The position numbers and the translations under genes were made by a program. Under the pieces are notes generated by a model that saw only the letters and a program-made list of their open reading frames with translations, did no database searches and was not told the origin of the DNA. Positions 1 to 28,100 of a DNA stretch of 28,100 nucleotides are shown piece after piece; the first letter of the stretch is position 1, and every line of letters starts with the position of its first letter. The stretch spans positions 1-28,100 of IMG/VR virus record IMGVR_UViG_3300045286_000054. One strand, given 5' to 3'. This DNA is from a virus.

Positions 1-227
1 TTCGCTTCCAGGGTGGCGACACGCTTGGCCAGGTCCGCGAGCTGGTTAGCCGCGGCCACGGCCTGGTTCGTGTAGATCTTCAGCCCGAGCGTGACGAGCA
101 GGCTGCAGGAGTCGACGAGCTGGCGGCCCTCCGCCTCGGTGATCAGGCCAGCGGCCACCCACAGGTTGGCCTGGTGGCCGACGACCTGCTGGGTGACCGT
201 GATGGCGATGGTGCCGGTGAGGCTCAT
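1..227 (-). CDS. Hypothetical protein, C-terminus beyond window
   Basis: The frame opens at ATG 227-225 and stays open through base 1, giving 75 residues with no stop, so the gene continues outside the window. Its start overlaps the stop of the holin-like gene as ATGA, which implies translational coupling in the lysis operon. The visible part begins MSLTGTIAITVTQQ. It ends in a heptad-like stretch (ANQLADLAKRVATLEA), suggesting a coiled coil. I see no signal peptide and do not recognise the family. Position beside the holin and lysozyme allows a lysis or late accessory role, but that is only context. Confidence 0.7.
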   Translation of the reverse strand, partial: MSLTGTIAITVTQQVVGHQANLWVAAGLITEAEGRQLVDSCSLLVTLGLKIYTNQAVAAANQLADLAKRVATLEA

Positions 228-400
228 GGTGCCTTCAGCTGCCGCTTATGGTAGAGCGACCAAGCTGCCGCCCCGAGCGTGATAATGGCGCCCCCGACGT
301 CGTTGACGGTCTGGTTGTCAAAGTAACCGTGGGCCACCATGTAGCCACCACCAAAGGCGATCACCGCCCGCAGCACGCCTTGTATGTCGTCCCAATTCAT
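224..400 (-). CDS. Small holin-like membrane protein (Pam3-gp28-like)
   Basis: This 58-residue protein starts MNWDDIQGVLRAVIAFGGGYMVAHGYFD. It has two hydrophobic segments (about residues 9-24 and 36-49) around a short polar loop, and a basic tail ending YHKRQLKAP. That layout, with a small Gly-rich first helix and a second ending in W-x-x-Y/W-x-K-R, matches the Pam3-gp28 family of putative phage holins. A holin would permeabilise the inner membrane so that the lysozyme encoded just upstream can reach peptidoglycan. The GGAGGA ribosome binding site five bases before ATG 400 fixes the start. The stop overlaps the next gene as ATGA. Family assignment is from remembered pattern; the lysis role is inferred from structure and context. 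Confidence 0.72.
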   Translation of the reverse strand: MNWDDIQGVLRAVIAFGGGYMVAHGYFDNQTVNDVGGAIITLGAAAWSLYHKRQLKAP

Positions 401-409
401 CAGATCCTC

Positions 410-898
410 CTACGGAAATGGTTGCTCAAGGAATAACGCGGCCTCCAACATCCGGCGCCGGAGCAGCCCGGCCACCTCGACGAGCCGGCCGTTGGGGTCG
501 CGCATCTGGTCGAAGTCGAGAAAGCTGCGGGCCGCTGCCGTCCGCTGCCTGGAGTTCACCGCCGATAGCAGGTTGGTCGGCGTGCCGCCGTCCTGCCGCC
601 AGAGCGCCCCGGTCTTGACGCCGCCCTGGCCCGGGCCGACGTTGAACACGATAAGTATCAGCGCGTCCCGTTGGCAGGGCGCCAACGGTACCGTGACGGC
701 CCGGTCCACCGCGGCGGCGGCGGTGGCCGTGTCCTGCTGCAGGAAAGCATCGCACTGCGCATCGGTGATGACGTCACCCGCCTTGACGCCGGCCGTGTGG
801 CCCACGCCGATGGTCCAGACTCCGCGGCCGTCCTGGTAGGCCGTCAGGCGGCGGCCCTCCAACGTCTCCAGCAGTGCGGTTCCCTTGGGTCCTAGCAT
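410..898 (-). CDS. Endolysin, GH24 phage lysozyme
   Basis: The 162-residue protein is a T4/lambdoid-type lysozyme (N-acetylmuramidase) that hydrolyses the MurNAc-GlcNAc bond of peptidoglycan for host lysis. The diagnostic N-terminal motif is clear: E14 in LEGRRL, then D23 in AYQDGRG, then T29 in VWTIGVGHT. This reproduces the Glu-x8-Asp-x5-Thr catalytic spacing of glycoside hydrolase family 24. Length is normal for the family (about 150-165). The C-terminal half has the usual DAL-x-x-x-VFNVGPG helix and an RRxxE-like ending (RRRMLEAALF). There is no obvious signal or SAR segment at the N-terminus, so export should depend on the neighbouring holin. It lies between a coiled-coil membrane protein and the holin-like gene. 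Confidence 0.95.
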   Translation of the reverse strand: MLGPKGTALLETLEGRRLTAYQDGRGVWTIGVGHTAGVKAGDVITDAQCDAFLQQDTATAAAAVDRAVTVPLAPCQRDALILIVFNVGPGQGGVKTGALWRQDGGTPTNLLSAVNSRQRTAAARSFLDFDQMRDPNGRLVEVAGLLRRRMLEAALFLEQPFP

Positions 899-911
899 GG
901 TTGTCCCACCA

Positions 912-1235
912 TCAGCGGACCGGCGCCGCCATCAAGATCGGCCCCGAGTGCTCGACCCAGAAGACGAGCAGGTAGCCCAGCGCCGGGATCGCCGACAGCA
1001 GGATGAGCTGCACCGTCCGGGTCTGCTTCTCAATCAGTTTGTTCACCAGGGTCACCATCTCGTTGCGGAACTCCCGCCGCTCTTCCGAAGCTTGTCGATA
1101 GGCCTCGACGCACTTGTTTTCATGTCGCTCCACGCGCTCCTCCAGGGACCGTAGCGCCCGCTCGGTCCCCGCCGCGACCTCCAACGCACGGGTATCAAGC
1201 ACTCGCTGCGGTAAAATGGCCTCGCTGTTGCCCAT
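912..1235 (-). CDS. Coiled-coil protein with C-terminal membrane segment (lysis region)
   Basis: This 107-residue protein has a charged, helix-prone N-terminal two thirds (residues about 17-72, rich in Glu and Arg with heptad-like spacing). A single strong hydrophobic segment follows (about 75-93, VQLILLSAIPALGYLLVFW) and then a short tail. The arrangement resembles XhlA/hemolysin-type phage lysis accessory proteins, in which an amphipathic coil precedes one membrane span. An AAGGA ribosome binding site lies about seven bases before ATG 1235. The gene sits 13 bases upstream of the lysozyme, consistent with a lysis cassette. A second holin, an antiholin or a spanin-like component are alternatives. 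No lipobox is present, so it is not an obvious outer-membrane spanin. Confidence 0.65.
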   Translation of the reverse strand: MGNSEAILPQRVLDTRALEVAAGTERALRSLEERVERHENKCVEAYRQASEERREFRNEMVTLVNKLIEKQTRTVQLILLSAIPALGYLLVFWVEHSGPILMAAPVR

Positions 1236-1273
1236 CCGTCATCCTTTCCGGTCCCCACGACCAAGCAAGCATG

Positions 1274-1882
1274 TCAGGTTCTTTTGATTTTTCTGAAAAC
1301 GACCGTAAGATCACCCACCACGTTGGCGTAATAATAGAGTGCGAACATCTGCGCCTCGCGCGAGGCGCTCACGTAACCCTTGACCCCGTTGGCCGGGTCC
1401 ACGAGCTGGTAGTTGAGCGTGAAGTCGAAGTCGCTCTTGATCTCGTAGTGGTCCAGCTTGTTGGCCATCCGCCAGGGCTTGTTGAAGTACAGCGCCTTGT
1501 TGTCCGGGAACGGCGCCTTGTGCGTCGGGTCCTGCCACTGCCGTACTGAGTTCCACCAGGGCACGATGACCGTCAGCGTGCCGGTGGCCGAGCTGCCGTC
1601 GGCCTCGGCGTACTTGAGCACGCGGTACGCCTCGTCGATGATCTTTATCTGATCCTCGCCCCAGAAGTGCTCCAGCACGTGGGACGCGTGCAACTCGTCG
1701 ACGCTCTCGTCGGCGAAGGGCCAGGGCGTGTCGAGCAGGTCATGCGTGATATCCGACACGGGCGCCCGGTCCAGGCCCAGGAAGCCCTCGCGCTTGTTCT
1801 GGCCGGCGCCCAGGTCGACCTTGAGCGGCGAGGGCCAGGTCCGCGGTGCCGCCACGGGTACCGCCAGCTGCAGGTTGCTCAT
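1274..1882 (-). CDS. Class I SAM-dependent methyltransferase
   Basis: The 202-residue protein carries the SAM-binding motif I (KVDLGAGQNKREGFLGLD, about residues 22-39) followed by an acidic strand end. A motif IV-like segment DELHASHVLEHF is typical of small Rossmann-fold methyltransferases. The C-terminal half is less conserved and contains VPWWNS and a basic end. I chose ATG 1882-1880 because it overlaps the stop of the preceding dehydratase/epimerase as ATGA; the longer open frame begins inside that gene. Its place as the last gene of a glycosyltransferase-dehydratase-methyltransferase run suggests O- or N-methylation of a sugar. DNA or protein methylation cannot be excluded: I see no DPPY-type DNA methylase motif. 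The enzyme class is well supported, the substrate is inference. Confidence 0.85.
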   Translation of the reverse strand: MSNLQLAVPVAAPRTWPSPLKVDLGAGQNKREGFLGLDRAPVSDITHDLLDTPWPFADESVDELHASHVLEHFWGEDQIKIIDEAYRVLKYAEADGSSATGTLTVIVPWWNSVRQWQDPTHKAPFPDNKALYFNKPWRMANKLDHYEIKSDFDFTLNYQLVDPANGVKGYVSASREAQMFALYYYANVVGDLTVVFRKIKRT

Positions 1883-2898
1883 GCGGCGCTCCTGGCCGGG
1901 GCGAGGCCAAGCTGCCATGTGGGGTGGGACAACGTCCACCGGACCACCTCCTCCAGCCGCTGCTCGAAGTTCTGCGTTGGCCGCCACCCAAAGCTCGCCA
2001 TCTTGCTCCCGTCCAGGGCGTAGCGCAGGTCGTGGCCGGGCCGGGCCGAGTGGAAATCCACCAACTCGTGGACCAGCGGCTTTCCCACGATGCCGGCGAT
2101 CGTCCGGGCCAGTGTCAGGTTGTCAACCTCGCGTTCGCCGACGACGTTGTACTTGTCGCCGGGGACGAACCGGTGTTCCAGCAGGAAGGTCACCGCCTCG
2201 GCGACCGAGAGCGCGTGGATGTAGAACCGCGAGCCGGGTACCGTCCGGTCCCGGTTGGCATGGATCGTCACCTTCTCGCCGCGGGCCACCCGGACGGTCG
2301 TACCGGGGATGAACTTCTCCGGGTGCTGCCGCTCGCCGAACACATTCATGCAGTGGATCACGGCGACCGGCAGCTTGTAGGTGTTCTGGTAGGCCAGGCA
2401 CAGCTCCTCGGCGCCGGCCTTCGTCGCCGCGTAGGGGTTACCCGACCGGTAACGGTCCCACTCCGCGTGGGCCACGCCCGGCGCCGCCGGCCCAAAGACC
2501 TCGTCGGTAGAGAAGTAGATCATCCGCTCGCACCCGACCCGCCGGACGTGCTCCAGCAGGTTACAGGTGCCCACCACGTTTGCGTAGACGAAGGACAGCG
2601 GGTCGACGATCGACCGGTCGACGTGGGTGGCCGCCGCCAGGTGCAGCACGTGGTCGTGCGCGCCCAGCTGGGCCGAGACCTGGTCGTTCAGCGCCGCCCG
2701 CAGGTCGTGGTAGAAGAACCGCACGCGGTCCCGCGCCGCCGACCGGAAGCTCTCCAGGTCCATGAGCCGGTTAAGGTTGCCGCTCTCGTCCAGCCGGTCC
2801 AGCAGCGTCAGCCGCCAGTCCGTGGTCCGCAGCAGGTGGTCGACAAGGTGGTGGCCGATGAAGCCGGCCCCACCCGTGATGAGCACGTTCTTGGTCAT
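1879..2898 (-). CDS. NAD-dependent dehydratase/epimerase, dTDP-glucose 4,6-dehydratase-like
   Basis: The 339-residue protein is an extended short-chain dehydrogenase/reductase. It has the NAD-binding GGAGFIG at residues 9-15, HLAAATHVDRS at 86-96, the STDEVFG motif at 130-136 and the catalytic YxxxK at Y156/K160. The Thr-Asp-Glu triad with the HVDRS motif is characteristic of RmlB-type dTDP-glucose 4,6-dehydratases. These convert an NDP-glucose to the 4-keto-6-deoxy sugar used to make rhamnose and other deoxysugars. UDP-sugar epimerases share the fold and are the main alternative. It lies between a glycosyltransferase and a methyltransferase (ATGA overlap with the latter). The phage therefore appears to encode a small sugar-modification pathway, possibly decorating its virion or altering the host surface. 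Confidence 0.88.
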   Translation of the reverse strand: MTKNVLITGGAGFIGHHLVDHLLRTTDWRLTLLDRLDESGNLNRLMDLESFRSAARDRVRFFYHDLRAALNDQVSAQLGAHDHVLHLAAATHVDRSIVDPLSFVYANVVGTCNLLEHVRRVGCERMIYFSTDEVFGPAAPGVAHAEWDRYRSGNPYAATKAGAEELCLAYQNTYKLPVAVIHCMNVFGERQHPEKFIPGTTVRVARGEKVTIHANRDRTVPGSRFYIHALSVAEAVTFLLEHRFVPGDKYNVVGEREVDNLTLARTIAGIVGKPLVHELVDFHSARPGHDLRYALDGSKMASFGWRPTQNFEQRLEEVVRWTLSHPTWQLGLAPARSAA

Positions 2899-2911
2899 GT
2901 CTTCTCCCTGA

Positions 2912-3658
2912 TTACCATACGATGTCGTTCTGTTTGTCGTAGTGCCCCACCAGCACCCGGTTGTCGCTCGCGACGCGGGCGCCGTACTTGGCCGCCGTGT
3001 CGAAGAACCAGAGGTCCTGGGTGAACGCCCGGCCGCCCTTGCCGGGTTCCCACTCCTGCACGGTCCTGAACCATTGGCGGACGCCGTTGGCGTCTCGCGG
3101 CAGGTCCTTGCCCATCCTCTCCAGCAGATCGATCCGGAAGAGCGTGAACCCCATGCCCAGGCCGTTGCACCGCTGCACCGCGCCGGGCTGTGGCGGTTGC
3201 GGCACGAAGTTCTTGGGCGTCACGAACGGGTCGCCATAGATCATCGGCTGACCGCCCTCGCCCTTCGTCCAGTAGAGGCCACCCACGGCGTCATGGTCCT
3301 TGATGCTCTCCAGGAGCTTCAGGATGCCGTCAGGCGGCGGCAGGTTGTCGTCCTCCAGCGTCAGCATGTAGCGGAACGGCCGTCCCTTCTGCGCCTTGAT
3401 CTGCTCGTTCAGGGCCAGGATGTTCTCCACGGCCCTATTATACGCCTCCCCGACCTCGAAACCGCTAAAAAATTCCGGACCGGAGCAGACCTGGTTCATC
3501 GGCCGCATGAGCGCCATCCACGCACCGACGACCTTGGCGGGGATCTCCCCGCGCGTCGGCACCACCATGATGGTGGTAAGGTCCTCGTAGCTCCGCCCCT
3601 TGTGGAGGCGTGCGACGGACTGATGAAGGTCGGTATTATGGCGTCCTTGGTTGCTCAT
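2912..3658 (-). CDS. Glycosyltransferase, GT-A fold (GT2-like)
   Basis: The 248-residue protein begins with a strand IMVVPTRGEIP (about residues 30-40), then EVGEAYNRAVENIL. A metal/nucleotide-binding DxD-like motif follows, LTLEDDNLPPPDGILKLL (about 99-116), equivalent to the EDD of GT-A glycosyltransferases. Later segments include GLYWTKG, GMGFTLFRIDLLER and QDLWFFDTAAKYG, the usual acceptor-side acidic motif. A final GHYD resembles the metal-binding His of such enzymes. Donor and acceptor are unknown. It is only three bases from the big fibre gene and 13 bases from the sugar dehydratase. It could glycosylate the Ser/Thr/Asn-rich fibre repeats; that link is inference. No membrane segment is visible, so a soluble cytoplasmic enzyme is likely. 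Confidence 0.82.
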   Translation of the reverse strand: MSNQGRHNTDLHQSVARLHKGRSYEDLTTIMVVPTRGEIPAKVVGAWMALMRPMNQVCSGPEFFSGFEVGEAYNRAVENILALNEQIKAQKGRPFRYMLTLEDDNLPPPDGILKLLESIKDHDAVGGLYWTKGEGGQPMIYGDPFVTPKNFVPQPPQPGAVQRCNGLGMGFTLFRIDLLERMGKDLPRDANGVRQWFRTVQEWEPGKGGRAFTQDLWFFDTAAKYGARVASDNRVLVGHYDKQNDIVW

Positions 3659-3661
3659 GTC

Positions 3662-6600
3662 CTATGCGCTCACGTTGTACCATTCCGCGTAACCGATGCG
3701 CATCTGGCTGGCGTTGGTCCCGCGGATGTCGGAGAACGCCGCGCTATTGTTGAGGGTCGTCGAGGTGGCTGACAGCTCACCCCACCCCAAAGCTATCTGT
3801 GCCGAAGCGTTGCTGGCAGCGGAGAAGACACCGCTCAGCGTCGGTGCTGCCACGGGCAATCCGAAATCATATGGCGTAAAGGTGAGGCCACCGCCGCTCG
3901 TTCGGTACCAAACCCCCAACCAATATAACCCTGGCGTTAGGTTCATGTTCATGGACTGGGTGATTAACCGGCCGCCGTGGTAGCTGACGCTGCTCTGCGT
4001 GCTCGTGTAGGAGATCGTGTAGTTGGTACCGGAGATCGACGCCGCGCTCAAGGTCGAGCCGTTGCGTGTGTAGATGCCCATGGCGAAGGATATAGTCGCG
4101 CTCATCGTGCCAGTGTTGTTGCCGCTCAGCGAGAACGCTATGGCGGCGGCGGAGGCGCTGTGGAACCGATCGACCCGCACCGGGGCGAAGTGCGCGGTGG
4201 CGTTGGAGATCGTGCCCGGAGTCGGCGGCACCCCATAGTTGAATGGTATCCAGATGCTGTTGGTGAGCAGCTCACCGATCGAGATCGTCATGCTGCCGGC
4301 GTTGGTCGACCCGTTCAGGTCAACCGTGTCGGTGCCCACCAGCACGAGCTGGTTGGACGCTAGGCCGCTGGTCCCAGAGGTGTTGCCGAGGTTCGAGAAC
4401 CCGGCGGAGAGCAGCGTCGGACCGGAGATAGACACCGTGGCAGCAAGGGTACCGCCAGCCGTCGCCTCGCTCAGCGTTATGTTGTTTATGCCGGCGAAGA
4501 TGATATTGTTTACAACCGTGCCAGTGTTGCCGCTGGTGTTGCCTCCGGTCGAGACGCCCGCCTTAAACAGGCTGGGGTTGATAAAGCTTACTGTGGCGCC
4601 GTTGGCATCAGTAGACTGACTCAAGGTCATCTCGTGATCGCCATACAGCACAAGACGTGTGCCGGTCACCCCGGTCGAACCCGCCGTGTTCCCACCGGTA
4701 CTAACCCCTGCACTGAACTGGCCAGCCCCACCGCCTGCGCCACTAATGCTGATCGTGTTGCCGTTGGCGTCGGTCGACTGGCTGAGGGTGATGTTGTTGG
4801 TACCCACCAGCACCATCCGGGTGCCACTGATCCCGGTCGAACCAGCCGTATTGCCGGCTGTGGAGACACCGGCTGAGAACGCCGGCTGGCCGATGAAGCT
4901 GAGCGTGGCGGAGGCGCCGTTCACCGACTGCGAGACGGTGATGTTGCTCGTCCCGATGATCACGGCCCGGACCTGCCCGCCCGAAGCCACGCCGCTGGTC
5001 CCCAGCGTGTTGCCCAGGTTCGAGGCCCCGATCGACTGCGACTCCACCGTCTGCGCGGCGACGGAGATGGAGAGCGTGGCGGAGCTAACGTTGGTCGACT
5101 GGCTTACCGTGACGTTGGGGCCGCCGACCACCAGCATCTGCAGCTGGTTGCCCGAGATCACGCCGCTGGTCCCGGCCGTGTTGCCCAGGTTCGACATGCC
5201 GAAGGTCTGCGACGCGGCCGTCTGCGCGGGGATCGTCACGTTGATGCTAACGGTGCCGCCGTTCGCGTCGGTCGACTGGCTGAGGGAGACGGCGTTGGTG
5301 CCTACCAGGACAAGCCGCGTCCCGGTGACCCCGGTAGACCCGGCCGTGTTGCCCAGGTTGCTGGCGCCGGCCGAGAACCCGGCGCCCCCGGCGGCGCCGA
5401 TGATCGACACGGTAGCCCCGGCGGCGCCCGTGGTCTGCGACAACGTGATGTTGTTCGACCCGACCAGTACAAGCTGCGTGCTGGAGACGCCAGTGGCCCC
5501 GGCCGTATTGCCGCCGGTCGAGACGCCCGCCACGAACGGTGGGTTGGCGATCAAGGACAACGTGGCCGAGGCGCCGTTAACCGACTGACTGACGGTCAGG
5601 TTGCTGGTGCCGATGATGACCGCGCGGACCTGGCCTCCACTCGCCACGCCGGACGTGCCCAGCGTGTTGCCTAGGTTGCTGACGCCGATCGATTGGCTCT
5701 CAACCGTCTGCGCGGGGATGGTGACGTTAACGCTGACCGTACCGCCGTTGCCATCGGTGGACTGGGACAGGCTCACGGCGTTGGTGCCTACCAGGACGAG
5801 GCGCGTGCCGGTGATTCCCGTCGACCCCGCCGTGTTTCCCAGGTTACTGGCGCCGGCCGAGAACGCCGGCTGGCCGATCAACGACAGGGTCGCCGAAGCA
5901 CCGTTCACCGACTGGGACACCGTGATGTTCGAGGTGCCGATAATGACCGCGCGGACCTGGCCGCCGGAGGCCACCCCGGAGGTGCCGAGAGTGTTGCCCA
6001 GATTCGAGGCGCCGATGGACTGGCTCTCGACGGTCTGGGCCGGGATCGTAACGTTGACGCTGAGGGTGCCACCATTGGCGTCGGTGGACTGCGACAGGCT
6101 GACGGCGTTGGTCCCGACGAACACCAGCCGGGTGCCCGTCACGCCGGTGCTGCCGGCCGTGTTGCCTAGGCTGCTGGCGCCCGCCGAGAACCCCGCGCCG
6201 CCCGCGCCGCCGATGATCGTGATCGCGTTGCCCGCGTTCTGCGAGAGCGTGATGTTGGCCCCACCGGCCAGGGTCAGCGTGCCGGAGGAGATGAGCGCAC
6301 CCACGCCGGCCGTGTTGCTGGAGATCGTGACGTCGACCAAGTTCTGGGTCTGCACCGACTGGTTGGCCGCGGAGACCGTGACCGCGTTGCCAGCCTGGCT
6401 GAGGGTGACGTTGTTGCCGCCGGCCAGGGTCAAGGTACCCGATGAGACGAGCGCCAGCGCCCCGGCCGTGTTGCCGGCCAGCGTCACGTCCACCAGATTC
6501 TGTGTCTGGACCGACTGGCTAGTGCTGGCACCGCTCACCGTGATGGTGGCGCCGTTCGGCCCGGTCGACTGGCTGAGCGTGATCGACTGGCCGCCGGCCA

Positions 6601-7024
6601 GGACCAGCTGCGTACCCGTAAGGCCCGTGGACCCGCTGGTATTGCCGCCGGTGCTGACGCCGGCCGAGAAGCTCCCGCCGCCCCCGGCCGCCGCGGAGAT
6701 GGTCACCGCGTTGCCGTTCTGGCTGAGGGTGACGTTGGCGCCGCCGGCCAGGGAGAGCGTGCCCGAGGACACCAGCTGCCCGACGCCGGCCGTGTTGCCA
6801 CCGATAGTCAGGTCGAACAGGTTCTGCGTCTGGACGGACTGGGTGATCGACCCCGTCAAGACGGCCGAGAAGTCGGTGATGTTCGCGTAGACGTCGCTAC
6901 CATGCTGCGCGATGGCCACGATCTCCGTGCCGTCGAGCGGCGTCGACGCCTTCGGCAGGATACCGGTCGGGAACAGCTGGACGGAGAGCGCCGCGACGCC
7001 CGAGGGGGTGTCGAGGATCGTCAT
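3662..7024 (-). CDS. Repeat-built tail fibre / receptor-binding protein
   Basis: The 1120-residue protein has three parts. Residues 1-65 form a short N-terminal segment with DGTEIVAIAQHGSDVYANITDF, a motif seen near the N-terminus of many phage tail fibre proteins and probably a virion-attachment module. Residues about 69-920 are 16 units of roughly 53 residues built on the theme N-L-G-N-T-x-G-x-S/T-G, then a V-L-V-G strand, then N-x-T-L-S-Q-S, then A-T-x-S-I. This is Gly/Ser/Thr/Asn-rich and almost devoid of Cys and charge, as expected of a beta-structured shaft. Residues about 921-1120 form a non-repeated C-terminal domain (IWIPFNYGVPP to GYAEWYNVSA), the likely tip or receptor-binding part. 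It is the last structural gene before the glycan cassette. Trimeric fibre assembly is inferred from family behaviour. Confidence 0.85.
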   Translation of the reverse strand: MTILDTPSGVAALSVQLFPTGILPKASTPLDGTEIVAIAQHGSDVYANITDFSAVLTGSITQSVQTQNLFDLTIGGNTAGVGQLVSSGTLSLAGGANVTLSQNGNAVTISAAAGGGGSFSAGVSTGGNTSGSTGLTGTQLVLAGGQSITLSQSTGPNGATITVSGASTSQSVQTQNLVDVTLAGNTAGALALVSSGTLTLAGGNNVTLSQAGNAVTVSAANQSVQTQNLVDVTISSNTAGVGALISSGTLTLAGGANITLSQNAGNAITIIGGAGGAGFSAGASSLGNTAGSTGVTGTRLVFVGTNAVSLSQSTDANGGTLSVNVTIPAQTVESQSIGASNLGNTLGTSGVASGGQVRAVIIGTSNITVSQSVNGASATLSLIGQPAFSAGASNLGNTAGSTGITGTRLVLVGTNAVSLSQSTDGNGGTVSVNVTIPAQTVESQSIGVSNLGNTLGTSGVASGGQVRAVIIGTSNLTVSQSVNGASATLSLIANPPFVAGVSTGGNTAGATGVSSTQLVLVGSNNITLSQTTGAAGATVSIIGAAGGAGFSAGASNLGNTAGSTGVTGTRLVLVGTNAVSLSQSTDANGGTVSINVTIPAQTAASQTFGMSNLGNTAGTSGVISGNQLQMLVVGGPNVTVSQSTNVSSATLSISVAAQTVESQSIGASNLGNTLGTSGVASGGQVRAVIIGTSNITVSQSVNGASATLSFIGQPAFSAGVSTAGNTAGSTGISGTRMVLVGTNNITLSQSTDANGNTISISGAGGGAGQFSAGVSTGGNTAGSTGVTGTRLVLYGDHEMTLSQSTDANGATVSFINPSLFKAGVSTGGNTSGNTGTVVNNIIFAGINNITLSEATAGGTLAATVSISGPTLLSAGFSNLGNTSGTSGLASNQLVLVGTDTVDLNGSTNAGSMTISIGELLTNSIWIPFNYGVPPTPGTISNATAHFAPVRVDRFHSASAAAIAFSLSGNNTGTMSATISFAMGIYTRNGSTLSAASISGTNYTISYTSTQSSVSYHGGRLITQSMNMNLTPGLYWLGVWYRTSGGGLTFTPYDFGLPVAAPTLSGVFSAASNASAQIALGWGELSATSTTLNNSAAFSDIRGTNASQMRIGYAEWYNVSA
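4265..6820 (-). repeat. Sixteen-unit protein repeat array within the fibre gene
   Basis: Sixteen related units of about 53 codons can be aligned on the GNT and LSQS landmarks. Some units form a higher-order A-B pair: units 5, 7 and 10 are nearly identical in protein (SAGASNLGNTAGSTG type). Units 6, 8 and 12 are also nearly identical (SIGASNLGNTLGTSG type, containing QVRAVIIGTSN). The matching DNA differs at many third codon positions, so the copies are not recent nucleotide duplications. Boundaries are approximate. Confidence 0.85.
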
Positions 7025-7030
7025 GACGCC

Positions 7031-7318
7031 CTACACGTCCCAGTACCAGCGGCCGTCGATCACGGTCGCCGTCGCCTTCGGCGCGGTCCCCGGCACCGCC
7101 ACGCTCTCGTCCGGTCGGTAGAAGGGCAGCGTCACCGTCTCCGGCGTGCGTGGCGGCAGCCGCCAGGGGTCGTACTGGTCGCGGTCGTCACGGCAGACCT
7201 TGAGGCCCGGCGCGTTGGGGTCCGGCCCCAGCTCGGCCAGCGGGAACTTCCGCTTGCACCGGTCGCAGATACCGATGCCCAGTGTGGGTTGGCCAGTGGT
7301 GTCTAGAAAAGCAGGCAC
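7031..7318 (-). CDS. Small zinc-knuckle-like phage protein
   Basis: This 95-residue protein has a metal-binding-like motif C18-x2-C21 in GICDRCKRKFPLAEL and a further C42 in GLKVCRDDRDQYDPWRLPPR. The DPWRLPPR and FYRPDE segments belong to a small conserved protein often seen beside podovirus-like adaptor and fibre genes. Its function is unknown to me. The expected fourth Cys is replaced by acidic residues (RDDRD), so metal binding may be incomplete or use Asp. The GTG start at 7318-7316 lies six bases after the adaptor stop. The C-terminus ends in TVIDGRWYWDV. A head-tail or fibre-attachment accessory role is inferred only from position. Confidence 0.72.
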   Translation of the reverse strand: MPAFLDTTGQPTLGIGICDRCKRKFPLAELGPDPNAPGLKVCRDDRDQYDPWRLPPRTPETVTLPFYRPDESVAVPGTAPKATATVIDGRWYWDV

Positions 7319-7323
7319 CTAGC

Positions 7324-8430
7324 TCACCGGGTGTAGGCGGAGATGTCCGCCTGGATAAGGATGGGGCTGTTGTCGCGCTCCTCGTCAAGCGCCTCGCCAA
7401 TCTCCTCCTTGGCCTTGGCCATCAGGTAGACCTCGCGGTCCTGCGGTACGTCCGGCAGCTCCGCCGCAAAGTAGCTCGCCAGCCACCAGATCACCGCATC
7501 GTACCAGCGCACCGGCAGCTCGACCGGGTTGTTGAAGTCCTGGACGTCGGCGATGTACCTATGGCGCATGAGGAACACCTGCGCAAAGGTGCTCTCGTTC
7601 CCCGGTACCGGCCAGAGATACATGGTCGGTTGCTCGGCGAAGTTGCTGTCCGGGTTCAGGTCGCGCGACAGCCAGAACTGCAACGGGCGCCCGCTGAACG
7701 CCTTGTTAGGCAGCGTCAGGTACTGCTCCCGGTTGAGCCGGGCCATCGGCAGGTCCAGCGGTGCCGTGCCCAGGTACAGCTCACGCACGGAAAGGGTGCC
7801 ACCACCGGTCTCCCTTACACGAAAGAACAGGCTACCTCCGGCCGGCGGCGAGGCGACCTCGTACCAGACCCACTGCTTATCGGGGTAGAGGGTCTGTACC
7901 TGGCCGAAGGGGGCCGCGATCGTCTGCACGAGCGTGTAGGTAAGCCCGTCGTTGCTGGCCTCGAAGACCAGGTTGTGCCACTGGTCGCCGTTGGCCATGA
8001 ACCCGACCAGGTTTACCACCGTGGCAGAGAGGAACTGCGCCGTGATCGCGCCGTTGGTGCTGGTCTGCACCAGGCTGGTCGTCAGGTCGCCGTCGTCGGC
8101 CCGCGCCGCGACGCCCCCGGCGTTGGTGCTGTAGGAGTCGCCCACCCGCGTCGATAGCCGCCAGAAGCAGCTGTCCGGCAGGATGTCGACCGTGCCCGGT
8201 GGCAGCTGGACGGTGCCTTCCTGTTGGTAGAGCGGGAGCAGGACCCGCTCCTGACACCACAGCGGCACGGTCTTGTTGCTCAGCTCCGCCAGCGCGAAGC
8301 CAAGTGCCTCCTTGGCGATGACCTGGTGCTCGCCCGTCAGCTTCTGGCGCGGGATCTTGCACCGGGCAACCGCGTGGTCGACCATCTGCCCCAGGGTGAG
8401 CCGGTAGTTGCCGACGGAGAGAGCCACCAC
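7324..8430 (-). CDS. Head-tail adaptor-like protein with inserted discoidin-like domain
   Basis: The 368-residue protein has an N-terminal helical part (VGNYRLTLGQMVDHAVARCKI to LYQQEGTVQLPPGTVDIL, about 5-85). Its C-terminal part ends in VPVRWYDAVIWWLASYFAAELPDV and a helix with KAKEEIGEALDEERDNSP (about 310-365). This is typical of podovirus adaptor/tail accessory proteins (P22 gp4 or T7 gp11-like) that join portal and tail. Between them, residues about 98-222 form an extra beta domain. Segments such as ADDGDLTT, WHNLVFEASNDGLTYT and FFRVRETGGGTLSVRELYLG resemble a discoidin (F5/8 type C) or carbohydrate-binding jelly roll. The GTG start at 8430 follows an AGGGTGA ribosome site just after the DUF6496-like stop; the next codon is also GTG. 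The adaptor call rests on pattern and context. Confidence 0.68.
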   Translation of the reverse strand: MVALSVGNYRLTLGQMVDHAVARCKIPRQKLTGEHQVIAKEALGFALAELSNKTVPLWCQERVLLPLYQQEGTVQLPPGTVDILPDSCFWRLSTRVGDSYSTNAGGVAARADDGDLTTSLVQTSTNGAITAQFLSATVVNLVGFMANGDQWHNLVFEASNDGLTYTLVQTIAAPFGQVQTLYPDKQWVWYEVASPPAGGSLFFRVRETGGGTLSVRELYLGTAPLDLPMARLNREQYLTLPNKAFSGRPLQFWLSRDLNPDSNFAEQPTMYLWPVPGNESTFAQVFLMRHRYIADVQDFNNPVELPVRWYDAVIWWLASYFAAELPDVPQDREVYLMAKAKEEIGEALDEERDNSPILIQADISAYTR

Positions 8431-8436
8431 GTCACC

Positions 8437-8643
8437 CTAGTAATTGGAGCACTTGCCGACGTAACCGCCGCCAGCCAGTTTTACCTTACCGCCCGCGCAT
8501 CTCTTAGGCGGCGGGGGTATCTTCGCGCCGGACTCCCGCGCCGTGTTCAGGGCTATCGCCACCGCCTGCTTGTGTGGCTTCCCCGCCTCCTGCTCCACCC
8601 CGATGTTGTGCCCGATGTTCTTCTTCCCCGGTAGCAGCGGCAT
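8437..8643 (-). CDS. DUF6496-like small phage protein
   Basis: This 68-residue protein contains the phrase NIGVEQEAGKPHKQAVAIALNTARESGAKI. It is the hallmark of a small conserved family (DUF6496-type) common in phage structural regions and metagenomes; the function is not known. The tail is basic and Gly-rich with two Cys (KRCAGGKVKLAGGGYVGKCSNY). ATG 8643-8641 is preceded by GGAGGACGACC, a strong ribosome binding site lying inside the upstream gene's frame. The upstream gene appears to continue about 140 bases into this one in another frame. Confidence 0.75.
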   Translation of the reverse strand: MPLLPGKKNIGHNIGVEQEAGKPHKQAVAIALNTARESGAKIPPPPKRCAGGKVKLAGGGYVGKCSNY

Positions 8644-8794
8644 GGTCGTCCTCCATCAGCTTTGAGATTGCCCGCGCGGCCCGGTGCAGCAGGTATTGAA
8701 CCTCGCCCGCGCCGCTCATCCCGGCCATCGCGTGCTTCTCATAGACGCCCGCGATGATCATCAACTCCGTCCGATATTTGCTGTGGTCTGTCAC
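8504..8794 (-). CDS. Small hypothetical protein overlapping the next gene
   Basis: The 96-residue frame starts at GTG 8794-8792, which overlaps the stop of the upstream gene as GTGA and follows a strong GGAGGG ribosome binding site. The first 51 residues (VTDHSKYRTELMIIAGVYEKHAMAGMSGAGEVQYLLHRAA and onward) look like genuine protein with an amphipathic helix. The last 45 residues, past base 8643, overlap the DUF6496-like gene in a different frame. They are low-complexity Gly/Glu/Arg/Ala, as expected for a shadow reading. Either the two genes truly overlap by about 140 bases, or a base error or frameshift has hidden an earlier stop. I do not recognise the family. Confidence 0.6.
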   Translation of the reverse strand: MTDHSKYRTELMIIAGVYEKHAMAGMSGAGEVQYLLHRAARAISKLMEDDHAAATGEEEHRAQHRGGAGGGEATQAGGGDSPEHGAGVRREDTPAA

Positions 8795-10056
8795 CGTTTA
8801 CGCCCTCCTTTCACGCTGCCCCCGCGCCGGAACCCGGCGCGCCCCGCCTGCGAGGACGAGGTCGGGTCACCGCGATTGCCGTAGGGGTCGCCACCACGGT
8901 TTGTTGGGTCACTGTACCCACCCACCGCGTTGCCCATCACCCCGACAGCTCGACCGGCGTTGTCCGTTCCGGCACGAGCCGCCTGCATCGCCCGCGCCTC
9001 GTTGCCGGTGAGCTGCCCGGCCGCCACACGCGCCGCCAGCGTGGGGTCCGGCCCTTGGTAGCCGGGGATGTCGGACCACCCGCCCAGCGCGCTGGGGTCC
9101 ATCCCCAGCGCCGTCGCGGCAGCCATCTTCGCCGTGGTCTCGATCGGGTTTATGACCCCGATGGCGTTGCCGATGGCCGCGCTCAACGCGCCGGGGGTGA
9201 GCGGCGCGGTGCCGCGGTTGAACTGCTCCGCCTCGCGTGCCGGCTGCACGGTTATCCCGGAGGGCGTCGTGGCGCTCGGGGCGCCCTGGTAGACGCTCCC
9301 GCCGGGACTCGGGGCGAGCTGCCGCTGGCGCGAGAGCGGCGCCACGGCCATGCCCAGCTGGTCGGTCACCTTCCGCAGCCGGGTCGTCAGGTCGGGGGCG
9401 GCGGCCGTATCCTGTCCGGTAACGACGCCGCCCTGGTCAAAATTTCTTGGGCGCCCTCCCCCGCGGTAGCCGGGCATGAGCTTCTGGCCTGGTCGGCCCA
9501 TCTCGCGCACCTGGTTGGTGGCCGCGATCTGCGGCTGGTCCGCGTTCTCCATTGGGTTGCGCTGGTTGGACCGGTACGTCGGCTTCAGCTTGCTGCTGCT
9601 GGCCGGCACGTTCTTGGCCTCAACCCGGCCGCCCTTCGCGAACCGGCTGAGGACACCCACCTTGCCGCCACCCCGGTAGGGGTCCGGCGTGCTCTTCCCG
9701 CCACGGTCATCGGCGTCCTGATCGTGCTCCCGCTCGACCCGGCCGCCACCCTTTAGGCGCGCGACGCTCTTTCCCGCCGGAGGCACGTACTCGCCGGACG
9801 AGGCCTTCTTGTCGAAGGCGGCGTTCGGGCCGCGCGTCACGCCGGCCGGGGCGATCTTCTCACCGGACGAGGCCCGTGCGTCGTAGGCGCGGGCCTGTCC
9901 CTGGCTGGGTACCCCGCGCGGGGGCACCGCCTCGCCCGTGGTGCCGGCCCGCGCGCGGGCGTGCTGGCGCACGGGGACCTTGCCCTCGCCGGAAGACCCG
10001 GTGAACCCGAACCCGGCCGGGAAGTCGTGGCTGCCGTACTTGAGCGTCTTGCCCAT
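8791..10056 (-). CDS. Gly/Arg-rich low-complexity virion-region protein
   Basis: The 421-residue protein starts at ATG 10056 with an AGGAG site just upstream (MGKTLKYGSHDF). The open frame extends further upstream, but only as a shadow of the spike gene. Its N-terminal half has near-repeated phrases (SSGEGKVPV, ASSGEKIAPAG, ASSGEYVPPAGKS). Several KGGGRVE, RGGGKVGV and AKGGRVEA patches follow, a style seen in phage structural-region proteins of unknown role. The second half (about 235-421) is Ala/Gly/Pro-rich with predicted helices around TTRLRKVTDQLGMAVAPLSR, AAIGNAIGVINPIETTAKMAAATALGMD and LTGNEARAMQAARAGTDNAGRAVGVMGNAVGG. It ends in a basic RRGGSVKGGRKR. It may be an internal or ejected virion protein; this is inference from composition and place. 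Confidence 0.7.
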   Translation of the reverse strand: MGKTLKYGSHDFPAGFGFTGSSGEGKVPVRQHARARAGTTGEAVPPRGVPSQGQARAYDARASSGEKIAPAGVTRGPNAAFDKKASSGEYVPPAGKSVARLKGGGRVEREHDQDADDRGGKSTPDPYRGGGKVGVLSRFAKGGRVEAKNVPASSSKLKPTYRSNQRNPMENADQPQIAATNQVREMGRPGQKLMPGYRGGGRPRNFDQGGVVTGQDTAAAPDLTTRLRKVTDQLGMAVAPLSRQRQLAPSPGGSVYQGAPSATTPSGITVQPAREAEQFNRGTAPLTPGALSAAIGNAIGVINPIETTAKMAAATALGMDPSALGGWSDIPGYQGPDPTLAARVAAGQLTGNEARAMQAARAGTDNAGRAVGVMGNAVGGYSDPTNRGGDPYGNRGDPTSSSQAGRAGFRRGGSVKGGRKR

Positions 10057-10073
10057 CGTGGTACTCCTCTGTC

Positions 10074-12176
10074 CTAGGCCGCTCCGACGCCCTGCATGTA
10101 TGCCAGCAGGGCGGTGTAAAGATCCGATTGGTTCTGCGCCGTCATGTTGCGCGCGAACCCCCAGGCGGCGATCTGGGTGCTCGGTTGCGCGAAGATCGCC
10201 GCCGTGATGCGGCCGACGTTTAGGTTGGCCGAGTTCAACGCCACCGAGGCTGCGTTCGGGTTGCTGGTGATCGTGATCGCCGCGCCGTTGTGGTAGAACT
10301 GCGTCGACCCGGCCCCGGACCGGTTGGCAGCCCACAGGCCCGACCCGTCCGTCACCGTCGCGCCCGCCGTCCCGGACCCGGAGGTCTGGGCGAGCCGCGC
10401 CAGGAAGGCGTCGGTCGTCAGGCGCGGTCCCAGCGTGATCCCGTCCGTCCCGTCGAACCATCCGAGGCACTGGCCGGTCTGCTGCGTCCCGACGATCCAG
10501 GCCCAGATGCCGTGGCTGTTCTGCGAACTCAGGACATCGAACGCCGTGACCGGGTTGAAGTTGGTGTCGTGCCAATCCGTCGTGCCGTTGTAGGTGAACC
10601 CGCGGTCGGCCGTGAACGTCGGCGCGCCGCCGCCAACCGACATGTTGTTGCGGTCCCGCAGGATGTTCAGGAGCGCCGCCTGCGAGTCGTGGGCCGCCAT
10701 GAGACAGACCACGTCGAGCATCGTCGGCATCAGGAACTGCGGCGCCGCCGTTATGGCCTTCAGCGCGGTAAACAGGTTGTCCAGCAGCTGGCAACGTACC
10801 TGCGACGGTTGCACCGTCATACGTGAGACGTAGTTCGCCGCCTCGAAGTTCACGAAATTCAGGCCGAAGGGGTACTTGAACTTCAGGATGCCGGGGGCAC
10901 CGAAGGCGACCGCCTGCAGCGTGCCGTCCTCGACCGTATCGTCGTTTCCCTTCTGCCCGATGATGGCCCGCGCGTTGGCATGACCACCGGGGATGACGGC
11001 CAGCTCCAGCCACGGCCAGTTGTTGGCGGGCTGTGCGATGACCATAGATGGTTGGTTCCAGGTACCGCCCGCGCTCCGTGTCATGTGGTAGCAGGCACCA
11101 TCGGCGTTCTTGCCGAACAGCAACTCGGTCGTGCCGTCAGCGTTCGGATAGGCAACGGCCAGCCCGGCGCGCCGGTTGATCAGCCCGTCGACCACCTGGA
11201 CAGGGGCCGACCACGATCCGGTGACGAACTGCGAATGCCAGACGCGGACCGGGTTACCGTCGTCCGTGTAGTAGTAGAGGTTGAGCACGCTGCTGCTGTC
11301 GAGAAACAGCGCGAAGGGGCTGTTGACGTTGCCGCCGCTGCCGGTGAATGCCTGGGCACGGAAGTGCGCCTCGCAGGTCGCGAAGTCCACCGGCTGCGAG
11401 CCGGGCACTACCGAGAAGTCGTTCTGCACGTTGCGGATGTTGCCGGTCGTCGTGTCGTAGATGATGACATATGCGTTCTTACGCGCCACGTCGGAGTTGT
11501 CGGAGAAGTTCAGCAACAGGTAAACGTCGGTCCCGCTGACGAACCCTTGGCTCAGATAGCAGATACCGGAGACGGCGTTCCAAGTGACAAGCTGTTGCGA
11601 TGCGCCCCATGTCGGCGTGCCACTGCCGTCGATTGCCGTCGTCTGCTGATGCGCCACGAGCTGCTGCGACGCGCCAGCGCAACTGAAGAAGTGCATTACC
11701 GACCCGACAAACACCGGGTGCGGGTAGGTCAGCGACCCAGCCTGTGACACGATGTCCGTCTGCGCCGTCCATAGGCTCGGGTCGTTCGCGTTTGTCGTGA
11801 CGCTGATTTTCTGCGCCGAATTGTGGCTGCCGAAGTAGAGAAAGATGCGACCGTTCGCGTCCGGCCCGCACAGCGCCGGGACGCCGTGGCTGTCGTTCAC
11901 CAGCGGAGACAGCCCCGCCGTGTACACCGGCCCCCACGTCCCCGCGCCGTGGTCATACACCCGGACCTCGATCCGCCGCGTGTCGCCAGCCAGCTCGGCC
12001 TCCCACGCGAACCAGGTCTTGTTCGTCGAAGCTACATATAGGGCCGCCGGGTAACTGGCCCACCCGTACCAGGCGGCCGTGGAGCCGTTGTTGGCGAAGA
12101 ACGGCGACCCCGCCGGGACCGCCAAGGCGCGGCCCATGGGACCGGCGCCGATACCGATGCCGACCCCGAGGCCCAT
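10074..12176 (-). CDS. Tail spike: BNR-type beta-propeller with C-terminal lectin-like domain
   Basis: The 700-residue protein begins with a short Gly-rich lead. Then comes a propeller-like region (about 35-400) with YPAALYVASTNKTWFAWEAEL, DSHGVPALCGPDANGRIFLYFGSHN (D95, H97, H118) and YPHPVFVG. These are signatures of the BNR_4 family, which includes sialidase-like folds and polysaccharide lyases. A linker follows (about 420-530). The C-terminal region (about 535-690, with WHDTNFNP, IWAWIVGTQQTGQCLGWFDG and GSTQFYHNGAAI) resembles a concanavalin/LamG-like domain. The likely role is recognition, and possibly depolymerisation, of a surface glycan. Catalysis cannot be asserted from motifs alone. 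It follows the spike-base-like gene directly, which fits a spike assembly. Confidence 0.75.
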   Translation of the reverse strand: MGLGVGIGIGAGPMGRALAVPAGSPFFANNGSTAAWYGWASYPAALYVASTNKTWFAWEAELAGDTRRIEVRVYDHGAGTWGPVYTAGLSPLVNDSHGVPALCGPDANGRIFLYFGSHNSAQKISVTTNANDPSLWTAQTDIVSQAGSLTYPHPVFVGSVMHFFSCAGASQQLVAHQQTTAIDGSGTPTWGASQQLVTWNAVSGICYLSQGFVSGTDVYLLLNFSDNSDVARKNAYVIIYDTTTGNIRNVQNDFSVVPGSQPVDFATCEAHFRAQAFTGSGGNVNSPFALFLDSSSVLNLYYYTDDGNPVRVWHSQFVTGSWSAPVQVVDGLINRRAGLAVAYPNADGTTELLFGKNADGACYHMTRSAGGTWNQPSMVIAQPANNWPWLELAVIPGGHANARAIIGQKGNDDTVEDGTLQAVAFGAPGILKFKYPFGLNFVNFEAANYVSRMTVQPSQVRCQLLDNLFTALKAITAAPQFLMPTMLDVVCLMAAHDSQAALLNILRDRNNMSVGGGAPTFTADRGFTYNGTTDWHDTNFNPVTAFDVLSSQNSHGIWAWIVGTQQTGQCLGWFDGTDGITLGPRLTTDAFLARLAQTSGSGTAGATVTDGSGLWAANRSGAGSTQFYHNGAAITITSNPNAASVALNSANLNVGRITAAIFAQPSTQIAAWGFARNMTAQNQSDLYTALLAYMQGVGAA

Positions 12177-12178
12177 GT

Positions 12179-12457
12179 CTAGTACACCGCGACCAGCGTG
12201 ATGCCGCCCGTCGTGTTAGTAACGTTGACGCGCCGGGCGCGGACCGGGATCACGAACGGCGCCGCCGCGATCGCCCAGGTCACCGCCCGGCCGGCCGTGT
12301 CCACGACCGCGACGTTGCCCACTGACAGCACCGCGATGGCCGCGTCGATGGGCTTGGTCGCATCGTCCGGGTCGGTGAAGTTCACCGTGTCACTCGGCGT
12401 CGGCACGAAGTGCTTGTCGCCGACGAAGGCCGCGCTGGCCCGCCTGCCGCTGCTCAT
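12179..12457 (-). CDS. Spike base-like protein (RcGTA Rcc01079-like)
   Basis: This 92-residue protein has the pattern FVPTPSDTVNFTDPDDATKPIDAAIAVLSVGNVAVVDTAGRAVTW, then IPVRARRVNVTNTTGGITLVAVY. It matches a small conserved phage family (T/P-S-D-T near the start, VG-G-N/D-V in the middle, P-I/V-R-x-x-R-V and a final L-Y/V-A-x-Y). One member is the spike base protein of the Rhodobacter gene transfer agent. Such proteins form a beta-rich platform for spikes. The start overlaps the previous stop as ATGA, and the stop lies just before the spike gene. The assignment is by recalled family pattern, with supporting synteny. Confidence 0.7.
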   Translation of the reverse strand: MSSGRRASAAFVGDKHFVPTPSDTVNFTDPDDATKPIDAAIAVLSVGNVAVVDTAGRAVTWAIAAAPFVIPVRARRVNVTNTTGGITLVAVY

Positions 12458-12675
12458 CCTACCCTCCTCTGGCGCGGAGCCAGGACCGGCACCGCCGGCC
12501 CCAGCTCCAGCTCATACAGGTCGTCCGGCAACCGGGTCTCCCGCCGCAGCTCACGGCCCTGCGTCAACGCGAGGTAGGCCGTGAGGTTGCCGTAGCGCCG
12601 GCAGATCTCCTCCCGCATCTCGGCCGAGACGTAGAGTACGTTGCTCGGCCGCCGGAAGATCGGGATGCTGCTCAC
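12454..12675 (-). CDS. Hypothetical protein
   Basis: The 73-residue protein starts at GTG 12675 (VSSIPIFRRPSNVLYVSAEMREEICRRYGNLTAYLALTQGRELRR) and ends ATGA-coupled to the spike-base-like gene. It is rich in Arg/Glu with a predicted central helix and has a basic C-terminal tail (LAPRQRRVG). Only weak ribosome binding signal is visible (TAGGCGG). I do not recognise the family. Tight packing between virion genes suggests a small structural or assembly role. Confidence 0.65.
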   Translation of the reverse strand: MSSIPIFRRPSNVLYVSAEMREEICRRYGNLTAYLALTQGRELRRETRLPDDLYELELGPAVPVLAPRQRRVG

Positions 12676-12683
12676 GACGCCGC

Positions 12684-13445
12684 CTACGTGGCGGCGAGGT
12701 TCTGGTCGACGCCGAAGGCGCCGATGCGCGTGGCGTTCGGGCCGGCGCCGATGCCGGGGATGGCGATCGTCACCACGAGGCGCTTGCTCCCGTCGAGGGC
12801 GCCCGAGGCAGTGTAGGTGCCGCGGACGTCACCCGTGGTCGTCGTGGCTGGGCTGGTGGCGTCCGCCACGGTGGCGGTGCCGGCGTCCTGGGCCAGGACG
12901 TTGTTGAAGCCGGTCTTGACCAGGTAGCCGCGGTCGGTGAAGGCGACCGGCGACCCGAGGACGGCACCAAAGCCGGCCGAGATGTTGGCCACCGATGCCG
13001 AGGAGATCGAGACTTGGATGACCTGATAGAACGCCTTCTTGCCCTGCACGGTGTTGGCGTTCAGGCCGGAGAAGTCCTCGCTCATCCGCTGACCATAGCG
13101 GTCGTACCCGAGGACGGTCACGACGCGCGCCGCCTCGTTGCCGGATGCGGTGATCTGCACGTTACGGGGTACGTCCGCCTGGATGGCTACCTCGCCGCGG
13201 TTCGTGGTCACCTGCGTAGCGCCGGTGCCGGCCGTCAGGACGGCGAGCAGACCGGCGCCGATGGCCGCCGCGGTCACGATGTTGTTGGTCTGGCCCACCA
13301 CGGCCACGGTGTCCCAGACGTAGATGCGGCCCAGCGGGCCGACGCCGAAGCCGCCGGCCGGCGGGTTGGCGCCGGGCGCCGGCAGCGGGTCGCCGGGGGT
13401 GAGCTTGGCGTTGCCGAGGTAGAGGTCGTCAGAGAAGTGCGTCAC
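12684..13445 (-). CDS. Unrecognised virion structural protein
   Basis: The 253-residue protein starts at GTG 13445 with a GGAGA ribosome site. Its sequence is beta-rich and low in charge: GRIYVWDTVAVVGQTNNIVTAAAIGAG, EVAIQADVPRNVQITASGNEAARVVTVLGYDRYGQRMSEDF, then GYLVKTGFNNVLAQDAG and a final RLVVTIAIPGIGAGPN. This is typical of head decoration, head-fibre or baseplate-like proteins. It is the first gene after the terminator that follows the major capsid gene, and it is followed by the small proteins and the spike cluster. I cannot name its family. Confidence 0.7.
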   Translation of the reverse strand: MTHFSDDLYLGNAKLTPGDPLPAPGANPPAGGFGVGPLGRIYVWDTVAVVGQTNNIVTAAAIGAGLLAVLTAGTGATQVTTNRGEVAIQADVPRNVQITASGNEAARVVTVLGYDRYGQRMSEDFSGLNANTVQGKKAFYQVIQVSISSASVANISAGFGAVLGSPVAFTDRGYLVKTGFNNVLAQDAGTATVADATSPATTTTGDVRGTYTASGALDGSKRLVVTIAIPGIGAGPNATRIGAFGVDQNLAAT

Positions 13446-13503
13446 GGTCTAGTCTCCTCATGAAAGGCGACAGGCCCATGAAGGCCGGTCCCGTTCCCCG
13501 TTA

Positions 13504-13544
13504 GAAAATTGGGCGGGCAGCCCAGGGAGGTTGACCGCCCGCCC
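13504..13544 (-). terminator. Intrinsic terminator after major capsid gene
   Basis: On the minus strand an 8-bp perfect stem GGGCGGGC / GCCCGCCC (arms at 13544-13537 and 13518-13511) is followed at once by AATTTTC. It starts ten bases after the capsid stop codon, the usual place for a rho-independent terminator in phage head operons. The 18-base loop is long and can partly pair (CCTCCC with GGG), so some read-through into the downstream tail genes is likely. Confidence 0.75.
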
Positions 13545-13553
13545 ACCGGGCCA

Positions 13554-14465
13554 CTACAGGCCCTGGTTGCACCAGACGGCGCGCGGGTCCGTCCAGCCGA
13601 CATCGTACCGCTCGGTGGACTTGTAGCGCATGCTGTCCGTCTCGAAGTCGCCCTCCATGCTCTTCTCCAGCTTGCGGCGCATCATCAGCTTGAGGCCCTC
13701 CTGGGCGTCCGTGAGGATGAACCAGTTGGTCGTGCTGGTAAGACGGCTGACGTTGGCCTGGCCGCCCGACAGCAGCCCCAGCGACTTCACCGGGTTGATG
13801 TCGTTGTTGGCCGTGCCGGTGCGCAGCACGCTCTTGAGGAGCACCTCGGCCTGGAAGACGTTGGCCGGGGCGACGATCAACTTGAGCGGGTTGAGGCGGA
13901 TACGCTTGCCGTTGTTGTCGACGGCGTTGCGCACCGCCACAAGGCCCTGCTCCAGGCTCGTCTGGCTGAGCGCGGCGGCGGTCAACTGGTTGCTGAACAC
14001 GCCGCCGATGATCGGGTGGTTGGCGTTGGATAGACTGACACCATCACCGCCGGGGAACGAGGCGTTGAACGCCCGGTTCAGGATGTTGGCGGAGAGCGTC
14101 TCCTTCGTCTCGATCAGCGACTGCGCCAGGTGCCGGGCGTAGATCTGCCCGATCTTGATGTGGTCGCCGTCCTCGACGAGGACCTTGGTGAGCGCGAAGG
14201 CCAGCCCGTACACGCGGTACACGTACCGCTTGACGAACAGCTGGCCGCCCGACTGGTAGGTTACGGGCATGCCGTCCGGCAGCTCCGGCGCCGCTCCCAT
14301 GCCGAAGAGCACCGGCTCCTCGTGGTATTGCCGGGGCGTGCCGGTCTCCTCGCGGAGAAACTGCTGCCACTCGTCCGCCCGTTGGTCGTAGACGCCGTCG
14401 AACTCCTCGTTCAGGATCGGCGCGACGATCGAGCGGAAGTCCGTAGACCTCATTGGGTTTGCCAT
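13554..14465 (-). CDS. Major capsid protein, HK97-like fold
   Basis: The 303-residue protein forms the icosahedral shell. Recognisable segments of the phage capsid / Mu-type major head family are RVYGLAFALTKVLVEDGDHIKIGQIYARHLAQSLIETKETLSANILNRAF and GGDGVSLSNANHPIIGGVFSNQLTAAALSQTSLEQGLVAVRN. Others are DNNGKRIRLNPLKLIVAPANVFQAEVLLKS and TGTANNDINPVKSLG. The C-terminus carries the P-domain-like WFILTDAQEGLKLMMRRKLEKSMEGDFETDSMRYKSTERYDVGW. Length is within the usual 280-340. ATG 14465 has a GGGAGAT ribosome site; an in-frame ATG four codons later is the alternative start. It sits after the scaffold and decoration-like genes and is followed by a terminator, matching high-level expression. Confidence 0.93.
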   Translation of the reverse strand: MANPMRSTDFRSIVAPILNEEFDGVYDQRADEWQQFLREETGTPRQYHEEPVLFGMGAAPELPDGMPVTYQSGGQLFVKRYVYRVYGLAFALTKVLVEDGDHIKIGQIYARHLAQSLIETKETLSANILNRAFNASFPGGDGVSLSNANHPIIGGVFSNQLTAAALSQTSLEQGLVAVRNAVDNNGKRIRLNPLKLIVAPANVFQAEVLLKSVLRTGTANNDINPVKSLGLLSGGQANVSRLTSTTNWFILTDAQEGLKLMMRRKLEKSMEGDFETDSMRYKSTERYDVGWTDPRAVWCNQGL

Positions 14466-14478
14466 GGTCTATCTCCCG

Positions 14479-15084
14479 CTAGAAGCCGACCTTGTTCGCC
14501 ACGTCCTGGTGACGGGCAACCTGTACGATGATCCGGGTGAAGGCATCACCCCAGTCATTGTCGACCGACTCGTCGATCTTCATGATGCGCAGCTGGCCCT
14601 GCACGCCGGCGGTCAACGGCGTGGCGGTGCAGGCGGTGGCCGACTGCCCCGTCGTCGAGTTGCCGGAGGTGACGAGCGAACCGGCGGTGACGGAGAAGTC
14701 GATGTCCTCGCCGGGTGACGAGATGGGCAACGAACCGATCGACTGGATCTGGTAGTAGATCAGCGGGTCGCGGGTGAAGTAGACCCGCGCCGAGTAGTTG
14801 CCGAAGTCCTGGACGGTAGTGCCGTTTACCCAGGTCTGCAGCGCCGTCGGCGTACCGTCGGCGAGGTTGAAATACTCGACGCCCTGGAAGGTGCCGATAA
14901 AGTCAGCGCCCGTTTGGGCGGCGACGGCGAGGCGGCCGGTGGCGTCCATCGCGACCGGCGTGTTCTGGAAGAGCGTGGGCGTCGCCTCCATGAGCGCCTT
15001 GGTCTGACGCAGCATGAAGGGTCGGACCTGCCCGTCCGGGTGGTGCAGCGGCCTGAGCCCGAAGGGGGCAAAGACAGTGGCCAT
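14479..15084 (-). CDS. Head decoration/cement-like structural protein
   Basis: This 201-residue protein begins MATVFAPFGLRPLHHPDGQVRPF, the familiar opening of a structural protein family found just upstream of podovirus-type major capsid genes. The body is beta-rich (GRLAVAAQTGADFIGTFQGVEYFNLADGTPT, then VNGTTVQDFGNYSARVYFTRDP). The end, KIDESVDNDWGDAFTRIIVQVARHQ, is also a typical signature. Proteins in this slot are thought to stabilise the capsid surface. An AAGGATCC ribosome site precedes ATG 15084, and the major capsid start is 14 bases downstream. The structural nature is confident; the decoration role is inference from synteny. Confidence 0.75.
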   Translation of the reverse strand: MATVFAPFGLRPLHHPDGQVRPFMLRQTKALMEATPTLFQNTPVAMDATGRLAVAAQTGADFIGTFQGVEYFNLADGTPTALQTWVNGTTVQDFGNYSARVYFTRDPLIYYQIQSIGSLPISSPGEDIDFSVTAGSLVTSGNSTTGQSATACTATPLTAGVQGQLRIMKIDESVDNDWGDAFTRIIVQVARHQDVANKVGF

Positions 15085-15142
15085 GGAGGAGGATCCTTCT
15101 CATGAGGGTTCAGCGTAAGCGCCCCTCCTCCCGCGTGATGGT

Positions 15143-15682
15143 TTACGCAAACGTCGGGGCGCGGACCTCCCGAGCCAGCTCCGCCGTTCCTTCCTCCGGA
15201 AGCACGTTCGCCTTGTACTTGCGCTCCGCCTCGGTGCGGATGCTGTCGACGGTGTCGCGCAGCTTCTGCTCCTCGCGGGCCGGCGCGAGGTGGTGGTTCT
15301 CGCGCATGTAACGCTCGTACAGGGAGAGCGGTATCTTCATTGCGATCATCTCGTTGACCATGATGCAGCCGGCGTATGCCTCGCCCGTCTTTACCGACGT
15401 GGCCTGCCACCGTGATCCCAGCTCGGCCGCCGTGATCAGCTCGTAACCAAAGCGGATGCGGTTCGGCACCGAGTCGCGGGGGTTGGTGGTGGTCGCCCAG
15501 AACACATGATAGCCCGGGATGGGGGGAAGGTCAGGAAGAACCTCTTGGGACATCGAGCCGCGGAACAACTCCACGCGCTCGTCATCGGTCAGCTGGCGGT
15601 CCTCGGTCTGCGCACGCTCATCCGTCATGCGGCTCTGCCGGGCAGGGTCATCTGACTTCTTCAGGCGCTCTTGGTCAGCCAT
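15143..15682 (-). CDS. Conserved head-region protein of unknown function
   Basis: The 179-residue protein has a disordered, charged N-terminus (about 1-45). A folded core follows with IPGYHVFWATTTNPRDSVPNRIRFGYELITAAEL and AYAGCIMVNEMIAMKIPLSLYERYMRENHH. It ends in a charged helix (REEQKLRDTVDSIRTEAERKYKANVLPEEGTAELARE). The G-Y-H-x-x-W...N...P-x-R-x-x-x-G-Y-E pattern is shared by small proteins found between scaffold and capsid genes in podovirus-like phages, but I know of no assigned function. A strong GGAGG lies just before ATG 15682. A 66-base gap separates it from the scaffold gene. Confidence 0.75.
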   Translation of the reverse strand: MADQERLKKSDDPARQSRMTDERAQTEDRQLTDDERVELFRGSMSQEVLPDLPPIPGYHVFWATTTNPRDSVPNRIRFGYELITAAELGSRWQATSVKTGEAYAGCIMVNEMIAMKIPLSLYERYMRENHHLAPAREEQKLRDTVDSIRTEAERKYKANVLPEEGTAELAREVRAPTFA

Positions 15683-15748
15683 CGCTTCCTCCGTCCCCGC
15701 GCGTCCGTCGGGGCACCGCGATCAAGTTCAAAAGGAAAAACAAATGGG

Positions 15749-16771
15749 TCACGCGGTTCCCCGCTGCGGCGGGTTCTCGCGGTCGTAACGCTCGTACTGC
15801 TTGAGCATGCGCTGGCGCCGCACGGGGTCCTCCCAGGCGCCGGCCTCGATCATCGCGGCCTTGCGGGCCGGGGTGATGTAGACCATCTTCTTGCCGTTCA
15901 CGGTCGTGGTCGCCTCGCCGCCGCCGTTCATCGGCGGTCCGGAGCGCGGCGCCGGCCGCTGGCCGTTGCCGCCCTGGCGGGCACCCTCGCCCGCGAACCG
16001 ATGGGGTAGGTACTTGGCCGCCCGCGCGGCCAGCTCGTCCCAGTAATCCTGGTTGGCGGGATCGTAGCCGTCGTCGGCCACAGCCTGGTCGAGCCGCTGG
16101 ATCACGCCAGAGTCCACGTCGCGGCCGGCGGGGTCGTACCAGGGGTTGGATCGCTGAAAGGCGTTGACGCGCTCGGCCACGGCCGGCGGCAACCCGCCGT
16201 TACCGGCGGCGCGCGGGTCGACCGGCGCCGGCTCTTGCCGGGCGCGATGCTCCAACTGCACCTTGAGCGACGACAGCTGCTGGACCTGGTCCCGCGCGTC
16301 GTCGCGCACCTTCATGGCCTCGGCGGCGCGGCGGCCGTCCTGCTTCGTGACGGCGTCAGCCAGCACCTGATCGGCCTGCTGGACGAGCTTCTTGGCATTG
16401 GCCAGGCGGTCGTCGATCAGCGACAGGTCCTGGCGCCCCGTGTGGACCTCCACGGCCGCCAGCCGCTGGGCCATCTCCGCGTTCTGCTGCTTCAGCAGCC
16501 GCAACTCCAGTGCATCGCGCTGGCGCAGCTGCCGCCGCTTCTCGTCCTTCAGCTTGCGGGCGGCCTTGCGCGCCTCGGGGTCGTCGGCGTTGAGCCGGAG
16601 GCGCTCCTCGTCGGGGGTCTCGTCGTCCTCGTGGTCGGCCGGCTCGGCGGCGCCGGACGCCTGCGCGGCGCCCTCGGCCTGCCCGCCGGTCGCGAGGGGC
16701 TTGCCCGCGTCGTCAACCTCGACGACCTCGATCTCGGGTTCCTCGGTCTTCTTGTCGTCTTTGTCAGCCAT
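15749..16771 (-). CDS. Scaffolding protein
   Basis: The 340-residue protein has the composition of a phage scaffold. The N-terminus is very acidic and disordered (about 1-60). A long charged coiled-coil region follows (about 65-175, including KLKDEKRRQLRQRDALELRLLKQQNAEMAQRLAAVE). Next comes a linker with VNAFQRSNPWYDPAGRDVDS and a conserved NQDYWDELAARAAKYLPHRF, and finally a basic C-terminal helix (TPARKAAMIEAGAWEDPVRRQRMLKQYERYDREN) that would bind capsid protein. The NPWYD and YWDELxxR motifs recur in scaffolds of podovirus-like phages. It starts at ATG 16771 with GGGAGTT upstream and overlaps the Tad2-like gene by eight bases. The role is to direct procapsid assembly and then exit. Confidence 0.85.
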   Translation of the reverse strand: MADKDDKKTEEPEIEVVEVDDAGKPLATGGQAEGAAQASGAAEPADHEDDETPDEERLRLNADDPEARKAARKLKDEKRRQLRQRDALELRLLKQQNAEMAQRLAAVEVHTGRQDLSLIDDRLANAKKLVQQADQVLADAVTKQDGRRAAEAMKVRDDARDQVQQLSSLKVQLEHRARQEPAPVDPRAAGNGGLPPAVAERVNAFQRSNPWYDPAGRDVDSGVIQRLDQAVADDGYDPANQDYWDELAARAAKYLPHRFAGEGARQGGNGQRPAPRSGPPMNGGGEATTTVNGKKMVYITPARKAAMIEAGAWEDPVRRQRMLKQYERYDRENPPQRGTA

Positions 16772-16994
16772 CGGCCAACTCCCAATCGGTCGCGAGTAGA
16801 TCAGTCTGTGAACACAACCACGGAACCAGGTCCCCAGTCTCGCCAGCCGTCCGAATGTAAACGTAGGGTAGCGTCATCTTGCTGCTACCGTCTGGTATCT
16901 GGAGAGCGAGCCACATGTTCTTGCCATTCCAACCGACACGGCGAACACGGTGTTTGTCCAGAAGCTGTTTTACAGCCCATCCGATGGTGTTCAT
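16764..16994 (-). CDS. Tad2-like (DUF2829) anti-defence protein
   Basis: The 76-residue protein matches the DUF2829/Tad2 domain along its length: RRVGWNGKNMWLALQIP at residues 19-35, LPYVYIRTAGE at about 42-52, and LVPWLCSQTDLLATDWEL at about 56-73. Conserved landmarks are GWNGK-x-MW, LPY-x-x-I/M-x-T and VPW-x-x-SQTD-x-LA-x-DW. Tad2 proteins are phage sponges that bind the cyclic ADP-ribose-derived signal of Thoeris immunity and so block effector activation; some homologues may bind other cyclic nucleotides. The start overlaps the co-chaperonin stop as ATGA and the stop overlaps the scaffold start, so it is embedded in the head operon. The domain call is strong; activity in this phage is inferred. 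Confidence 0.88.
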   Translation of the reverse strand: MNTIGWAVKQLLDKHRVRRVGWNGKNMWLALQIPDGSSKMTLPYVYIRTAGETGDLVPWLCSQTDLLATDWELADG

Positions 16995-17611
16995 ACGAAC
17001 GCCTTTACCGCCAGCGGGTCGCCCGTGAAGCGCCCCAGCAGGTCCAGGTCGTTGAACAGCACGAACTCTGCCTCAGCGCCCTTCGGGCCGCCGGGTACCG
17101 GCATCCGCCACCGGTCGCCGCCGTACTTAGCTATCCGCACGAACTCGCCGATCCGCGCCCAAGCGCCCTCGGGCCACGGCTCCTGCGTCGAGCGGTTCTT
17201 GAACGCCAGCGGGCCGACAGCGATGACCTTAGCCACCTGCATGTTGTCCTGCTGGGTGCGCTGCATGTCCGGGGGCAGCTCGATGCCGCCGCGGGTCACC
17301 CGCTGCGCGGAACGAACCTGCAGCAAGACCCGAGAACCATAAGGCACGAACTGAGGGTCCACCTCAGGAAAAGCCTCCAGCATCTCGCGCTCACGGTCGT
17401 CCCCCACGATCTTCAAGCCACCGGCACTCAGACCACCGGCACTCAGACCACCGGCACTCAGACCACCGGCACTCAGACCACCGGCACTCAGACCACCGGC
17501 ACTCAGACCACCGGCACTCAGACCACCGGCACTCAGACCACCGGCACTCAGACCACCGGCCCCCAGGCCGAGCGGCGCGCGGTTGGCGGTAAGGCGGTTG
17601 GAGCCGGTCAC
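16991..17611 (-). CDS. GroES-like co-chaperonin with GGLSA repeat N-terminus
   Basis: The 206-residue protein joins an unusual N-terminus to a Cpn10-like domain. Residues about 18-65 are nine copies of GGLSA. From about residue 85 the sequence follows GroES: FVPYGSRVLLQVRSA (first strand), RVTRGGIELPPDM (mobile loop), then MQVAKVIAVGP, GEFVRIAKYGGDRW and AEFVLFNDLDLLGRF (final strands). The order and spacing match bacterial and phage (gp31-type) co-chaperonins that cap GroEL for capsid folding, although an insertion (FKNRSTQEPWPEGAW) is present. The start is GTG 17611 with AAGGAG upstream, overlapping the previous stop as GTGA. It lies in the head operon, which supports a role in capsid protein folding. 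The fold call is good; chaperone function is inferred. Confidence 0.8.
   Translation of the reverse strand: MTGSNRLTANRAPLGLGAGGLSAGGLSAGGLSAGGLSAGGLSAGGLSAGGLSAGGLSAGGLSAGGLKIVGDDREREMLEAFPEVDPQFVPYGSRVLLQVRSAQRVTRGGIELPPDMQRTQQDNMQVAKVIAVGPLAFKNRSTQEPWPEGAWARIGEFVRIAKYGGDRWRMPVPGGPKGAEAEFVLFNDLDLLGRFTGDPLAVKAFV
17418..17552 (-). repeat. Nine identical 15-bp tandem repeats in co-chaperonin gene
   Basis: Nine consecutive perfect copies of the 15-mer ccaccggcactcaga (plus-strand reading) are followed by a degenerate partial copy. On the coding strand they read GGLSA nine times. There is not one base of divergence, even at third positions, so the array is young. The unit is five codons, so gain or loss of copies keeps the frame. 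Confidence 0.97.
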
Positions 17612-17811
17612 GCGGCGCGCTCCTTCTCGTCCTCGTCGCGCAGCACCTGCTCCACCGCCTCCAACGCGAGGCCCAGCCCGCGGACCATGCCGACGGCCAC
17701 GCCGTGGGCGTAGCCGGGGTCCAGGTCCGTGGTCGGGGTGGCGAGCATCTCTAGTGCGGTCTCCTGTCGAAGGAGCTTGAGCCGGGCGATTATAGGCGCG
17801 AACGGTCCCAC
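17608..17811 (-). CDS. Small hypothetical protein
   Basis: The 67-residue protein starts at GTG 17811 (VGPFAPIIARLKLLRQETALEMLATPTTDLDPGYAHGVAVGMVRGLGLALEAVEQVL). It ends GTGA-coupled to the co-chaperonin gene. The central DPGYAHGVAVGMVRGLGLALEAVEQ segment resembles small phage proteins that accompany portal and head genes, but I know no function for them. No clear Shine-Dalgarno sequence precedes the GTG. The upstream gap holds a 19-bp palindrome, so this gene may be controlled separately or started further in. Confidence is moderate. Confidence 0.65.
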   Translation of the reverse strand: MGPFAPIIARLKLLRQETALEMLATPTTDLDPGYAHGVAVGMVRGLGLALEAVEQVLRDEDEKERAA

Positions 17812-17817
17812 TAGTAA

Positions 17818-17836
17818 ATAACCGTTTTTAGGTTAA
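17818..17836. promoter_or_regulatory. Copy of 19-bp palindrome (ATAACCG-N5-AGGTTAA)
   Basis: This is the weakest of three copies of a 7-5-7 palindrome: one half-site is intact (AGGTTAA) and the other matches five of seven bases of TTAACCT. The intact half contains the TAA stop of the gene at 17833-18051, exactly as the copy at 23500-23518 contains the primase stop. It could be a protein-binding site or an RNA hairpin with terminator function. Confidence 0.5.
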
Positions 17837-18051
17837 TACCGGCTGAACTTCCCGCCCTCCGGGCGGCTGGCGCTGGCCCGGCTGCCGGTACCCTCGTAGG
17901 GGTCGATGGTCCGGCCGTAGCCGCGCTCCTTCGGGCCGCAGTCGCACCGGGCCGCCGGCAGCGAGCGCGGGCCGGTCTGGCCGGCATCCATCGTCTGGCC
18001 CATGGCCAACTTCTTGTGGAGGGAGAGTACGTCGTTTGCTGAGCCGCTCAT
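17833..18051 (-). CDS. Small hypothetical protein downstream of portal
   Basis: The 72-residue protein starts at ATG 18051 (MSGSANDVLSLHKKLAMGQTMDAGQTGPRSLPAARCDCGPKERGYGRTID). The start is chosen because TAGGAGGACC precedes it at good spacing and itself includes the portal stop; the longer open frame would lie within the portal gene. It is hydrophilic, Gly/Arg-rich, with a C-x-C pair and a basic end (RPEGGKFSRY). I do not recognise it. It may be a small virion or assembly protein. Confidence 0.65.
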   Translation of the reverse strand: MSGSANDVLSLHKKLAMGQTMDAGQTGPRSLPAARCDCGPKERGYGRTIDPYEGTGSRASASRPEGGKFSRY

Positions 18052-18061
18052 CGTGGTCCTC

Positions 18062-20782
18062 CTACGGGGTGGGGTTCGGGTTCCGGCCGAGACCGTGGCC
18101 GGTCTTGACCGCGACCTCCTTGTCGTGCGCGTGGTCCTTGGCCTGCGCACGCTCGTCGGCCGCCATCTCTAGCAGCGCGATCTTGAGCGCCGTGGCGTTG
18201 TCCTGGCTGTTGGCCAGCAGCCGGGCGCGCTCCTTCATGGCCGTGAGCTGCCGCTCCAGGTCCTGCTCCCGCGCCTCCAGCACCAGCCGCTGGCGCTCGA
18301 CCCCGGCGGCCACGGCCTCGCGCTGCAGGTCGCCCTTTGTGGCAGCCGTGCGGATGGCCGCCTCGGCGGCGGCACTCTCCGTCTGGTGGTGCAGCTCGGC
18401 TGCGCGCAGCGCGGTGTCGGCACGCGCCTGCTGGGCGTCCAGGGACAGCTCCTGCTGTCGGGCCGCGGCATCGACCTTGACCTTCTGTGCTTCCAGCTGC
18501 GCCCGCGTCTGGTCGTCCTTGCTCTTGCGCTGCACGTCCTGGAGCGCGGCCTGCGCCGCCGCCATCGCCGGGTCCTGTGGCGCCGTCTGCTGCTGGAGCT
18601 GCTGCATGAACTGGATGGCCTTGGCGATGGCCGCGTTCACCTGCTTGAAAAGGGGTGCCTGTTCCTCCTGCACGTAGACCGTCGCAGCGGCGAAGGCCCG
18701 CGCCAACGCGTTCTGCGCCCTCGGGTCGTTGGTCTTGCTCAGCTGCGCGAGCTTGGCGCCGCCGGCCGCGCGCTCTACAGCGTCGGACATGAACTTCGCG
18801 TAGAGGAAGACAAAGTGCTCCTTGATGTTCTGGATCGCCAGCGGGATGAACACCGGGCCGATGAACATGTTCTGTCCGAAGTTGGGGTCAGACAGGTAGC
18901 GTACCTTCACCATCAGGTGCGCCAGGTGGTCCTGGTTGGGGAATGCCACCGCCGCGCGGCCCAGCGACATCTGCACCACGTCCGTCACCGGATCCTGCGG
19001 GTCCGGGTTCGGCGGGTTGACGAGCAGGTCCGTCGGGTTGGGGATCTTCAGAGTGTCGAGGATGCGCTGCTCGACCTTGGCCTGGTCGTAGAGGGGGTTG
19101 CCGGTGGCGCGCTGGGCGATCACCTGCACCTGGGCCACACGCTGCGTCTCGCTGAATATGTTCGGGTCGCTGACCGGCACCACGTCGATGGCACCGCGGT
19201 AGTCCTGCGGTAGGGCCAACGGCTCGCCCGCGTCGGCGGTAAGCTCCCTCGCCTCCAGCGTGTCGCGGTTGATACGGTGCATGATCCGCAGCACCCGCGC
19301 CATCGCTGCGTGCATCCGCGCGTGGATGCTGGAGTAGACGATCAGCCCCTCCTGCTGGCGGGCCAGGGTCGTCCCGACCGGCGCGTTGGGGCCGAGGTCG
19401 GCGGTGTCGTCGAGCGCCGTCCGCACCATGCCGGCGGCCTGCTCGGTAAGGAACCCGAGCAGCTCCAACAGGACGTTGCTCGGCGGGTTGTAGGGGAACG
19501 GCATGAACAGCTTGCGCACGTCGTCGTTGTTGATCGACGACTCAAGCTCGTTGATCTGCGTTACCTTGGCGTTGATCGACTGGCCACCGCGTAGGCCGCC
19601 CTTGAGCTTGACGCCCGCGCCGGAGTTGTTCAGGTGGGCGCTATCCAGCAGTGCTCGCAACGCTCCGGTGGCCGCGATAGACATACCTCCGATGAGATGG
19701 AAGATGCCAATCGGGTAGGCTCCGCGCCAGGGTATGAAAGGCCATTCAACAATGTGGTCAAGTTCTTCAACCACCCCCAACCGTCCTGCGACGTCGGGGT
19801 CCCAGTCCCGGTACATTGCCGCACAAGTTCGGGTGCTTTCGTCGAGGGTGAGCACGTAAGGAACATTCTCCTGGTCCTTTGGCCGCTGGTCGTCATCGTC
19901 CCACGTGAGCCACACGTAGGTCTCATACATGAGCCGCACGCCGTCCTCGTTGTAGGGTGAGGACGCCTTGCCCTCGATGCGGTTGGACGCCTGCGCCGAC
20001 TTGGTCTCGTCGGGCTGCAGGCTCGTCGGCGCCATGTCCACGTCCGCGTAGGTACCGGCCGCGACGCGCCGCTGGTACTCCTGCTCGGTCAGCCGTAGCA
20101 CCACCGTCCGCCGCCTTGCCGCCAGGAAGCTGGGCGCCGCGTAGGGCAGCAGCATGTCGTCAACCCAGACGACCTCGGCGGTGGGCCGGCGCTTCTGCGG
20201 GTCGTACCAGTGCTTCGTGTACTGGACGCCGCCGGGCGGCACCTGCGACAGCACCTGCTCCAGCATCGGCCGGAACTCAGGCATCTGCTCCGTGAGCTGC
20301 CAGTTCAGGTGCTGGACCTTGCGCTTCGCCCGCGCGACCTTCTTGTCGGTCACGTCGCCGATGATCTTGTCCTTGACGGGGCCATCAGGCGGGAAGATCT
20401 CCTTCATGATGCGGGCAGCGAAGTCGATGCTGACCGCGCCGATCATCGGGTGGACGACCTTGCTGGCACCCACGAAGTCAGCGCCACCCGGCGCCTCGTC
20501 CGAGAAGCCCGTGCGCCGCAGCGCGTCGGCCTGCTGCTCGTCGCGCTTCTTGCGCGCCTCCTTGTCCTGCTCGATCTTGTCCAGCAGATCAACGACGAAG
20601 GTGTTCAGCTGGGTGGGGTCGATCGTCTCGACGAGGTTGGCGAAGAAATCGCCGTGGCTCTCGGGGCCAGCGTCGCCCACCGCGACGTAGGCGCCGCCGT
20701 CCTCGGTGTCGATGGTGTCGGACGCGGCCTCGTCCAATGGTTCTAACGAACCCTGGTCCTGGTCTAACTGCGGATCAGCCAT
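18062..20782 (-). CDS. Portal (head-tail connector) protein
   Basis: The 906-residue protein is a large podovirus-type portal, the dodecameric channel through which DNA is packaged and ejected. Typical segments are FVGASKVVHPMIGAVSIDFAARIMKEIFPPDGPVKD and VPPGGVQYTKHWYDPQKRRPTAEVVWVDDMLLPYAA. Others are WPFIPWRGAYPIGIFHLIGGMSIAATGALRALLDSAHLNN and MVRTALDDTADLGPNAPVGTTLARQQEGLIVYSSIHARMHAAM. From about residue 700 to the end it is a long Gln/Ala/Glu-rich coiled coil (SKDDQTRAQLEAQKVKVDAAARQQEL onward), like a portal barrel extension. It is longer than most portals (about 500-750). Its AAGGAG ribosome site lies inside one arm of a 21-nt inverted repeat, next to a hammerhead ribozyme. Confidence 0.92.
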   Translation of the reverse strand: MADPQLDQDQGSLEPLDEAASDTIDTEDGGAYVAVGDAGPESHGDFFANLVETIDPTQLNTFVVDLLDKIEQDKEARKKRDEQQADALRRTGFSDEAPGGADFVGASKVVHPMIGAVSIDFAARIMKEIFPPDGPVKDKIIGDVTDKKVARAKRKVQHLNWQLTEQMPEFRPMLEQVLSQVPPGGVQYTKHWYDPQKRRPTAEVVWVDDMLLPYAAPSFLAARRRTVVLRLTEQEYQRRVAAGTYADVDMAPTSLQPDETKSAQASNRIEGKASSPYNEDGVRLMYETYVWLTWDDDDQRPKDQENVPYVLTLDESTRTCAAMYRDWDPDVAGRLGVVEELDHIVEWPFIPWRGAYPIGIFHLIGGMSIAATGALRALLDSAHLNNSGAGVKLKGGLRGGQSINAKVTQINELESSINNDDVRKLFMPFPYNPPSNVLLELLGFLTEQAAGMVRTALDDTADLGPNAPVGTTLARQQEGLIVYSSIHARMHAAMARVLRIMHRINRDTLEARELTADAGEPLALPQDYRGAIDVVPVSDPNIFSETQRVAQVQVIAQRATGNPLYDQAKVEQRILDTLKIPNPTDLLVNPPNPDPQDPVTDVVQMSLGRAAVAFPNQDHLAHLMVKVRYLSDPNFGQNMFIGPVFIPLAIQNIKEHFVFLYAKFMSDAVERAAGGAKLAQLSKTNDPRAQNALARAFAAATVYVQEEQAPLFKQVNAAIAKAIQFMQQLQQQTAPQDPAMAAAQAALQDVQRKSKDDQTRAQLEAQKVKVDAAARQQELSLDAQQARADTALRAAELHHQTESAAAEAAIRTAATKGDLQREAVAAGVERQRLVLEAREQDLERQLTAMKERARLLANSQDNATALKIALLEMAADERAQAKDHAHDKEVAVKTGHGLGRNPNPTP

Positions 20783-20783
20783 C

Positions 20784-20955
20784 GACTAGGCTCCTTAGGT
20801 CGTGACCCCTGGTGGTCAGTTGTTCCCCAGCTGGGACCACTCCGCGGGACGGCCAAAAGGCCGTTTCTGCTTTCGCTTCATCAGCCGCAAGGTGCTGGGC
20901 CAGATGCTGTCTGCACAGGGTCACATTGACAGCCCACGGCCTAAAGAGCCTAGTC
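20784..20955 (-). promoter_or_regulatory. Long inverted repeat pairing across the terL-portal gap and covering the portal ribosome site
   Basis: The left arm (20955-20935 on the transcript) and right arm (20804-20784) are each 21 nt and complementary at 19 positions, with one further G-U pair and one C-A mismatch. The left arm begins within the terminase stop codon. The right arm ends one base before the portal ATG and contains its AAGGAG site (20796-20791). Inside are additional stems: GCUGUC/GACAGC (20933-20928 with 20911-20906) and GUGGUC/GACCAC (20840-20835 with 20817-20812), and the hammerhead. The whole gap appears to be one folded RNA that could limit portal translation. Confidence 0.75.
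20838..20894 (-). ncRNA. Hammerhead ribozyme, type I, in terL-portal intergenic RNA
   Basis: On the minus-strand transcript the order is stem I 5' strand CACCUUGCGG (20894-20885), core CUGAUGA (20884-20878), short stem II AGC-GAAA-GCA (20877-20868) and core GAAA (20867-20864). Stem III CGGCC-UUUU-GGCCG (20863-20850) comes next, then U and C of a GUC triplet (20849-20848). The stem I 3' strand CCGC..GUG follows (20847-20838). GCGG pairs with CCGC and CAC with GUG, with two wobbles and one mismatch between. The core bases and A15.1-U16.1 pair match the hammerhead consensus. Predicted cleavage is after 20848. Stem II is the weak point: only two G-C pairs, with an A-A where G10.1-C11.1 is usual. 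Activity is not proven. Confidence 0.85.
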
Positions 20956-22576
20956 AACTCGCATATGGGTTCACCACGTCCTCGTTGGGGTGGTTCGCGC
21001 CGTTACTATAGCCCCTGCCGTCCTCCGGGTAAATAGCCTCCGAGGGCACGCCCTTGACCCGTGCTTCGGCCACCCGCGCCAGCTCCTCCTTCAGCGTCCT
21101 CTCGTCCACGGCCCGCAGCTCGCCGAAATCGGCCAGCACCCGCAACGCCTGGCTGGTGGTGTCAACGAAGTCGTCGTGCCTCAGGCTCCCTTCGCCGGAG
21201 AAGGTACAAAGCTGCTCGACGACGGGGTTGGCCCAGTCGGGGAGGGAGCCGGCGGGCTTCTGTCCCTTGGCGACAAGAGGTGATTCAGGGACAAAGACGC
21301 GACCACGCGCGAACAGCGGGGACACCACATGAAGTCGTGCGAGCTTGTCCGCCTTCCCTGGGTTATACGCGTATGCCTGGATTCCATCTCGCTCAAGCAT
21401 CTGCCGCAAAGATATCCCGGAACCCTTGTCCTCGATAAGGAGTAGGTCAATCTTCCGTCCATCGTTCTGTAACCCCTTCGGCCCGAACATCGGCTCGATC
21501 ATCAGCTTCGTCGGCGCCCCGTAGCGCGCCTTCATCTCCCGCTTCACCCGCTCGATCAGGTCGGGCAGGCCGTACATATCCTGCCAGGCGTCCAGCAGCA
21601 TCACCGCCGGGAGCGGCTTTTTCTCCGGCCACTTGTAGCGGTCCTCGACGACGATCGTCTCGTGGAACACTCCCCACACCGTGCAGGCCGTCGGGTCGCG
21701 CTCCCAGGTCTTGTCGTCGGTCGTCTTCTCGGTAAACGCGGTATCGAGCGACAGGACGATGAACGAGAACTCCGGCAACGGTCTCGACGCCGGCCACACC
21801 CGCAGCCACGAGCGGCGGATGACGCCCATCTCCTCCATGTCCAGCAGCTCGCCGTGCAGCTCCTGGCGCCCAAGCCGGGTACCCTCATACTGGAGCAACT
21901 CGTCGAGGAACGAGCGCGGCAGGTTCTCCTTGTTCTCGTAGGTCGTGCCGCGCACGAGCACGGTCCGCGCGTGCTTGACGAGCTTCTGCACCAGCGGGCG
22001 GGGCTTCGGCGTGCCGGTCACCACGACCTGCGGCCAGGGGCCGAGGCGCAACCCCATCACCATCATGTCCCAGGTGGCCAGGTCGTACTGCCAGCTACCC
22101 ACCTCCTCGCACCAGGCGCGCTTGCACTGCGGGCCGCGCAATGACTCCGGCGTCGTGGCCTCGAAGCCCAGGATCTTCGACCCGTTGGTGAGCGTGATGG
22201 AGTACGGCGAGCGGATGAAGTGCGCCACCAGCTCGGGCGGGATGATGTTGATGAGGCCCGTCGGTCCCTCGAACGTGGTCTTCCGGTGGTCGTCGGTCGT
22301 CGGCGCGATCACATGGCTGATGGAGTTCACGTCGCCCGGCGGGTCGTTGATCGCCTCCCAGGCAAGCCACTGTGCCGCCGCCAGCGTCTTGCCGAACCCA
22401 CGACCGGACATGATGAACCAGATATAGAACGGTATCGCGGGCGGGAGCTGCTTCGGCCGCGCGGTGATTAGCCACCGCATGCGCCAGAGCGTCTTCGCCA
22501 TCTCCAGCGAGCTGGCCCCGGCCAGGGCCTCCATGACCTGCTCGCGCGGCAGGACGGCGAACGGGTCAACGTCCAT
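20954..22576 (-). CDS. terL: Terminase large subunit (TerL)
   Basis: The 540-residue protein is the DNA-packaging motor. The N-terminal ATPase has Walker A SGRGFGKT at 57-64, IAPTTDDHRKT at 90-100, Walker B RAWCEE at 153-158 with the catalytic Glu pair, and a coupling motif VVVTGTP at 184-190. The C-terminal nuclease has LSLDTAF with D278, acidic LLLIEDKGSG at 378-387 (E382, D383) and HDDFVDTTSQAL at 467-478. These are the three acidic positions of the RNase H-like headful nuclease. Length is normal. It cuts and translocates DNA into the procapsid through the portal, encoded next. Start ATG 22576 is three bases after the small membrane-protein gene's stop triplet begins. The stop is embedded at the start of the structured RNA gap before the portal gene. 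Confidence 0.95.
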   Translation of the reverse strand: MDVDPFAVLPREQVMEALAGASSLEMAKTLWRMRWLITARPKQLPPAIPFYIWFIMSGRGFGKTLAAAQWLAWEAINDPPGDVNSISHVIAPTTDDHRKTTFEGPTGLINIIPPELVAHFIRSPYSITLTNGSKILGFEATTPESLRGPQCKRAWCEEVGSWQYDLATWDMMVMGLRLGPWPQVVVTGTPKPRPLVQKLVKHARTVLVRGTTYENKENLPRSFLDELLQYEGTRLGRQELHGELLDMEEMGVIRRSWLRVWPASRPLPEFSFIVLSLDTAFTEKTTDDKTWERDPTACTVWGVFHETIVVEDRYKWPEKKPLPAVMLLDAWQDMYGLPDLIERVKREMKARYGAPTKLMIEPMFGPKGLQNDGRKIDLLLIEDKGSGISLRQMLERDGIQAYAYNPGKADKLARLHVVSPLFARGRVFVPESPLVAKGQKPAGSLPDWANPVVEQLCTFSGEGSLRHDDFVDTTSQALRVLADFGELRAVDERTLKEELARVAEARVKGVPSEAIYPEDGRGYSNGANHPNEDVVNPYAS

Positions 22577-22705
22577 CTATCCCCCGCCGCTCTTCGGGTT
22601 CTGTACTCCCCGCCACCGCAGGACCACGTAGGCCACCCAGCAGGACAACCCGATGCCGGCCGCGATCACGACCAACCCCACGCTGATCCACTCGGAGGCG
22701 CTCAT
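22577..22705 (-). CDS. Small single-span membrane protein
   Basis: The 42-residue protein MSASEWISVGLVVIAAGIGLSCW... has one hydrophobic helix (about residues 7-31) and a basic, Gly-rich tail (RWRGVQNPKSGGG). ATG 22705 overlaps the upstream stop as ATGA, with GGAGGG upstream. It lies directly before terL. Holin-like or envelope-interacting functions are possible, but nothing specific is visible. It could also be a spacer gene coupling terS-region translation to terL. Confidence 0.65.
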   Translation of the reverse strand: MSASEWISVGLVVIAAGIGLSCWVAYVVLRWRGVQNPKSGGG

Positions 22706-22872
22706 CGGCCCTCCGGCGCTTGCGGTTCGGCCCAGGGGATCGCGGCCACCACGTCGATGATCGCCGTCAACTGACGGCACCGGTTCGCCTGGTTGCCGCC
22801 GGCCTGCCTCGCCTCCTCGACCAGCTCTTTCCGTACGCTCTCCAGCAGCCGCAGCACCTGGTCCTTCGTCAC
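22702..22872 (-). CDS. Small hypothetical protein between terS-like and membrane protein genes
   Basis: The 56-residue frame from GTG 22872 reads VTKDQVLRLLESVRKELVEE, then ARQAGGNQANRCRQLTAI, then IDVVAAIPWAEPQAPEGR. The start overlaps the preceding stop as GTGA and the stop overlaps the next start as ATGA. The coding chain is therefore continuous, and this short frame is likely real despite its length and GTG start. It looks mainly helical with an acidic/basic amphipathic N-terminal helix. I do not recognise the family. Confidence 0.68.
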   Translation of the reverse strand: MTKDQVLRLLESVRKELVEEARQAGGNQANRCRQLTAIIDVVAAIPWAEPQAPEGR

Positions 22873-23318
22873 TTGTCGTCTCCCCGCTTCCGCACCGCCG
22901 CCTCCATGAGCGCCAGGATATGCTCGATCGCTGCGCTCTTCGTCTCGATCGGCCCACCGTTCGGGCCGGAGATCTCCATCATCTTCAGCTTCGGGTAGAT
23001 GAACCCGGCCACCACCTCGTGCAGCCGACCCTTCATCTCGACGGAGACGAGCGGCGCCTCATAGGGCGTGCCGTCCGCCGCGTACCGGGTCGTCGTAGAC
23101 TCGTCCGTGGCCAGCAGCGCCAGCTGCTCCAGCGGATCGTACCCGGCGGCCCGGCCGTGGGCCTCCAGGATACGCCGGATGGCCGCTAGCCGCTTCTCGG
23201 CCAGGACCTCCTGGTCCCGCTCGCGGGCGGCGGCGAATACCTGTCTAGGAACGATTCCCACGGCCTCTACCATACGCCCAACCAGGGCCGGCGTAAACGT
23301 AACGGTAAACCAGCGCAC
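22869..23318 (-). CDS. Probable terminase small subunit
   Basis: The 149-residue protein is the first gene of the leftward packaging operon, in the usual place for TerS (DNA recognition for packaging). Its middle and end, GYDPLEQLALLATDESTTTR, VSVEMKGRLHEVVAGFIYPKLKMMEISGPNGGPIE and a C-terminal helix, match small phage proteins that precede terL. The phrase A-x-Y/F-I/V-YPKLK-x-x-E-I-S-G-P-x-GGPI is typical of them. A helical N-terminal half (PRQVFAAARERDQEVLAEKRLAAIRRILEAHGR) could bind DNA. The start is uncertain: GTG 23318 lacks a clear ribosome site, and ATG 23273 (134 residues) would leave two GTAAAC repeats untranslated. Confidence 0.62.
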   Translation of the reverse strand: MRWFTVTFTPALVGRMVEAVGIVPRQVFAAARERDQEVLAEKRLAAIRRILEAHGRAAGYDPLEQLALLATDESTTTRYAADGTPYEAPLVSVEMKGRLHEVVAGFIYPKLKMMEISGPNGGPIETKSAAIEHILALMEAAVRKRGDDK

Positions 23319-23499
23319 CCCCGAAAAAGTCGCCTATGGAAAACGCATTTTCGCGCAGGTGTAGCGCGCGTACACGAGGTGACTTGTACGTATATCATTT
23401 ACCTCATTTACCTATATATATTATATAATAAAAACAAGACATTATAGGTAAACCGTGCGGGTAAACGAGCGGTAAACGTCCGTAAACCAACTTGCAAAA
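23291..23499. promoter_or_regulatory. AT-rich control region with clustered GTAAAC repeats (origin- or late-promoter-like)
   Basis: Between the primase stop and the packaging operon lie direct GTAAAC copies at 23448, 23461, 23472 and 23482 (spacing 13, 11 and 10). Two more are at 23293 and 23305. Two inverted copies (TTTACC) are at 23398 and 23407. The inner block 23413-23432 is almost pure A/T. On the minus strand a perfect TATAAT (23446-23441) directly abuts the repeats, which occupy its -35 zone. This fits either an initiator-binding origin with an unwinding element or an activator-dependent promoter for the packaging genes; it may be both. No other gene is seen in 23319-23514. Confidence 0.6.
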
Positions 23500-23518
23500 T
23501 TAACCTGAAACAGGTTAA
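23500..23518. promoter_or_regulatory. Perfect 19-bp palindrome TTAACCT-N5-AGGTTAA
   Basis: The two 7-bp arms are perfect and the spacer is GAAAC; the inner bases extend the pairing by one. The primase TAA stop lies inside the right arm. On the minus strand the element is followed by ATTTTG, so it may also act as a weak terminator. A second perfect copy is at 26568-26586 and a degenerate one at 17818-17836. Confidence 0.65.
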
Positions 23519-26004
23519 ATTCTCAGGTCGTCGGGTAGTTCCTCCCTGGTAACTACCGGCTCATCCGTCCAGTCCAAAACGCCGTCCAACCCCAGCTCTG
23601 CGGGGGTAACGCCCACGTTTACGGCCAACCGGGCCGCCGCCGCGGCCCTCGGGGGGAGTCTTCGGACGTACTCGGGATATCGTCGACCACCACCCTTGCG
23701 GAGGTAGCACCCCGTCTCCAGGAGGCGCTTCTGGACGTTGTCAGATACCCCCGCCGGGAGGTCGCTCGGTTCCAGCGGGAGCAGCCGTTGCAGCTCCCTG
23801 CGGAACGCCTTTATCGACATCTTCTGTAGGCCTACCAGGTCGCAGTATTTCACAAAGTCCTCATGGAAAAATCGCAGCACCGGTTCGACCGCCCAACCCT
23901 CCCCTACTAATCGCCCGATTAGAAAGTCCAAGACGGTATCTTCGCGCTCGGCCTTGACCTGCCGCAATCCGCGCGACTGCGGTATCCGCGTCAGCTCAAA
24001 CTTATTGACCGGAAGTCGTAACAGCCACGCGATGAGCTGCTCCAGCTGCCCCTCCTCGTACAACAACCTCATCAGAGTCCCAAAATGCCGCCGCGCGTCT
24101 TCTTGCCCGGCTGGCCCCGCAAACTTGTCCGGCGTCCGCAGCACGACGTACCGCCGCGCATCCTTACCGGCCTGGACGGGGGCTTGGCTGTTGGAGAGTA
24201 CCACCACGTGCAGGTAGTTGGGCACCCTCCTTCTGGCCTGCCCCTTTCCCTCGATCGTCAGCTCCCGGCCGGTGATGAGCGTCTTTAGGTAGTCCTGGTC
24301 GCCCTTCTTGCGCCCGTAGAGTGCCTCGTCGTAGACCACCACCAACTTGTTTTCCAACTCATCGTTGAACTGCGACGTGGCTTGATCGTGCTGGCCGTAG
24401 GAGAAGGAGTGGTCTGGATGGAATAGGTTCTGCACCATCTGGCCGAAGAAGGTCTTCCCAGTACCTTCCAGTCCCACGAGCACGAGGGCCACGTCGCAAC
24501 GAGCGGTAGGACACTGTACCAAGCGGGCCAGGTACCGCACTAGATACCGGGCCATGGTCGGGTCGTCCGGACACAGCGCGTCCTTGAGCATTGGGAGCAC
24601 GCGCGGGTCCAACCCAGTGTACACCAGCTGGTGGGCCTCCAGGCCCTTGGCCGTGTACCCTTCCCACATGTTCAGGTAGTCACCGTCGTGCGTCCGCGCC
24701 GGGTCTAGGTAGGTGCGGGCATAGATGCGTTTTCCCTCGTAGGTTTGCCACTTCTCCACCGCGTTGGTTCGCTTTGGCGCGGACTTGGGCCTGTCGGGGT
24801 CAACGGTGAAGCTGGGGACGTGGGCGTATACCTCCTTTACGCGGGAGAACTGGCTCAGCCGTGTGCGCACCGTCCGTCCGGTCACGGGGTCGCGTTCCGT
24901 GATCAGGTAGAACGGATCCCCCGTGATCGTTCCGACCAGAGCCACGCGTTCATGTATGTAACGGATGTCCGCTGGTAGGGCCTCCATGTGCTCGATCCGA
25001 CTGACGAGTTGTGCCAGCGGTAGTTCTGGTGAGGGGTCGCCATCCGCCACGTCCTTCCACTTGGCCGGCAGCCGCCAGTCCTCGATCGGTACCAGGGCCG
25101 CGGTAGCGTTGCCCGCCTGGTAAAGGCGGCCCTGCAGCAGCCGCATGGCCGACAGCCCCTTCTGGTCGTGGTCGGGGAGCAGCAGTACCCGTCGGCGCCG
25201 TAGACCACTCCAGTCGGTACTGAGGACCGCCTCGACCCCGCCATACCAGGTGAGCACCACCTTGCCGGGGAAGAGGCCCACCGCCGCGTCGTAAGTTTTT
25301 TCCCCCTCTACGACCAGCACGTCCGCATCCGGCCGTCGTTCCAACTCGAAATGACCTAACGGCAACAGCTCTCGTCCTAGCGGGCTGGCCTTGGTAACAA
25401 GACCCCACCCTTCCACGTCACCGAACCACGCTAGCTGCCTAAACGTCTTCTCCCCTGAGTCATCCTCGAACCGGGCCACGTAGAAGTGCGGCTCCTCCGA
25501 GCCGGGGTAGGTCCAGACCTTTACGAGATGAAAAGCCCGCGGTACGGAAAACCGCGCCCAGAACTCAGGGCTATCGATCTGCAATCCTTTTTTGAGCCAC
25601 GGCTCCATATGCCCCGGCGGGATGGGCCACCGTGCCCGCCGGTACTCTCGCTTGGCGCGCACGACCACGCCGTATCCTTGCAACTTGCCTCGTAGCCAGT
25701 TGGCCGTGTCCCGCGCCGAACGGTCGTCGCGCAGCAGCTTGATGAGTTCGACTAGGCTGTAGTGCTTCTTTCCCGTTTCTTCCCCGCCGACCCGCCAGCG
25801 GCCCCGCTCCAGGTTTACGGTAACGTCGTGCGCGTCGCTGCGCCATTTCTTCTTACCATGTTCTTCGAAAAAACGACCAGGGATATAGGCCGCCGCCAGT
25901 AGCTCGGGCAGCTTGCCCTTGAGGCTTTGTTCCAGGGCGTCCTTTTCCGCGTCTTTACGGAGCCGGCGTTCTTCTAGGGTCTCGTCTACCGGTTCAGTTA
26001 CCAT
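23515..26004 (-). CDS. TOPRIM primase with SF3-type helicase domain
   Basis: From ATG 26004 the protein has 829 residues (GTG 26022 is an alternative). Residues about 225-310 are a TOPRIM fold with EGEK (E233) and the DHD motif in LLLPDHDQKG (D278, D280). Residues about 500-620 are a superfamily 3/D5-like ATPase: Walker A GLEGTGKT at 511-518, Walker B VVVYDEA from about 555, and sensor VVVLSNSQAP around 605. The TYLDPARTHDG-D-YLNMWEGYTAK stretch precedes the ATPase, as in phage DUF5906-type proteins. An N-terminal region (KKWRSDAHDVTVNLERGRWR to VELIKLL) replaces a recognisable CHC2 zinc finger. It should prime and unwind phage DNA. It overlaps the nuclease gene by 11 bases and is followed by the repeat-rich control region. 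Confidence 0.88.
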   Translation of the reverse strand: MVTEPVDETLEERRLRKDAEKDALEQSLKGKLPELLAAAYIPGRFFEEHGKKKWRSDAHDVTVNLERGRWRVGGEETGKKHYSLVELIKLLRDDRSARDTANWLRGKLQGYGVVVRAKREYRRARWPIPPGHMEPWLKKGLQIDSPEFWARFSVPRAFHLVKVWTYPGSEEPHFYVARFEDDSGEKTFRQLAWFGDVEGWGLVTKASPLGRELLPLGHFELERRPDADVLVVEGEKTYDAAVGLFPGKVVLTWYGGVEAVLSTDWSGLRRRRVLLLPDHDQKGLSAMRLLQGRLYQAGNATAALVPIEDWRLPAKWKDVADGDPSPELPLAQLVSRIEHMEALPADIRYIHERVALVGTITGDPFYLITERDPVTGRTVRTRLSQFSRVKEVYAHVPSFTVDPDRPKSAPKRTNAVEKWQTYEGKRIYARTYLDPARTHDGDYLNMWEGYTAKGLEAHQLVYTGLDPRVLPMLKDALCPDDPTMARYLVRYLARLVQCPTARCDVALVLVGLEGTGKTFFGQMVQNLFHPDHSFSYGQHDQATSQFNDELENKLVVVYDEALYGRKKGDQDYLKTLITGRELTIEGKGQARRRVPNYLHVVVLSNSQAPVQAGKDARRYVVLRTPDKFAGPAGQEDARRHFGTLMRLLYEEGQLEQLIAWLLRLPVNKFELTRIPQSRGLRQVKAEREDTVLDFLIGRLVGEGWAVEPVLRFFHEDFVKYCDLVGLQKMSIKAFRRELQRLLPLEPSDLPAGVSDNVQKRLLETGCYLRKGGGRRYPEYVRRLPPRAAAAARLAVNVGVTPAELGLDGVLDWTDEPVVTREELPDDLRI

Positions 26005-26563
26005 GGTTGAACCTATAGTCACGAGCGGCCGCGATGGCTCGGGCTATTCGGTCATTCAAGAGGGTAGGGAACTTGTCACCGCAGCGTTCCGGGTTGCCGC
26101 AGTTTCGACTCGGGTATAGGAAACCACCACACATGTCGCCCTCGGCGAGGACGATCTCGCCGCAGTGCATTAGACGACACTCCCCGATGAAGGCATTGAG
26201 TTCTCCGTCCTCGTAGCCCTCATAGTATTCCGTCGGCTCGGCTCTTTTCGCCCTGTACAGTTCGCCGCGACCCGTGCCGGGATCGCCGATAGCCAGAAGG
26301 ACATCCTTGCCGGAGCAGGCCGCCAGGAGTCGGCACTTCTGCCTTTCCTCCTCCGTCGGTATGCCGCCCTTGACCTCGACGTAGATGTCCAGATCTGAGA
26401 TAAAGAAGTCCGGCAGGTAGTAAACCTCGTCCATCTTGACGCCTTCCGGCTCGTATTGGGCACCGATGTCTAACTCATCTAGGAAGATGGCCCACCTGGC
26501 CTCGACGCGCGAGCGGTAGGTAACGCCCTTGTATACGGACGGCAGGGTCTTGAACGTTCGCAT
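25994..26563 (-). CDS. PD-(D/E)XK-like nuclease with Cys-rich C-terminus
   Basis: The 189-residue protein starts at ATG 26563 (MRTFKTLPSVYKGVTYRSRVEARWAIFLDEL); AGAGGT lies about seven bases upstream. Motifs are E21 in RSRVEARWA, YEPEGV at 37-42, D52 in YYLPDFFI, and E63/K65 in DIYVEVKGG. This E...D...ExK set, with the YEPEG and LPDF context, matches a widespread phage family of PD-(D/E)XK (Holliday-resolvase/VRR-like) nucleases. The C-terminal half has several Cys (ECRLMHCG, DMCGGF, RNCGNPERCGDKF), perhaps a metal site or regulatory domain. It lies directly upstream of the primase-helicase, so roles in replication, recombination or host DNA breakdown are plausible. Confidence 0.78.
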   Translation of the reverse strand: MRTFKTLPSVYKGVTYRSRVEARWAIFLDELDIGAQYEPEGVKMDEVYYLPDFFISDLDIYVEVKGGIPTEEERQKCRLLAACSGKDVLLAIGDPGTGRGELYRAKRAEPTEYYEGYEDGELNAFIGECRLMHCGEIVLAEGDMCGGFLYPSRNCGNPERCGDKFPTLLNDRIARAIAAARDYRFNHGN

Positions 26564-26567
26564 GGGG

Positions 26568-26586
26568 TTAACCTCTTTTAGGTTAA
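26568..26586. promoter_or_regulatory. Perfect 19-bp palindrome upstream of nuclease gene
   Basis: TTAACCT-CTTTT-AGGTTAA lies five bases before the nuclease ATG. In the minus-strand mRNA the palindrome would form a hairpin whose 3' arm carries the AGAGGT ribosome site. It may thus act on DNA as an operator, on RNA as a translation switch, or both. Just beside it is a further imperfect arm (TCAACCT). Confidence 0.65.
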
Positions 26587-26737
26587 GTTCAACCTCCGAG
26601 GACCCAACCCCTGGGCGCTGTAGGAAAAGAGGGGGCCTAAGCTGGCGCCGGCCGGGCACCTTTCCCAGGGGTCGGGGGCGCCTACTATACCGCCCCGCCC
26701 GCCGGGCGGCTAAAAATAATTTACGCCGCCGCGCAAC
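26587..26737. other. Divergent intergenic segment without a gene
   Basis: No convincing coding frame is present on either strand between the nuclease start and the plus-strand promoter. The segment has a GC-only hairpin (CCGCCC-GCC-GGGCGG, 26695-26709) flanked by an A/T block (taaaaataattt, 26711-26722). It also has a minus-strand TATAGT (26689-26684) that could be a -10 for the nuclease-primase operon. No good -35 lies at the right distance. Confidence 0.45.
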
Positions 26738-26771
26738 TTTAGGCTTTACTTAACCGTCGACGGGGTATAAA
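26738..26771 (+). promoter_or_regulatory. Sigma70-like promoter of rightward operon
   Basis: TTTAGGCTTTACT is followed by TATAAA at 26766-26771. The -35-like TTTACT (26745-26750) is 15 bases from the -10, shorter than ideal. The same TTTAGGCTTTAC string occurs again upstream of the later plus-strand gene at 27865, which supports a promoter element. It would drive the small genes starting at 26933 with a leader of about 150 nt. Confidence 0.55.
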
Positions 26772-26787
26772 GGGGTGGTCGTACCGT

Positions 26788-26913
26788 ATGGTCAACCAAG
26801 GAGATCTCACGCGAGACGGGAGGTGGCCCATGACGAGTGCCGGCCCGTAGCGGCCGGCGTAGTTTCCTCCAAACTTGCAACCCATGCAACTCGGCCCCGG
26901 CGGTGTCGGGGCC
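26788..26913 (+). promoter_or_regulatory. Structured 5' leader with small upstream ORF and terminator-like hairpin
   Basis: A frame of 20 codons (ATG 26788, stop TAG 26848-26850) has AAGGAG just after its start. An internal ATG at 26830 is preceded by GGGAGGTGG and would give the hexapeptide MTSAGP. Its stop lies in the loop of a perfect 7-bp hairpin (GCCGGCC / GGCCGGC, 26839-26858). A second hairpin (GGCCCCG / CGGGGCC, 26893-26913) is followed by AATTTTCC. The first main gene's AGGAG site comes directly after. This layout resembles attenuation, but the U-run is short and no sensing codons are evident. Confidence 0.4.
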
Positions 26914-26932
26914 AATTTTCCAGGAGACCTAG

Positions 26933-27148
26933 ATGTCCGCCGCCACGCTTTACGACTGGCCCTCCGCCCGGTTCATTGCGGAGATGAGGAGCGTCCCGCA
27001 CGCCGTCCACTACCTCTGGGCCGAGAAGCCCACCGGCCATCCGGTGGCGACGGCGCTGGTGTACCGTGCCCGCGGCGCGGGCCAGCGTTGGCTCGGCACG
27101 GTCGACTATACAACCACCCCGGCGACCGTGCACCGGCCCGCGGCGTGA
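26933..27148 (+). CDS. Small hypothetical protein, rightward operon
   Basis: The 71-residue protein (MSAATLYDWPSARFIAEMRSVPHAVHYLWAEKPTGHPVATALVYRARGAGQRWLG...) starts at ATG 26933 with AGGAG six bases upstream. Its stop overlaps the next ATG (TGATG). It is Ala/Arg-rich and mixed alpha/beta in appearance, with no membrane segment. I do not recognise the family. As the first gene of a divergent operon next to replication genes it may be early and host-directed; that is context only. Confidence 0.68.
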   Translation: MSAATLYDWPSARFIAEMRSVPHAVHYLWAEKPTGHPVATALVYRARGAGQRWLGTVDYTTTPATVHRPAA

Positions 27149-27432
27149 TGCCCGCCTTGCCCGAACCCAAGCTCGGCTCCCTCCTGGTGGCCACGCCCGC
27201 CGTGGTCCGCGCGCTGCCGCGGGGCGCGCGCCACGTTGATAGGCAGGGCAAGTACCGGCCCGTGGACTTCGGCGTGCTGGCCAACGTGGGCGACCACCTG
27301 GACGTGCTACGGCCGCACGTGACGCAGTCGGGGCTGGTGCAGTACCTGACCCGCGCCCACGCGACGCACCCTGGCCGGCGGTTCATGTACCGGCGGATCA
27401 CCGCCGGTTGGCGCGTGTGGCGGGTGGCATGA
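27148..27432 (+). CDS. Small hypothetical protein, rightward operon
   Basis: The 94-residue basic protein starts at ATG 27148, overlapping the upstream stop, and ends ATGA-coupled to the next gene. Sequence landmarks are LLVATPAVVRALPRGARHVDRQGKYRPVDFGVLANVGDHLDVLRPHVTQSGLVQYLTRAHATHPGRRFMYRRITAGWRVWRVA. The RRFMYRRITAGWRVWRV end resembles a winged or beta-hairpin nucleic-acid-binding tail, but this is only an impression. No known family is recognised. Confidence 0.65.
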   Translation: MPALPEPKLGSLLVATPAVVRALPRGARHVDRQGKYRPVDFGVLANVGDHLDVLRPHVTQSGLVQYLTRAHATHPGRRFMYRRITAGWRVWRVA

Positions 27433-27788
27433 CCCACCGTCCCTGCCCCAGCCTCCGCGTCCGACTGCTCCCGTTCACGCCCGACCTGGCCGACGGGTGG
27501 GCGCTGTTCCTGGATGAGAGCGTGGCCGACCGGACCTTCACGCCGCTGCAGGACGACACCGGCACCCCTTACACCACCGACTGGTACGAGCTGCGCTACC
27601 TGCGCGAGCGGCTGACCTGGGCGGACGGGTGCGCGCTGCTGGCGTTCGTGCGCTCGGCGCACGGGCCGCAGTACCTGGGGCCGGACAGCCTCGTGGCCGT
27701 GTACCCGGACGGCGACCGGCGGGCGCTCAGCCCGGCGCAGGCGGCGGCGGAGTTTGAGCCGTCCTTGCCGGCCAAAAATAAGAAATAA
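27429..27788 (+). CDS. Hypothetical protein, rightward operon
   Basis: The 119-residue protein starts at ATG 27429 (MTHRPCPSLRVRLLPFTPDLADGWALFLDESV), chosen for the ATGA overlap with the previous gene; the open frame begins seven codons earlier. It has alternating hydrophobic and acidic segments (WYELRYLRERLTWADGCALLAFVRSAHGPQYLG) and ends with a Lys-rich AKNKK. No domain is recognised. Three genes with stop-start overlaps show one operon. Confidence 0.65.
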   Translation: MTHRPCPSLRVRLLPFTPDLADGWALFLDESVADRTFTPLQDDTGTPYTTDWYELRYLRERLTWADGCALLAFVRSAHGPQYLGPDSLVAVYPDGDRRALSPAQAAAEFEPSLPAKNKK

Positions 27789-27798
27789 AATTACTCGT

Positions 27799-27834
27799 TT
27801 TAGGCTTTACGCCGGGGGCGGCGGAGCCTATATG
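27799..27834 (+). promoter_or_regulatory. Second TTTAGGCTTTAC promoter
   Basis: The string TTTAGGCTTTACG gives a -35-like TTTACG at 27806-27811. TATATG at 27829-27834 lies 17 bases further on, an ideal sigma70 spacing. It shares 12 identical bases with the promoter-like element at 26738-26749. It follows the end of the three-gene operon and precedes the gene at 27865. Confidence 0.6.
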
Positions 27835-27864
27835 AATGGTGTCGTAAAGAGGAGGGAACCTTAT

Positions 27865-28065
27865 ATGAAATGGCATCTCATACGCATTAGCGACACAGCC
27901 GACAATCGGCAATGGTTTGCCGTCGATGGCGACGACGTTCCAGAGTATTTGCGCGAAGTTGCACACATCAACGCCGGGTGGCTTGACCACGACGGTTATC
28001 CGGTTGAGCCCGGTCGTGACAATGATGCCCTGAATAGCGCCACCACAACACGACCGCTACGTTAA
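27865..28065 (+). CDS. Small hypothetical protein
   Basis: The 66-residue protein (MKWHLIRISDTADNRQWFAVDGDDVPEYLREVAHINAGWLDHDGYPVEPGRDNDALNSAT...) starts at ATG 27865 with GGAGG at 27851-27855. A longer open frame exists upstream but lacks a ribosome site and crosses the promoter. It is acidic and soluble, and visibly less GC-rich than the genes before it, which may indicate separate acquisition. The family is unknown to me. Confidence 0.7.
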   Translation: MKWHLIRISDTADNRQWFAVDGDDVPEYLREVAHINAGWLDHDGYPVEPGRDNDALNSATTTRPLR

Positions 28066-28076
28066 GGATATTTGCC

Positions 28077-28100
28077 ATGACCAGCAACACGCAGCACACG
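28077..28100 (+). CDS. Start of a further gene, truncated by window end
   Basis: ATG 28077 follows AAGGA (about 28064-28068) at suitable distance and opens MTSNTQHT before the window ends. Only eight codons are visible, so nothing can be said about its product. Twelve bases separate it from the previous stop, consistent with the same operon. Confidence 0.5.

Follow-up and report, generated by a model that had tools for sequence, protein, structure and literature searches.

Phages and prophages are known to encode large, stand-alone structured RNAs such as GOLLD, ROOL and ARRPOF, often within tRNA clusters, and the pRNA of phage phi29 is a phage RNA from the packaging gene region whose like units associate through their loops. 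The family considered here differs from both, being far smaller than the former, with a hammerhead inside it and no Rfam match, and showing no sequence or Rfam similarity to pRNA and no confinement to packaging genes. Intergenic phage hammerheads have been noted in PaP3 and Bcep176 (PMC3088659, Perreault et al. 2011), and that paper describes natural U3-A8 hammerheads, covariants of this kind retaining activity in vitro, as well as natural U10.1-U11.1 mismatches. The U3-A8 compensation and U.U at 10.1-11.1, both of them compatible with activity, recur in our family, but the text consulted reports no conserved RNA surrounding those hammerheads. The HDV-like theta ribozymes (PMC10879173) are likewise small ribozymes with pseudoknots that adjoin phage tRNA genes, from which our family differs in lacking the P3 hairpin between P2 and P1', in its ribozyme core and in a predicted cut that lies away from the tRNA end. 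In comparison with the type I hammerhead (RF00163), the family has the same open stem I, CUGANGA and GAAA segments, A15.1-U16.1 pair and H17 that is not G, its three stems covary, and the type I model finds its E. coli copy; here, though, stem I enters a reciprocal-pseudoknot RNA rather than free ends or a loop, the 10.1-11.1 positions are often unpaired and the domain is dispensable. Here, we describe the family, its structure, its conserved catalytic core, its permutations and its genomic contexts, from which we infer cleavage, release and action in trans.

The starting point is a 28,100-nt stretch of viral DNA (IMG/VR record IMGVR_UViG_3300045286_000054, referred to as the window), in which a hammerhead had been predicted between the large terminase and portal genes, and both neighbours are as predicted. 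The terminase gene (20954-22576, minus strand, 540 aa) matches Pfam Terminase_6N/6C and PHROG 38, and the 906-aa product of the gene at 18062-20782 (minus strand) is 43% identical to GP094c of Caulobacter phage RW, which matches the portal family PHROG 1216 (E 7e-19); it is because of this homologue that we call it a portal. The 171-nt gap between them, bounded on the minus strand by the terL stop at 20954 and the portal start at 20782, folds with a z-score of -3.6 (0/200 shuffles as stable). The nearest named relatives by terminase are RW and its kin (52% identity), and in the RW terL-portal gap lie an annotated tRNA-Val and a further, weak tRNA-like match, the element described below being absent. 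In the window, ARAGORN and Rfam find no tRNA, tmRNA, cloverleaf or tRNA-like domain. The window element sits within a co-directional gene cluster, and no clear promoter or terminator of its own was found. Elsewhere in the window, the phage encodes a GroES-like co-chaperonin (16991-17611, minus strand), as does RW (RW_GP090c), and an 835-aa DNA primase-like protein (23515-26022, minus strand, PHROG 1156) upstream of the terminase. In RW itself (L278, 57116-59918), a SAM-dependent methyltransferase gene lies between two genes annotated as large terminase, which suggests that its terminase gene is interrupted.

The type I hammerhead domain occupies 20844-20888 of the minus strand. Its stem I is formed by GCGG (20885-20888), with the G at 20885 as N' (position 2.1), and its partner strand CCGC (20844-20847). 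The core CUGAUGA (C3-A9) lies at 20878-20884 and is followed by stem II, AGC-GAAA-GCA (20868-20877), whose first pair is A.A and which has 2 bp, by GAAA (G12, A13, A14 and A15.1; 20864-20867) and by the six-pair stem III, ACGGCC-UUUU-GGCCGU (20849-20864), which includes the A15.1-U16.1 pair (U at 20849). The predicted cleavage site falls between C17 (20848) and N1.1, hereafter N(beta) (20847). The MFE fold of the site is the hammerhead with all three stems, and every catalytic base is present except at the 10.1-11.1 pair, which hammerheads usually have but do not require. The order of the segments through to the GUC triplet, their position on the minus strand, the cut after 20848 and the atypical stem II with its A.A pair all agree with the original prediction. 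Its stem I holds for GCGG/CCGC, while the proposed CAC/GUG extension falls outside the conserved structure, since GUG belongs to the hairpin that we term PC and CAC to the linker after P3. A search for the core together with the three stems returned this site as the only match in the window and 0 matches in 400 order-1 random sequences (28.1 kb, same dinucleotide make-up), bearing out the claim that it is unlikely by chance, although the folding energy of the 63-nt piece by itself is not significant (z -1.1).

The absence of a covariance-model match had been named as a result that would speak against the hammerhead, and this absence was found: the Rfam models give nothing relevant in the window, even at E 10. 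We overrule it because a model of the family, described below, matches the window at 126 bits, because the core and stems are conserved in relatives with compensatory changes, as the prediction had expected of a genuine ribozyme, and because the E. coli relative does score with the Rfam type I model (24.7 bits at E 6e-4, under the gathering threshold of 34, which is an operational criterion and no part of the hammerhead definition). On these grounds we take the silence of Rfam to reflect a limit of its models, and there is little doubt in our minds about the hammerhead fold of the window copy. Cleavage of this copy at a useful rate is likely, although the A.A first pair and the 2-bp stem II may slow it.

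What the original prediction missed is that the hammerhead in the gap is an optional domain of a larger RNA. The whole element (20786-20953, minus strand), assigned from the family model, fold and complementarity, is 168 nt long, occupies the terL-portal gap and consists of P0, half A, the hammerhead linker, half B and P0'. P0 has 14 bp in the window; its 5' strand CUAGGCUCUUUAGG (20940-20953) directly follows the terL stop codon and is complementary to the 3' strand CCUAAGGAGCCUAG (20786-20799), which contains the probable portal Shine-Dalgarno sequence AAGGAG (20791-20796). Half A (46 nt, 20894-20939) begins with the alpha motif, N(alpha)CGUGG (20934-20939, with N(alpha) = C at 20939), followed by the P1 hairpin (GCUGUC at 20928-20933 with GACAGC at 20906-20911), whose loop houses the 5' strand of P2 (20917-20924), then AUCUGG and a tail that is the 5' strand of P3 (CCCAGC, 20894-20899). 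Half B (46 nt, 20802-20847) is built in a similar way, with C-CGCGGA followed by the PC hairpin (GUGGUC at 20835-20840 with GACCAC at 20812-20817), whose loop (20818-20831) contains the 3' strand of P3 (GCUGGG) and the near-invariant GGGGAAYAACU, and then a linker and a tail with the 3' strand of P2 (GGGUCAC, 20802-20808). The two halves thus form a reciprocal pseudoknot, in which P3 (6-7 bp in the window) joins the half-A tail to the half-B loop and P2 (7-8 bp) joins the half-B tail to the half-A loop.

This architecture was found to belong to a family. BLAST of the gap against phage records returned a single intergenic locus, in Mycobacterium phage Gaia (81% coverage, 76% identity), and from the Gaia copy further members were found in M. 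abscessus prophages, Arthrobacter phages Constance and Karkharias, Enterobacter phage SDFMU_EhYP and Microcystis phage Mwe-JY26, with further queries adding Acinetobacter plasmids and Pectobacterium phages. Copies in E. coli prophages are present in 15 of 5,426 E. coli genomes. At least 119 viral contigs match a 26-base pattern drawn from the conserved 3' hairpin, and most of those listed are true members by their hairpin pairing. The pattern GCATCTGGCCCAGCA alone was rejected as a family finder, with nearly all of its matches arising by chance. In total, the family exceeds 100 loci in phages, prophages and plasmids, from which a non-redundant set of 83 members was parsed. Among 620 bacterial species genomes, a scan turned up three weak matches without the family motifs and nothing convincing, and a scan of genome contigs gave seven matches, none with other family features. 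PaP3, a candidate member by virtue of its published hammerhead, has no family copy by motifs or by model. A single copy was found per phage record searched, with permuted ones (see below) scoring as two halves. A covariance model, R1, was built from 42 of the 83 parsed members; it matches 20800-20939 of the window with 126 bits (E 1.6e-43), the window being one of those 42 sequences and its relatives having been found independently by BLAST and patterns, and it also finds hammerhead-less and permuted copies outside its training set at about 67-90 bits. The window has the NCGUGG-P1 and NCGYGGA-PC halves, the reciprocal P2 and P3 and the GGGGAAYAACU sequence that define membership. Rfam contains no family for the RNA core in the window, Gaia, a viral contig copy (L004), E. 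coli, PaP3 or other sequences searched, Rfam 15 (with GOLLD and ROOL) gives no relevant match for the window, Gaia or L004 at E values up to 10, and the only match of the E. coli copy is Hammerhead_1. The searchable literature, with subscription journals outside its scope, holds no description of the twin-half RNA, and its core motif strings occur in no relevant paper.

Across the family, half A opens with NCGUGG, which leads into a 6-bp hairpin (15-16-nt loop), AUCUGG and a tail, while half B opens with NCGYGGA and continues with a 6-bp hairpin (17-nt loop) and a tail. The median lengths are 45 and 47 nt, and both stems have six pairs with G-C first. This likeness of the halves is short and could be convergent. 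In the 42 aligned sequences, the structure comprises 35 pairs including both pseudoknots, with 96.2% of cells paired, and double changes occur in 25 of the 35 pairs (363 cells, 103.6 being expected under shuffling), while slid-partner controls give 36-40% paired cells and 36-78 double changes. By helix, P1 is 100% paired (5/6 pairs covarying), PC 99.6% (4/6), P3 100% (3/6) and P2 90% (all five counted pairs), and the pair G20900-C20834 flanking P3 covaries between G-C and U-A. The hammerhead stems covary as well, stem I being 96% paired with double changes in two pairs, stem III 98% paired with double changes in three, and stem II 80% paired, also with double changes. The long terminal helix P0 is found in 34 of 69 members, compared with 17 of 345 (5%) mismatched-partner controls. 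That the element might be a chance resemblance or coding sequence, as the silence of Rfam could be read, is refuted by this covariation and the family-model match; with homologues in many unrelated phages showing compensatory changes and 0/400 random sequences giving a match, its probability is negligible. We regard the existence of a structured RNA family as practically certain.

The hammerhead was parsed in the A-B linker of 67 of the 83 members. The core is CUGANGA in 64 of these and UUGANAA in three, Gaia among them, the latter replacing C3-G8 by a compensated U3-A8, and GAAA follows in 67/67, a figure to be read with the fact that GAAA was itself a parsing condition. Position 17 is C in 40 members, A in 24, U in three and G in none, and the 10.1-11.1 pair is G-C in 36, A.A, as in the window, in 11 and U.U in eight. 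Since G is barred from position 17 and the C3-G8 change is compensated, this pattern indicates selection for cleavage, and the ban on G17 argues for more than a purely architectural junction, which would not need it. The hammerheads of the family very probably cleave.

The hammerhead is nevertheless not essential to the architecture. In 18 hammerhead-less sequences, the linker is a single base or a few while the whole RNA core is kept, and other linkers without a hammerhead contain a different hairpin or a wrecked hammerhead, as in L168 (9473-9611, minus strand), where the three-way junction is retained and the core destroyed (CUGANGA to GUAAAGA, GAAA to GCAA). As the nearest neighbours of most hammerhead-less copies carry a hammerhead, loss or gain of the domain has probably happened more than once. 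Two gene orders are also observed, A-linker-B in most members and hammerhead-B-P0 hairpin-A in twelve parsed members, and the permuted order is found in the E. coli prophage, Pectobacterium phage and Acinetobacter plasmid copies as well. All permuted copies seen have a hammerhead, always directly before half B, so the constant outcome of the predicted cleavage would be a free 5' end at N(beta). Several individual copies deviate in other ways. On Acinetobacter plasmid NZ_CP028569.1 (L135, 2696-2932), the copy immediately follows a tRNA-Asn gene; its hammerhead position 12 is A, so it is probably inactive. A related group (L143, L173, L184, L194, L240 and L247) has a much enlarged stem III region, the loop of which in several of them holds AGGAGTAATTA and ATGAATGT, which look like a ribosome-binding site and start codon within the ribozyme. 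L149, L166 and L208 have an extra GC-rich hairpin (of the GGCGGGGACGUAAGCCCCGCC type) between P3 and stem I, and L208 also carries a separate type II hammerhead (5300-5362, minus strand; 47.7 bits, above the Rfam threshold) some 250 nt upstream of its family element and separated from it by a tRNA gene.

A second regularity concerns the first bases of the halves. N(alpha) and N(beta) are identical in 81 of 83 members (C-C 45, G-G 32, U-U 3, A-A 1), the exceptions being A-U and A-G; an earlier parse gave identity in 77/79, with a maximum of 52 among 10,000 shuffles. A targeted scan for members with A or U at N(beta) added further members that follow the rule and two near-identical loci, L258 and L260, that break it. 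In hammerhead members, position 2.1 is the complement of both bases, and stem I could form with the alpha motif in place of beta, with 98.2% of cells pairing. The rule also holds in the hammerhead-less set, with identity in 18/18 and a complementary base preceding N(beta) in 17/18. The identity would reflect either a strand exchange that times hammerhead formation or a homo-base pair on the pseudo-dyad.

The genomic contexts are varied. A same-strand tRNA gene lies within 150 nt of 33 of 123 loci (9.8 expected), a count inflated by near-duplicate prophages; in all 33 the tRNA is on the strand of the element, and some copies start 1-2 nt past a tRNA 3' end. The L004 copy lies upstream of terminase genes and is directly followed by a terminator-like hairpin with a T run, that of SDFMU_EhYP lies between capsid and tail genes, and those of E. 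coli prophages between antiterminator Q and holin. A naive ORF caller, too crude in GC-rich loci to yield more, indicates mixed orientations of the surrounding genes.

How the element works can be explained in several ways. The original prediction took the hammerhead for an mRNA processor whose cut in the late transcript, made between terL and portal, would separate packaging from head mRNA and give the portal mRNA a 5'-OH. The intact core between two co-directional genes fits this, as do the late-gene spacers occupied elsewhere (L004, SDFMU_EhYP and E. coli Q-holin), but the 14-bp P0 together with P2 and P3 would keep both sides joined after the cut, hammerhead-less members retain the rest of the RNA, and many copies are flanked by tRNA genes or stand apart from co-directional genes, with plasmids among the other contexts. 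Processing of this kind is possible in the window phage and leaves the RNA core unexplained; we therefore think it an unlikely purpose, and mRNA splitting at most a secondary role. In slightly less probable fashion, the window junction could be purely structural, with the hammerhead fold kept and catalysis dead or very slow, a reading for which the A.A pair, the 2-bp stem II and the missing Rfam match speak, along with the destroyed core of L168 and the A12 of the plasmid copy. Against it, the remaining catalytic bases of the window are intact, A.A is tolerated in 11 of 67 intact-core members and H17 is never G.

The position of P0 raises the further prospect of cis-regulation, whereby a ribosome terminating on terL would open the helix and couple portal translation to terL. 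The 5' strand of P0 begins one base past the terL stop (20953), inside the footprint of a terminating ribosome, and AAGGAG, 8 nt before the portal ATG, is paired in P0. Such coupling could operate locally in the window phage, but as just about half of the members have a long P0 and contexts differ elsewhere, it cannot be the general role of the family, and as an account of the element it is improbable. Still more doubtful is a tRNA-processing ribozyme that helps to mature phage tRNA 3' ends, for which theta ribozymes provide the precedent: although several copies follow a tRNA 3' end by 1-2 nt and all nearby tRNAs share their strand, the predicted cut falls some 90 nt past the tRNA end, hammerhead-less copies such as L158 also flank tRNAs, and most copies, the window included, have no tRNA nearby. 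An HDV-like fold was rejected on the few unpaired bases between the P2 5' strand and P1' and the lack of an Rfam HDV-type match, and a DNA recombination site is opposed by the covariation of RNA pairs and the conserved ribozyme core; a group I intron, a tRNA or tmRNA and a riboswitch for the portal gene were considered and dropped.

The account that we favour, with somewhat better than even confidence, is that of a stand-alone RNA in which hammerhead cleavage would give half B a free 5' end. The RNA would be transcribed along with late genes or tRNAs and fold into the two-half pseudoknot, whereupon the linker hammerhead would cut just before half B (20848/20847) and leave it with a 5'-OH, the halves remaining bound through P2, P3 and, in the window, P0. 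Release from phage transcripts would probably be achieved by P0, by processing of flanking tRNAs or by a start of its own, and the released RNA would probably act as a separate, nicked, pseudo-symmetric molecule in the lytic cycle. We argue for a separate, trans-acting RNA because the core recurs without the hammerhead and in varied gene orders and neighbourhoods; the B-A permutation, the flush tRNA neighbours and the excess of same-strand tRNA genes nearby, the terminator-like hairpin after the L004 copy, the single copy per phage, the lack of a convincing copy in the 620 bacterial species genomes and the RW gap with tRNAs instead of the element all favour a stand-alone unit. Against this, in the window phage the element may act in cis alone, given its place inside a co-directional cluster with no clear promoter or terminator. 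A more specific proposal, which we put forward tentatively and at a little under even confidence, is that the family represents a new class of pseudo-two-fold-symmetric phage RNA that arose by fusion of two copies of a homodimerising hairpin-tail unit, in which the removable hammerhead would restore a two-chain dimer. The identical first bases would then mark either a strand-exchange switch or a homo-base pair at the symmetry axis, with the product acting in trans in phages of many bacterial phyla.

While the hammerhead motif is of a known kind, no Rfam family or searchable paper describes the twin-half RNA. A covariance model such as R1 should allow its annotation in phage genomes, where the locus is now blank or covered by short hypothetical ORFs, and the reciprocal loop-tail pairing of its two halves makes the RNA attractive as a structural target. 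The family displays a ribozyme gained and lost as a module, a natural permutation of halves and C3-G8 covariation. Phage hammerheads, whose function has been unsettled since their discovery, here gain a defined partner in the form of a compact RNA that is conserved among phages whose hosts are actinobacteria, cyanobacteria and proteobacteria. Its presence in E. coli prophages makes the question of function testable in laboratory E. coli.
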